From positions 1-55,019 of the forward strand of contig NZ_FNQE01000027.1 in assembly GCF_900107485.1 (NCBI RefSeq): a stretch of DNA of 55,019 bases, given 5' to 3'. Origin of the DNA: Proteiniborus ethanoligenes (GTDB taxonomy: Bacteria; Bacillota; Clostridia; Tissierellales; Proteiniboraceae). This document shows positions 1 through 55,019 of the stretch, in pieces (within the stretch, counting starts at the first letter, position 1; every line of letters begins with the position of its first letter). Both the position numbers and the translations under genes were made by a program. The notes below the pieces were generated by a model. The model searched no databases. It saw only the letters and a program-made list of their open reading frames with translations, and had not been told where the DNA came from.

Positions 1-95
1 TCAAAAAAATTATAGGTTCTATTAAGATTACTCTTTTTTAATTGTTTCTTTTATTTTCTTTAAAAATCATCTCTTGACATATTACCAGATTGCTC
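1..95 (+). mobile_element. Right (3') end of an IS110-family element
   Basis: These 95 bases are the exact reverse complement of 54676-54770, which lies just downstream of a partial IS110-family transposase at the other window end. The segment is therefore the non-coding 3' tail of a second copy, whose transposase would lie left of the window on the plus strand. Identity stops at base 95; bases 97-103 still match by chance or as part of the target. No gene is seen in 96-234. Confidence 0.8.
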
Positions 96-234
96 ATAAA
101 ATAGAAATTTCACCTTGCCTTATAAGTCCAATATAGGTAAAATAGATCCAATTGTAATTATTACTTGTTACTGAAAAAACAAAAAAACAATGATGCAATT
201 TATTATGATGTTTTAGCTTATGTAGACTACAATA

Positions 235-1188
235 CTATATTTTAATAAACCTTTTATCGTTATACTTCCAATCATAATTCCCACTGACCATGAATCGGGT
301 TTTCCCTTCTATAAAATCAAATTGAAGAATGACTGGAAATGAAATTAGTTCAAATTGTTCTTTACCAATATATTTCATTGGCATGTACGGCCAAAATAAC
401 GATGTATATATTTGCTTTGTTTCATTATCAAAGCTAATATCCCATGTCTCCTCTCCTTCCTCAAGCCTATAAGTTCCACAGTACTTTTCTATTTCCAGCA
501 TTTTATTGTCTTCTTCATAGTATTTATATCCGGCAGCTTCTGTTATTTCACGTACATAGCCATCCCAACATTCATCTGTTGTATCTATCTTTAACTTGTT
601 ACAGGACAAAACATCAAATATTTTTGCCATTTGCTCCTGTTCATAGGCTAAGCTATCAAATATGCTATCATCTCCTGTATATTCATGTGTTCTAAAAAAA
701 CCGTAAGGACCAGGAGCACTTAAAATAAGCTGTTTCCACCAATCACCACGAGCCTTAAAGGCTTTTTCAAAACTTGACTTCATATCTGGTCTATATAGGA
801 AAATAATTAGTGGATTTAAAGGTCTGATAATTTCAAGTATTTGGTGAAAATAATCTTTAATCTGTTCTTCGTTCCAAGCACTGTTTAAAAGATATCTATC
901 TACAGAGTGTAAAAAACACCCTTCTGTAATACAAACTTGCTTGCTTAGCTTAATCTCCTCTCTGAACTTTTCCCATTTCTGCAACATTATCTTTCTATTT
1001 ATCTCCATACCATCTAATGTATGAATATCACCTTCTTCAAACTCTTCAAATCTTATGGGATGTTTTTGACACTCTTCATGAAGCCAATATGCTTTGTCCT
1101 GATATGCAATTTGTTTATATAGGCTCTTAGATGTAGTTGATTTTCCAACTGTTGAATGACCGTCCACAATGATTAATTGATGTTTCAT
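235..1188 (-). CDS. P-loop NTPase, kinase-like, unknown substrate
   Basis: A 317-residue cytosolic protein. Residues 5-20 form a beta strand and a clear Walker A (G10-HSTV-GKS17), so it binds a nucleoside triphosphate. The spacing of later motifs resembles small-molecule or nucleotide kinases, but no substrate signature is recognisable. The last ~90 residues (from about 228, opening with a CGTYRLEEG segment) look like a separate beta-rich domain of the kind found at the C terminus of some serine hydrolases (DUF3471-like); this is inference. The ATG is preceded by a good GGAGGG. It is a single gene. A nucleotide or antibiotic phosphotransferase is possible, but I cannot assign it. Confidence 0.6.
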   Translation of the reverse strand: MKHQLIIVDGHSTVGKSTTSKSLYKQIAYQDKAYWLHEECQKHPIRFEEFEEGDIHTLDGMEINRKIMLQKWEKFREEIKLSKQVCITEGCFLHSVDRYLLNSAWNEEQIKDYFHQILEIIRPLNPLIIFLYRPDMKSSFEKAFKARGDWWKQLILSAPGPYGFFRTHEYTGDDSIFDSLAYEQEQMAKIFDVLSCNKLKIDTTDECWDGYVREITEAAGYKYYEEDNKMLEIEKYCGTYRLEEGEETWDISFDNETKQIYTSLFWPYMPMKYIGKEQFELISFPVILQFDFIEGKTRFMVSGNYDWKYNDKRFIKI

Positions 1189-1267
1189 TTTTGCCCTCCA
1201 ATTTTATAAAAATTATACGAATATTATGACTTGTAATCATAAAAGCAATTTAGTAATCCTGCTTTAA

Positions 1268-1483
1268 TTATGGTAGACAATAGTTTCTAAATCCCTCATT
1301 AAAGCATTTAAAGTACTCAATTGCCCCTATTAAATCATTCTCATCTTTATATATATTCATAACTCGTCCTATGGTTATTGCAAAATCTACATATCCATTT
1401 CTTTTTGCTGTAACAATATTTCCGTCTACAACAACATTCTGATTGATGAAAGGCTCCCTATTGCCATATTTTTTACATTCCAT
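1268..1483 (-). pseudogene. C-terminal remnant of a DJ-1/PfpI-type protein
   Basis: Seventy-one residues that match only the tail of DJ-1/PfpI (class I glutamine amidotransferase-like) proteins. The segment VVVDGNIVTAK followed by YVDFAI is the characteristic last strand and helix of that fold. The N-terminal two thirds, including the nucleophile-elbow cysteine, are missing; the upstream frame closes at a TAG about nine codons before the first ATG. No ribosome binding site is evident. It is most likely a truncated, non-functional copy. The family call rests on motif memory alone. Confidence 0.5.
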
Positions 1484-1630
1484 CGTCTTATATAATTTCT
1501 GAATAATCTAACCTTTTCATTCTGTTCTCTTGTTTATCCTTCAAATTTTTTACCACAACTTTACCTTATATTGAAAATTAGGACCTTGACTTCATTTGTT
1601 TTTAAGCATCTTCACCGTTTACTAGCTGAG

Positions 1631-3571
1631 CTAATGCACATCACTTCGAAATGACATACCATAATTTTTTTTATATATTTCAATGGCTATAAATCGTATA
1701 TCATCTTCACTTAGCTTATTTAATTGAGCTAAGATATTGGTTTTAATATCTATTTGCGAATACTTGCCACTATTATCATAAATGTATTGAACAATATCTT
1801 TATATAGTTGTGTATTGGCTTTTGTATGGGTATTATTTACTTCCATACCTATTGAAGATGAATAGCATCCGCTTAGGATTAGGAATTGCATGTTGCCATA
1901 AGCCAATTCAGAAAGCTTAGCTCTATATTCACTCTCGCCAAGCCATGTGTTTCTTACTTTGTTTTTAGAATCAATAGAATGCTGGCTTTCATGAGCATAA
2001 ATTGTTGTCTTAATTGAGTAATCCTTTTCAATTTTGTCAAAAATGTAACCTTGATATTTATCTTCAGGTATATTGTTGATTTTTGCTTCTTCAGCATTGA
2101 TATTTGCCTGCTTAGTAACAAAATGAATTTGAATTTCTGGTGAGTAATATAATTCTAAGGGCTCCCTTTTCTCCTTTTCCATTTTAAAAACTCCAAATCT
2201 CTTTCTTAATTCCTGTACCTCATCAGCGTTATAAAGAGAAGCCAATTGAAGCATAGTATCATATGAATCATCAAGTATTACTCTGACAATTTCAGACGAA
2301 TTTGAACTCCATCCTCCTACTCCTCCTTTTTTGTATCTCCAATTATCCAGCCCATTGCTGGCCATGTTTTTAAGTGTTACAACTGTTAGATTCGCCTCTT
2401 CTCCCCATAGGGTGAAATTTATCCTGGATTTATCTATAATCCTTCCGTGGTGTAATCCTAACATGCTCCCGTTTGCTTTTATGACCTCAATTTTTACATT
2501 AAACTTCTTCTCTATTTCTTTATTAAGGTTTTCTATCCATATTGAAGTGGCTCCAGAATTACATTCTGTTTCATGAAATAATGGTGCAATTATTTCATAG
2601 GCTGGTTTAATTCTTTCATAAAAAGTCAATTCCTCCACTTCGCCATTTATGCATCTCTCCTGGTAATAGTTATCAAGTAAGGACTTCATTCTATCCCTAT
2701 ATAACAAGTAGGTTTTTATTTCGTCAAGTTTATTCCTAATATCCTCATTTGTCTTATCCTGAGAATAGGCCTTTTCATATTCTATAGCTGCCTCATCATA
2801 GAGTACAAGATCTGTATAAAGCTCAGCCATTTTTAGATGATTCCTTTCATGTCTGTCCCTGACAGCATCTTTGTAAAGCTTATTCCATTCTAATATTCCT
2901 TTATACACATGATCCACGTTTTCATTTATAAGATTATCATTCTTCCATACACCATAAGCTTTTTCATACTCTTCTTCTTCAACATAAAGTCTATGCAATA
3001 TAGCATTGACCTCTATACTATAGGGGTTATTTCTTGTTGCCACCTCCAGTATTTCTATAGCCTTCTTTATATTGTTAAGTTTTAGATAACAGTATCCAAT
3101 TTCTTTGTATAAAAGTGCTAGTTCTGGATTAAGGGCTAATTTGCTTTTGTTAGAAGTTAATTCTATTGCCTTTTCATAGAATTCTATAGCTTTTTTAAAT
3201 TTGCCCTTTGCCTTATAAATACTTCCAATTCCCTTAAAATGTTCAGGATTTTCGGGATTCAATCCTATAGCTCCCCTATATAACTTTTCTGCCCCTTCAT
3301 AATTTTTAAAAATATGAAACTCCAAAAAACCATAAGCATTTAACCCCATGTCATTGTCTTTTATTATGTCATAGTTCTCCTCGAAAAACCTTCTTGCTTC
3401 TTTATATTTGATTGAGCTAATAAGTGCAGACACTTCTATCAGCATATCCATATTTTTCTTAGCTGGTTTTTCAATAGCCTTTGTTATACTAGTATTGCTT
3501 CTGCCTAAGATTAAAGTTAAAGACAATATTAGAGCAATTATCAATAAAACCCTTCTATCACTTACCTTCAT
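1631..3571 (-). CDS. Membrane-anchored TPR protein with a zinc-metalloprotease-like C-terminal domain
   Basis: I place the start at the ATG at 3571, ten bases after GAGGAG; an upstream in-frame TTG lies inside that ribosome binding site. The protein is about 646 residues. A single hydrophobic helix near the N terminus (VLLIIALILSLTLILG) suggests a signal anchor. Several TPR-like repeats follow over roughly residues 55-280, with the usual Y-x-A-x-x-x-Y-x-x-A-I pattern. The C-terminal part contains HESQH (residues 527-531 from this start), an HExxH zinc motif, followed after ~14 residues by Glu-rich GESEY and SELAY that could supply the third ligand. The likely role is a surface protein with TPR protein contacts and a possible peptidase activity. 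No family name is claimed. Confidence 0.6.
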   Translation of the reverse strand: MKVSDRRVLLIIALILSLTLILGRSNTSITKAIEKPAKKNMDMLIEVSALISSIKYKEARRFFEENYDIIKDNDMGLNAYGFLEFHIFKNYEGAEKLYRGAIGLNPENPEHFKGIGSIYKAKGKFKKAIEFYEKAIELTSNKSKLALNPELALLYKEIGYCYLKLNNIKKAIEILEVATRNNPYSIEVNAILHRLYVEEEEYEKAYGVWKNDNLINENVDHVYKGILEWNKLYKDAVRDRHERNHLKMAELYTDLVLYDEAAIEYEKAYSQDKTNEDIRNKLDEIKTYLLYRDRMKSLLDNYYQERCINGEVEELTFYERIKPAYEIIAPLFHETECNSGATSIWIENLNKEIEKKFNVKIEVIKANGSMLGLHHGRIIDKSRINFTLWGEEANLTVVTLKNMASNGLDNWRYKKGGVGGWSSNSSEIVRVILDDSYDTMLQLASLYNADEVQELRKRFGVFKMEKEKREPLELYYSPEIQIHFVTKQANINAEEAKINNIPEDKYQGYIFDKIEKDYSIKTTIYAHESQHSIDSKNKVRNTWLGESEYRAKLSELAYGNMQFLILSGCYSSSIGMEVNNTHTKANTQLYKDIVQYIYDNSGKYSQIDIKTNILAQLNKLSEDDIRFIAIEIYKKNYGMSFRSDVH

Positions 3572-3668
3572 AGAACTATCTCTCCTCAATTAGCATATAA
3601 TCATATATTAATTGCAATGCATGCTAGTTTTTCAGAAATAATTGTTTTTAGAAACATAAAAATTTACT

Positions 3669-3863
3669 TCATTTTCTTGTCAACATCTTTCTAATCCCCT
3701 TAATCTTATTTCTTTTCTGCTGTTTTCTATCTCTTTCCAGAAGACTAAATATATACAGACTGTCTAAACCCTAACTCTTGAAATAGCTTTCTAAATGATT
3801 ATTGGCAGATAAATAATCATTGGCAGACCTAAGAATACTTTGAGCTTTATAATCAAACAACAT
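3669..3863 (-). pseudogene. Small broken ORF with an in-frame amber codon
   Basis: This lies in the 460-base gap between the TPR gene and the two-component system. A GGAGGT followed by ATG at 3863 opens a frame of 30 codons that ends in TAG at 3771-3773. The same frame then runs on for 33 more codons of natural-looking, Lys/Arg-rich sequence to a TGA at 3669. A single CAG-to-TAG change would explain the interruption. No homologue is recognised. The rest of the gap shows only a short direct repeat (ATTGGCAGA, around 3799-3826). Confidence 0.35.
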
Positions 3864-3967
3864 TACTAATTCTACCTCCATTCATTTTACATTATTAATA
3901 TGCCTATCTACTTCTTACACTTACATTATAGGAAAATATTTTTCATTAAACATGTCACCCGAGTAAC

Positions 3968-4023
3968 AAAAAAAGTAATAGAATCTATGTTACTTCAGTA
4001 ACATAGATTCTATTACTTTTTTT
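3968..4023. terminator. Bidirectional intrinsic terminator
   Basis: A perfect 26-bp stem (arms 3968-3993 and 3998-4023) with a TTCA loop, A-rich on the 5' side and T-rich on the 3' side. It sits 8 bases past the stop of the response regulator at 4032, ending that operon on the minus strand. Confidence 0.9.
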
Positions 4024-4031
4024 AGAAATTA

Positions 4032-4706
4032 TTAATCTAGGTAATGGTGTTCCATGGCATATATAATAGCCTTAGAACGCTCATTAACGTCGATTTTTTC
4101 ATAGATACTGCGGATATGATTTTTTACAGTACCCACTGATAAATATAAACTTTTTGCAATTTCATTATTATTCATACCTCTTGCTACAAGGGTTAAAATC
4201 TCCTTTTCTCTATCTGTAAGTTCGTCTGATTGTCCTTTAGCTGTAGCGAAACGATCCCCAGATGAACTTGATTTATTTCGCTTAACACAAGCAATCACCT
4301 TAGCTGCAATCTCGGGCTGCATAATTGAATTTCCATTATATACATCCCTTATAGAACTTATAAGCTTTTCTGAAGGTAAATCCTTAAGAATATATCCTTC
4401 TGCTCCATTACACAAGGCATCGATGATATATTCATCATCATCAAAGGTGGTAAGAATAACTACTTTTATATGCGGATAATCCCTTTTAATGGCAGCGGTG
4501 CATTCTACTCCATCCATCACTGGCATCCGAATGTCCATTAGCACCACATCTGGTTCCTGAATCTTAATTTTTCTCAGTGCATCCTCCCCTGTATCTGCAA
4601 GTTCAATCACTGATATATCTTCTTCTAAATCCAAGATAGTCTTTAGCCCTTCTCTCATCAAACGTTGATCATCAACAATCATCACTTTAATTTTCACTGC
4701 TGACAC
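4032..4706 (-). CDS. NarL/LuxR-family response regulator (LiaR-like)
   Basis: A 224-residue DNA-binding response regulator. The receiver domain covers residues 6-122, with acidic pocket D12-D13, phospho-acceptor D58 (in VVLMD) and a conserved Thr/Lys further on. A GerE/LuxR helix-turn-helix occupies about 160-220 (LTDREKEILTLVARG, then GTVKNHIRSIYEK). It overlaps the upstream histidine kinase by 20 bases, so the two are co-translated. By family it dimerises on phosphorylation and activates promoters, often those for envelope or antibiotic stress. No adjacent target operon is present, so the stimulus is unknown. Confidence 0.9.
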   Translation of the reverse strand: MSAVKIKVMIVDDQRLMREGLKTILDLEEDISVIELADTGEDALRKIKIQEPDVVLMDIRMPVMDGVECTAAIKRDYPHIKVVILTTFDDDEYIIDALCNGAEGYILKDLPSEKLISSIRDVYNGNSIMQPEIAAKVIACVKRNKSSSSGDRFATAKGQSDELTDREKEILTLVARGMNNNEIAKSLYLSVGTVKNHIRSIYEKIDVNERSKAIIYAMEHHYLD

Positions 4707-5886
4707 CCCCTTTATATGGAATGGCTATTTGAGTACGAAATCCCTTACCAACTGTGCTGGAAAAGTAAGCTGTACCGTTCAAACTCTTAACTCTCTCCAT
4801 AATCCCTTTTAATCCATAACCTTCTCTTACATGGGAACAACCCCTTCCATTATCAGAAATATCTAAATGCAATATATCTTCACTAATGGTTAAGAAAATG
4901 TTAATTTCCTCTGCAGCACCGTGACGAATAGCATTGGTAATAGACTCCTGTATCACCCTAAATAGGGCTACTTCCATAGCAGATGATAACTCAAGTTCCT
5001 GTAGCAGGCTTTCATGTAAATATACTTTAACATTGCTTATATCTTCAATGTCCTGGATAAGCTTATTAATTGCTCCTTTTAATGAACTGTTTTCTAGTAT
5101 CTTGGGTCTAAGGGCTTTTATAGCATTTTTTACATCTATAAGCCCATCCCGGGTGGATTCCTGGGCTTTCTCAATTTCAACTTTAGCCTTTGATGAATCT
5201 ACACCTATTAGCTTCTTACATGCCTCCAGCTGTACTAACACCGCTGTTAAGGTATGTGCAAGGGTGTCATGAATTTCTCTAGCCATTCTGTTCCTTTCCT
5301 TTTCAATAGATAATTCCTGAAGGTGAGATGAGGTGTTTATAAGTTGTTTGTATGCCTCTTCGAGCTCCTTGTTGACCTTTGCAATTCTCTCCCGCTCCCT
5401 AAACTGTAAGCTAGCCAGGTAGCTTATTATAAAGATTAATATGAATCCTAGTCCATAGGATACAAGTCTGCTCATATAAAAAGAAAAATAATCTAAAATC
5501 CGTATCTGATTAAGTGTATCTATTGTTAAAAGTGCAAATAGTGTAATTGCAGATAGACTGCCACCAAATATTAGAGAATGCATTGCAACAGATTCAAAAA
5601 TAGTAGTAGTTAAGAAAAGTATAATGACAAAAACCGGTTGTAGTGATGCTATATATGCTCCCAATGCAAATTCCATGATAATACTAATTTTACTATACCA
5701 GTATAATTTATCATTCCCATAAAGATAAAATTGTCTAAAAAAACTGTTTATTACTAGTATAGAAGAAAATATTATTATCATATTTATTTTATTAGCTGTG
5801 TGATATTCTATGTACTCCAAGTAGCCAATGGCAAATAAAGCAATCTTTAAAATGGTATAAACAATTACGCCCTTTCCTTTAAGCAT
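4687..5886 (-). CDS. Sensor histidine kinase, HisKA_3 type (LiaS/DesK-like)
   Basis: A 399-residue membrane kinase. Residues 5-160 hold five or six hydrophobic helices with almost no extracellular domain, as in intramembrane-sensing kinases. A short coiled coil follows (165-195). The dimerisation/phosphotransfer box is MAREIHDTLAHT with phospho-His H206. The ATPase domain shows the N box (ITNAIRHG) and the G1 box (DISDNGRGC). It is the first gene of a two-gene operon with the response regulator. A 14-bp inverted repeat (AACCTA-AA-TAGGTT, 5948-5961) lies upstream and could be an operator, though this is unproven. Confidence 0.9.
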   Translation of the reverse strand: MLKGKGVIVYTILKIALFAIGYLEYIEYHTANKINMIIIFSSILVINSFFRQFYLYGNDKLYWYSKISIIMEFALGAYIASLQPVFVIILFLTTTIFESVAMHSLIFGGSLSAITLFALLTIDTLNQIRILDYFSFYMSRLVSYGLGFILIFIISYLASLQFRERERIAKVNKELEEAYKQLINTSSHLQELSIEKERNRMAREIHDTLAHTLTAVLVQLEACKKLIGVDSSKAKVEIEKAQESTRDGLIDVKNAIKALRPKILENSSLKGAINKLIQDIEDISNVKVYLHESLLQELELSSAMEVALFRVIQESITNAIRHGAAEEINIFLTISEDILHLDISDNGRGCSHVREGYGLKGIMERVKSLNGTAYFSSTVGKGFRTQIAIPYKGGVSSEN

Positions 5887-6136
5887 TTGAAGCCCCCTAC
5901 TGAAACAATCTTCAATTTCATTAATACTTAATTTTTAGTTTTGATATAACCTAAATAGGTTTGTTTATGGCCTTTTTATATCATGTAAGCTTATATCTTT
6001 TCAAAAAATAAAATTTCGAGAACAATTGATTATTTTGGCTATAACCCGTCTTTTAATACCTAATGTGTTTTCTGCTGGGTCACCTTCATCCCTTCAGTCT
6101 CTATTAGATTAATTTTTCACTTCTCTTATTCTTATT

Positions 6137-6967
6137 TTACTTAGGTTGGCATTTCTCACAGTAGTAGATGCTACCGCCATAATAAGTTTCTTTCTTTATA
6201 ATGGTGCCGCATTTTACGCAAGGGGAATCTACATTATTTTTACTCATCATAGTTTTATATCCGCCATTATTTCCGAAAAAGTCTTTTTCTGTATCCCTAC
6301 CATTAAGGTCTGTCATCTCACAAAGTACAGACTTTATTGCCTTGAATAATTCGTGAAGCTGTTCATCGTCTAATGAGCTTACTTTAGTTTTTGGATTAAC
6401 ACTAGCATTCCATAGTATATCCTGTAGCACACCATTGCCTAGACCTGGTATTCTCTGTTCAGTAGCAAGAAAGACCTTTATGCTTAGCTTTTGCACCTCC
6501 TGTTGGGATATTAGTTTATTGAAATATTCCTCATCAAATTCTTCTGATAGTGGAGATGGTTTTTCCTTTGCGATTTTATAATATATGTTGTCAAATTCAG
6601 CTTCATCTCTAAAGCACCATATACCGCCATACATTTGAACTGTGGCACTAACCTTAGAAGAATCATCAAGCTCTAATAAAAGCTGATGTTTTGCAGGAGT
6701 CTTTTGCCCTTTCTCATGATACCTTAAATTTGCTCCATCGCCTATGAGTATTACTGCTGAATCTAGCTTAATATGTACTAGCCCCCCACAAGCAGTTGCA
6801 TTTTGAATTGTGCTTCCTCTTAGAAGTTCTTTGTAATCCTGCGGTTCACCATGATACCATGCAAATTTATGAGAACTATAATTTGCGATAACATCCACAA
6901 CTTTTCTTCCTTTTATTGTGTTATTAATTTGTTTGGCAATCGTCAACGCTTCAGGTATTTCTAACAT
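6137..6967 (-). CDS. Fpg/Nei-family DNA glycosylase-like protein lacking Pro2
   Basis: A 276-residue protein with the Fpg/Nei architecture: N-terminal beta sandwich, H2TH region (GLGNGVLQDILWNASVNP, about 176-193) and a C-terminal zinc finger with C250, C253, C270 and C273. Family members cut out oxidised bases using Pro2 as Schiff-base nucleophile and Glu3. Here the start reads MLEIPEA, so residue 2 is Leu while Glu3 is kept. The zinc-finger Arg that normally inserts into DNA is also replaced (GGS in place of the usual QR/GR). It may bind damaged DNA or act by another route, and calling it mutM or nei would be unsafe. It is monocistronic. Confidence 0.75.
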   Translation of the reverse strand: MLEIPEALTIAKQINNTIKGRKVVDVIANYSSHKFAWYHGEPQDYKELLRGSTIQNATACGGLVHIKLDSAVILIGDGANLRYHEKGQKTPAKHQLLLELDDSSKVSATVQMYGGIWCFRDEAEFDNIYYKIAKEKPSPLSEEFDEEYFNKLISQQEVQKLSIKVFLATEQRIPGLGNGVLQDILWNASVNPKTKVSSLDDEQLHELFKAIKSVLCEMTDLNGRDTEKDFFGNNGGYKTMMSKNNVDSPCVKCGTIIKKETYYGGSIYYCEKCQPK

Positions 6968-7170
6968 AACTATTCCCCCAAAACCCTCAATATTTTATAA
7001 TCATTCTACCATATTATTGTAAATAATGGCACTGCAAATTTATTTCATGGATAAAAGCGTGGAAGGCAAGGGGATAGTGATAGCAGGCTTCATAGATATA
7101 ATATACAATTTAAAAACATGATTATACTTTTCTTATATATCTAATTACGTCAGAATTTTGTATTAATTTT

Positions 7171-7220
7171 ATCGTCACTTATGGTGTGGCTCACCGTATC
7201 ACTTTAACAGTGGTTTTTCA
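7171..7220 (-). repeat. rlmH-tail direct repeat, copy 1 (att-like)
   Basis: Read on the minus strand this contains GTTAAAGTGATACGGTGAG followed by CCACACCATAAGTGA, which would encode Gly-Glu-Pro-His-His-Lys-stop. It matches the true end of rlmH (GEPYHK-stop at 12346-12366) and repeat copies 2 and 3. It is the leftmost boundary of the island. The 290 bases between the Fpg-like gene and the hydrolase hold nothing else recognisable. Confidence 0.65.
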
Positions 7221-7260
7221 GTAAGTACTAAAGCACCTTGCCCAATACCAATGGCTTTCA

Positions 7261-8145
7261 TTAACATTGCTCTATCTCTTTATAAAACGCTTGAATCACC
7301 TTACTAAATTCTAGCGGATACTGAAATGCAACATATGCATGACTCCCTCCAGGAATAACCACAACCCGACTTGACCTCAAAAGCTTTTGAAAATTTTCTA
7401 TGCCTGCTTTTATCTCCTTCGACTTCCATTCCTCTTCACTCGGTAGCATTAAAACAGGACAGATAACATTTTCAAAGTACTTTTCGAATTTGATATCCCA
7501 AAAATCTTCTAAATATTTATCTATTACCCATTTGGGACAAGCAGATGTATATTTCCCATCTCCTGTTTCTGAACTATCATATATTTCGAATTCTTCGATT
7601 TGCTGATTCCACAGAATACCGCCTTGCTCATAATTCTGCTTTGCCATCTCAATTTTTTCAACTATTGAATCAAAAACAGGATTGTTTTTCTTTGCTCTCT
7701 TAGTTCGCAGTTCTATTTTTTTATTTGGTATTTCTTCTTTTGCTATATCGCACACACCATTTTTACCAAAGTAGTTCTGAATCGCACCTTCCGCTACAAT
7801 AGACTGTATTCTTTCCGGAAAATGTGCTGCAAGATTTACTGCAATTTCCCCGCCTAAAGAACTTCCCACTATATGCGCCTTCTCTATTCCTAATTGATTC
7901 ATAACATCTATAATATCTATTGCCATATTGTCTAATGTGTATCCATTTACTACTTTCCCTGACTTACCATGTCCTCTAAGGTCCAACGTAACTATGTGAT
8001 ATTTATTAATAAAATATGGTACAACTCCATTCCATTGTGCCAGATTTCCCCCTGAAAAATGTATAAACACAATCGTTTCTCCATTTCTAGGATACTGATT
8101 TACTTCTAATTCCGTTCCATTAACTTTAACTCTCAATTTCTCCAA
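7261..8145 (-). CDS. Alpha/beta hydrolase
   Basis: A 294-residue soluble alpha/beta-hydrolase-fold enzyme. It has an oxyanion-hole HFSGG (29-33), the DLRGHGKSG motif (55-63), the nucleophile elbow GSSLG with S96, and a late catalytic His in GGSHAY. It probably cleaves an ester or a similar bond; the substrate cannot be read from sequence. The gene fills the compartment between rlmH-tail repeats 1 and 2, so it appears to be the cargo of one cassette. Its ATG follows an AGGAGG-type site. Confidence 0.85.
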   Translation of the reverse strand: MEKLRVKVNGTELEVNQYPRNGETIVFIHFSGGNLAQWNGVVPYFINKYHIVTLDLRGHGKSGKVVNGYTLDNMAIDIIDVMNQLGIEKAHIVGSSLGGEIAVNLAAHFPERIQSIVAEGAIQNYFGKNGVCDIAKEEIPNKKIELRTKRAKKNNPVFDSIVEKIEMAKQNYEQGGILWNQQIEEFEIYDSSETGDGKYTSACPKWVIDKYLEDFWDIKFEKYFENVICPVLMLPSEEEWKSKEIKAGIENFQKLLRSSRVVVIPGGSHAYVAFQYPLEFSKVIQAFYKEIEQC

Positions 8146-8279
8146 TATTTTGCCCTCCTAATATTAAACAATAATATCAATGTCGCTATGTTAAATATAA
8201 AAAACTATCATTTCCGATTTTTCCCAGTATAACACAATTCTAACTTATTCACAATAAATTAAGGTTTAATTAGAAAAGC

Positions 8280-8336
8280 AAGTGCTAAGCGTCTAAGTTA
8301 CACAGTTATCAAATGTAACCCCTGCATCTAGCACTT
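8280..8336. repeat. Imperfect inverted repeat next to repeat copy 2
   Basis: Outer arms AAGTGCTA (8280-8287) and TAGCACTT (8329-8336) with inner arms GTTACA (8297-8302) and TGTAAC (8314-8319). It lies between the hydrolase gene and rlmH-tail repeat 2. It could end transcription from hepT (a modest T-run follows on the minus strand) or be a structural part of the cassette end. Confidence 0.5.
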
Positions 8337-8350
8337 ACTTTCAAAAAACT

Positions 8351-8395
8351 GCTATTATTTATGATACGGTTCACCGAATCGCTTTAACTACGATT
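8351..8395 (-). repeat. rlmH-tail direct repeat, copy 2 (att-like)
   Basis: On the minus strand this reads AGTTAAAGCGATTCGGT followed by GAACCGTATCATAAATAA, encoding a perfect Gly-Glu-Pro-Tyr-His-Lys-stop. It shares about 38 aligned positions with copy 3 and the last ~20 with rlmH itself. It separates the hydrolase compartment from the mntA-hepT compartment. Confidence 0.75.
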
Positions 8396-8490
8396 TTTTT
8401 GCAAAAAAAGAATACCTTTTAGTAAGATAATCTTCTCATTTTAATCAAATTCTATTTATGCCATCTAAATCAAAATAAACATTTCTTGCT

Positions 8491-8907
8491 TTAAACAAAA
8501 TTATCATGGATAAAAATAATAAATTTTTTTATATCAACTAAATTATTCTTTAGAATACCATATATTATCTTTTTATCTATTTTTAGATATTCATGAGATA
8601 GTATATTTCTAAGTCCTACCATATTTCTATAAATCTTAGTTTCATCATCGTTAAAATATTTTTCCTTATTTAAGATACTAAATGCTTCACCTAGGGTCTC
8701 TGGATTACCTATATTATTATCTACTACAATATGAGTAGCAATATCAATCATCATATTTATAGCTATAAATAAATTGTATTCAACTACATCTTGTATGATA
8801 TCATCCTGTAAAAATTCCTCTAAAGATATTGCCCTGAATCTTTCTATTTTATTTAAAGAAGTTGATAATTGATTTAATCTCTGTTTAATTACCTCTATAT
8901 TAACCAT
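8491..8907 (-). CDS. hepT: HepT-like toxin (HEPN RNase/AMPylation target)
   Basis: A 138-residue all-helical HEPN protein of the HepT (DUF86) family. The RNase motif R-x4-H-x-Y is present as RNILSHEY near residues 100-107. In characterised pairs HepT is a toxin that the partner MntA neutralises by adding AMP to the Tyr of this motif. Its start overlaps the end of mntA by 8 bases, and its GAGGTGG ribosome binding site is inside mntA. The pair is the only cargo between rlmH-tail repeats 2 and 3, consistent with an addiction or anti-phage module maintaining a cassette. Confidence 0.88.
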   Translation of the reverse strand: MVNIEVIKQRLNQLSTSLNKIERFRAISLEEFLQDDIIQDVVEYNLFIAINMMIDIATHIVVDNNIGNPETLGEAFSILNKEKYFNDDETKIYRNMVGLRNILSHEYLKIDKKIIYGILKNNLVDIKKFIIFIHDNFV

Positions 8908-9307
8908 TAGATTCCACCTCTTTTTTCAATCTATCTATCGTTCTGTCATAAGATAAATCTAGATATCTTTTTATATCATTATATTCAAATAAGGTTTTTA
9001 CTTTATAACTGGTTTCTATAGCTCTATCACGAGTAAACAATACTATATTATTTTTATAAATTTCATATTTTAATAAAGGAGTTGCATCATTTAATATAAT
9101 TAAATCAATTTCCCTTTTGCAAGTTTCTGATAAATTCATCTTAATTTCAAGATATGTTTCTATATCTATCCTTTTTTCTGAATATATTGCAATATCTATA
9201 TCACTATCTACTCTTACCTTCCCTTGAGCATATGAACCAAAGATATAGGCAAAAGCTATATTTTCATTTTCCATTAAAATACTCTTGCACTTTTTAATGA
9301 TATCCAT
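8900..9307 (-). CDS. mntA: MntA-type minimal nucleotidyltransferase antitoxin
   Basis: A 135-residue nucleotidyltransferase. It carries the family signature GSYAQG then DSDIDIAIY (the GSx10DxD metal/ATP-binding motif). I choose the ATG at 9307, eight or nine bases after GGGAG, over upstream TTG and ATG codons that overlap that site. By family knowledge it AMPylates the HepT Tyr and blocks the toxin. It is upstream of hepT with an 8-base overlap, the usual order. Codon use is very AT-rich, like its neighbours. Confidence 0.88.
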   Translation of the reverse strand: MDIIKKCKSILMENENIAFAYIFGSYAQGKVRVDSDIDIAIYSEKRIDIETYLEIKMNLSETCKREIDLIILNDATPLLKYEIYKNNIVLFTRDRAIETSYKVKTLFEYNDIKRYLDLSYDRTIDRLKKEVESNG

Positions 9308-9482
9308 ATTATTCATCTCCCAAGTTATACTCAATATTACAATATTATTCTTACTAACTATTATATCATTATCAATAATTTATTAAACCACGATTTCAAT
9401 TAATATCCTATAATATAAATTATAATACTTATAATACTTATAATACCCCAACTATACGAACATAATTACCCTACAAAAGACC

Positions 9483-9530
9483 TCAGTTATTTATGGTACA
9501 GTTCACTGAATCGCTTTAACTGCGGTCTTG
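9483..9530 (-). repeat. rlmH-tail direct repeat, copy 3 (att-like)
   Basis: On the minus strand: CAGTTAAAGCGATTCAGT then GAACTGTACCATAAATAA, which would encode Ser-Glu-Leu-Tyr-His-Lys-stop. It is a decayed but obvious sister of copy 2. It separates mntA-hepT from the 2.8-kb compartment that abuts rlmH. Confidence 0.7.
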
Positions 9531-10039
9531 TTATGCTAGATACAATGCTTGCCCCCTTAATCTAATATAATATATATCCGTTTAGCTTCATTCAATTTGA
9601 GCCATTCTAATTTCTATTTAAAAGCATCTTGACAGTAAAAACAAGACAATTGAAACGTCCCCAAGTCAATTTTGTAGAATTTCTACTTCAATATCAGTCA
9701 ATTCATGTATCATGCCTAACACCAACCCCTTTAGTAGTATCTAAATTCATTATAGCATTACTAGTTGGTATTTTGAACTGTTAGGATTGAATTGTGGGAT
9801 ATTGAGTTTGGTAGGATAGTATCTTGGAGTCCCATAATATCTAATAGTAGCAGTAAAAAAAGTAGAGTATTAATACTCTACTTTATAGATAAACCTTCCC
9901 AATAGTCTATTATTTATCGCAAGTTTTCATAATTAAGGTTGTTCAATTCAAATAATAGATTGCCCTTCTTTCCTATTTCATATAATTTAAATTCTTCTAT
10001 TATTGTTATTATTAAGTAATTACCAAATTTAATACCTAA
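9531..10039. other. Gene-free, apparently decayed DNA
   Basis: About 500 bases with no ORF of useful length and no RNA gene that I can recognise. Short AT-rich stretches and isolated fragments (for example a 15-codon frame near 9675-9720) suggest eroded accessory genes. Nothing here can be supported as functional. Confidence 0.4.
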
Positions 10040-10258
10040 TTAAACATCTGGACCTATCCATAATCGTCCACTCTTTCTATTACCAACCCTGTATTTTGCA
10101 TCATATATTTATGAACCTACTTTTATTTTTATTTCATAACTTTTAGGTTCAATATTATCTGCTCCTGGTAAAAATCTTTTATAGTCTTTCTTAATTCTTA
10201 ATAAATTACTCTCAACATCATTCTTAGTGATGTTTGAAATAATAAATGTTTTTTTCAT
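10040..10258 (-). pseudogene. Frameshifted small gene of unknown function
   Basis: An ATG at 10258 opens 49 codons (MKKTFIISNITKNDVE...) that end in TAA at 10109-10111. Immediately after, another frame continues with protein-like sequence (YDAKYRVGNRKSGRLWIGPDV) to a TAA at 10040. The two pieces read as one ~72-residue protein broken by a frameshift. I do not recognise the family. Confidence 0.4.
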
Positions 10259-10422
10259 AGTTTGATTCTCCTTCTATTTATTTAAGGTTAAATCAATATC
10301 AGTTGTAATCTTTATATATTTTGTGTCTTCTGTATAGGGGTTCTCATCAGAGAATAACGACAAGGAGCATTTACTTGAAATCTATAACATCTAAAATAAT
10401 TGCTAATATCAATTTGCAAATA

Positions 10423-12246
10423 CTATTTTAAGTATTTTTCAATTATATTAATAAGTTTATTTAAAATCATTCTTATAAGAGTGCTTATTTTACTATCCTT
10501 GTTTAATCTTTTGGAGATTTGAGGACTCAATAAATAGTAAAGTTTAATAAACATTCTTCCAACACCATGGTTACTTAACACTTCGTCCCTAAAACACCTT
10601 AAAGTTAAAACCTCTGGAGCGTCGTATGAGCCATATACCTTTGTTGCTATATAGCATGCACCATGGTCTTGTTTATCTGGATTTTTGTTGTTTCCAATTG
10701 CATTTTCATATCCATCATAAGATAAATTATTATCACTATTTTTCTGACATGTATCGCTTAATATCTTAGCTTCAACCTTTGATACATTTTTAATGTTTAA
10801 AATGGTTACTTCAAACCCATACACACCATCTACATCGCCTATAGAGCTCACTTCTATTTCCATATAATCATTTGGATTTTGTCCTATTACAATCTTTTCA
10901 TCCTTATTATTATAAAAAGACAAGCCTACTTTTATTAAGGAGTCTTCTGCCATACCTACATAAAGAGATATTATAATATATCTTTCCACTTCATCTTTTA
11001 CTTTAATATATACATCCTTTATAATAGATTGTTTAAAGTGCTCAACATCTGTTGAAATCATCATTTCATTTTCAGTACCATATCGTTTTTCACTTAAGAT
11101 ATGTACGTAATTTTGAACATGGTGTTGATAATTTCCTAAATGTGGTATAATTTTCTCCTTAATAAAATCTAATATCTTATCAAATGGAAACATATGATAA
11201 AGATTTATAAGAAATGTTGATAATTCTGGCAATAAATATGATTTCGATGAATAAAATAATTCAGATGATAGAATGTTACCAATTATACCTAATATTATAT
11301 GCACAAGGTTATTAATTTGCTTATTGTATTCGATTACAGAAACTTCATCCCTATAAATCAAATCCTGAGATAACCCACAAAAACACATTAACAAATCTTT
11401 GGACAAATCTATGTTCCAATTAAAATTCATATTCCCCACGAAATCTAATAGTATTGATCTCGCAAGGTATTCCCAAACTTTACTATCTTCTTTCCCCTTT
11501 CTTGTATTAATATAATTGTCTATTTCAATAATAACTGGTCTCAAATTCTTTGCTTTAAGTGCCATATTAAAATCGTAATCTAATTGAGCTAAGTATAACT
11601 GACCATTAATCTCATATTTTGATTTCATTATATACGAAAAATCATTTTGAGTTGTTACCATACCACCACTAGGAATGCATTTTTGATTACAGTAATCATT
11701 GAATAGCATGGGGAATTCATTTTCAACTGTTAGTTGTTGCTTAATATTATTTACATTGTTACCTTCTGGGATTGCTTTATATAGCTTTTCAAGGATATTG
11801 CTTGCAATATAATAGTCAGAAAAAAATAAACGTTCATATATAGATATTTTAGACATCAATGTATACACCATAGAATAGAATAATATACAGTTATCGTGCA
11901 TAATGGAATTATAACAATAAATAAATATATCGCCATATGATAGTGAACTTCTATCAATCGAAAAAAACACTAGATCAATATCTGACTTGTTTTCTTCAAT
12001 TACATTAGTTTTATAAAAAAAACTATTAGCTACCTCCCACTTCAAAGTACCTATTTGACGCCTTACTACAGACTCAAGTATGACTATAAGTAGTTTCGAA
12101 CACTCTAGATTTAATCCACATATTTCACTTACTTCTGTCCCCATATTTAATGAAAAAATCTCTTCTAGTCTTTTTAAAGAATTATACCCTCCTCCCAAAA
12201 CTTCTTCCAGTTTTTTGAACTTCATAGGATTTTTTTCAGTGTCCAT
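10423..12246 (-). CDS. Large protein with C-terminal CFI-box domain
   Basis: About 607 residues from the ATG at 12246, which follows GGAGGGA; the longer frame would start inside that site. The first ~500 residues are not recognised: mostly helical, no signal peptide, no obvious catalytic motif. The C-terminal ~80 residues match the CFI-box module: CYIATKVYGSYDAPEV, LRCFRDEVL, then YYLLSPQISKRL. This module recurs at the ends of many otherwise unrelated bacterial proteins, and its job is unsettled. It is the sole intact gene in the compartment next to rlmH. A role in defence or stress would be a guess. Confidence 0.55.
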   Translation of the reverse strand: MDTEKNPMKFKKLEEVLGGGYNSLKRLEEIFSLNMGTEVSEICGLNLECSKLLIVILESVVRRQIGTLKWEVANSFFYKTNVIEENKSDIDLVFFSIDRSSLSYGDIFIYCYNSIMHDNCILFYSMVYTLMSKISIYERLFFSDYYIASNILEKLYKAIPEGNNVNNIKQQLTVENEFPMLFNDYCNQKCIPSGGMVTTQNDFSYIMKSKYEINGQLYLAQLDYDFNMALKAKNLRPVIIEIDNYINTRKGKEDSKVWEYLARSILLDFVGNMNFNWNIDLSKDLLMCFCGLSQDLIYRDEVSVIEYNKQINNLVHIILGIIGNILSSELFYSSKSYLLPELSTFLINLYHMFPFDKILDFIKEKIIPHLGNYQHHVQNYVHILSEKRYGTENEMMISTDVEHFKQSIIKDVYIKVKDEVERYIIISLYVGMAEDSLIKVGLSFYNNKDEKIVIGQNPNDYMEIEVSSIGDVDGVYGFEVTILNIKNVSKVEAKILSDTCQKNSDNNLSYDGYENAIGNNKNPDKQDHGACYIATKVYGSYDAPEVLTLRCFRDEVLSNHGVGRMFIKLYYLLSPQISKRLNKDSKISTLIRMILNKLINIIEKYLK

Positions 12247-12341
12247 ATCTTTCCCTCCAATACCCATTTATCACCCTAATTATATAATAAAGCTAAATAT
12301 TTACAACTGTCTTATTGATATTATGCAAACTAATAAATTAT

Positions 12342-12370
12342 GAGGTCACTTATGATAAGGTTCACCCTTC
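12342..12370 (-). other. Chromosomal att-like site at the 3' end of rlmH
   Basis: The minus strand reads AAGGGTGAACCTTATCATAA followed by GTGACCTC, spanning the last codons of rlmH and its stop. Its core TATCATAAGTGA matches the known SCC attachment core in staphylococcal rlmH because both encode Tyr-His-Lys-stop. Together with copies 1-3 it frames the accessory island. Confidence 0.6.
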
Positions 12371-12825
12371 ATTATCCTAAATCCTCTATATATTTGCTCT
12401 AATAGTATTACTCTTATTAATTGATGAGGGAAGGTCATTTTGGAAAAGGATAGTTTGAGATTGCTTTTTTGTAGGACTTCTTTTGATAGACCTAAAGAAC
12501 CTCCAATAATGAAGGTTATGTCGTTTATTCCTTCTATCATTAGAGATTCTATTTTTTCTGAAAGCTCTTCTGAGGTTAGGCTTTTGCCTTTTATCTCTAG
12601 AGAGATTATGTATGAGTTTGCTGGGATTTTTGAGAGGATTTTTTCTCCTTCTTTTTCTTTGACTTGATCCATTTCTTTGTTGCTTAGGTTTTCTGGGGCT
12701 TTTTCATCTTCTACTTCTATAATCTCAAGACTACAGTATCTTGATAACCTTTTTGAATATTCTTTTATTCCTTCTTGCATAAATTTTTCTTTTATTCTTC
12801 CAACTGAAACAATGCGTATTTTCAT
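12346..12825 (-). CDS. rlmH: 23S rRNA (pseudouridine1915-N3)-methyltransferase RlmH
   Basis: A 159-residue SPOUT methyltransferase (OrfX/YbeA), which methylates pseudouridine 1915 in helix 69 of 23S rRNA in assembled ribosomes. The start is the ATG at 12825 after GGAGGC; the protein opens MKIRIVSVGRIKEKF, as in homologues. It shows the trefoil-knot signatures FIIGGSLGLS and SFSKMTFPHQLIRVILLEQIYR, and ends in GEPYHK. The gene is intact, although its 3' end is the recombination target duplicated three times to its left. It closes the wal/surE gene set. Confidence 0.95.
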   Translation of the reverse strand: MKIRIVSVGRIKEKFMQEGIKEYSKRLSRYCSLEIIEVEDEKAPENLSNKEMDQVKEKEGEKILSKIPANSYIISLEIKGKSLTSEELSEKIESLMIEGINDITFIIGGSLGLSKEVLQKSNLKLSFSKMTFPHQLIRVILLEQIYRGFRIMKGEPYHK

Positions 12826-12847
12826 CGTTGCCTCCAATGTATTGTAG

Positions 12848-13600
12848 CTACAGCCAAGTATCGACTTTTTTCATTAACTTATAATTTGTTAAATCATAAT
12901 GCAGTGGTGTCATAGTTATATAGCCTTTTCTTAAATAATATCTATCTGTTCCTTCTTCAACATTTTCATTGTATCTTCCATCTAGCTTAAGTGTTATTTC
13001 ATCTTCTCCATTTTTATTTTCAACAAAGTAGTAATCATACACTACGCCACCGATTTTACATACTTTGATTCCTTTTATGTCTTCTTCTTTAATACAAGGA
13101 AAATTTACGTTAAGAACTATGTTGTTCTTTACTAAATCCTCTTTCACCTTTTCAAATATTTGCTTTGCATATTTGGCTGCAGTTGTGAAGCAATCTGGTT
13201 CTTCTCCTAGCTGACAGGATAGCGCCATAGAAGGTATATTATAGAGATTTCCTTCGATAGCAGCTGATACAGTACCTGAATACAATATGTCTGCTCCTAT
13301 ATTTAACCCTAGGTTTATACCTGAAAGTATCATGTCCACATGTCCATCTACTAGCTTATCTAATGCTACCCTTACGCAGTCTGCTGGTGAGCCTGATATG
13401 CTATAGGACTTAGATTTAATCCCTGGAACTTCTACTCTTTTTACTAGTATAGGCTTTGTCAGTGTGATTGAGTGACTAGAAGCACTTCTTTGCCCTTCTG
13501 GTGCCACTATTATTAGTTCATAATCTTTTTCAAACTCTTTAGCTAAGGCTTGAATACCTATAGCATCTATACCATCGTCATTAACTAAAAGTAATCTCAT
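12848..13600 (-). CDS. surE: 5'/3'-nucleotidase SurE
   Basis: A 250-residue metal-dependent nucleoside monophosphate phosphatase. It has the family N terminus MRLLLVNDDGIDAIG, with metal-binding N7-D8-D9, the S/N ligands in SGINLGLNIG, and YSGTVSAAIEG. Length is normal. The ATG follows AGGAGG. It lies 22 bases upstream of rlmH on the same strand and is likely co-transcribed. The usual role is nucleotide turnover under stress. Confidence 0.95.
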   Translation of the reverse strand: MRLLLVNDDGIDAIGIQALAKEFEKDYELIIVAPEGQRSASSHSITLTKPILVKRVEVPGIKSKSYSISGSPADCVRVALDKLVDGHVDMILSGINLGLNIGADILYSGTVSAAIEGNLYNIPSMALSCQLGEEPDCFTTAAKYAKQIFEKVKEDLVKNNIVLNVNFPCIKEEDIKGIKVCKIGGVVYDYYFVENKNGEDEITLKLDGRYNENVEEGTDRYYLRKGYITMTPLHYDLTNYKLMKKVDTWL

Positions 13601-13682
13601 ACTTTGCCTCCTAAAATGTCTTAGTTTATTATTTTCTTTACCCCATTAAATATAAACCTACTAGCTTATAGAAGTAGCTTAC

Positions 13683-13850
13683 TTATACAACCAGATATCT
13701 AGGCTGTCTATCGCAAAACTCACATGTGTGCGGACTTGTCCAGTCAGTAAAATTCACTTTATCAAGCTCATAAATATCAGGTGACTGTTCATAGGCTTCT
13801 ACAAATTCTTCTATAGCTATGTCTAGATGATCATTACAAACTACATACAT
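13683..13850 (-). CDS. Small CxxH/CxxC putative metal-binding protein
   Basis: A 55-codon gene starting at ATG 13850 after GGGTGG. It begins MYVVCNDHLDIAIEEFVEAY, giving C5-xx-H8, and ends with C43-EF-C46 followed by DRQPRYLVV. This is the signature of the CxxH/CxxC protein family (BA_5709-like) that sits near rlmH and the wal genes in Bacillus relatives. The two halves probably form one zinc site. It is located between walJ and surE, and its function is unknown. Confidence 0.75.
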   Translation of the reverse strand: MYVVCNDHLDIAIEEFVEAYEQSPDIYELDKVNFTDWTSPHTCEFCDRQPRYLVV

Positions 13851-13932
13851 CTAACCACCCCAAACTATTATTTATATAAGTATTTCATATATAGTATTTA
13901 CAAAGAAAATATTTTTACAACATTATTAGAAC

Positions 13933-13968
13933 AAAAAAGGCTTGCAATTATTTCTGTCAAGCCTTTTT
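13933..13968. terminator. Intrinsic terminator after walJ
   Basis: Arms AAAAAAGGCTTG (13933-13944) and CAAGCCTTTTT (13958-13968). On the minus strand the stem is followed by a T-run, five bases beyond the walJ stop; it can work in both directions. Confidence 0.85.
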
Positions 13969-13972
13969 ATAA

Positions 13973-14767
13973 TTAAAAATTATATACCTTAGTTGGTTTG
14001 TCTCTATAAGTTAAGTCTAGGCTTATGTCACTAGTTATACTAATTCCACTTTCTGTTAATATTCCTGCTACAGTTTCATATGCTAATTCTGGAAAGTTAT
14101 TTTCCTTGCTTAAGTGTCCTAGCAATATACATTCATTGTTCCCAGATATTACTTCTGTTAATAATCTGCCTGCATCATCATTTGAAAGATGTCCATGCTC
14201 TCCTAATATTCTCTTTTTAAGAAACCAAGGATAACTGCCAACCTTAAGCATTTGGACATCATGATTTGATTCTATCATTAATAAATGAGAGTTTTTAATG
14301 TTTTCTTTTACTTCTTGGCTTACATAACCTGTATCTGTAACTATACTGATTTTAATATTATTATGATAAAAACTATATCCAACTGGTTCAACTGAATCAT
14401 GAGATATATTAAATGGATGAATGTTTAAATCCTTTATTTCAAAAATTTTATTTGTATCAAATACCATTATATTTTCTTCTTTTACTTCGCCTATTTCAGA
14501 TTTCATACTTAGCCAAGTGTTCTCGTTAGCATATATAGGTATATTAAATCTTCTTGATAAAATACCTACTCCATGAATATGGTCTTTATGCTCATGGGTA
14601 ACTAATATCCCATTGATTGTACTAGGCTCTACTCCTATGGATATGAGAGACTCTTGAATTCTTTTTCCGCTTAGCCCTGCATCTACTAAAAGCTTTACTT
14701 TATCCGTCTCTATATATTGACAGTTCCCACTGCTACCACTGGCTAGTGAGCAAAATTTTATTGACAT
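13973..14767 (-). CDS. walJ: WalJ/YycJ metallo-beta-lactamase-fold hydrolase
   Basis: A 264-residue MBL-fold protein. It shows the dinuclear metal motif THEHKDHIHG (HxHxDH), a later D-T-G-Y strand and LLGHLSKEN near the C terminus. In Bacillus, YycJ/WalJ affects coordination of cell division with replication and has DNA exonuclease-like relatives. Here it is separated from walI by murA, each with its own spacing. The ATG is preceded by TTGGAGG. Confidence 0.92.
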   Translation of the reverse strand: MSIKFCSLASGSSGNCQYIETDKVKLLVDAGLSGKRIQESLISIGVEPSTINGILVTHEHKDHIHGVGILSRRFNIPIYANENTWLSMKSEIGEVKEENIMVFDTNKIFEIKDLNIHPFNISHDSVEPVGYSFYHNNIKISIVTDTGYVSQEVKENIKNSHLLMIESNHDVQMLKVGSYPWFLKKRILGEHGHLSNDDAGRLLTEVISGNNECILLGHLSKENNFPELAYETVAGILTESGISITSDISLDLTYRDKPTKVYNF

Positions 14768-14870
14768 ATATTTTCCTCCAACTATTGCTTTCTATTTATC
14801 TTAATCTATTATTTAGCTACAGAAATATTATAACATAAATAAATAGTATGTAAAAATTTAAGGTTATGAC

Positions 14871-16127
14871 CTATTCCCTAATCCTATATATTTTGGCTCC
14901 AAGACTTAAAAGCTTTTGTTCTATATTTTCATATCCTCTATCTATATGAAATGCATCATCTACTTCTGTTTTCCCATTTCCAATAAGACCTGCAACTATT
15001 AAGGCAGCACCTGCTCTTAAATCGGTAGCCTTTACTTTTGCTCCACTTAAACAATCTACGCCTTCAATAATAGCTACTCTTCCGTCTACTTTAATATTTG
15101 CACCCATTCTCTTTAGCTCATCTATATATTTAAATCTAGCTTCATATACGTTTTCGGTTATTATGCTTATGCCTTCTGCTACGGATAACATAGCTGCCAT
15201 AGGCTGCTGAAGATCTGTTGGAAAGCCTGGATACGGTAGAGTCTTTACATCTACTCCTCTAATTTTTCCATCTGAAATTATTCTAACTGACTCATCATAT
15301 TCTATTACCTCAACGGAGGTTTCTCTAAGCTTTGCTATTATTGATTCAAGATGCTTTGGTATTACGTTGTTTACTGTTACATCTCCTCCAGTAGCTGCTG
15401 CCGCTACCATATATGTGCCTGCCTCTATTTGATCAGGTATGACGCTATATGTGCATCCGTGAAGCTTGTCTACTCCTCTAATTTTGATTACATCTGTGCC
15501 TGCTCCTCTTATATCTGCCCCCATTGTATTTAAAAAGTTGGCTACATCCACTATATGAGGCTCTTTGGCTGCGTTTTCTATTGTAGTTGTGCCTTCTGCA
15601 CCTACTGCCGCTAGCATTATATTTATTGTAGCTCCTACGCTTACCACATCAAGATATATTTTTGCACCTATTAATTTTTCTGCTTTACATTTAATTACTC
15701 CATGCTCTATCTCTACTGTTGCTCCAAGAGCTTCGAAGCCTTTTATATGCTGGTCAATAGGTCTAGTTCCAATGTCACATCCACCTGGATAAGCTACTTC
15801 TACTTCTCCAAAACGACTAAGACCTGCACCTAATAAATAATATGATGCTCTTATTTTTCTAGATAAATCATATGGTGCTACAAATTTCTTCATATTACTA
15901 GTGTCTATTACCATAGTTCCACTTTCATCAAATTCTATCCTTGCACCAATAGAAGACATTATCTCTGAAATATTATATATATCCTTTATCCTTGGAAGAT
16001 TTTCAATAACACACCTATCTCCAGCCAATAGTGCTGCTGGTATAATAGGTAAAGCTGCATTTTTAAATCCACTTATATTAACTATTCCGTTTAGTTTATA
16101 TCCACCCTCAATTATTAATTTATCCAT
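14871..16127 (-). CDS. murA: UDP-N-acetylglucosamine 1-carboxyvinyltransferase
   Basis: A 418-residue MurA. It transfers enolpyruvate from PEP to UDP-GlcNAc, the first committed step of peptidoglycan synthesis, and is the fosfomycin target. K22 (in FKNAALP) and the catalytic cysteine C117 in [10 protein letters not shown] are present, so it should be fosfomycin-sensitive in principle. The late signatures FPTDLQQPM and DLRAGAALI are intact. Its placement inside the wal locus fits WalR control of wall metabolism. An inverted repeat overlaps the leader just before the start, and the ribosome binding site is weak. Confidence 0.95.
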
Positions 16128-16137
16128 ATTATGTACC

Positions 16138-16155
16138 TACTGACCTAAGTCAGTA
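16138..16155. promoter_or_regulatory. Inverted repeat in the murA leader, candidate operator
   Basis: TACTGAC (16138-16144) and GTCAGTA (16149-16155) separated by four bases, ending 11 bases before the murA ATG. It could be a repressor site or a small hairpin hiding the ribosome binding region. No family is assigned. Confidence 0.35.
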
Positions 16156-16190
16156 TGTGTCACCTCTCTTTCAATTTTTGGCTAATAAAC

Positions 16191-16225
16191 AAAAAAATAT
16201 AGAAGAAACACTATATTTCTTCTAT
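16191..16225 (-). terminator. Terminator closing the walRKHI operon
   Basis: Stem arms ATAGAAGAAA (16199-16208) and TTTCTTCTAT (16216-16225). On the minus strand it is followed by a run of seven T. It lies between walI and murA. Confidence 0.8.
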
Positions 16226-16252
16226 TTATCTTTGCAAAATCCTCTATTTTAT

Positions 16253-17098
16253 TTAATTATCCTCTAAAAATATTTTTGTTCCATCATTGAATACAATTCG
16301 CCAAACTGGGGCAGCCTTTCCACCTTTCGTATTTCTAGGGTCGCTGGCCCCTATATACTTTTGAGGGTCTAAATAATAACATATTGATATATCTTCTATT
16401 GTCTTTCCAAATATTTCTTCCATGGTTAGGAGCTTAAGTAAAGCTCTAGGCGCAGACATGATGGTTATCTTTGTTGAATCATAAGGCTCTGCAGACTCTA
16501 TCCAATATCTTTCAAATTTATTTATACCAGTCAAACCAATATTAAACCTCATATAGCTCTTTTCAAAATAATAGTCATCAATGATTTTAGTATATTCGAT
16601 ATAGTAAGCCCCTTCTTTATATGTTGCTATACTTAATCTATAATCTCCTAAATCGAATCCCATATCCTTGATAAACTCCTCAGCTAAATCCTTAGCCATT
16701 TGAGTTGTTAAGCTATTAAACCTGTGCCTTGTACCTTCATCTTCATATATAATTTCGTTGCCATTTCTTACTGCAACTTTTTTTTCATTATCTATATAAT
16801 ATACATTTCCCTTTATAGTCTCAGTAGTGTAATTTTCGCCTAAGAATTTGTTGGCTATATTTTGGGGGTCGTAGGTTTCATATTTCATACTGAATAGTGG
16901 TAAAGAAGGTATATTTCTAGGAATTTCTACAGCTAATTTTATGTCTTTTTCTAGTAAAAAAACTTTCACATCCTCAATAAAGCCTTCTCCTACCATAGGG
17001 GCATCTATACTTCTGCTATTTATCAGCACATAGACCAAAAAAACATTTGTGATGATAAAGGCAATTATAAGAATATTTTTCGCCTTTGACCAGTCCAT
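16253..17098 (-). CDS. walI: WalI/YycI regulator of the WalK kinase
   Basis: About 281 residues from the ATG at 17098, giving the typical start MDWSKAKNILIIAF; upstream codons are unlikely. One N-terminal transmembrane helix (residues 8-30) anchors an extracytoplasmic domain with the repeated YycI/YycH fold. WalI and WalH form a membrane complex with WalK and tune its activity. It sits 23 bases downstream of walH and ends at an intrinsic terminator. Confidence 0.88.
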   Translation of the reverse strand: MDWSKAKNILIIAFIITNVFLVYVLINSRSIDAPMVGEGFIEDVKVFLLEKDIKLAVEIPRNIPSLPLFSMKYETYDPQNIANKFLGENYTTETIKGNVYYIDNEKKVAVRNGNEIIYEDEGTRHRFNSLTTQMAKDLAEEFIKDMGFDLGDYRLSIATYKEGAYYIEYTKIIDDYYFEKSYMRFNIGLTGINKFERYWIESAEPYDSTKITIMSAPRALLKLLTMEEIFGKTIEDISICYYLDPQKYIGASDPRNTKGGKAAPVWRIVFNDGTKIFLEDN

Positions 17099-17121
17099 AT
17101 TTACTTCACCATCCAATGAAT

Positions 17122-18564
17122 TTATTGCCTTGGATTCCCCCCGTTTTCTACATAACCATCATAAGCATCAAATATATAGCTATAACCTGCCACATCTATT
17201 ATCCATGTTGGCTTTAAAACTTGATTTTCTTCAGCTAGGTTATCATAATATACTAAATAGGCATCCTTAATGGATGATTTAACAGCTTCGTCTAAATCAA
17301 TATCTATTGCCTCTTCTATGGCTATTTCATTATCTTCAATATACCTAGTTTTAATAAAGCTATAGTTTTTATCAATTATATCATAAGCTGATAACATGCT
17401 TTTATATCCACTTTTAGGCTTTACCTTCCCTATTTGCTCCCAAATACGCCTTTTATAGGACCTAACCTGATTGTTCAGCACTTCAATTTCTATGGAGTTT
17501 ATCTCTCCACTGTAGTCTGAAATTACAGTTAATCCATCCATCTTATATTTAAATATAAATTTGTAACCTTTAGTATTATCAAATTGAATCTCGTCTATCT
17601 TAAAGAGATATGTATCCTTAGGCCATCCTAAATGAGTGTTTATAAAATCTATAGAATTGCTAAGACTAGAGTGTAGATTTCCCTCTTCTACATCTGCTTC
17701 TATGGCTTTAAAATATTCAAGGGTTCCATTTTCATGTATCTTTAGTGTTCTTTGGCTATCTATGTATATTACTGAGCCATTGTTTTCTTCAATTCTTCTT
17801 ATATATGCCAAGTCTCTGTCAAAAAATAATCTCGCTATACTATCTTCTTCAACCTCACTATTAACATCGATCTCCTGCCTGACATATACCTGTGATAGAT
17901 TAAAATTCATCTCTAGTGGAAGATATGTACTATTATCAGCAGCCAATAGTTCAGTAATTGTATAGGCTCTAGTATAGTTGCTTTTACTGATTTTATCAAT
18001 TACATCTCTCAGGCTCTCTACATCAAGTTTAGGACCGCTAATCTTATAGTATTTAGAATCATCCCCAAGAACAATAAAACTATCTCTTGCAGAATCTAAA
18101 TTTATGTAGATGCTATTAATCTTTTTTACAGAATCATTCATAGAAGATGTAATATCTCCACCAAACATTTTACTAAAGATAAATGTATATAGCTCATCAG
18201 GAAAATAAAAGTAAATAGACCTTCTTTTGCTTATGCTTTCAAGCTCTTCATTGCCTATTTCTTCAATAATTAAGTTTTTTGACTGAAACACTACTTTAAG
18301 TATCTCTTTACTTTTATCCCAAAGCTCATAATCCTCATCAAAATACAATACTGCCCGATTCTTACCACCAAAATTAACTATGTATTTCTCAGGTAGTATG
18401 AAATCTGGCAAAGTGTATTCTTTCCCACTAGTTGATTCTTGTCCAAATGCAAAGGAAGATAATAATTCCGATGGAAATTCAATCCACAGCTGCTGAGCAA
18501 GATAAATTGTAGTCAAAACTAGAAAAGCCAATAGAAAAGATTTTATTCTCTCTATATTCTTCAT
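17122..18564 (-). CDS. walH: WalH/YycH regulator of the WalK kinase
   Basis: A 480-residue protein: one N-terminal transmembrane helix (SFLLAFLVLTTIYLAQQLW), then a long extracytoplasmic region of three alpha/beta domains. Conservation is low, as usual for YycH, so the call relies on size, topology and position between walK and walI. The ATG follows GTGGAGA. With WalI it modulates WalK. Confidence 0.85.
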   Translation of the reverse strand: MKNIERIKSFLLAFLVLTTIYLAQQLWIEFPSELLSSFAFGQESTSGKEYTLPDFILPEKYIVNFGGKNRAVLYFDEDYELWDKSKEILKVVFQSKNLIIEEIGNEELESISKRRSIYFYFPDELYTFIFSKMFGGDITSSMNDSVKKINSIYINLDSARDSFIVLGDDSKYYKISGPKLDVESLRDVIDKISKSNYTRAYTITELLAADNSTYLPLEMNFNLSQVYVRQEIDVNSEVEEDSIARLFFDRDLAYIRRIEENNGSVIYIDSQRTLKIHENGTLEYFKAIEADVEEGNLHSSLSNSIDFINTHLGWPKDTYLFKIDEIQFDNTKGYKFIFKYKMDGLTVISDYSGEINSIEIEVLNNQVRSYKRRIWEQIGKVKPKSGYKSMLSAYDIIDKNYSFIKTRYIEDNEIAIEEAIDIDLDEAVKSSIKDAYLVYYDNLAEENQVLKPTWIIDVAGYSYIFDAYDGYVENGGNPRQ

Positions 18565-18590
18565 TTTATCATCTCCACTAGATGATATAA

Positions 18591-19139
18591 TTATTTGCTA
18601 TTAATCATTGTTTTTATAACATCGGTAATAGGTATAAGCGGTGCCTTTTTAGCATTAGATAATATCTTATCTACGTCATCCGTTCCCATACAAAGAATAT
18701 ACTTAGTGTCTATATGAGAAATAATACCATTACTTTTTATAGCAACAATTTTATAAAGACCTTTTTTAAGTTTTATTTCTTTAGAATATGTTCCTAGGTC
18801 TTTTATTTGAATATCTTCTGTCAATAGCAATGTGTAATCTTCATCTTTAATGGTTTCAGCTATTTGCAAATCTTCTCTTGTAGAAACATTTGAGTTTAAA
18901 TAAACTTCCAAAGTAACATTTGAACCTTCTTTGCCTTTAATAGTAATTAAAACAATATCCTCTTCTGTTTGAATTCCATTTTCGCTATTTACAATTAAGT
19001 CAATTTCTTTTTCACTTTTTTGAGCTTCTACATTGGTAGCCTGTTTGAGAGTCGTGCTACCACCTCCAGCAAATCCAACAACGCTGGTGATGCTAACAGC
19101 TGCCAATACTAATACCATTGTAAGGAACTTTCTAGACAT
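18591..19139 (-). CDS. Predicted exported protein within the wal operon
   Basis: A 182-residue protein with a classic signal peptide (MSRKFLTMVLVLAAVSITSVVGFAGG) and likely cleavage after FA-G. The rest is beta-rich, with a Big/Y_Y_Y-like segment (VTLEVYLNSN, YKIVAIKSNG). No known domain is recognised with confidence. It lies between walK and walH on the same strand, 26 bases upstream of walH, a position normally empty. It may be a cell-surface partner of the sensor. The ATG follows GGGGAGG. Confidence 0.6.
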   Translation of the reverse strand: MSRKFLTMVLVLAAVSITSVVGFAGGGSTTLKQATNVEAQKSEKEIDLIVNSENGIQTEEDIVLITIKGKEGSNVTLEVYLNSNVSTREDLQIAETIKDEDYTLLLTEDIQIKDLGTYSKEIKLKKGLYKIVAIKSNGIISHIDTKYILCMGTDDVDKILSNAKKAPLIPITDVIKTMINSK

Positions 19140-19240
19140 ATTTATGCCTCCCCTATACTACATAATACTACATTTTCATTATATACTATGTTTGTTACAG
19201 ATATATTACAGGGTAATTAAATTTAAATTACACAATTTAT

Positions 19241-21043
19241 TTACTCTAAAGGAAATATTATGTCAACTGTAGTCCCGCTTTTATACTGGCTTTGAATTTG
19301 TATTTCACCACTATGTGCTTCTACTATTTGTTTTGCAATTGAAAGTCCCAGACCTGTCCCGCCCATTTCTCTAGATCTAGCCTTATCAACTCTATAAAAT
19401 CTTTCAAATATTCTGCTCATATCTTCTTTTGGAATACCTATTCCATCATCCTTAACTGTAATAATAACTTTTTCTCCTTCTGGCTTTGCAGTAATTTCAA
19501 TAACGCCATTTTCTGGAGTGTACTTAATAGCATTTGTAATAATATTTAGTATAACCTGTTCAATACCATCTTTATCAGCGGTTATATGCCCAATGTTTTC
19601 CTCTAGCTGCAATTTTATCTCTTGTTTCTTTTCTTCCGCAGCCATTTTAATTTTTAAATATATTTTTTCTAGTAGCTCATTTATATCTAGAGATTTTTTA
19701 TTCCATTTTGTTTGTTTATAGTCAAGGTCAGATAGCTGTAATAAGCTTCTTACTATTCTTGCCATTCTGTCACATTCATCATCTACTATTGATAGAAAGT
19801 TCATTGCAATATCTTTGTCCCCAATAGCCCCATCCATTAAAGTTTCTGTGTAGCTTTTTATGGTCGTTATAGGAGTCTTAAGCTCATGTGATACATTGGC
19901 TACAAATTCCTTTCTCATGTTTTCAAGCTTTTGCTGCTCAGTTATGTCTTGGAATACTATTATCATACCACCTATATTTTCCTTTTCATCTATAAGGGGA
20001 GCATACTCTGCATTATAAACATTTGAATCTAGTTGTATTATTTCATTTCCTCTCCATTTATTTTCACTCATAATACTACTAAGGGTTATTCTATTATTTT
20101 TTTCATCAAACAATTCATCGTATTTGACTGTGCTTAGGTCTTCATGCTTGAGTTTTAGCATATCTAATGCAACAGGATTTGCGTGTATGATTTGGCCATC
20201 TAAAGATACAGCTATAACACCATCGGCCATATGTGTGATTATGGTGTCAAGCTTGCTTTTTTCTTTATTTACCTCGGCCAAGGTGCTTTTTAGTTTTAAT
20301 GTTAGATGGTTAAACATGCTTGCTAGTTGTCCAATTTCATCATCAGATTTTACTTCAACTACTTGGTCAAAATCTCCCTTCGCCATTCTTTCAGCCTTTT
20401 TCGTCACATCATTAATAGGTACTGTAATGCTTCTAGCTATTAAGAAGCCTATCAGTACCGTAATCCCAAGGGCAAGCAAGGTTGCCTTGATTAATATTAT
20501 TTTAGATTCTTCTAATGTATCATACATATCTGTCATATCCGATGTTATATATATGATTCCCTTAACCTTACCTTCTTCAGTTAAAATAGGATATGCTAAG
20601 TGCTTTGCTTTATTTGATCCATTGTCTATAGAGCTATAGCCTTCCTGCTTCTCCCCGTACTTTTTTGCATCAATAATAAGCTCTGCTTGAATCTGCCCTA
20701 TACTAAAAGCACTTTGTCCTAATATTTTGTTATTACTTGAATTACTGGCTATAATAAGCGCTATGCTTGAATTATCTATAACATAGATAACCTCGGTTGC
20801 ATATACAGGAAGCCTTTTTACATCTGTTTGAATTTCTTCTTTTACTATATTCCAATCATCGTTTTTAGATATATTATTTGACATATTAACTAAGTTTCTT
20901 ACTCGTGATTCCATCATTCTAGTGGTTTGATTTAAATGATTATCCTCAAACTTTTTTATAATAAAAGCCATAACTATAACCATTGCAATAAAAACCAGGA
21001 GGAAATATACAGTTATAAACTTCCACCTTATGCTTTTAAACAT
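19241..21043 (-). CDS. walK: Cell-wall sensor histidine kinase WalK
   Basis: About 600 residues from the ATG at 21043 (MFKSIRWKF), which has an excellent AGGAGGG and starts 4 bases after the walR stop. Order: transmembrane helix, extracytoplasmic sensor domain, second helix, HAMP (about 185-245), PAS (about 260-365), HisKA with phospho-His in VANVSHELKTPITT, and HATPase with N box IITNAIKYTPENG and G boxes VKDDGIGIP and GGTGLGLSIAK. It senses wall state and phosphorylates WalR. The length is standard. Confidence 0.95.
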   Translation of the reverse strand: MFKSIRWKFITVYFLLVFIAMVIVMAFIIKKFEDNHLNQTTRMMESRVRNLVNMSNNISKNDDWNIVKEEIQTDVKRLPVYATEVIYVIDNSSIALIIASNSSNNKILGQSAFSIGQIQAELIIDAKKYGEKQEGYSSIDNGSNKAKHLAYPILTEEGKVKGIIYITSDMTDMYDTLEESKIILIKATLLALGITVLIGFLIARSITVPINDVTKKAERMAKGDFDQVVEVKSDDEIGQLASMFNHLTLKLKSTLAEVNKEKSKLDTIITHMADGVIAVSLDGQIIHANPVALDMLKLKHEDLSTVKYDELFDEKNNRITLSSIMSENKWRGNEIIQLDSNVYNAEYAPLIDEKENIGGMIIVFQDITEQQKLENMRKEFVANVSHELKTPITTIKSYTETLMDGAIGDKDIAMNFLSIVDDECDRMARIVRSLLQLSDLDYKQTKWNKKSLDINELLEKIYLKIKMAAEEKKQEIKLQLEENIGHITADKDGIEQVILNIITNAIKYTPENGVIEITAKPEGEKVIITVKDDGIGIPKEDMSRIFERFYRVDKARSREMGGTGLGLSIAKQIVEAHSGEIQIQSQYKSGTTVDIIFPLE

Positions 21044-21047
21044 AATA

Positions 21048-21737
21048 TTAGTCCCTCCTAAAGTAGTATCCAACTCCTCGCTTAGTTAGGATGTATTTGT
21101 AATCTCCAGAATCATCCTCTACTTTTTCTCTTAGCCTTCTAACAGTAACATCTACTGTTCTAATATCTCCATAGTATTCGTAGCCCCATACTTCCTCTAG
21201 TAGCTGCTCTCTAGTAAATACCTGCTCTGATTTAGTAGCTAAAAACTTCAATAGCTCATATTCTCTTTGAGTAAGATCAATAATTTTATCATCTTTTCTA
21301 ACCTCATATTTGTTTATATCAATAACCAGATCTCCTAAATCTATTATCTCATTTCCTGTTAGCTGATTAGTCAGTTCTGTTCTTCGTAGATTAGCCTTTA
21401 CTCTAGCAACTAACTCTCTCATACTAAATGGCTTAGTTATGTAATCATCTGCCCCAAGCTCTAGACCTAGTATTTTGTCTACCTCCTCTTCCTTAGCGGT
21501 AAGCATTAGCACAGGAATTTGAAGTTTTTGACGCACTTCCTTAAGCACTTGAAATCCATCTTTTTTAGGCAACATTACATCTAAAAGTATTAAGTCTGGA
21601 TTTTCATTTAAAGCCTTGTTAACTGCATCTTGTCCATCATAAGCTATTATAACATCATACCCTTCTCTCTTAAGATTGAAGCTTAAAATATCTGCTATAG
21701 GCTTTTCATCGTCCACAACTAATATTTTCTTATCCAT
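21048..21737 (-). CDS. walR: Response regulator WalR
   Basis: A 229-residue OmpR/PhoB-type regulator. Acidic pocket DDE at 9-11, phospho-Asp in [13 protein letters not shown], conserved Lys in [11 protein letters not shown], then a winged helix ([26 protein letters not shown]). The C terminus GVGYYFRRD is typical. It is the first gene of walRK and is usually essential, controlling autolysins and wall synthesis. Confidence 0.96.
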
Positions 21738-22089
21738 TTTATCAACACCTCTATATGAATTTTATAATCTTTAATGCTGTTAATCAAATATTTTGTCTAG
21801 ATAATATATTATTCTATACTCTAAAGGTTTTTCCTGCTTGTATACATTAAGGTCAAGTTCCTTAAATAAAAATGTTAAAATAAAGCTTTCCTATTCGTTA
21901 TAAAAAACATTGTATTAATACTAGACTTTAGACCTGTATACACATTTTGTTGTTCAGTGTAGAATATCAATATATATTGTATTATAGTGTAGAGTGCTAT
22001 GTTTAATCCTGTCTCCCCCTTACCCTATAATTTTTTTACAAAGTCAACCTATTATTAGACGGTTGACTTTGTATTTTTGTTTCATGTTT
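21738..22089. other. Intergenic region upstream of walR, with an inverted repeat
   Basis: This is the walR promoter region: AT-rich, no ORF. At 22038-22072 there is a 12-bp inverted repeat (arms ACAAAGTCAACC and GGTTGACTTTGT), 18 bases past the stop of the peptidase gene. The T-run follows it on the plus strand rather than the minus strand, so its use as a terminator for that gene is uncertain. Confidence 0.5.
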
Positions 22090-22902
22090 TTATAATTTAT
22101 TTAAATCATACAAATTAATTTTAAGCACTGCTTTAGCAGTTTTATTTATGCTTGTACCTTCTCCTAATATCTGTAGAACATCTCTTAGCTTTTCAAATCC
22201 CCATGTGTCTGACATGCCCTTTACAATCTCAAAGGACTTTCTGTATGCAGAGGTTTGCTCTATAGCATGAAAATTATTATCCAAATCCTCAATGTTAATG
22301 TCTTCCTTTGTGATATTGTAGCTTTCCCATTCAAAGCCTGTTGTTATATATTCAGTATATAAAGCTAAGCCTTCAGTCAACCACATTGGATAGTTTCCTC
22401 TTGTAATTTCATCAACTAATAGATGTGTAAATTCATGTACAACAGGTCCATTAACCTCATATATTTGCTCTAGATTATCAGAGCTGTTTATCCATATCTC
22501 AGGAGATAAAATATGGATAACCCCGCTATAATAAACCCCAATAGGAGTGTTACCCTTATTAAACCTTAAATTTTTTAATAAGGATTTTTCATCATTATAT
22601 ATTATTATACTGTTTTTTGTAGGTGGATAATATCCGTATATATTGCATATATTCTCATAGTATTTTTCTCCTATTTTGCCAGTTAGCTTAGCATATTCCT
22701 CATCTTCATCTTTATATCTTATGATAAAATTCTCTGTTTCAAAAGTTTTATAACCTTGTACATATTTGAATATCCTCATTTTTTCAATATGCTTTGCAAG
22801 AGGATAAAAAGATACCTGCAATGTTTCTTTATAATAAACTAATCCTATGGCTATTGTAGTTATTAATATTAGCATAACAACAAGAGCATATCTCTTTTTC
22901 AT
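22090..22902 (-). CDS. Membrane-anchored gluzincin-type peptidase
   Basis: About 270 residues from the ATG at 22902, after AGGGGGA. An N-terminal helix (YALVVMLILITTIAIGLVYY) anchors it, with the rest outside the membrane. It contains HEFTH (HExxH zinc site) followed by WLTEGLALYTEY, in which the Glu is the likely third ligand. This arrangement is typical of peptidase MA-like domains. The substrate is unknown; neighbours concern the cell envelope. Confidence 0.7.
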   Translation of the reverse strand: MKKRYALVVMLILITTIAIGLVYYKETLQVSFYPLAKHIEKMRIFKYVQGYKTFETENFIIRYKDEDEEYAKLTGKIGEKYYENICNIYGYYPPTKNSIIIYNDEKSLLKNLRFNKGNTPIGVYYSGVIHILSPEIWINSSDNLEQIYEVNGPVVHEFTHLLVDEITRGNYPMWLTEGLALYTEYITTGFEWESYNITKEDINIEDLDNNFHAIEQTSAYRKSFEIVKGMSDTWGFEKLRDVLQILGEGTSINKTAKAVLKINLYDLNKL

Positions 22903-23053
22903 AATTATTCCCCCTTTTAGTTTATATGTATGAAAAGACATTTCTATGAGGGAACATCATTATTATAGCACAACATTATGTAAACTTCATTGTAAAGTTC
23001 TTGAAAATCAAACTACATCTTCTCTTTATACAAATTTAGATCTCTTAAACCTA

Positions 23054-23791
23054 TTATTTTAATAACTCTGATATTGTCACAAACTTATATCCTCTATTTA
23101 ATAGCTCTGGTATAATAATTTTTAAAGCACCAATCACTTGATTTTCTTTTGCTTCGTTATGATCGTGAAATAAAATAATATCTCCGTTCCTAGCTTGGGA
23201 TAATACTATTTCTATTATTTTTTCTACTCCAGGATTGCCCCAATCCTTAGTATCTTGATAATATGTCCATAAAACCATATTGCCCCCATTTTCAGATACT
23301 ATATCATATATAACTTGATTATATATACCATAAGGAGGTCTAAATAATTTCGATTTTTTTCCTGTTACCTTTCTAATTATATCTTGAGTTCTACTAAATT
23401 CTTCCCTTATAACATTTTCTTCTTGATTCTTTAAGTTTATATGATTATAGCTATGTATTCCAAGCTCGTGTCCCTCTATATTTTGTCTATGTAAAATATC
23501 TGGATACTCTTCTCCATGCTTTCCTAATATAAAAAAAGTTGCTTTAACATTATACTCTTTTAAGATATCTAATATTTCTTCTGTATAAATAGGATGAGGT
23601 CCATCATCAAAAGTTAATGCTATATTTTTTTCGTTTCGTGAACCACTATATACAATATTATATGTTTTTGATAAATCTTCTTTTTCGTAAAATGCTGTAA
23701 TAATACAATTATTATTTAACATAAAGTGTAGTATTAAGATTAAACTTATAATACTAACTATTGGTTTAAACTTATATCTATTCTTAAACAT
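23054..23791 (-). CDS. Polysaccharide deacetylase (NodB domain)
   Basis: A 245-residue exported or anchored carbohydrate esterase family 4 enzyme. N-terminal hydrophobic helix (12-25). Motif 1 is TFDDGP (D62, D63), motif 2 is HSYNH (H113, H117), motif 3 is RPPYG, motif 4 involves TKDW, and motif 5 is ILFHDH. All catalytic and metal residues are present. It resembles PdaA/PdaB-type enzymes that remove acetyl groups from peptidoglycan or related glycans, sometimes in sporulation. Confidence 0.88.
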   Translation of the reverse strand: MFKNRYKFKPIVSIISLILILHFMLNNNCIITAFYEKEDLSKTYNIVYSGSRNEKNIALTFDDGPHPIYTEEILDILKEYNVKATFFILGKHGEEYPDILHRQNIEGHELGIHSYNHINLKNQEENVIREEFSRTQDIIRKVTGKKSKLFRPPYGIYNQVIYDIVSENGGNMVLWTYYQDTKDWGNPGVEKIIEIVLSQARNGDIILFHDHNEAKENQVIGALKIIIPELLNRGYKFVTISELLK

Positions 23792-23862
23792 TTTGGTCCT
23801 CCTGTTAGTTTTTTATTGTAAAAGAAATATTTCTCTTATAATAGATATTAAATCTATCTACT

Positions 23863-23923
23863 CGATATTCAATAAAAAATCTCAGCATATAATTTATACG
23901 CTGAGATTTTTTATTGAATATCG
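23863..23923. terminator. Strong bidirectional terminator
   Basis: A perfect 24-bp inverted repeat (23863-23886 and 23900-23923) with a 13-base loop and A/T tracts within the stem. The MATE gene stop codon (23911-23913) lies inside the right arm, so the stem terminates MATE transcription. Confidence 0.85.
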
Positions 23924-25287
23924 TGTATTACTCTATTTACCCATTTATTCGAAATCAATCTTTTTACAGCAAAAAAGCATTTAACTACCTCTTCTACTGT
24001 TAGAAGTGCAACGACTCCATATATAGGTAAGTTAAACCAGATAGCACCAATAAATGATAATGGTACTCCTATGCCCCACATAGTGAATGCCTCTAGCTTT
24101 AAGGAATATTTTGCATCTCCTCCTCCTCTTAGTACTCCCACTATTAGTATTATATTTATAACTCTAACTATCATGATTAACGATGTTATATAAAGTATCA
24201 TCAAGCTATCATAAAGTACTGTCTCTGAAACCTTAAATATGTTTAATACATCTTTAGCCGTAACCCATATGAGAATAGATATTCCTATGGCTACTAATGC
24301 TCCTAGCCCAAACAGGCGGTATGCATATTCTTTTCCTTTCTCTTCTTCCCCTGCCCCTATTTGATTTCCAACCATCACTGCCGATGCGTTAGCTATACCA
24401 AATACTAAAACCATATACAGGTTTTGTATTGTTGTAGTTATTTGAATTGATGCTATTGCCTGTGTTCCTATTTTCCCATAAGCTATGGCATAGACTACAG
24501 AGCCAAGCCCCCAGCATATTTCATTTAGAACTACAGGTATTATAGTTTTAAAAGATTTCTCAACAAATTCCTTATTGAAATTAAACATTTCTTTTATACT
24601 AGAAGCAAGTACACCTTTACTCATGTACACATAGCAGATTAATACAATGGCTTCTATAATTCTTGCAATAAGAGTAGCCAACGCAGCCCCTTTAACTCCT
24701 AATTCGGGAGCTCCAAGATTTCCAAATATAAATGCATAGTTCAAAATCGTGTTTGTTAACAACGCTATTATACTAACTATCATCGGTAGCATAGTTTTAC
24801 CTATAGATCTTAATGCCATACTAAAAGCAAAGGTAATAGCAGTAAATATATAGCTAATGCTTACTACCTTAAGATAATCACTTCCTAATCTTATTACATC
24901 ATTATCTTTATTAAATATCCTAACAATTGGTTCAGGTAAAAATAAGGCGCCTGTTGTAAAAATAACTGAAATTATTACACCAATTATTAGTGATAAGCCT
25001 AAAATTCTGCGAATATTTTTTTCATCATTATTTCCCCAAAATTGAGAAATAAATATACCTGCTCCACTATAAAATCCCATAATCAATATGATAAATAAAA
25101 AGAAAACTTGATTTGCTATTCCTACTGCTGCTATCTCAAATTCTCCAACCCTGCCTATCATCACTGTGTCAACCATATTAAGTGATGAAGCAATGAGGTT
25201 TTGAATAACTATAGGTATTGCTATAGCAAGTAATATCTTATAAAACTCCCCGTCACTAAATAACCTCTTAAACAAACCTCTTCTCAA
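23911..25287 (-). CDS. MATE-family multidrug/metabolite exporter
   Basis: About 458 residues and 12 predicted membrane helices in two similar halves. The first signature is IVIQNLIASSLNMVDTVMIGR, typical of MATE Na+ or H+ antiporters. I choose the TTG at 25287, six bases after AAAGGAGGA; a longer in-frame GTG start at 25359 would translate through the attenuator hairpin and ribosome binding site. The C terminus runs into the terminator. Drugs or toxic metabolites are the probable cargo. Confidence 0.88.
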   Translation of the reverse strand: MRRGLFKRLFSDGEFYKILLAIAIPIVIQNLIASSLNMVDTVMIGRVGEFEIAAVGIANQVFFLFIILIMGFYSGAGIFISQFWGNNDEKNIRRILGLSLIIGVIISVIFTTGALFLPEPIVRIFNKDNDVIRLGSDYLKVVSISYIFTAITFAFSMALRSIGKTMLPMIVSIIALLTNTILNYAFIFGNLGAPELGVKGAALATLIARIIEAIVLICYVYMSKGVLASSIKEMFNFNKEFVEKSFKTIIPVVLNEICWGLGSVVYAIAYGKIGTQAIASIQITTTIQNLYMVLVFGIANASAVMVGNQIGAGEEEKGKEYAYRLFGLGALVAIGISILIWVTAKDVLNIFKVSETVLYDSLMILYITSLIMIVRVINIILIVGVLRGGGDAKYSLKLEAFTMWGIGVPLSFIGAIWFNLPIYGVVALLTVEEVVKCFFAVKRLISNKWVNRVIHDIQ

Positions 25288-25310
25288 CTTACGTCCTCCT
25301 TTGCCGAAGA

Positions 25311-25348
25311 GCAAAAAATTAACCACCTTGAAGTTTTTCAAAGTGGTT
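25311..25348 (-). promoter_or_regulatory. Candidate transcription attenuator in the MATE leader
   Basis: On the minus strand the arms AACCACTTTGAA and TTCAAGGTGGTT close on a short A-rich loop and are followed within two bases by TTTTTT, a textbook intrinsic terminator. It lies ~25 bases upstream of the MATE start and downstream of any promoter. A GTG-initiated frame runs across it, which would permit ribosome-dependent antitermination. Leaders of this kind regulate several antibiotic-resistance genes in Firmicutes. Confidence 0.6.
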
Positions 25349-25512
25349 TGCTTCTTCACTCTTAGAGACTATGTTGCTTCTCTAAAAATTAATATGAGAT
25401 TACTGTTTATTATAACATACTTTTTTATATTCTCAAATAAGGTTTTATTTGCAAATTTCATTAACATTTTCATATGATAGTGCATACACTACAACATAGG
25501 AAGGTGAAAAAA

Positions 25513-26841
25513 ATGAGGAGAATGAATATCACAAAAATATGTCCTGTTTTAAGTGCAAAGCTACAAACCCAGTCAAATGAAGAGCTTCCTGTAATTGTTA
25601 GAGTTAAAGAAAATGATACTCACAAGCTTAATAGTTTAGCCAATATTATGGATGGCAAAATAAAAAGAAATCTTCCATTAGTTGATGCAATTGCTTTAAA
25701 TATGAACTTAAACGAAATAAATATGTTATCGAAGGATCCAAGTGTTGAATATATAAGCTATGATTCTAAAGTATTTGCACTATTAGATATTGCTAATGCC
25801 TCTGTAGGAGCCAGCTTTCCCCGAGAAAAGGGGCTAACAGGAGACAACATTACTGTGGCTGTAATAGATACAGGAGTTGCTCCACACAACGACTTGACTA
25901 AGCCCAAAAATAGAATAGTTGGATTTAAGGATTTTGTAAATGATAAAACAAAGCCTTATGACGATAATGGTCACGGTACTCATGTTGCTGGTATAATAGC
26001 TTCTAATGGATTTTCATCTAATGGAAAGTATACAGGAGTTGCACCTAATGCTAACATATTGGCTGTTAAAGCGTTAGATGAAGCTGGGAGCGGCAATACC
26101 TCTGACATAGTATCTGCTATAGAGTGGGTTGTAAAGTCAAAGGAGCAATACAATACAAAAATAATAAATCTTTCTTTAGGAAGTCCTGCAAATAATTCAG
26201 TACACTCTGACCCTTTAGTAAGAGCTGTTGAAGCTGCTGTTAAAGCAGGACTTACTGTAATAGTTGCTGCAGGAAATAGTGGACCTACAGCTAAAACCAT
26301 CCTATCTCCAGGTAATAGCCCTAATGTGATTACAGTAGGGGCTGTAGATGATAAAAGGACTCCAGATATAAGTGATGATACTATAGCTAGTTTTTCAAGC
26401 CGTGGACCTACTAAGGAAGGAATAAGAAAACCAGATGTAGTAGCACCAGGGGTAAACATTATGTCCTTATCAAATACTTCTGGTGACGGTTATGTTACTT
26501 CAAGTGGTACTTCTATGGCTACACCGCTGGTATCTGGTTCTTGTGCTTTGTTATATAGTAAAAATAAAGATTTAACACCAAGCCAAGTAAAATCAATGTT
26601 TATAAACTCATGTTCAGACCTTAAGGATAAATATGAAAACCAAGGAGCAGGGATAATAGATTTAAGAAAACTCTTTAAAGATCTTGACAAAGAAAAACCA
26701 AACACTAGACCTTCAAGGCCTCCCTCATCTCCCATACGTCCCTTTCCGCCGAAGAAAGAGAAGGTAGCATCTGAGAGCTCCTTTAGTGAGATAATTGTTG
26801 TGCTTCTTTTAGTGTTTTTACTATTGAACTTAAGTGATTAA
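25513..26841 (+). CDS. Subtilisin-family (S8) serine protease with C-terminal membrane tail
   Basis: A 442-residue S8 peptidase starting at ATG 25513 after GGAAGGTG. Residues ~20-90 resemble an inhibitor_I9 propeptide. The catalytic triad is D119 (VIDTG), H154 (NGHGTH) and S334 (GTSMATP), with oxyanion Asn255 (AAGNSG). A Pro-rich linker (~405-420) leads to a final hydrophobic helix (IIVVLLLVFLLLNL). No N-terminal signal peptide is visible, so it is either cytosolic and tail-anchored or exported by an unusual route. It is convergent with the M23 peptidase gene that now lies 13 kb away. Confidence 0.88.
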   Translation: MRRMNITKICPVLSAKLQTQSNEELPVIVRVKENDTHKLNSLANIMDGKIKRNLPLVDAIALNMNLNEINMLSKDPSVEYISYDSKVFALLDIANASVGASFPREKGLTGDNITVAVIDTGVAPHNDLTKPKNRIVGFKDFVNDKTKPYDDNGHGTHVAGIIASNGFSSNGKYTGVAPNANILAVKALDEAGSGNTSDIVSAIEWVVKSKEQYNTKIINLSLGSPANNSVHSDPLVRAVEAAVKAGLTVIVAAGNSGPTAKTILSPGNSPNVITVGAVDDKRTPDISDDTIASFSSRGPTKEGIRKPDVVAPGVNIMSLSNTSGDGYVTSSGTSMATPLVSGSCALLYSKNKDLTPSQVKSMFINSCSDLKDKYENQGAGIIDLRKLFKDLDKEKPNTRPSRPPSSPIRPFPPKKEKVASESSFSEIIVVLLLVFLLLNLSD

Positions 26842-26850
26842 AATAAAAAA

Positions 26851-26882
26851 AGCCCACATTTAGGAGCGGTCAGATAGGGATT
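26851..26882 (+). other. attL of the serine-recombinase element
   Basis: AGCCCACA (26851-26858) is followed by a variable centre and AGGGATT (26876-26882). Read outside-in it aligns with the minus strand of 40197-40227, giving two 7-8-bp perfect blocks at matching spacing. The outer block pairs with the outer block of attR to remake a terminator stem (the empty site); the inner blocks would form a symmetric attP. Confidence 0.55.
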
Positions 26883-26890
26883 TATAATTC

Positions 26891-26937
26891 CTAAAAAATT
26901 CGGCATAGTCGTTGATATTCGGCTATGCCGTTTTTTC
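26891..26937. terminator. Terminator at the recombinase end of the element
   Basis: Stem arms CGGCATAG (26901-26908) and CTATGCCG (26923-26930), with T6 after it on the plus strand and A6 before it, so it works both ways. It ends the recombinase transcript two or three bases past the stop codon. Confidence 0.85.
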
Positions 26938-26939
26938 GT

Positions 26940-28649
<1,710 letters not shown>

Positions 28650-28853
28650 CTACCTTGAAGAAGTCGAGTTGATTTCCGTGGGTTTATATGAACTATCTGA
28701 TAACTTTGAAAGGTTTTTTGCGTTGACTGTAATCAGTCGTTTCAGCTTGGAATATGCACTTTCCTTTGCTGAATCACTTACTCGTGATTCCACCACATAG
28801 ACCGTACCTCCGATATCGGATTTGGTTGTGCGGCTGTTACTTTGATTTTCCAT
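28650..28853 (-). CDS. TnpW-like small transposon protein
   Basis: Sixty-seven residues from the ATG at 28853, eight bases after AGGAGGT. The core GGTVYVVESRV ... AYSKLKRLI resembles TnpW proteins that accompany TnpX recombinases in clostridial elements; their role is unknown. It is 57 bases upstream of the recombinase, probably in the same operon. The family call rests on pattern resemblance plus context. Confidence 0.6.
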   Translation of the reverse strand: MENQSNSRTTKSDIGGTVYVVESRVSDSAKESAYSKLKRLITVNAKNLSKLSDSSYKPTEINSTSSR

Positions 28854-28928
28854 ATCGTGACCTCCTGTCCGATGTTTTGATGGAACTGGCACTGAGCCGA
28901 ATTGATGACTCAGTGCCTAATCCATTAT

Positions 28929-29828
28929 TTAAGCTTTTATTTGTAATATTTTCAGAGCATCTGGTTGAATTAGCTTGCCATCCAATCTTTCGTAAGCAGA
29001 AAATCCAATTTGCCCCTGCAATGCATATAACTCACTTAATTTCTTTATTGTTATTGGCTGACGCTCAATCAGCCAGTAATATGATAAATCTCCTAATACA
29101 ATGCTTTTTGCTCCTGCTGATACTGTAGGCATATATGGAGAGGTAACTACAGGCTTTCCGAAGATGGTGTTATCTGAAGTATTCCATAGATAACTGCCAT
29201 TTGTATCTTTAAGGGTTCTAAGAAGCATGGATGTATTATCGTGCATGATAAACACAGCGTTATTTCGGTATTCATCTTTTAATGAAAAATACAGAGAGAT
29301 AATCTCGTCAAAAGAGATGGTAGCACTATCTGCTGTAGTTACATCTGCATCTGCTGTAAGGATACCTGTTGGCTGTGTTGTGCCATTTCCATTAAGCAAT
29401 GCATTTTCCTCAGCCTTGCCAAAACGCTTCGCAAAATCACCCATCAGATATTTTTCAAGATTAAAGTTCATATCGGTGACGAATGAGCGGTTTAGCTTGA
29501 CAAGAGATGCCAGCTTGTATGATTTCACCAGAAACTGTGTAAATGTATCGGCATTTTCGGGAATTGGATCTCCGTCTTCAACCCAATCTGCTGTCCCCGT
29601 TGAGGATACCGCTTGAATTTTACCTTCTGCAGAAGATAGATTGATAACAGTAGCAAATCTACGGAATACATTCTCCTTTGCCAAAGCAGTGTTAAAGCCT
29701 TCTCTGAACTCATCTGGTGCGACATAGGCTCCTACATTATCAAAGCCCTCGCTTAGATTTTGATTGTTTTCTTCTTTTCCTTTCATAACATTCCAAAACG
29801 CTCTATTATAAGTTGTTGATGTTGCCAT
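28929..29828 (-). CDS. HK97-fold phage major capsid protein
   Basis: A 299-residue HK97-type major capsid protein. Recognisable segments are an N-arm (GAYVAPDEFREGF), the A/P domain (GTADWVEDGDPIPE, LVKLNRSFVTD), ENALLNGNGTTQPTGIL, and a C-terminal A domain with FGKPVVTSPYMP, IVLGDLSYYWLIER. It begins near the mature N-arm and lacks the ~100-residue delta scaffold domain of HK97 itself. No protease, portal, terminase, connector or tail gene is nearby. It may be a relic, a helper-hijacking capsid, or a shell without packaging. Strong AGGAGG ribosome binding site. Confidence 0.88.
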   Translation of the reverse strand: MATSTTYNRAFWNVMKGKEENNQNLSEGFDNVGAYVAPDEFREGFNTALAKENVFRRFATVINLSSAEGKIQAVSSTGTADWVEDGDPIPENADTFTQFLVKSYKLASLVKLNRSFVTDMNFNLEKYLMGDFAKRFGKAEENALLNGNGTTQPTGILTADADVTTADSATISFDEIISLYFSLKDEYRNNAVFIMHDNTSMLLRTLKDTNGSYLWNTSDNTIFGKPVVTSPYMPTVSAGAKSIVLGDLSYYWLIERQPITIKKLSELYALQGQIGFSAYERLDGKLIQPDALKILQIKA

Positions 29829-29851
29829 AATCGTTTACCTCCTAAATTTTA

Positions 29852-30095
29852 TTAAATGTGGGGTATATACCCCGTTTGAAACCGCGTTTTTTTACGCGTT
29901 GCCCCACGCCCGTTGTCCAGATGAAAAGGTGTGGAGATTTGAACTCCCCTAGGGGGTAGGTATTAACACATGGACTTGTATCCAGTGGTTTCAGTGGTTT
30001 TAAGCTTTGTAGCAAGATGTAGCAGGTAAAAACTAAACTCTCTATACGAGAGCGATTTTTTATATAACCTGTTTTTCTTGCTACAAGCTGCTACA
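29852..30095. repeat. Cluster of inverted repeats, candidate element origin
   Basis: A GC-rich compound palindrome at about 29858-29912 (GTGGGG ... CCCCAC enclosing ACGCG/CGCGT-type arms) is followed by the word TGTAGCA repeated twice in one orientation (30008-30027) and twice inverted (30067-30095), around a CTCTC/GAGAG hairpin. It sits directly after the primase gene stop, where P4-like replicons can carry iterons. Function is inferred from position only. Confidence 0.4.
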
Positions 30096-30101
30096 CTGTG
30101 T

Positions 30102-32426
30102 TTAAATAAGAAGAAATTCTTCTTCTGTCAGCCTATATCCGATAAGCATTGTGGTCATTCCACCACCAGAACGTGGTCGTTTCCGTTCTACACGGGCGAT
30201 AGCTGTTAATGCCTGTTTGAAGTTTCTTGCATTCTCCGAATAACATCCATTGGCACTGCACCAACGCTGATACCGGGCATATACTTCGGATGTCCGCACC
30301 TCACTGTTAGGATTTTCCTCCAAGGCATCCTCGAAAAATAATGCTATTTTGTCGCTGTCACGCTTATAAGCCTCCGTTGCTATCTTAACAGAATCAGGTA
30401 AAGTAAAGCCTTCCTTTTTTAACAGCTGATAGCCTTCAATTAGCCAGTTGAGGATAGCACTCTGATTCTTCGGTTTGGCGAATTCGCGTTTTAAGTTTTT
30501 ATCCTGCTCGTTTTCATCGAAGTGTCGTTCAAAAGGGATAATTACCACTCTGCCACTGGAAAACAACGTCATATCCGTAATAACGGGCAGATAATTAGTG
30601 TTGATATACAGCTTAAACTTTGGCGAAAAATCAAAAGAATTCTCATGTAGAAATCTTGCGTTGATGGTGTCACCACCCGTCATGCTTTTTACCTGTGCAG
30701 CATTTAGGACAAGTCCTCTGCTAGGTTCGGAGATATTCACAAAGCGTACTCCTGCAAGCCGGGCAATATCTTCACTTGGACTTGAACTGTTATTGTTCTT
30801 TTTCAGACTGATAGTCTCTGGCCTTGCGGTACAGCCATAACTGCCTAATACCTTAAGAACGCTCTCACATAGCGTACCTTTACCATTTCGAGTTGTAGCA
30901 CCATAGAGAACAAACAGGCATTCATACCGAGTGTCTCCGCTGATACTGTAGCCAAAGGCCTTTTGGAGGAATTTTGCCTTTTCCTCATCTCCGCTCATAA
31001 TCTCATGAATAAATCTATCCCATCGCTCGCTTTTTGCTTCCGGGTCATATTTAACACCAGATATCTTAGTAAGTCTGTCCTCGCTGTTGTGGGGACGAAA
31101 ATCCATGGATATTAAAAACAAGGTTCCATTGGCACAGTTGAGCATAAGCGGGTCTTGGTCAAATTCAGCCATTGATATGGGATATACGCTCTGTGCATCT
31201 TTAAGTACCGTTTCTCGGTATCTTCTTGACTGCCACTTTCGGCAATAGTCAATGTATGCCTTTCTTTGATGTTCATCTTGAATAGTCAAAGCATAGGTTA
31301 GCAGTTGATTAGCCAATGATTTACACATTTCCATTACTTTTAGATTACCGACATCAGGAATCCAAATACCATTCTCATAGCAAAACCACATCTTCCTTTC
31401 AGGAACATATCGGGCAAAAGATTTATAATAATCAGCAAACAGCCTGCTTGCCCCAATATCCGTCCAAGGGTAGCGACCGTTACTCTCAGGCTTAAAGTCA
31501 GCAAGGGAACATTCTCCAAAATCTTCTGCAGCTGATGAACGCTTACCACCTGGTTTGTATATTTCAGTAGCATTTGCGATAGCTTTTTCTATGGTTATCA
31601 TTCCATAAGTACTGCCGGACTGCGGTCTATTCCATTTATCCCGCATTAGGCCGCTTTTTCGGAAAAGTCTGTCCATCTGTCCAATATCCCTGCCACACCA
31701 AAATGCCAGCATACCGCAAAGTGCCAAATCAGCTTCACTGGCAGAAGCATAGCCTGATGTATCTCCCTGCCATAATGCTTTGAACCTTTCTCCGTTTGCC
31801 GATTTTAATGCCTTCTCAATAACAGACTTGTCAGACAGATAGGATTGGCTTTCTGTATCCAGAATTTGCTTCACAGGGGTAGGACGTAGCATATACTTGT
31901 CTAGTATCATCTGAAGCTCATTCGATTTCTCCGGTATATCACCATCTGCATACACATTGCCTGTTACGGTAACAAATCGGTTTGTTGCCCCTGATACATA
32001 GACCTCAACTCCCAGCTTTCTGTTGTTGATATAGTATTTTGCTTTGTCAAAGTTAAAGCCTGTGGCCTTAAATAAAATATGCAGCCCTTTTCCAGATGGA
32101 CTGTGTTCCATATAGCAACCAATAAAAGCCTCTACAACATTTTGGGCAACAGGCTTAAGCTTACCGCTGCTATCAAAGCAATCATCTAAGTCGATAACAC
32201 AAATGTCATTACCCACCAAAAATCCGATACCATCATAATCACTTAAAGCAGCAACCGCAGAACTAAAATCTTTAAATGTACTCCGCTGATCTGCTTTTGC
32301 CCTTTTTCTTGTTACTGGGTTATAGGGAACTTTGGTTTTTCTGCCACTTCGCTCTTCATATTTCCAACAGCAAAACTGAGGATTATCTTTAAGCATCTGT
32401 GGCAAGTCATCATATTTTGTTTTCAG
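30102..32426 (-). CDS. P4/D5-type primase-helicase
   Basis: About 774 residues. The N-terminal part (1-200) is a primase/polymerase-like domain: CVIDLDDCFD supplies acidic residues and HSPSGKGLHI a conserved His. The C-terminal part (~420-680) is a D5/P4 superfamily 3 helicase, with Walker A in GATTRNGKGT, sensor region NISEPSRG and TNYLP. It likely starts replication of the excised circle. I place the start at CTG 32426, eight bases after a perfect AGGAGGTG, giving a YDDLPQMLKD opening; the alternative is TTG at 32405 with no proper site. Confidence 0.8.
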   Translation of the reverse strand: MKTKYDDLPQMLKDNPQFCCWKYEERSGRKTKVPYNPVTRKRAKADQRSTFKDFSSAVAALSDYDGIGFLVGNDICVIDLDDCFDSSGKLKPVAQNVVEAFIGCYMEHSPSGKGLHILFKATGFNFDKAKYYINNRKLGVEVYVSGATNRFVTVTGNVYADGDIPEKSNELQMILDKYMLRPTPVKQILDTESQSYLSDKSVIEKALKSANGERFKALWQGDTSGYASASEADLALCGMLAFWCGRDIGQMDRLFRKSGLMRDKWNRPQSGSTYGMITIEKAIANATEIYKPGGKRSSAAEDFGECSLADFKPESNGRYPWTDIGASRLFADYYKSFARYVPERKMWFCYENGIWIPDVGNLKVMEMCKSLANQLLTYALTIQDEHQRKAYIDYCRKWQSRRYRETVLKDAQSVYPISMAEFDQDPLMLNCANGTLFLISMDFRPHNSEDRLTKISGVKYDPEAKSERWDRFIHEIMSGDEEKAKFLQKAFGYSISGDTRYECLFVLYGATTRNGKGTLCESVLKVLGSYGCTARPETISLKKNNNSSSPSEDIARLAGVRFVNISEPSRGLVLNAAQVKSMTGGDTINARFLHENSFDFSPKFKLYINTNYLPVITDMTLFSSGRVVIIPFERHFDENEQDKNLKREFAKPKNQSAILNWLIEGYQLLKKEGFTLPDSVKIATEAYKRDSDKIALFFEDALEENPNSEVRTSEVYARYQRWCSANGCYSENARNFKQALTAIARVERKRPRSGGGMTTMLIGYRLTEEEFLLI

Positions 32427-33038
32427 TTACTTCACCTCCTTGCCTGATATAAATAACCCGAAACGCTACGGTTCCAGAAGATTTGCCTTGTTTGACAAAA
32501 CCTCGTTATCTTTCAAGGAATACGCTCGGAATTATCGTCATGGCATATTCTGCTTGAAGTATCTCTTGCATTTCGGGGTATTCAGTTGTCAAGGAGCAGT
32601 GAGAGAAAAACTATGCTTTCATTGGGGGATTATTTTTCCTCTCACCTTATAGCCTTGGTAGAATACATTAGTTGAGGATTTTCTAAAAATAATTTTCTTC
32701 CTCATCCATAAGCGAAGAATTCTATTGATTCGAACCTCTAAAATAAAAAACAGCCTGTCTTTTTTCCGATAAAGACGGCTGAAATGCTTATGCTTTTGCT
32801 CAAATTTGAGCGAAAGTGGTATTAAGTTTAAGGAGGCTGAATGCTGTAGTTTTGGGTTTTTCAATTAGACTTTCCGACTTTTTTGTCTAAAAGTTTGATT
32901 CAGAGTCACCTATTTAAAATGAAATTTAAGAAATATATAATATCAAAAGTCATTACTTTTATCTAGTCAAAGGTATTTACAATTATAATGATTTTATGAT
33001 ATAATTATTCAAAATGGCTGTCTTAAGGAGGTGTCCAT
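32427..33038. other. Divergent intergenic region between primase and R-M modules
   Basis: No convincing gene. It contains an intrinsic terminator for minus-strand transcripts at 32744-32781 (arms CAGCCTGTCTTT and AAAGACGGCTG, T-run beyond) and a perfect 14-bp palindrome GCTCAAATTTGAGC at 32798-32811. A terminator with no upstream minus-strand gene suggests a short non-coding transcript starting between 32790 and 33000. Base composition falls sharply to AT-rich here, marking the module joint. Confidence 0.45.
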
Positions 33039-33239
33039 GTGGTAAATGAAAAAGGAAATCCAATACCAGAGTATCATTCTATTACTGAATTTTTAAAAGG
33101 ACAGGCATCTCGAATATTCAGAGAGGTTAATGAAAAAGACAAGATAGTAATTGTTAACAAGCAGAATAAACCGCAGGCTGTTGTTATTTCATATGAAAGA
33201 TATATAAGGTTAAAAGAGCAAGAAGGTGTCGACATATAA
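33039..33239 (+). CDS. Phd/YefM-family antitoxin-like protein
   Basis: Sixty-six residues from GTG 33039, five bases after AAGGAGGTG. The core (ITEFLKGQASRIFREVNEKD, VIVNKQNKPQAVVISYERY) is the DNA-binding N-terminal domain of Phd/YefM antitoxins. The usual short C-terminal toxin-binding tail is minimal, and no toxin gene follows; hsdM begins 76 bases downstream. It may instead regulate the R-M operon. Confidence 0.75.
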   Translation: MVNEKGNPIPEYHSITEFLKGQASRIFREVNEKDKIVIVNKQNKPQAVVISYERYIRLKEQEGVDI

Positions 33240-33315
33240 TTGCTATCAGTTTGGTATGTAATTCATGAAAACCATGTTTAGCATTTAACATCATTAGTAA
33301 TGGAGGAGTTTTATA

Positions 33316-34866
33316 ATGGCTGAGTTAAGAAAAGAAGATTTATGGATAATGGCTGATAAACTTAGAAATAATATGGATTCTGCTGAATATAAACACGTTT
33401 GTTTAGGACTTATATTTTTAAAATATATTTCTGACAGCTTTGTCAAAGCATATGCAGAAATTTCACAAGATGAGTATGCAGATCCTGAAGACAAAGATGA
33501 ATATACTGCTAAGAATGTTTTCTGGGTGCCCCAAGAAGCTCGTTGGGATAATATTGTTGCAAGAGCTAAAACACCAGAAATTGGTCAAGTAATTGATAAT
33601 GCAATGTATACAATCGAAAAAGAAAATCCATCTTTAAGAGGAGTTCTTCCTAAAGATTTTGCTCGTGCTTCTCTAGACAAAACTGCCTTAGGTGAGCTTG
33701 TTGATTTACTTGCAAATATTGAAATTGGGAATGACCCAAACAAAGATACTCTCGGAACAGTTTATGAGTATTTTCTAGGTAAATTTGCTAGGGCTGAAGG
33801 TAAACTAGGAGGCGAATTCTATACTCCTAGAAGTGTTGTTGAACTAATCGTAAATATGATTGAGCCGCACGATGGAAGAGTATATGACCCTTGCTGCGGT
33901 TCTGGAGGAATGTTTGTTCAAAGTGAAAAGTTTGTAAAAGACAGGCAAGGACGAATCGACGGTCAACTTGCAATTTATGGACAGGAGTCCAATTATAATA
34001 CATGGAGACTTTGTAAAATGAATCTTGCCATTCGTGGTATAGATGCGAATTTAGGTCAGCAGAATGCCGACTCATTCCACAATGATCAACACAAAAATCT
34101 TAAGGCGGACTACATCATGGCCAATCCCCCATTCAACATAAGCGATTGGGGAGGCGAGCGTTTAATTGATGATCCACGTTGGGGGAAATACGGAATCCCT
34201 CCTGCAGGTAACGCTAACTACGCTTGGATTCTACATATGCTATATCACTTGGCTCCAAGCGGTACAGCTGGATTTGTTCTTGCTAACGGTTCCCTATCAT
34301 CGTCTACTATTAGTGAATATACAATTCGTAAAAATTTAATAGAAGATGACAAAATAGATTGTATTGTAACCTTGCCTGGTGGTTTGTTCTCAACCACTTC
34401 TATTCCTGTATGCCTTTGGTTTATTACAAGGAATAAACTGAAAAATGGACATCGCGACAGACATGGTGAGATACTCTTTATTGATGCACGCAATATGGAA
34501 ACTGAACCACTAGAAGATAGCCGTACACAACTTAAACTAACCGATAAAACCATTGATGATATTACATCTATATATCATGCTTTCCGAAATCATGAAAAGA
34601 AAGCCACAAAGGCAGATGGTACAGAAATAACCTATGAAGATAAGCAAGGTTTTTGGAAAGTTGCCACTCTTGAAGAAGTCAGGGCTAAAGATTATAATCT
34701 GACTCCTGCTAGCTATATTGGTGTTGCACCTATTAGTGAAGATAATGAACCGTTCGAGGAAGCAATGGATAGATTAACAAAACAATTATCAAAGATCATA
34801 AAAGAATCAACTGAACTTGATGAAGTAATTCGCAAACAACTAGAATATATAGGTTGGAAAATCTAA
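33316..34866 (+). CDS. hsdM: Type I restriction-modification methyltransferase subunit
   Basis: A 516-residue N6-adenine methyltransferase. HsdM_N helical domain at 5-150 (LWIMADKLRNNMDSAEYKH), SAM motif I DPCCGSGGMF, catalytic motif IV NPPF in ANPPFNISDWGG. It methylates one adenine on each strand of a bipartite site when joined to HsdS. It starts 76 bases after the Phd gene with GGAGG, and hsdS follows after 12 bases. Confidence 0.95.
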   Translation: MAELRKEDLWIMADKLRNNMDSAEYKHVCLGLIFLKYISDSFVKAYAEISQDEYADPEDKDEYTAKNVFWVPQEARWDNIVARAKTPEIGQVIDNAMYTIEKENPSLRGVLPKDFARASLDKTALGELVDLLANIEIGNDPNKDTLGTVYEYFLGKFARAEGKLGGEFYTPRSVVELIVNMIEPHDGRVYDPCCGSGGMFVQSEKFVKDRQGRIDGQLAIYGQESNYNTWRLCKMNLAIRGIDANLGQQNADSFHNDQHKNLKADYIMANPPFNISDWGGERLIDDPRWGKYGIPPAGNANYAWILHMLYHLAPSGTAGFVLANGSLSSSTISEYTIRKNLIEDDKIDCIVTLPGGLFSTTSIPVCLWFITRNKLKNGHRDRHGEILFIDARNMETEPLEDSRTQLKLTDKTIDDITSIYHAFRNHEKKATKADGTEITYEDKQGFWKVATLEEVRAKDYNLTPASYIGVAPISEDNEPFEEAMDRLTKQLSKIIKESTELDEVIRKQLEYIGWKI

Positions 34867-34878
34867 AGGAGGGATTAT

Positions 34879-36111
34879 ATGTATAATTACGATATTCTCG
34901 GAAAAGTTGCTACAATTCAAAACGGTTATGCATTTAAATCCTCTGAATTCACTAAAAATGGCCGCTTCCCAGTTATAAAGATTAAGAATATAGTTGGCTC
35001 TAAAATTGATTTAACTGATTGTGAGTATGTGGATATAACATCAGATGACTTAAATCCATATATTGTCCAACATAACGATATTCTTATATCAATGACTGGA
35101 TCTAGAGCATCACAGCCTAACTCAGCTGTAGGTAAAGTTGGTAGAATGAGACTGAAAAATCAAAAATGTTACTTAAATCAGAGAGTAGGAAAATTAGTTG
35201 TTTTAGACGAAGATAAAACAAATAAACAATTTTTATTCTATGTTTTAAACAGGAAGGAAATAAATTTAATGTTAGCTAATAGTGCAAGCGGAAGTGCAAA
35301 CCAAGCTAACATAAGCGTATCCAACATAACTAACCTGCTTATTCCACAACCAGCCAAAATAATTCAAGATAAAATAGTGGATATTCTGTACCCGTTGGAT
35401 TGTAAAATAGAATCTAACGAAGATAGAATTATAACATTGCAAGAAGTTATTAGTAAATTATATTTTAACTGGTTTACTAATTTTAAACATCCTGATGTTA
35501 CAGATGAATTAACGAATGGAGTTCCAAAAGGTTGGAAATGTTCCAATGTGTTCGATAATATAATTGAGATTAAAAAGAAAAACTTAGATAATAATAATTA
35601 TCCTGTTCTATCTGTTGTAAAAGAGGGAGAATTTAAAGCTTCGGTAGATGTGTTTACAAAGCGAGTTTATAGTAAAAGTACTAAAAACTACAAAGTTGTT
35701 AGGAGGAATCAGGTAGCATACAACCCTGCCAGAGCAAATATCGGCTCTATTGCTATACTTACTGAGTTTGATGCTGGGTTAGTAAGTCCAATATATGTTG
35801 TATTCGAAATGAAAGAAACCATAACCCCTACTTTTTTCAAGTACTATATGAAACAACCCGAATTTTTAGAAAATATCAAGCACCATGCTATAGGGACGAC
35901 ACGTCAGAATTTACCGTTTGAAGCATTTAAAATGTTTAATATGGTCGTACCCCCAATGGATCTTCAGTTGCGATTTGAAGAAATAGCAAAACCTATAGAG
36001 CAGAAAATTGCAAAACTAAAAGAAGAAAATGCTGTTTTGGCTGAAATAAGAGATACTCTTTTACCAAAGCTTATAAGCGGAGAATTACCAGTGGAAGTAG
36101 GTGAGGCATAA
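34879..36111 (+). CDS. hsdS: Type I restriction-modification specificity subunit
   Basis: A 410-residue HsdS with two target recognition domains (about 5-150 and 215-350), each followed by a conserved helical spacer (KIIQDKIVDILYPLDCKIES; LRFEEIAKPIEQKIAKLKEE). The first starts with the typical ATIQNGYAFKSSEF. It sets which sequence the complex recognises; the target cannot be read from sequence alone. The stop overlaps the FRG gene start (A of ATG shared). Confidence 0.93.
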   Translation: MYNYDILGKVATIQNGYAFKSSEFTKNGRFPVIKIKNIVGSKIDLTDCEYVDITSDDLNPYIVQHNDILISMTGSRASQPNSAVGKVGRMRLKNQKCYLNQRVGKLVVLDEDKTNKQFLFYVLNRKEINLMLANSASGSANQANISVSNITNLLIPQPAKIIQDKIVDILYPLDCKIESNEDRIITLQEVISKLYFNWFTNFKHPDVTDELTNGVPKGWKCSNVFDNIIEIKKKNLDNNNYPVLSVVKEGEFKASVDVFTKRVYSKSTKNYKVVRRNQVAYNPARANIGSIAILTEFDAGLVSPIYVVFEMKETITPTFFKYYMKQPEFLENIKHHAIGTTRQNLPFEAFKMFNMVVPPMDLQLRFEEIAKPIEQKIAKLKEENAVLAEIRDTLLPKLISGELPVEVGEA

Positions 36112-37001
36112 TGACTGATTATGAAGAATATGTACAAGAAGCCTTCGAAGAGGAAGCTACAGTTTTTAGTGTTGGACACTTATTCGACAAGATTTCAAGA
36201 TATAATAGCACAATTATTGAAAACAACACAACAGGCACTTTGCTATTTAGAGGGCAAGCAAATATTGACTTTCCAATGAATGCTAGTATTTTTCGTAATA
36301 ACATGATTAGTAAAGAAACAGCTTTAATTAATGACTTGATTTTGCAAGAACCATATGAGTTTGGTAATCACATGACTGATTTTGAGCAGCTCGTGAAAAT
36401 GCAGCATTATGGGCTTCCAACAAGGTTAATTGATGTTACAACAAATCCTCTTATAGCTTTATACTTTGCCTGCTCTGACAAAATTTGTGAAGATAAAGAT
36501 GGCGAAATACTTATTCTCATAGAATCATTACAGCGTCCAACAGAAAAGCAAGTACAGTATTTTGCTGCACTTGCTGAATATGATGGGAAAAGCATTGAAG
36601 CTTTTGTCGACTATTTTGTTCAAAAAGGTTTAATAAATAATGCTTTAGATTATAAAGAAAAGAATGAAAAACTCGAGAACATATTTAGAACAAAGTATAT
36701 TCCTGTTGTTGCCCCCAAAAATAACGAACGAATTAAAAGGCAAAATGGAGCTTTCTTACTACTGGGTATAGACATTGACAAACCAGATTATTTCCTTAAG
36801 AATACGTTTAATTTAAAGGATCAGCTTATTAAAGACTTTGGCGACGGCATTCCACGCTCATTGGTTATTCCGCAAGAGCACAAACAATCGATACTTAAAG
36901 AACTAGATATTATAGGTATTAATGAAGCTTTTGTGTATCCAGAGCTTGAACATCAGACTTCATACATAAAAAGCAAACATCACATAAAGGTAGGTGAGTG
37001 A
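36111..37001 (+). CDS. FRG-domain protein inside the type I R-M operon
   Basis: A 296-residue protein with an FRG domain at about 35-120: LLFRGQANIDFPM followed by MQHYGLPTRLIDVTTNPLIALYFA. FRG proteins are often linked to phage defence and toxin-like ADP-ribosyl or nucleotide chemistry, but the activity is not established. It is translationally linked on both sides: 1-base overlap with hsdS, and hsdR starts 1 base after its stop. This implies it is made in step with the R-M complex. Confidence 0.85.
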   Translation: MTDYEEYVQEAFEEEATVFSVGHLFDKISRYNSTIIENNTTGTLLFRGQANIDFPMNASIFRNNMISKETALINDLILQEPYEFGNHMTDFEQLVKMQHYGLPTRLIDVTTNPLIALYFACSDKICEDKDGEILILIESLQRPTEKQVQYFAALAEYDGKSIEAFVDYFVQKGLINNALDYKEKNEKLENIFRTKYIPVVAPKNNERIKRQNGAFLLLGIDIDKPDYFLKNTFNLKDQLIKDFGDGIPRSLVIPQEHKQSILKELDIIGINEAFVYPELEHQTSYIKSKHHIKVGE

Positions 37002-37002
37002 T

Positions 37003-40000
37003 ATGTCAAATTTTATTGAATACCATCTTGAGCAAGCAGTAATGGAGTGGTTTCAAGATTTAGGCTACCAAACAATTTATGGCCCAGATATCTCACCTGG
37101 CGGCAGTTTTGCTGAACGGGAGAGTTTTGGAGATGTTGTCTTGTATGATCGTCTGCACAGTGCCCTCAAGAGAGTTAACCGACAGTACCCTGATAAGGTA
37201 ATTGATGATTTGGTAAAAAAAATAACGCGCCATCAAAGTATGTCTATCACACAGAACAATGTCGCTTTTTTTAAAATGATAACTGACGGGATCGACGTAG
37301 AAATACGAAAAAAAGACGGAAATGTAAAAACTGAAAAAGCCTATATTTTCGATTTAACAGACATTGATAATAATGAATTTTTAGCTGTAAACCAGTATAC
37401 AATTATCGAGAATGGTAAAGAACGTCGTCCCGATGTTGTTGTCTTTATAAACGGTATACCGCTTGCAATCATTGAATTGAAGAATGCGTCCAATGAAGAT
37501 ATTGGTATTGTTGAAGGCTTCAATCAATTACAAACATATAAAAAAGATATTCCTACTATTTTCAATTACAATGCTTTCTTAGTTACAAGCGATGGAATAA
37601 ACGCAAAGGTAGGAACAATTTCTTCAGATTTTGATCGTTTTATGTTTTGGCGAACTGTTGATGGAAACGGTGAAGCACCAGAATCTTCACCTCAATTGAA
37701 AGTAATGCTACAAGGAATGATGGACAAAAAACGTATTTTGGACATAATATCTAATTACACGTTTTTTGTTCATGAAGAGGATAAATCTTTTAAGATACTT
37801 GCTGGTTATCACCAGTATTTTGCAGTAAAAAAAGCATTATATAAAACACATATTGCTGCTGCAGAAAATGGAGATAGAAAAGTAGGTGTTATTTGGCATA
37901 CACAAGGAAGTGGAAAAAGCTTTTCCATGCTAATGTATGCCCGACAATTAGTTCTTGAGCTAAACAATCCTACGATAGTTATTATTACAGATAGAAACGA
38001 TCTAGATGATCAGCTTTACGGAACATTTGCCAAAAGTGCTCACTACCTACGTCAAATTCCAAAGCAAGCAGAAAACCGAAAACAATTAAGAGATTTATTA
38101 AGTGTTGAATCTGGTGGAGTTATATTTACTACTATCCAGAAATTTCTGCCTGATGAAAGTGATCAAAGTAATGAAGCACTAACAAATCGTCGTAACGTAA
38201 TAGTAATTGCAGATGAAGCACATCGTAGCCAATATGGACTAGAAGCTAAAGAGAAGGATGGCAAGGTATCTTTTGGATTTGCTAAATATATGCGCGATGC
38301 TTTACCAAATGCCTCTTTTATAGGTTTTACTGGTACTCCAGTAGAATTGAGTGACAAAAATACACCTGCATTATTTGGAGATTATATTGATATCTATGAT
38401 TTAACGCAGGCAGTCAAGGATAGAACAACCGTTCCTATATATTATGAAAGCCGAATTGCTAAGCTTGATATTCCTCAGGAGTTCAAGCCTAAAATAGATA
38501 TTGAATATGCGGAAATTGTAAAAGAACAAGAAGAAACATATGTAATCAATCAACAAAAAAAGTGGGCTAGACTTGAAGCTCTTGTAGGAACCGATACTCG
38601 TCTTGATGTTATTGCAAAGGATTTTTTACACCATTATGATCTGAGACAGAGTGCACTCAGTGGCAAAGCTATGTTTGTAACAATGTCTAGAAACATAGCT
38701 GTTAAACTATACTCAAAAATTATTAAATATCGTCCAGAATGGCATAATTCTGAAGTGGATAAAGGAACAATTAAAGTTATTATGACATCTGCTGCGTCAG
38801 ATCCACCAGAATTCCAGATGCACTCAACTACTTCTGCTCAGAAAAAAATTCTTGCAAAAAGGATGAAAGACCCGCATGATGAGTTAAAGGTTGTGATTGT
38901 TTGTGATATGTGGCTAACAGGTTTCGATGTTCCGTGTTTGCATACTATGTATATTGATAAACCTATGAGTGGGCATAACCTAATGCAAGCTATAGCGCGA
39001 GTCAATCGTGTGTTTAAAGATAAACCTGGTGGACTAGTTGTAGATTACATCGGTATAGCTGATAATCTTCGAAGTGCCCTTGCACAATATACCCCTTCTG
39101 ATAGAAAAACAACTGGTATTGATCCTCAGGTTGCAGTAGATTTAATGATGGAAAAATATGAGCAAATAAAAGGTTTGTTACACGGATTCGATTATAGCTG
39201 TTACTTAGATGGTACAGCATCTCAAAGAATAGATTGTATAGTTAGATGTGTAGACTTCATTCTTGGAAAAAAAGAAGAAGAAAAAAAAGACTTTCTAAAC
39301 TTTGTAGTTGAGATAGGAAAAGCATATGCTCTGTGCGCCACATCAGAAAAAGCACAAGAAATTAACCTTGAGATAAGTTTTTTTAAAGCGGTCAAAGCCG
39401 GAATAATAAAATTGTTACCCAAGGGTAAACCTAAGAAAACAAAAGATCAAGTTGAATATGAAATAGAACAACTAGTTTCAAAATCTGTTATTTCAGAAGA
39501 GATAGTAGATATTCTTGCAGCGGTAGGCTTAAATAGACCAGATATATCCATACTTTCTGATGAATTTTTAGAGGAAGTTAGAGGGCTTCCGCAAAAAAAC
39601 TTAGCATTAGAACTATTACGAAGATTGCTTGATGGTAGAATTAAGGCGATTTCTAGAAAAAACGTTGTTCAAGCTAAAAAATTCTCAGAAATGCTAGAAG
39701 CATCAGTTAATAAGTATGCTAAACGGTCAATCGAAACTGCTGAAGTTATAAAGACGCTTATCGAAATGGCAAAAGATTTGAATAGTCTTCATAAAAGAGG
39801 TGAAGAACTAGGTTTATCTGATGATGAGTTAGCATTTTATGATGCTATATCTGAAAATGAATCCGCCAGAGAATTCTATGAAAATGATGTGCTGAAGCAA
39901 ATTGCAAAAGAACTAACAATTAATATACGAAATAGCATGAAAGTTGACTGGGATGTACGTGAAAGTGTACGTGCTCAGATGCGCATTACCGTTAAGCGGC

Positions 40001-40098
40001 TTCTACGTAAATATAAGTATCCACCTGATAAACAGGCAGATGCAGTTAAATTAATTATTGAACAAGCAGAAAAAATGTCTGAAAATGAATTACAGTAA
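37003..40098 (+). CDS. hsdR: Type I restriction endonuclease/translocase subunit
   Basis: About 1031 residues from ATG 37003, after AAGGTAGGTGAG. N-terminal PD-(D/E)xK nuclease (RRPDVVVFINGIPLAIIELKN, residues ~150-170), SF2 translocase with Walker A TQGSGKS, DEAH in VIADEAHRSQYG, motif III GFTGTPVE, motif VI QAIARVNRV, then a long C-terminal helical domain that binds HsdM. With HsdM2-HsdS it cuts unmethylated DNA at a distance. All key motifs are intact, so the system is probably active. Confidence 0.95.
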   Translation: MSNFIEYHLEQAVMEWFQDLGYQTIYGPDISPGGSFAERESFGDVVLYDRLHSALKRVNRQYPDKVIDDLVKKITRHQSMSITQNNVAFFKMITDGIDVEIRKKDGNVKTEKAYIFDLTDIDNNEFLAVNQYTIIENGKERRPDVVVFINGIPLAIIELKNASNEDIGIVEGFNQLQTYKKDIPTIFNYNAFLVTSDGINAKVGTISSDFDRFMFWRTVDGNGEAPESSPQLKVMLQGMMDKKRILDIISNYTFFVHEEDKSFKILAGYHQYFAVKKALYKTHIAAAENGDRKVGVIWHTQGSGKSFSMLMYARQLVLELNNPTIVIITDRNDLDDQLYGTFAKSAHYLRQIPKQAENRKQLRDLLSVESGGVIFTTIQKFLPDESDQSNEALTNRRNVIVIADEAHRSQYGLEAKEKDGKVSFGFAKYMRDALPNASFIGFTGTPVELSDKNTPALFGDYIDIYDLTQAVKDRTTVPIYYESRIAKLDIPQEFKPKIDIEYAEIVKEQEETYVINQQKKWARLEALVGTDTRLDVIAKDFLHHYDLRQSALSGKAMFVTMSRNIAVKLYSKIIKYRPEWHNSEVDKGTIKVIMTSAASDPPEFQMHSTTSAQKKILAKRMKDPHDELKVVIVCDMWLTGFDVPCLHTMYIDKPMSGHNLMQAIARVNRVFKDKPGGLVVDYIGIADNLRSALAQYTPSDRKTTGIDPQVAVDLMMEKYEQIKGLLHGFDYSCYLDGTASQRIDCIVRCVDFILGKKEEEKKDFLNFVVEIGKAYALCATSEKAQEINLEISFFKAVKAGIIKLLPKGKPKKTKDQVEYEIEQLVSKSVISEEIVDILAAVGLNRPDISILSDEFLEEVRGLPQKNLALELLRRLLDGRIKAISRKNVVQAKKFSEMLEASVNKYAKRSIETAEVIKTLIEMAKDLNSLHKRGEELGLSDDELAFYDAISENESAREFYENDVLKQIAKELTINIRNSMKVDWDVRESVRAQMRITVKRLLRKYKYPPDKQADAVKLIIEQAEKMSENELQ

Positions 40099-40112
40099 AA
40101 TGACGAAAGACA

Positions 40113-40160
40113 AAGACCAGCCATTTCAAGTACATATGCTTGGATATGGCTGGCCTTTTT
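40113..40160 (+). terminator. Terminator after hsdR
   Basis: Arms GACCAGCCAT (40115-40123) and ATGGCTGGCC (40145-40154) with an inner CAAG/CTTG pairing and a T5 tail. It ends the R-M operon inside the element. Confidence 0.8.
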
Positions 40161-40196
40161 GCCTCCGCTTGAAGCTGCTCATTTAAGTTTTTCTTC

Positions 40197-40227
40197 AATC
40201 CCTAAGTGAACGCTTCTTTTGTGGGCT
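40197..40227 (-). other. attR of the serine-recombinase element
   Basis: On the plus strand AATCCCT (40197-40203), then a centre with CG at 40211-40212, then TGTGGGCT (40220-40227). Joining its inner half to that of attL gives a near-symmetric attP (11 of 14 paired positions). Joining the outer halves gives a hairpin followed by T7 on the minus strand, i.e. the original terminator of the M23 gene. Confidence 0.55.
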
Positions 40228-40238
40228 ATATATTCTTT

Positions 40239-41768
40239 CTAATATTCTTTTCCAATATAATTATATGGATTTTGTGCTGCTCCATTTTTTATAACCTCGA
40301 AATGTAGATGAGGTCCTGTGCTTCTACCTGTATTTCCAACAGCAGCTATAGTCTGTCCCTTATAAACCTTGTCGCCTTTCTTTACTAACAGCTTGCTACA
40401 GTGGGCATATCTAGTCACAAATCCGCCACCGTGGTCTATATCAACCATCAGTCCATAAGAACCATTGCTGCCTGCAAATACTACTGTTCCGCCATCAGCA
40501 GCTACTATTGAGGTACCTACTCTTGCAGCAAGGTCTATACCTGTGTGCATCTTACCCCATCTTTTCCCAAATCTTGATGTTAGGGTTCCTCTAGTTGGCA
40601 TCATAAAGCTTCCTGTTCCTTTTTTTGGTGGTGGCTCTTTTGTTCCTTGAACTATAACTTGTGCTATAGGCTGAGATAATATGGTTTCCTTTAGTATCTC
40701 CTTAGCTACCACTATTCCATTATGTTTTTCTACCTTAGCCACTACTTCACTTTTACCAGTAACGCCTTTTTTCTTTACAGATTTTTGATCTTTATACATT
40801 TTGTCGCTATATTCATATTCTGTTTCAAATTTTATCTCTTCAACGTATGTCTGTTTTTCATATGTAGCTACTGTCAAGTATGGCTTTGGTACTACTAGAC
40901 TAATTTCATCACCCGGATGTATTAGCTTTGGGTTTTTACCTGGATTTGCTTTCTCTAAATCATCTACACTAATTTTATATTTTTGAGCTATAGTCCAGTA
41001 GTTTTCACCTTTCTCAACTACGTGAGTTCTTTCCTCATCAGTTCCTTTTTGAAGTACTCCCAGAACCTTATCAGCATCATCAATCTTTGAAGGGGACACT
41101 TCTCTTCTTATTATCTCAACATTTTCTACAATTTTGATTTCTTCGATCTTTGTTCCATCTTGCTCAGCAATTTGTTTAAATGGCTCTTCTATTTTTTCAA
41201 TGATTTCCTTAGCTTGTTTTTCAGTACCTAAATAAGCAAAATCCTTACCATTAATATTAATTGCATATGCAACAACATTAAACGTTAAATTTGACTTAAT
41301 CTCTTTTTCAATAATGGACTTATCTGTTAGCTCTTCATCCTCTGCATGTACATCTTCAAAGGACAGCTTTTCATTTATGACTACTTCAAGCCCTTGTTCT
41401 TTTTCAAGAGATTTATGTATAGAGTCATATATTTTTATTGCTTCTTGCATATCTCTTACTAATCCAATTTCTGTAGTTCCCAGCTTAACGTTAAATGCTC
41501 TTGTAGCAATTTCATGGTCTATGCCTTTCTTATACTGAACTAATGAAAATGTCATAAACAATACTGCTACTATGGCTATAATACCCGTTCTAGCATTGAA
41601 TATGCTTTTGTTAAGTTTTATTTTCTTTAATTCTCTAAGTTTATCTTTAGTAAATCTCATATTTACAGTTTTAAGTTTTGAAGCCTTTGATGTAACAAAC
41701 CTTTTTATGTTTGTTATTTTTTTAGTAAAATTACTATGATTTTCATTCTCGCCTGAGCTTTTCATCAT
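40239..41768 (-). CDS. M23 peptidase with LysM and G5 domains
   Basis: About 509 residues from the ATG at 41768 (11 bases after AAAGGAG); the longer frame is not supported. One transmembrane helix near residue 70 (GIIAIVAVLFMTFSLV) makes it a membrane-anchored surface protein. Then come a LysM (YWTIAQKYKISVDDLEKANP), a G5 domain (EEIKFETEYEYSDKMYKDQ...), and a C-terminal M23/LytM domain with HTGIDLA and HLHFEV zinc motifs. It likely trims peptidoglycan or, as in SpoIIQ-type proteins, is structural. Confidence 0.92.
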   Translation of the reverse strand: MMKSSGENENHSNFTKKITNIKRFVTSKASKLKTVNMRFTKDKLRELKKIKLNKSIFNARTGIIAIVAVLFMTFSLVQYKKGIDHEIATRAFNVKLGTTEIGLVRDMQEAIKIYDSIHKSLEKEQGLEVVINEKLSFEDVHAEDEELTDKSIIEKEIKSNLTFNVVAYAININGKDFAYLGTEKQAKEIIEKIEEPFKQIAEQDGTKIEEIKIVENVEIIRREVSPSKIDDADKVLGVLQKGTDEERTHVVEKGENYWTIAQKYKISVDDLEKANPGKNPKLIHPGDEISLVVPKPYLTVATYEKQTYVEEIKFETEYEYSDKMYKDQKSVKKKGVTGKSEVVAKVEKHNGIVVAKEILKETILSQPIAQVIVQGTKEPPPKKGTGSFMMPTRGTLTSRFGKRWGKMHTGIDLAARVGTSIVAADGGTVVFAGSNGSYGLMVDIDHGGGFVTRYAHCSKLLVKKGDKVYKGQTIAAVGNTGRSTGPHLHFEVIKNGAAQNPYNYIGKEY

Positions 41769-41872
41769 ACAGCTCCTTTCTATCCTGAAACAAATTTGTA
41801 ACCCCTTTGTAACAAGATTGTAATTAAACCGCACGTGTAAATTATATCATAATTATTAGTTTTGACAACCCC

Positions 41873-41899
41873 AAAAAATAGCCTGTCTTTCTGCTATTT
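41873..41899 (-). terminator. Terminator downstream of the M1-like gene
   Basis: Arms AAATAGC (41876-41882) and GCTATTT (41893-41899), with a T-run next on the minus strand. It separates the upstream 246-residue gene from the M23 gene. Confidence 0.7.
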
Positions 41900-41944
41900 T
41901 ATTCATTATTCTAATAATTTATACGGATATATACATGTTTTTCC

Positions 41945-42685
41945 TTATTTTTTTGTCGATATTATATCAATCCAAAAATTAATTGTTCCTTTATTTTGAA
42001 ATATAAAGCAATTTCCGTCTTTCTTTTTTATCTTTTCTATTAATCTTCCAGAAGCATTTACTTTAAATCCTTCTGGGACCTCTATCTCTACATAGAAATA
42101 GTTCTTATCTTTGTTATCATATGTGTTTTCTAGGTGCCATCCCTTATTATAATATGCTATAATAGGATACCAGTTGTCTAAAGAGTATTTTATTTCTCCC
42201 TCATTTGTAATTAGGTCTAGTTTCGAAATATTAACATCATAATCGATTTCTATGATTATTTTATCCTCTTTTTCCAATTCATTGTCTAAATTAACCATTA
42301 AAATGTTTTTATCTTTGCCAATTATCCTATAGTCTAGGTTCTTTCCTTTTGCCCTAACTCTTTTTATTTGAAATTCCTTACCTTCTAAAGATACTATCTC
42401 TTCAATTGCTTCTTTTCTTATATTTATATTGTTAATGTATAAAAATACTTTTTGGATGTTTTTATTAGTTTTATTTATGTATTCAATTTGTTCTTTTACA
42501 TACAATCCTTCACTTTTTGAAATATATTTGGTAATTATTGTGTACTTATTCATTTCTTTTATACTGTTTATATTCCATGTTATTTGGACATCATCACTTG
42601 TGAATACATATATTACAATTGGTGTAGCTAGTATTAATAATAATATTATTATTTTGTGTATCAGTTTTTGAAATAGTTTTTTCAT
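41945..42685 (-). CDS. Membrane-anchored protein resembling an M1 aminopeptidase N-terminal domain only
   Basis: A 246-residue protein with one N-terminal helix (HKIIILLLILATPIVIYVF) and an extracytoplasmic beta domain. The segment NWYPIIAYYNKGWHLEN followed by VEIEVPEGFKVNASGRL is very like the saddle domain of M1 aminopeptidase-like proteins, which normally precedes a HExxH catalytic domain. Here the gene stops at that point and the next 100 bases hold no catalytic domain. It is either a truncated relic or a stand-alone binding module. Confidence 0.5.
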   Translation of the reverse strand: MKKLFQKLIHKIIILLLILATPIVIYVFTSDDVQITWNINSIKEMNKYTIITKYISKSEGLYVKEQIEYINKTNKNIQKVFLYINNINIRKEAIEEIVSLEGKEFQIKRVRAKGKNLDYRIIGKDKNILMVNLDNELEKEDKIIIEIDYDVNISKLDLITNEGEIKYSLDNWYPIIAYYNKGWHLENTYDNKDKNYFYVEIEVPEGFKVNASGRLIEKIKKKDGNCFIFQNKGTINFWIDIISTKK

Positions 42686-42804
42686 TATCCTTCTCCCTAT
42701 TTTTTGTTGTCCACATTAATAATATATTTATGACAATTAAAAATATGACTGAAGGTATGATATAATATTATATAAGTAAAATGTAATTTTGGTAGGTGAA
42801 GAAT

Positions 42805-43872
42805 ATGTCATTTTTTCTGGAAATCACCAATTTAGATTTAGGTGATACCCCTGTAGAAAATATATTTATAAACGATTTTATGCCGATGGCAAATGGTACA
42901 TATGTTAAAGTTTATTTATTAGGATATAAATTTGCAAAGGATAAGGATGAAAACCTATGCTTAAGCAATGAAAGCATATCTAGGCATTTAAATATTCCTT
43001 TATCAGATGTATTAAAGGCATGGGATTTTTGGGAGCAAAAAGGCATCATCCTAAAGCATAAAAAAGAAGATGGTGATGAATACGATTATAAGGTTGAATT
43101 TTTAAATTTAAAGCAATTATATATAAAAAATAACTTTATGCCAAAAACATCATCTGGCTCTGGACAAAGCTCTAATACAATATATACTTGCTCTCCAGAA
43201 GATTTAGTTGAGGCAAATAAAATTCCAAGTATTCAGGAAATGTTTTTATCTATTGACTACATCGTAAGGCGACCATTGGTGCCTAATGAAAAAAGGAAAA
43301 TTCTTGAATGGCTATATAATTACAACATGAGCCCTGAAGTAATAGTTAAAGCCTTTTTTCATGCAGTTGAAAAGAGAGGCATAAGAAAAATCAACTATAT
43401 TGAAGGTATTATAAGAAATTGGTATGATATGGGTATAGTTAACTCAGAAGCTTTAGAAAATCATTTGAAGATGCAGGATGAAAAGTTTTACAGCTATGAT
43501 AGAATAATGAGGTCCCTTGGCTTTAATAATAGAACCCCAAGTGAAGCAGAAATGAAAGTTATAGACAAATGGTTTGACGAATGGAAATTTACTATGGAGG
43601 TTGTTTTAAAAGCATGTGAAAACACTAAAAAAACTGCCAATCCTAGTGTGAATTATATTGATGGAATATTATCTTCATGGCACGAAAAAGGAATAAACAC
43701 TGTAGAAGAAATAGCTGAAAAAGATAAGCCTAAAGCCCCTGCACAAAAAAAAGATAAGAATATTCAAGCAGGAGGAAATAATTTTAAAACCAGATTCCAT
43801 ACTATTGAACAGAGAACTTCAAAATATACCCCTGAGGAATTAGAAGAAATAGCAAGAAAACGAAGAGGATGA
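42805..43872 (+). CDS. dnaD: DnaD-domain primosomal protein
   Basis: About 355 residues from ATG 42805, six bases after GGTAGGTG. An N-terminal winged helix (CLSNESISRHLNIPLSDVLKAWDFWE, ~50-75) is followed by two DnaD/DnaB_2 C-terminal domains: ILEWLYNYNMSPEVIVKAFFHAVEKRG ... YIEGIIRNWYDMGI, then FDEWKFTMEVVLKACE ... YIDGILSSWHEKGI. Such proteins remodel DNA for helicase loading. dnaI follows after 6 bases, so the pair forms the helicase-loading operon. Confidence 0.88.
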   Translation: MSFFLEITNLDLGDTPVENIFINDFMPMANGTYVKVYLLGYKFAKDKDENLCLSNESISRHLNIPLSDVLKAWDFWEQKGIILKHKKEDGDEYDYKVEFLNLKQLYIKNNFMPKTSSGSGQSSNTIYTCSPEDLVEANKIPSIQEMFLSIDYIVRRPLVPNEKRKILEWLYNYNMSPEVIVKAFFHAVEKRGIRKINYIEGIIRNWYDMGIVNSEALENHLKMQDEKFYSYDRIMRSLGFNNRTPSEAEMKVIDKWFDEWKFTMEVVLKACENTKKTANPSVNYIDGILSSWHEKGINTVEEIAEKDKPKAPAQKKDKNIQAGGNNFKTRFHTIEQRTSKYTPEELEEIARKRRG

Positions 43873-43878
43873 TAATAT

Positions 43879-44874
43879 ATGGAAAAGCCATACATACAAG
43901 AAATATTAAGAGAATATGAGCTTAGGAGAGATAGAGCATTATACGAGCAAAGGTTAAGAAAAGAAGAAATATATTTAAAAATACCTAGATTAAAAGAAAT
44001 TGATGACGAAATATCTAAAACAGGTCTTCTAATAGCTACTGCCATGCTTCAAAATCCACAGTTATACGAGGAAAATCTTAATAAAATAAAAGCAGAAATG
44101 GAAAAATTGAAAAGAGAAAAAGCTATACTTATGACTGAAAATAATTTCCCATTAGAATATCTAGATGTAAACTATCTTTGTAATAAATGTAGCGATACTG
44201 GTTTTTTAAAGAATGGCTCAAAATGTAACTGCCTAAAGCAAGAGATGATAAACAGAGCCTACAGAATGTCCGGAGTTCAACATGCTTTAGAAAAAGAGAA
44301 TTTTAAAACATTTAATATAAATATATTTTCTCCTGAGCCTTTTGAAAACGAAAAGCTTTCTCCAAGAGAAAATATGCTAAATATTTTAAATAACTGCGAA
44401 GGTTTTTGTATAAACTTTGATGAGGATAATGAAGAAAATTTGCTGTTTTATGGTACAACAGGATTAGGAAAAACATTTATGTGCAATTGCATAGCAAAGG
44501 CCCTCTTAGATAGGGGTAAAATAGTAATCTATCAAACTGCCTTTAAAATACTAGAGATAATCGAAGAACACAGATTTAGAAGAAACTCCCAGCAAAGCAT
44601 GGATGACAATAACTATAATTTGTTATTCGATGCTGATCTTTTAATAATTGACGACCTAGGAACTGAGCTTACAAATACATTCACTAACACCGAAATATTC
44701 AACATTATTAATTCGAGGCTATTAAGGCGAAATAAAACTATTATCTCCACTAATCTTTCCCTAATGGAAATCGCAAATACCTATGATAACAGAACTTTTT
44801 CCAGAGTATTTGGCAAATTTGCACCTCTTAAATTCTATGGACCTGATTTAAGGTGGGAAGCCTACAGAGAGTAA
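43879..44874 (+). CDS. dnaI: DnaI-type helicase loader (AAA+ ATPase)
   Basis: A 331-residue loader of the replicative helicase. An N-terminal coiled coil (10-95) and a zinc site CNKCSDTGF ... CNC precede the AAA+ domain with Walker A YGTTGLGKT, Walker B LLIIDDLGTE, sensor 1 IISTNLS and an Arg finger region (YDNRTFSRVFG). The helicase partner, dnaB, is 2 kb downstream on the other strand. Immediate coupling to dnaD is typical of the Firmicutes. Confidence 0.92.
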   Translation: MEKPYIQEILREYELRRDRALYEQRLRKEEIYLKIPRLKEIDDEISKTGLLIATAMLQNPQLYEENLNKIKAEMEKLKREKAILMTENNFPLEYLDVNYLCNKCSDTGFLKNGSKCNCLKQEMINRAYRMSGVQHALEKENFKTFNINIFSPEPFENEKLSPRENMLNILNNCEGFCINFDEDNEENLLFYGTTGLGKTFMCNCIAKALLDRGKIVIYQTAFKILEIIEEHRFRRNSQQSMDDNNYNLLFDADLLIIDDLGTELTNTFTNTEIFNIINSRLLRRNKTIISTNLSLMEIANTYDNRTFSRVFGKFAPLKFYGPDLRWEAYRE

Positions 44875-44877
44875 TAA

Positions 44878-44918
44878 TAAAGCTCACTATTTCAAAATTC
44901 AAGAGATAGTGAGCTTAT
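44878..44918 (+). terminator. Terminator after dnaI
   Basis: Arms AGCTCACTA (44881-44889) and TAGTGAGCT (44907-44915), starting six bases after the dnaI stop. Confidence 0.8.
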
Positions 44919-44932
44919 TTACGCAATAAAAA

Positions 44933-44970
44933 AGCCGTCCTGATTATTACAATCAAAACAGCCTTTTTTA
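44933..44970 (-). terminator. Terminator of the tRNA operon
   Basis: On the minus strand a stem built from GGCTGTTTTGATTG and CAATCAGGACGGCT-like arms (partly mismatched) is followed by T-rich sequence. It begins right after the encoded CCA of tRNA-Thr. Confidence 0.6.
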
Positions 44971-45046
44971 TGGAGCTGGTGAAAGGACTTGAACCCTCAA
45001 CCTACTGATTACAAGTCAGTTGCTCTACCGATTGAGCTACACCAGC
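44971..45046 (-). tRNA. tRNA-Thr (anticodon TGT)
   Basis: A 76-nt cloverleaf with encoded CCA. Acceptor GCTGGTG pairs with CACCAGC; D-arm GCTC-AATCGGTA-GAGC; anticodon arm ACTGA-CTTGTAA-TCAGT; T-arm with GGTTCAAGTCC. It is the last tRNA of the minus-strand cluster. Confidence 0.95.
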
Positions 45047-45051
45047 ATAAT

Positions 45052-45178
45052 TAACTTTACTTCTCGGATTTAACTGTTTAGTTTTATTAACTCGTTCGCT
45101 GTAACTAAGCGATGCACACAAAATCAAAAGCATGATTTTGGTGCCCTGCTTATACCGATTGAGCTACACCAGCATAAT
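45052..45178 (-). repeat. ~101-nt hairpin insert plus duplicated 5' end of tRNA-Thr
   Basis: Bases 45153-45178 repeat 45026-45051 exactly: the first 21 nt of tRNA-Thr and 5 bases of its leader. Between them lies a 101-nt insert whose distal part (45107-45151) folds into a long hairpin (AAGC/GCTT outer pair; CAAAATCA/TGATTTTG inner pair). The truncated copy stops inside the D-loop, so it is not a functional tRNA. Confidence 0.8.
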
Positions 45179-45191
45179 ATCTGCGCAGTCT

Positions 45192-45288
45192 CGCAACACA
45201 AATTTGTTTACTCCCATACGGTCGTACAAATTTGGTGCTCGTTGCGTTTGACCTACCTACAATTCGCTTCGCTCATTGGGTTAGGTCA
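45192..45288. repeat. Compound hairpin upstream of tRNA-Thr and downstream of tRNA-Asp
   Basis: Arms CGCAAC...CAAATTTG (45192-45206) and CAAATTTG...GTTGCG (45227-45246), followed by TGACCTA/TAGGTCA (45249-45255, 45282-45288). It shares GCACCAAA and TTTGTGT blocks with the hairpin next to tRNA-Thr, so it may be a diverged member of the same repeat family, but no tRNA fragment accompanies it. Confidence 0.5.
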
Positions 45289-45291
45289 TAA

Positions 45292-45368
45292 TGGCGACCT
45301 GGAAGGGACTCGAACCCTCGACCTCCAGCGTGACAGGCTGGCATTCTAACCATCTGAACTACCAGGCC
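45292..45368 (-). tRNA. tRNA-Asp (anticodon GTC)
   Basis: A 77-nt cloverleaf with encoded CCA. Acceptor GGCCTGG, anticodon arm CCAGC-CTGTCAC-GCTGG, T-arm GGTTCGAGTCC. It is the only tRNA of the four without a duplicated 5' fragment beside it. Confidence 0.95.
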
Positions 45369-45376
45369 GTATATAT

Positions 45377-45500
45377 TAATTAAGAATTAAGAATGGAGAA
45401 TTAAGAATTACTTTGGAAATACATTCCAATTTTCAATTGCCATTATTCTTAGCTTATGGCTTTTTGTTTTTTTAATTCTCAATTTTCAATTTTTAATTTA
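45377..45500. repeat. AT-rich inverted repeat (GAATTAAGAATTA-type)
   Basis: Left side 45377-45411 contains tandem AATTAAGAATTAAGAAT-like words; right side 45472-45500 contains the complement (TAATTCTCAATTTTCAAT). This kind of word is common as a dispersed repeat in clostridial genomes and can fold into one long hairpin between tRNA-Asp and tRNA-Val. Confidence 0.6.
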
Positions 45501-45516
45501 CTGCTTTGCAGTATAA

Positions 45517-45592
45517 TGGTGGGCGCAATAGGGCTCGAACCTATGACCCCCTGCTTGTAAGGCAGGTGCTCTCCCAGCTGAGCTATGCGCCC
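45517..45592 (-). tRNA. tRNA-Val (anticodon TAC)
   Basis: A 76-nt cloverleaf with encoded CCA. Acceptor GGGCGCA, D-arm GCTC-AGCTGGGA-GAGC, anticodon arm CCTGC-CTTACAA-GCAGG, T-arm GGTTCGAGCCC. Confidence 0.95.
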
Positions 45593-45595
45593 TTA

Positions 45596-45720
45596 TTTGA
45601 TTTGTTTGTGGTAATAACCATATTTTTAAATTTACTTTGCTGGTCCCAACAAAGCGATCCTCGCAAAACGCTATGCGCGTTTTGGATGCCTGCTTTTCCC
45701 AGCTGAGCTATGCGCCCTTA
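45596..45720 (-). repeat. ~101-nt hairpin insert plus duplicated 5' end of tRNA-Val
   Basis: Bases 45697-45720 repeat 45572-45595 exactly (tRNA-Val nt 1-21 plus 3 leader bases). The intervening 101 nt end in a hairpin at 45651-45696 (AAAGC/GCTTT outer, CAAAACGC/GCGTTTTG inner, ATCC/GGAT). Size and layout match the tRNA-Thr and tRNA-Lys cases. Confidence 0.8.
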
Positions 45721-45746
45721 GTAAATTGAATTTATTTAGGTTATAA

Positions 45747-45822
45747 TGGTGACCCATCCGCGACTCGAACGCGGGACACCCTGATTAAAAGTCAGGTGCT
45801 CTACCGACTGAGCTAATGGGTC
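45747..45822 (-). tRNA. tRNA-Lys (anticodon TTT)
   Basis: A 76-nt cloverleaf with encoded CCA. Acceptor GACCCAT, D-arm GCTC-AGTCGGTA-GAGC, anticodon arm CCTGA-CTTTTAA-TCAGG, T-arm CGTTCGAGTCG. It is the first tRNA of the cluster on the minus strand. Confidence 0.95.
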
Positions 45823-45827
45823 TTGTT

Positions 45828-45953
45828 GAATTTAATTTACGGTATTAGCCATCACTTCGTTTTAATTCATTAATATCAACTAAGCGATTCACTCCAAACC
45901 AGAAGCATGGTTTGGGTTCTCTGCTTATACCGACTGAGCTAATGGGTCTTGTT
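45828..45953 (-). repeat. ~100-nt hairpin insert plus duplicated 5' end of tRNA-Lys
   Basis: Bases 45928-45953 repeat 45802-45827 exactly (tRNA-Lys nt 1-21 plus 5 leader bases). The intervening 100 nt end in a hairpin at 45881-45927 (TAAGC/GCTTA outer, CCAAACCA/TGGTTTGG inner). The outer arms and the AAGCGAT motif are shared with the Thr and Val inserts while the inner arms differ but stay paired. Confidence 0.8.
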
Positions 45954-46036
45954 TAAAGACTACTCTTCATATGATACAAGAAACGACCTTTTTTGTCAAT
46001 GATTTTTTTATATTTTTTTCATAGACTCATAATGAT

Positions 46037-46078
46037 TATCAATCTAAGATTTAGCATGGTATAAATCTTAGATTGATA
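46037..46078. terminator. Perfect 16-bp inverted repeat
   Basis: Arms TATCAATCTAAGATTT (46037-46052) and AAATCTTAGATTGATA (46063-46078) with a 10-base loop. No clear T-run follows on either strand, so it may be a terminator or another structured site between the tRNA cluster and the DnaA boxes. Confidence 0.5.
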
Positions 46079-46093
46079 GGAAGGATTTTATAT

Positions 46094-46214
46094 TTATCTA
46101 CAGGTAACTAATTCTATGAAATTGTGTTTTTATCCACAGTTTGTCCTAAAAAACTATTTTTAATCCACATATCCACAGACATATGCACAGGTGTTCGCTT
46201 GTTATTTGTGAATA
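46094..46214. promoter_or_regulatory. Cluster of DnaA-box-like sites
   Basis: Two perfect TTATNCACA boxes: TTATCCACA at 46130-46138 and TTATTCACA on the minus strand at 46206-46214. Near matches: TTATCTACA (46094-46102), TAATCCACA (46161-46169), ATATCCACA (46169-46177), ATATGCACA (46181-46189). Six sites in 121 bases is far above chance. It lies between helicase-loader genes and the dnaB helicase gene. Confidence 0.65.
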
Positions 46215-46220
46215 ACTTTG

Positions 46221-46805
46221 TTAATTTGTGTATTTTTGTGCTTTCATCTCAAAGTAATCACAATATACTGTATTGTTTTTAATTGAAAAATAATCTTCGT
46301 ATAGTAGATATATTTTATCATCATATAATTCATTTTTTAAATTTATATGCTTTGCCTTATATTCACGTATGGTTTTAAAGCCACATTTTTCATAGCATTT
46401 TATGGCTCTCTTATTAAATTTCGCTACATCTAAATACATAGTTTTCATTTTCATAATATTAAAGAAATAATCTAACAACAATTTTATAGCCTCTGTACCA
46501 TATCCTTTATTTAATATGTCAGGATCAAAGACTATGCCTAGTCTTGCACTTTTCCATATTCGTCTAATGTTTCTTATATTTATATATCCTATCATTCTGT
46601 CCTGTCCATCTATCACGGAAAAGCATTTTGTATTCCTTTGCTGTGTTCTATAATTGTACCACTTAACAATCTCTTCATCACTTAGCTCTGGAAAGTTATA
46701 GTCTTTAAATAAAGGCTCCTGGTGCTTTCCCCAATTTAGCATTTCATATACATCTTTTACTTCTAAGGATTTTATCTTTATTCTATTTCCTTTAATATCA
46801 CACAC
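46221..46805 (-). CDS. GNAT-family N-acetyltransferase (RimJ/RimL-like)
   Basis: A 194-residue acyltransferase. It has the acetyl-CoA loop region ARLGIVFDPDILNKGYGTEAIKLLLDYFF and a CGFK motif (YEKCGFKTIREYKAKHI) typical of the GNAT_3 (RimJ/RimL) subgroup, which acetylates protein N termini or small molecules. The apparent start is GTG 46805 after GGGGGA. It follows dnaB by 48 bases, but the target is unknown. Confidence 0.8.
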   Translation of the reverse strand: MCDIKGNRIKIKSLEVKDVYEMLNWGKHQEPLFKDYNFPELSDEEIVKWYNYRTQQRNTKCFSVIDGQDRMIGYINIRNIRRIWKSARLGIVFDPDILNKGYGTEAIKLLLDYFFNIMKMKTMYLDVAKFNKRAIKCYEKCGFKTIREYKAKHINLKNELYDDKIYLLYEDYFSIKNNTVYCDYFEMKAQKYTN

Positions 46806-46853
46806 TATTTTTCTCCCCCTGATTATAGAGTGCGTTCGCCTGCTATCTTATTA

Positions 46854-48188
46854 TTATATTGGTTTCTCCATATTTAAAAACTTAGTGTATTGTCCCATAA
46901 ACACTAATTCTACAGTACCTGTAGGTCCATTACGATGCTTTGCAATAATTATCTCTCCAATATTTTTCTTTTCTGAATCAGGATGATAATATTCATCTCT
47001 ATACAAGAACATTACAATGTCAGCATCCTGCTCTATAGCTCCAGATTCACGTAAATCTGAAAGTATAGGTCTATGGTCAGACCTCATTTCAGGTGCACGT
47101 GATAGCTGTGACAAGGCTACTACAGGACAATCCATTTCCTTTGCTAAACCCTTTAACCCTCTTGATATGGCAGATATTTCCTGTTGCCTGCTTTCAATTC
47201 TTCCTTCACCTGACATAAGCTGTAAATAATCTATCATTATAAGTCCTAGGCCTTTTTCAGCTTTAAGTCTCCTACATTTGGCCTTCATTTCCATTAAAGT
47301 GATTCCCGGAGTATCATCTATAAATATATTAGCCTGAGATAGGGGTCCCATAGCTCTTAAAAGCTTTGGCCAATCATCTTCATTTAATCTACCGTTTATA
47401 ATTTTTTGGAGTTCTACATGAGATTCAGAGCTTAGCATACGTTGTACCAGCTGCTCCTTTGACATCTCAAGACTAAATATAGCTACTGAAGCATTTCCTT
47501 TTAAAGCTGCATTCACAGCAACGTTAACAGAAAATGCAGTTTTACCCATGGATGGTCTTGCAGCCACTAATACTAAATCAGATTTCTGTAGCCCAGAGGT
47601 TTTGTTATCTAAATCTATAAATCCTGTTGTAAGTCCTGTAATACTGCTTTTATTTTGAGCCATCTGCTCAATTCTTGCAAAGCTTTCAAGAAGTACTTCT
47701 TTTATCGGATCTAAGCCTTCACGACTTCTTTTTTGAGTTATATCGAATATTTTCTTCTCTGCTGCATCTATTATTATATTAATATCTTCGTCTGCTTCGT
47801 ATCCCTTTGCTATTATTTCATTAGAAGCATTAATAAGCCTTCTAAGTATTGACTTCTCCTCTACTATTTCACAATAAAATTTAATATTTGCAGTAGTAGA
47901 TATACTTTCTGACAAATCTGCAAGGTATAGTATTCCTCCTATTGCATCTAATGTATCTCTTTTTTTAAGCTCATCAGATAAAGTTATTAAGTCTACAGGC
48001 TCATCTCTGTTGTATAAGTCTATAATTGCTTCATATATTTCCTTATGAGCCTCTTTATAAAAATCTCCAGATTTTAATATCTCTGTTGCAACTACAATTG
48101 CATTCTTATCTAGTATCATAGAGCCTAAAACAGACTGCTCTCCCTCTATACTATGAGGAGGTATTTTACCTAGTGAATTTAATTCCAT
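46854..48188 (-). CDS. dnaB: Replicative DNA helicase
   Basis: A 444-residue hexameric helicase (DnaB; dnaC in Bacillus naming). N-terminal domain PPHSIEGEQSVLGSMI (10-110), linker, and RecA-like domain with Walker A ARPSMGKTAFS, Walker B LIMIDYLQLMSG, and DADIVMFLYRDEYY near the C terminus. It unwinds the fork after loading by DnaD/DnaI. The gene follows rplI, the usual Firmicutes order. The ATG follows GGGTGAT. Confidence 0.96.
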   Translation of the reverse strand: MELNSLGKIPPHSIEGEQSVLGSMILDKNAIVVATEILKSGDFYKEAHKEIYEAIIDLYNRDEPVDLITLSDELKKRDTLDAIGGILYLADLSESISTTANIKFYCEIVEEKSILRRLINASNEIIAKGYEADEDINIIIDAAEKKIFDITQKRSREGLDPIKEVLLESFARIEQMAQNKSSITGLTTGFIDLDNKTSGLQKSDLVLVAARPSMGKTAFSVNVAVNAALKGNASVAIFSLEMSKEQLVQRMLSSESHVELQKIINGRLNEDDWPKLLRAMGPLSQANIFIDDTPGITLMEMKAKCRRLKAEKGLGLIMIDYLQLMSGEGRIESRQQEISAISRGLKGLAKEMDCPVVALSQLSRAPEMRSDHRPILSDLRESGAIEQDADIVMFLYRDEYYHPDSEKKNIGEIIIAKHRNGPTGTVELVFMGQYTKFLNMEKPI

Positions 48189-48264
48189 TAAATCACCCCA
48201 ATTTTACATTTAAAAGATGTTGATTCTCCATTTCAATAGTTAAATAATCTTTAAATAATAAATA

Positions 48265-48300
48265 CAAGATACTAGATGAATAATTGCATCAAGTATCTTG
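48265..48300 (-). terminator. Terminator after rplI
   Basis: Arms CAAGATACT-x-GATG and GCATC-AAGTATCTTG within 48265-48300, with T-rich sequence following on the minus strand. It separates rplI from dnaB. Confidence 0.7.
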
Positions 48301-48312
48301 TAATATCTAGTC

Positions 48313-48762
48313 TTATTCCTCTATTACTTTAACCTTTAGTTTTGCAGAAACATTAGGATAAACTTTAATGTCTACTATAGTAGTACCAATGCTTTTTATG
48401 TTACCGCCTTCTATATCCATTTTTCTTCTATCTATATCTATTTTATGTTGTGCCTTAAGTGCTTCTGACACATCCATTGTAGTTATTGAACCAAACAATT
48501 TCCCGTTTTCCCCTGCTTTTCCTTTTAGCTCTACTGTAAGATTTGATATTTTCTCTGCTAATTCCTTTGCGTTTGTTAGCTCTTCTTCTTTTTTGATTTT
48601 TTGTGCAGTCTTTTGTTCTTCTAAAACTTTAATATTGCCTTCTGTAGCTTCCTTTGCAAGATTTCTAGGTAATAAAAAATTCCTTGCATATCCATCCTTT
48701 GCATTTACAACTTGGCCTTTTTTGCCCAATCCTTTTACATCTTGAAGTAATATAACCTTCAT
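48313..48762 (-). CDS. rplI: 50S ribosomal protein L9
   Basis: A 149-residue L9: N-terminal globular domain ([29 protein letters not shown]...), the long connecting helix (~40-75) and C-terminal domain with [12 protein letters not shown]. It binds 23S rRNA near the L1 stalk and limits forward slippage. It overlaps the gdpP stop by one base, so the two are translationally coupled. Confidence 0.97.
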
Positions 48763-50768
48763 TATTTTTCACCTTCCTTAAAATATTCCTCAATTGCTTC
48801 TTTAAGCATTTCTTCTGCTTCATCTATACTTACATTTTCTATCTGTGCACCTGCCACAGCTAGATGACCACCTCCACCTAACTTTTCAAGAATTAATTGT
48901 ACACTTACATCTCCTAATGATCTTCCACTAATATGGACTTTCCCCTCACTAAAAGCCAATACAAAAGAAGCTACTATGCCTTTAATATTAAGAAGATCAT
49001 TAGCTGCCTCTGCAGCTATAAGAACTGAGTCTTTGCTTTCTTCCCTAAAGCTAGAAATAGCTATTTTACCATCTATTATCTTGGCCTCCTTGACTACCTC
49101 GGCTTTAGATATAAACGTGGTTATATCATCCTGAAAAAGCTGTCTTACAGCTGTAGTATCTGCACCAGCCCTTCTTAAAAATGATGCTGCTTCAAAGGTT
49201 CTAACTCCTGTTTGAAATGTAAAGTTTTTAGTGTCAACACTAATACCTGCAAGCAATGCCTCAGCTTCAAATTTATTGATATCCATTTTATCGCTCATAT
49301 AGGATAGTATTTCTGCAACTAGTTCACAAGTAGAAGAAGCATAGGGTTCGAGATAAGTTAAAACGGGGTCTTCTATAAATTCTGCTCCTCTTCTGTGGTG
49401 GTCAATGAGTACAACCTTATCAATAGTTTCTAATAAATATGGAGCTTCTGTATAACTAGGCCTATGATTATCAACTACTACACATAATGCTGATTTGTCT
49501 GCCATAATTCTGGCTTGATCTGGTGTTATTATATCTTCCAAATACTCTGGATGCTCAACCTTTAGTCTGTCAAAAATATTCTTAATAGAAGGATTTACTC
49601 CACTAAGAACTATATATGGTTGCTTATTTCTATTTTTTACAGCTCTATATATGCCTATAGATGCTCCAAAGCTATCCATATCTCCATTTTTATGTCCCAT
49701 TATAAATACTTTTTCAGATTGCTCTATAAGCTGTCTAAGTGCATGGGCTATTACTCTAGCCTTTACTTTTGTCCTCTTTTCAACAGCCTTGCTCTTGCCT
49801 CCATAAAAGCTGAGTTTATCAATTCTCTTTACAACAACCTGGTCTCCACCTCTACCTAAAGCTATATCCATTGCAGCCTTTGCATATTCATACTGTTGTG
49901 TTAAGCTTTTACCGTTTACTCCCACACCTATACTAAGAGTTACAGGAATCTTATTTCCTAAATCAATCTCTCTTACATTATCTAAAATCTCAAACTTTTT
50001 CATTTCTAAATTCTCTAAATGTCTATTTTCAAAAATAATTAAATATTTATCATTTTCGTATTTTCTTATAAAACCGCTTATTCTAGCTGCTAAGGAATTT
50101 AGCATTTTATCTATTTCAGCAAAAACTATGGGTCTATTTGTCTCATCTGTATTGTTTCTAACATCATCATAATTATCTATTTGAATTAAGCCTACATTTA
50201 CCTTTTCATCATTATACTTAGTTTTAAGTGTAGTAAAGTTTGTATTGTCTATCCAATATAGCATTATTATATACTCATCTATACTATCTCTGCCCTTACT
50301 TACTCCAACAATATTGTATAGTACCTTATAATATTTTTCCTTATAAGATATTTCTATAGGAGTTTCCTCTTTTTTGTTCATTATATTATCTATATTGAAG
50401 CCTGGTATAATATTTCCTATATTTTCTTCTAATAAATCCTTTGAATCTGTCATTTGAAGAAATTTAGAATTATACCAGCTAATAGAGCCATCAGTTTCAA
50501 CCATAACTAAAGGAATTGGCAGGTTGATTATAGCATATTTAGTAGCAGTATCTATTCCACTAGTTAGACTTTCTATATACTTTGTCCATTCAACTTTTTT
50601 CAGATGATTGTTTTTCCAATGGTAATATACTAGATAGGCTAAAAGAACAACACCTATTAATGCTATTCTAGGTTCGTAGAATGCTATTATCCCTATCAAT
50701 ACTCCTATAATAAGCAAATAGAGCTTCGAATCTGGTATTAAAATCTTAAATAATCGTTTATTTGCCAT
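48762..50768 (-). CDS. gdpP: Cyclic-di-AMP phosphodiesterase GdpP
   Basis: A 668-residue membrane enzyme. Two N-terminal helices (12-48), a degenerate PAS (~70-140), a degenerate GGDEF (~165-300), then DHH ([30 protein letters not shown]) and DHHA1 ([12 protein letters not shown]). It hydrolyses c-di-AMP to pApA and so affects potassium, wall stress and beta-lactam tolerance. All metal-binding residues are present. It is flanked by yybS and rplI, the conserved order. Confidence 0.95.
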
Positions 50769-50789
50769 GACAAATCCTCCCCCAAGGAG

Positions 50790-51746
50790 CTATTCGGCTT
50801 TTTTAAGCCTTCTAAAGTCAATTCCAACATCTAATAATCCGATAATAGAAACTACCAGACTCAAAGGAACATTAATAATTATAAGTATTATTAATATAAT
50901 CTTGACAATCCTGTTCATTTTTCCCCTGTTTACTAAAAAAACTACTACAGACAATCCTTGAATAAAAAATACGAAGGATATTAGTAAAAAGGTATTAATA
51001 AATATTGTTTCATAATAAAAAAGCTTCATATATCTAATTACAGAGGCGGCAGCAAGAATAACTATGGAGCCCATTATTATATTGCTAGGGAGTCTAAAAT
51101 TTGAAAACATTGGTATATCCACAGTTTTAAATCCTAATCTTTTTAATATAGCTGTAGCCATCCAATAATTTATATATACTATAAAAACAGAAACTATAAT
51201 CAAAGATGCAGGTATAATAATTATAATATATTCTACAGTTGCCATTAAAGCATCTTTTATGAAAGACATTTCATAGCTGGATATATCCATGTCTTTTAAA
51301 ATATTTAATTGAAACTGCAAATTGTCTGCTAAAAATGTGTTAATTTGGCTTAAAAAGCTTACGCCCGTTATGTATTCAATAATACTTAAAGATAATAAAG
51401 TAGAGACTAAAGTAACTATTGAACTACCAATCAATATTTGCTGAGGCTTATATTTTCTATTTATCATATAAGTTATTATAATAGATAGCAAACCAAATTC
51501 TAAAAAAATAAAAATACCTGTAAAAATATCCATAAGTACTCCGATTAATATGCTAGATATTAATATTGAGTATATGTTATACTGGGTTTTATGCCTTACT
51601 CCTAGGATAATAAAAGGTATTGGGTAAAGTAAAATTATTACTGGAAACATTAAGTTCCCAACAATTACAAGTATTGTCATAATTGCTGTAATTATTGCAG
51701 CTTCCGTTATGCCATTTGTCTTATTTCCTAAGTTCAAGTTTTTCAC
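50790..51746 (-). CDS. YybS-family membrane protein (DUF2232)
   Basis: A 318-residue protein with about eight hydrophobic helices, matching the DUF2232/YybS family by size, topology and its fixed position upstream of gdpP and rplI. It may be an S-component-like membrane protein; no substrate is known. The start codon follows a GAGGTG-type site. Confidence 0.82.
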   Translation of the reverse strand: MKNLNLGNKTNGITEAAIITAIMTILVIVGNLMFPVIILLYPIPFIILGVRHKTQYNIYSILISSILIGVLMDIFTGIFIFLEFGLLSIIITYMINRKYKPQQILIGSSIVTLVSTLLSLSIIEYITGVSFLSQINTFLADNLQFQLNILKDMDISSYEMSFIKDALMATVEYIIIIIPASLIIVSVFIVYINYWMATAILKRLGFKTVDIPMFSNFRLPSNIIMGSIVILAAASVIRYMKLFYYETIFINTFLLISFVFFIQGLSVVVFLVNRGKMNRIVKIILIILIIINVPLSLVVSIIGLLDVGIDFRRLKKAE

Positions 51747-51748
51747 CT

Positions 51749-52075
51749 CTATCCTCTTTTTCTCTTAGAGTATTCTAGTAGACTACTTAAATCTCCATAC
51801 CACTTTTCTATTTTATGATCTTCAATAAGTCCTAGCTTTGCTTTTTCTTCTACCTTAGCATCTATGCTTTCATATGAAAGACCAAGCCTTTTACCAAGTA
51901 GGTATGCTACTAGTATTATATTGGATATTGCATCTAGCATTGCATCATGACTGTCTTGTATACCCTTTGCAAGAAGCTCATACAACGAAGCTATGGCTGT
52001 TAAGAGTTCACTTTTTAACCATTCAATAATCTTAATATTTTTTGTAATATCTATATTTTTATCATTGAAAGTCAT
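51749..52075 (-). CDS. MazG-like all-alpha NTP pyrophosphohydrolase-type protein
   Basis: About 108 residues from ATG 52075 (after GGGGGGT). It has a helical core with KSELLTAIASLYELLAKG and DAMLDAISNIILVAYLLGKRLG, which fits the small MazG-like proteins found beside yybS in clostridia. The classic EExxE metal ligands are partly replaced, so activity on NTPs is uncertain. The stop is 3 bases from the yybS start. Confidence 0.65.
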   Translation of the reverse strand: MTFNDKNIDITKNIKIIEWLKSELLTAIASLYELLAKGIQDSHDAMLDAISNIILVAYLLGKRLGLSYESIDAKVEEKAKLGLIEDHKIEKWYGDLSSLLEYSKRKRG

Positions 52076-52214
52076 GTTATACCCCCCCATAATACATTAT
52101 AACAAATCTACCGTGGTTTAACTAATTATATTTAACAAAAATCCTTCTCAATTTAAATAATTCCTTAGCTCTTAACTAAACCATTGTGTTTTTTCTTATT
52201 TCTACAGAATAATT

Positions 52215-52241
52215 TAAGCTTCCAAAGCTACTGGAAGCTTA
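52215..52241 (-). terminator. Hairpin at the end of the ECF S-component gene
   Basis: Arms TAAGCTTCCA (52215-52224) and TGGAAGCTTA (52232-52241) overlap the stop codon; a short AT-rich tail follows on the minus strand. Confidence 0.6.
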
Positions 52242-52760
52242 ATCTTTAATTAAAGTCTTAGGTAATAATCTCAATATTATTGTTGCTAAAACCCCTCCCA
52301 CTAAAGCTGTATAAAGCTGTGGAAGAGAAAACATAGCTATGATTTTGGGCGGAACATTAGGTACAAAAAATGCTAAAACATATTTTACTGATATCATAAG
52401 AACCAAATACTTAGCTAATGATGCACCTACAACAGCGGTTATGCTTGCTCCCTTTATATTTAAATTTCTTCTTAATATATTAAAAATAAAAACATATACA
52501 AAATTACCTATAATAATAAAAGGAACTACTGGTGGAAATCCCATTATACCAATGAGCAATGCTATTAAAGGTGTGAAACTACCTACTACTGCACCTGAAA
52601 ATGTTCCCATTAAGCCTGCACTTATAATAAGAACTAGGTTTACTAATGAGCCTACAATAGGCTGCGAAAGCTGCCTTAGGCCTATTTGAAACACTAAAGC
52701 TAGCCCTAGAAAAAGTCCTGTTCTAGTAATAAATCTTGTTGAGAGAACCTTACGCTTCAT
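52239..52760 (-). CDS. ECF transporter S-component-like membrane protein
   Basis: A 173-residue protein with five or six membrane helices. The pattern RTGLFLGLALVFQIGLRQL ... LVLIISAGLMGTFSGAVVGSFTPLIALLIG is typical of ECF S components (substrate-binding subunits of vitamin or precursor importers). The substrate is unknown: no riboswitch is visible upstream and no energising module is adjacent, so it probably shares a common ECF module. Start ATG after GCGAGGTGAGG. Confidence 0.7.
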   Translation of the reverse strand: MKRKVLSTRFITRTGLFLGLALVFQIGLRQLSQPIVGSLVNLVLIISAGLMGTFSGAVVGSFTPLIALLIGIMGFPPVVPFIIIGNFVYVFIFNILRRNLNIKGASITAVVGASLAKYLVLMISVKYVLAFFVPNVPPKIIAMFSLPQLYTALVGGVLATIILRLLPKTLIKD

Positions 52761-52854
52761 TTAAACCTCACCTCGCAAAAAATTTTTATATCTATAACTT
52801 ATTTGTTTACTTGCTAATTCTATCAGAAAACAAGCCAAAAATCTATTTAATAAA

Positions 52855-52888
52855 AAAAAGGGATATATACTTAAATATATTCCCTTTT
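52855..52888 (-). terminator. Terminator of the rpsF-ssb-rpsR operon
   Basis: Arms AAAGGGATATAT and ATATATTCCCTTT (52855-52888); on the minus strand the stem runs straight into a T-run. It lies 24 bases past the rpsR stop. Confidence 0.85.
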
Positions 52889-52911
52889 GTTTATTATTAA
52901 ATCTATTTAAA

Positions 52912-53145
52912 CTAGTCTGCTGTGTATGGTAAAATCGCAACTTGTCTTGCTCTTTTAATAGCTCTTGTTAGTTCTCTTTGATGTAACGCGCAATTTCCCG
53001 AAATTCTTCTAGGAAGTATTTTTCCTCTTTCGGTAATATATTTTTTAAGCTTGTTAACTTCTTTGTAGTTTATTTTATCAACATTATCTACGCAGAAGCT
53101 GCAAACTCTCTTTTTTGCTCTGAATCTTCTTCCTGGTTGTGCCAT
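52912..53145 (-). CDS. rpsR: 30S ribosomal protein S18
   Basis: A 77-residue S18. Central [24 protein letters not shown] is diagnostic. It keeps the N-terminal Cys pair region (RVCSFCVDN), suggesting a zinc-binding (C+) form. It pairs with S6 in the 30S platform. Last gene of the rpsF-ssb-rpsR operon. Confidence 0.97.
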
Positions 53146-53162
53146 TCTTTTTCCCTCCTTTT

Positions 53163-53621
53163 TTAGAATGGAATATCATCATCATCAGCTGGATGGAAAC
53201 CGTCCATGTCTATTCCAGCATCAAAGTCTCTATTCATACTATTGAAGTCTCTATTTGTGTTTTGACTTCCTTGCTTAGAATCTCCCCACTCAAGGAATTG
53301 TACCCTATCTGCTACCACATCAGTGGTATATCTTTTGGTTCCATCTTGAGCAGTATAGCTTCCAGTTTGGATGCGTCCTTGGATTCCTACAAGCCTGCCC
53401 TTTACTAGATAATTTGCACAGTTTTCTGCTTGCTTTCCCCAAACCACAATATTAATAAAATCAGCTGTAGGTTGTCCTTTGCTCTCTAATTCCTGTTTTT
53501 TTTCTCTCGATAAATGATTTTTATCTACTGCTATGCTAAATCTAGAAACTGCCATACCACTAGACAAATATCTAAGTTCAGGGTCTCTTGTCAATCTTCC
53601 AATTAGTATTACACTATTCAC
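53163..53621 (-). CDS. ssb: Single-stranded DNA-binding protein
   Basis: About 152 residues from GTG 53621 (after GGGGGTG), giving the normal start [19 protein letters not shown] fold at 1-105 with RFSIAVDKN and VWGKQAENC, acidic Gly/Asn-rich linker, and the canonical tip DDDDIPF that recruits replication and repair partners. Lies between rpsF and rpsR as in Bacillus. Confidence 0.96.
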
Positions 53622-53644
53622 AATTACACCCCCGTACAACATTA

Positions 53645-53929
53645 TTATTCTTCATCTCTAATAATCATATGTCTAATTACATTGTCTGTAATTTTTGCTA
53701 TTCTATCCATTTCGTCAACAACATCTGATCCAGCATTGAATTTTAGTAAAACATAGTAGCCTTCTTGGTAATCATTGATTTCGTAAGCAAGCTTTCTGTT
53801 TCCCCATACATCAATGTTATCAACTGAACCATTTGTTTCAATTATGCCTTTGAATCTTTCAACAAGGTTGTTTCTTGATTCCTCTTCCATGCCTGGTGCA
53901 AAAATTAAAACAGCTTCGTATTTTCTCAT
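53645..53929 (-). CDS. rpsF: 30S ribosomal protein S6
   Basis: Ninety-four residues from ATG 53929 (MRKYEAVLIFAPG), eight bases after AAAGGAGG; an in-frame GTG three codons upstream overlaps that site and is rejected. Includes WGNRKLAYEINDYQEGYYVLL. It binds S18 in the 30S subunit and heads the operon. Confidence 0.96.
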   Translation of the reverse strand: MRKYEAVLIFAPGMEEESRNNLVERFKGIIETNGSVDNIDVWGNRKLAYEINDYQEGYYVLLKFNAGSDVVDEMDRIAKITDNVIRHMIIRDEE

Positions 53930-53965
53930 GTACTTCACCTCCTTTTGGACTAAACGGCCCTATTT
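53930..53965 (-). promoter_or_regulatory. rpsF leader, possible S6:S18 binding motif
   Basis: The minus-strand leader just upstream of the ribosome binding site reads AGGGCCGTTTAGTCC, a short hairpin with a CCG in it. The S6:S18 autoregulatory motif of rpsF leaders is a small stem with an exposed CCG next to the start. The match is short, so the call is tentative. Confidence 0.35.
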
Positions 53966-54111
53966 TTATAATAGAGCAAGGATAATATACTACATCATGG
54001 TATTATATCACTGATTATATGAAAATACAATAAATATATTGAAAAAATTTGACCCTTCAATCATTTATTAATTTATTTTTTATACTGCTATATTAAATAA
54101 TATCATAATTC

Positions 54112-54142
54112 TTATAAGGTAACATCAATTATAGGGTATAAT
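54112..54142 (+). promoter_or_regulatory. Probable msrA promoter
   Basis: TATAAT at 54137-54142 with a weak -35-like TTATAA at 54112-54117 (19-base spacer). It lies 39 bases upstream of the msrA start and before its GGAGGTG site. Confidence 0.35.
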
Positions 54143-54180
54143 AGTACAGAGAATATATTATTTGGAGGTGTACATACACA

Positions 54181-54660
54181 ATGAAAGAAATCATTTTAGC
54201 TGGTGGATGCTTTTGGGGTGTTGAAGAGTATATATCTAGAATTAATGGAGTAGAAGATACTAGAGTTGGTTATGCTAATGGAACAAGGAAAAATCCTACT
54301 TATGAAGAGGTATGCACGGGAACTACTGGCCATGCTGAAGCATGTATTGTTAAATACAATGAAGAAATAATTTCTCTTGAAGAGCTTTTGGATAAATTTT
54401 GGAAGGTTATCGATCCTACTGCTTTAAACAGACAAGGACCAGATGTAGGTCATCAATATAGAACTGGCATTTATTATATAGATGACAGTGACTTAAATAT
54501 TATACAAAAGTCTTTAGAAGAGGAGCAAAAAAAACATAGTAGAGCTATAGTTACTGAAGTAGAACCACTTACCTGCTTCTATGATGCAGAGGAGTATCAT
54601 CAGAATTATTTAAAGAAAAACCCAGGAGGCTATTGTCATATAGATTTAGATTCTTTTTAA
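54181..54660 (+). CDS. msrA: Peptide-methionine (S)-S-oxide reductase
   Basis: A 159-residue MsrA. The catalytic motif [10 protein letters not shown] gives Cys10; substrate-pocket Tyr/Glu/Asp residues appear in [12 protein letters not shown] and [12 protein letters not shown]. It repairs the S-epimer of oxidised methionine with thioredoxin. No MsrB domain is fused. The gene ends 16 bases before the IS110 element, so the insertion stopped just short of it. Confidence 0.95.
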
Positions 54661-54675
54661 ATTATTATATTTTAA

Positions 54676-55019
54676 GAGCAATCTGGTAATATGTCAAGAG
54701 ATGATTTTTAAAGAAAATAAAAGAAACAATTAAAAAAGAGTAATCTTAATAGAACCTATAATTTTTTTGAGAAAAATAGGTTTGAGAAGGGAAAATATTT
54801 TATTGAATCTCTCCAACTTTATCGGTGGAGTAGATTTGATTTTTAGTCAGCAATCCAAAAATCAGTCGTACTAATTTACGAGATGTAAGTGCGAGTGCTC
54901 TTTTATGTTGGTGGGTAGTTACTTCACCGTACTTCTTGTAATAAAATTGTTTATACTCTGGTATATGGTTTCGAACACTGTTAGCAGCCTCAATCAGGTA
55001 GTATCTAAGATATTTGTTT
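54676..55019 (-). mobile_element. IS110-family insertion sequence, 3' part
   Basis: Includes the partial transposase gene (54800-55019) and a 124-base non-coding tail ending at 54676, where exact identity with the copy at 1-95 begins (54676-54770). The transposase reads right to left, opposite to the left copy. IS110 elements use a DEDD/Ser transposase and a bridge RNA made from a non-coding end; whether this 3' tail encodes one cannot be judged here. Confidence 0.85.
54800..55019 (-). CDS. IS110-family transposase, C-terminal fragment (cut by window end)
   Basis: Seventy-two codons, open to the window edge. Segments KYLRYYLIEAANSVRNH, FYYKKYGEVTTHQHKRAL and ALTSRKLVRLIFGLL match the Transposase_20 C-terminal end of IS110/IS116/IS902 enzymes, including the conserved HQHKRALALTARK-type patch. 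The N-terminal DEDD domain and most of the enzyme are beyond the window. Confidence 0.9.
   Translation of the reverse strand, partial: NKYLRYYLIEAANSVRNHIPEYKQFYYKKYGEVTTHQHKRALALTSRKLVRLIFGLLTKNQIYSTDKVGEIQ

Follow-up and report, generated by a model that had tools for sequence, protein, structure and literature searches.

Several kinds of small or tRNA-associated repeats have been described that resemble parts of what we report here. REP sequences, mobilised by Y1 (RAYT) transposases, are generally described as short conserved hairpins dispersed between genes. MITEs are gene-less DDE-type miniature elements of about 100 nt, found as repeated insertions with flanking direct repeats, and are usually recognised by terminal inverted repeats and a short target duplication of constant length. 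Integrative elements with tyrosine integrases insert into tRNA genes, which stay whole because the missing part is restored, typically the 3' end. CRISPR arrays consist of tandem direct repeats with regular spacing. We examined a tRNA operon in a 55,019-nt stretch of Proteiniborus ethanoligenes DNA (contig NZ_FNQE01000027.1, assembly GCF_900107485.1; in the following the window), where hairpin inserts interrupt tRNA genes in the D-loop, yet each insert is followed by a fresh copy of the first part of the gene.

The operon comprises tRNA-Lys, Val, Asp and Thr, as found by ARAGORN. Lys, Val and Thr show, from 5' to 3', an exact copy of the leader end plus tRNA nt 1-21, a hairpin (HP), a linker, the same leader end and the intact tRNA (Table 1). 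Copy-to-copy distances were 127, 125 and 126 nt for Thr, Val and Lys, with inserts of 101, 101 and 100 nt. These three pairs supplied all 19 direct repeats of 20 nt in the window when one strand was compared with itself. tRNA-Asp had no such copy within 350 nt. The earlier note, which had described the duplicated 5' ends, the outer arms and central stems of the hairpins and the compensatory changes in these stems, was thus confirmed. An assembly artefact is very unlikely since the layout recurs in three single-contig genomes.

Table 1. Features of the tRNA operon and its surroundings (positions in the window)
Feature	Position	Strand	Remarks
tRNA-Thr (tgt)	44971-45046	-	intact, downstream (functional) copy
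Downstream copy of the duplicated block, Thr	45026-45051	-	5 leader nt + tRNA nt 1-21
Linker, Thr element	45052-45103	-	52 nt
Hairpin HP, Thr element	45104-45152	-	starts at D-loop junction GGTA|TAAGC; 67.3 bits, E 4.4e-16 (in the model's seed)
Upstream exact copy, Thr	45153-45178	-	leader + tRNA nt 1-21, 26 nt
Second repeat	45180-45290		between tRNA-Asp and tRNA-Thr; + coordinates
tRNA-Val (tac)	45517-45592	-	intact
Downstream copy of the duplicated block, Val	45572-45595	-	3 leader nt + tRNA nt 1-21
Linker, Val element	45596-45648	-	53 nt
Hairpin HP, Val element	45649-45696	-	junction GGGA|AAAGC; 55 bits, E 2.6e-12 (in the seed)
Upstream exact copy, Val	45697-45720	-	leader + tRNA nt 1-21, 24 nt
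tRNA-Lys (ttt)	45747-45822	-	intact
Downstream copy of the duplicated block, Lys	45802-45827	-	5 leader nt + tRNA nt 1-21
Linker, Lys element	45828-45878	-	51 nt
Hairpin HP, Lys element	45879-45927	-	junction GGTA|TAAGC; 72.2 bits, E 1.4e-17 (in the seed)
Upstream exact copy, Lys	45928-45953	-	leader + tRNA nt 1-21, 26 nt
Promoter-like site	45971-45999	-	TTGACA-17-TATCAT, 11 of 12 consensus bases, upstream of the first copy
TTATCCACA-like words	46120-46190		upstream of the tRNA operon
ORF	46854-48188	-	possibly resembling a replicative helicase

The inserts share certain characteristics with the described systems, but also show differences. Like REP sequences, the HP occurs in many dispersed intergenic copies in some families, although the P. 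ethanoligenes genome has four strong HP matches. However, the Y1 family (PF01797) was absent in 5 of 25 carrier genomes, no HP match at E up to 1 was found in 30 Y1 loci with up to 1.5 kb on either side, and the target is rebuilt. In contrast to MITEs, the paired arms lie within the first 48-49 nt of the 100-101 nt insert rather than at its two ends, and the duplicated block is long and of variable length. In contrast to IS200/IS605-derived elements, which insert without target duplication, upstream and downstream copies were present in 128 of 136 tRNA-linked units. As for integrative elements, the interrupted tRNA gene is restored, but here the junction lies in the D-loop, it is the 5' half that is restored, and inserts of 100-101 nt leave no room for an integrase gene. 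When compared to CRISPR arrays, it is the hairpin that is conserved, and array units are mostly alike rather than unique spacers between constant repeats. Rfam models matched only the four tRNAs in the window, and 20 HP loci searched at E up to 1 gave two matches, both below gathering score. We found no description of such an element in the literature, as far as could be judged from listings and the beginnings of abstracts.

Empty sites were found in close relatives. One genome of the same genus (G001; G and L numbers denote genomes and fetched loci) has the same operon order, plus tRNA-Glu by eye, with single Lys, Val and Thr genes and no insert, whereas a second one (G002) has Val and Thr empty and only Lys filled. 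In both, the region from promoter to leader resembles, by eye, what lies upstream of the upstream Lys copy in the window. The upstream copy thus sits in the old position, and hairpin, linker and second copy are the added piece. The elements lie inside the presumed transcription unit, downstream of the promoter-like site; the promoter scan as a whole found no more sites than shuffles (2 against a mean of 3.2), but similar sites were seen by eye in G001 and G002.

The observation extends far beyond the window. A covariance model built from 13 hairpins matched 62 of 249 genomes of the order at E <= 0.01, in 32 of 92 genera, and 23 of 391 genomes sampled from the class at E <= 0.001, this sample including the P. 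ethanoligenes genome. Model matches include Acetobacterium, Eubacterium, Tissierella, Anaerosalibacter, Alkalibaculum, Acetoanaerobium and [Clostridium] ultunense, whereas loci of unrelated groups such as Bacteroidota had no HP match. Of 329 matches listed, 278 were tabulated, giving 241 distinct HPs; the 51 omitted were repeats of loci already present, matches at or close to a locus end and weak partial copies. Of the 241, 136 lie just upstream of an intact tRNA on the same strand, 32 are inner units of arrays, 8 more have a copy (5S rRNA, a repeat of genome G013, units whose tRNA or next hairpin was not recognised by the script, and two possible chance rows), and 65 show no target copy 40-104 nt downstream. 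Among the 136 tRNA-linked units, 128 have the upstream copy with at most 1 mismatch in its last 10 nt. Of the other 8, one is cut by the locus end, two have the copy with a 1-nt indel, four keep a damaged remnant and one has none, as expected of an unneeded relic. In the 127 measured units, the isotypes are Lys 36, Thr 26, Gly 17, Cys 17, Phe 13, Leu 13, Trp 2, Arg 1, Asn 1 and Val 1. Conversely, among 727 distinct tRNA genes with 200 nt upstream in the fetched loci, no partial 5' copy of at least 18 of 20 nt stands without an HP, once 13 listed rows had been inspected: 6 carry an HP missed by the regular expression and 7 are whole neighbouring tRNA genes. These loci, however, were mostly chosen for having the element.

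The consensus hairpin is TAAGYAGAGAACC-stem-loop-stem-GTGTGAATCRCTTAGT, with 44 nt in 122 of 241 cases and a range of 42-62 nt. A single exception of 113 nt, in Anaerosalibacter sp. ND1, has an enlarged apical part and again lies upstream of an intact tRNA-Thr. Covariation supports the pairing. In a 13-sequence MAFFT alignment 202 of 202 cells pair and 5 of 16 pairs have changes on both sides, though the structure had been read off members of the set. With 150 of 173 matches aligned (113 distinct rows), 99.6% of cells pair, 9 of 15 pairs change on both sides in 142 cells, and none of 500 shuffles reached these values; sliding the partners by 1-3 columns dropped pairing to at most 40%. This second alignment was fitted to the model, which favours it. 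Whole apical stems are exchanged: in Acetobacterium, units with similar linkers carry either a short stem or a longer one with a loop like CACGACCGTAGG.

The target is a sequence, GGYA|GA or close to it, rather than the D-loop as such, which the earlier note had proposed. In loci fetched by the hairpin model alone, 44 of 44 tRNA-linked distinct hits have GG[CT]A|GA. Over all 128 units, 126 end in GGTA or GGCA, the exceptions being tRNA-Val of the window (GGGA) and one Arg (GATA), but most of the rest were fetched by a GGYA pattern. For the same reason the p-value for GGYAGA (132 of 329 against 3 of 398) is biased, and the count of 44 is the fairer one. Genes with GGTTAGA-like D-loops carry the element in 1 of 152 in this biased sample. 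Outside tRNA genes, the same layout stands in antisense at the 3' end of the 5S rRNA gene at each of the three loci fetched from genome G278, with near-identical inserts, about 30 nt duplicated and the 5S gene intact. In G013 it sits in a repeat, palindromic by eye, followed by GAAATCC.

The distance from hairpin end to junction was nearly constant, 76.9 nt on average (sd 2.9, range 72-84, n=127 of 128, with one 47-nt outlier left out), and the 5S case gave 77. To tRNA +1 the sd was 3.4. tRNA-Cys, whose 5' part is 4 nt longer than that of Thr, has a linker shorter by about as much, so that the junction rather than the tRNA start seems to be the reference; Lys and Phe units tend to be longer (79-81). 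The duplicated block, however, is not of fixed length: many exact blocks are 21-22 nt, three loci (L054, L063 and L165) stop sharply at 36-39 nt next to perfect identity, and two (L140 and L235) reach up to 60 nt aligned. A fixed duplication of ~60 nt, tempting from the latter two, was rejected on these grounds, and the long block of a further locus, L194, carries element motifs and is probably a relic of an older unit. On 91 single units, similarity between upstream and downstream leader modestly exceeded that of mismatched loci out to about 50 nt from the junction, without a significance test. No insertion mechanism known to us explains a fixed total with a variable block.

Tandem arrays of whole units were observed, with up to eight units at 124-125 nt before one tRNA-Thr and four before another in genome G016, and three each at four further loci. 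At two loci, unlike units stand side by side. In 34 independent same-isotype pairs the 31-nt HP core is 92% identical, the linker 81%, the upstream copy 97% and the downstream copy 99%; the core exceeded the linker in 29 of 34. The choice of the core was made after a comparison over the full HP, a poor measure because apical stems are swapped, had shown the HP above the linker in only 108 of 185 pairs. In four pairs checked letter by letter, the two loci differ by the same substitution in both copies, as unequal recombination between direct repeats would give. Two loci from two Acetobacterium species share the same damaged upstream copy, so that unit is inherited.

Our favoured explanation, held with moderate confidence, is that the inserts are copies of a non-autonomous mobile hairpin element of Clostridia, composed of a conserved hairpin and a fast-evolving linker of about 50 nt, which enters most often the D-loop of tRNA-Lys, Thr, Gly, Cys, Phe or Leu genes. 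This supports the main idea of the earlier note, a miniature element that leaves an intact tRNA. Mobility is inferred from empty sites, target motif and spread, not observed. It is likewise inferred that a protein acting in trans recognises the hairpin, cuts the target and generates the duplication, that insertions are tolerated only where the duplication restores the gene, and that later unequal recombination makes the arrays and keeps the upstream copy like the tRNA. No autonomous partner was found. Among the 25 carriers, besides Y1, reverse transcriptase (PF00078) is absent in 7, the TnpB zinc ribbon in 9 and IS110 in 11, and the P. ethanoligenes genome lacks Y1, TnpB and IS110 matches at E <= 0.001. 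None of the four is present in all 25; many genomes are drafts, and an enzyme may have been lost after insertion. ORFs in eight stretches with dispersed HPs showed nothing recognisable by eye as a mobile partner. Linkers at different isotypes of one genome are often poorly alike, as in the window, though partly alike in genomes G028 and G220, so recent copying between sites is not clearly seen. One might further speculate, tentatively, about a new class of insertion mechanism, a machine that recognises a small hairpin, acts at GGYA|GA and leaves about 75 nt between hairpin and junction, of which the last part is a fresh copy of the target. Structural-RNA genes would then serve as harmless landing sites that are rebuilt and can each be turned into a growing array.

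A structured RNA made from the tRNA leader, the alternative raised in the earlier note, is unlikely but not excluded. The unit might make a hairpin-stabilised 5' tRNA piece, or a switch in which the upstream copy competes with the real 5' end for the tRNA's 3' half, selection keeping hairpin, copy and spacing. The better conservation of HP core and upstream copy, the covariation, the near-constant spacing and the position downstream of the presumed promoter are in line with this, and a selective reading of the shared substitutions is not excluded, although they can come from recombination. Copies at 5S rRNA in antisense and at intergenic sites without tRNA, and the empty sites in close relatives, speak against it. 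So do 11 tRNA rows with an upstream copy below 18 of 20, several of them damaged or truncated (a twelfth row, a false hit, was set aside). Spacing is also somewhat tighter to the junction than to tRNA +1, which points to the insertion step. The linker is no more structured than shuffled sequence (mean energy -4.96 against -4.80, mononucleotides shuffled in 12-nt blocks), with positions 14-19 pairing slightly more than shuffled, and its composition showed only an AT-rich leader with T at -1 and no clear -10 box.

Site-specific recombination, in which a ~120-137 bp circle carrying its own copy of the tRNA 5' part is integrated by a recombinase in trans, appears more doubtful. It would explain an identical tRNA part beside unlike leaders (the circle having come from another lineage), near-constant unit length, arrays of unlike units and tRNA-specific linkers in Acetobacterium. 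However, the units are too short for an integrase gene, though integrase families were not searched, and with ten isotypes, 5S and a repeat as targets the carried copy would have to change each time. One 93-nt stretch of hairpin and part of the linker had no match in phage or plasmid collections, and one exact hairpin pattern none in viral contigs. RNA-guided or retro-type insertion, with the hairpin RNA as scaffold or template and the tRNA part as guide or primer-binding site, is the least likely. The geometry would suit it, since the block has a fixed edge at GGYA|GA and a loose far edge, often stopping close to tRNA +1, a processing site. Yet the reverse transcriptase family is missing also from a single-contig genome with arrays, and TnpB from 9 carriers, although other RNA-guided nucleases were not searched.

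The arrays put extra copies of tRNA 5' parts into tRNA operons, which could also affect tRNA processing. In other families the HP lies between genes without a tRNA. By eye, in genome G018 it follows terminator-like hairpins (L082, L087) or lies inside what look like older copies of itself (L084, L085); at L084, L085 and L087 hairpins follow the 5' half of another hairpin (ATCTATGATTT|TAAGCAG), giving nested and tandem arrays. At one locus it lies at the stop codon of an ORF that may encode a B12-dependent ribonucleotide reductase. In genomes G410, G451 and G603 the hairpin lies inside longer dispersed repeats, without an Rfam match at gathering score in the five loci tested. P. ethanoligenes has one free-standing copy, in contig 13 (61948-61996), upstream of an ORF possibly encoding a sugar ABC transporter permease; it is followed by TTCTTCACC, similar to TTCATC after free-standing copies in three other genomes. 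The second repeat of the window (Table 1) accounted for 24 of the 31 places found in the same genome by a 928-bp query. Its apical stem and loop (ACCAAATTTGTACGACCGTA..GTGT) resemble the long-loop hairpins of Acetobacterium, and similar copies follow other tRNA genes in G002, by eye. The TTATCCACA-like words upstream of the operon may be DnaA-box-like.
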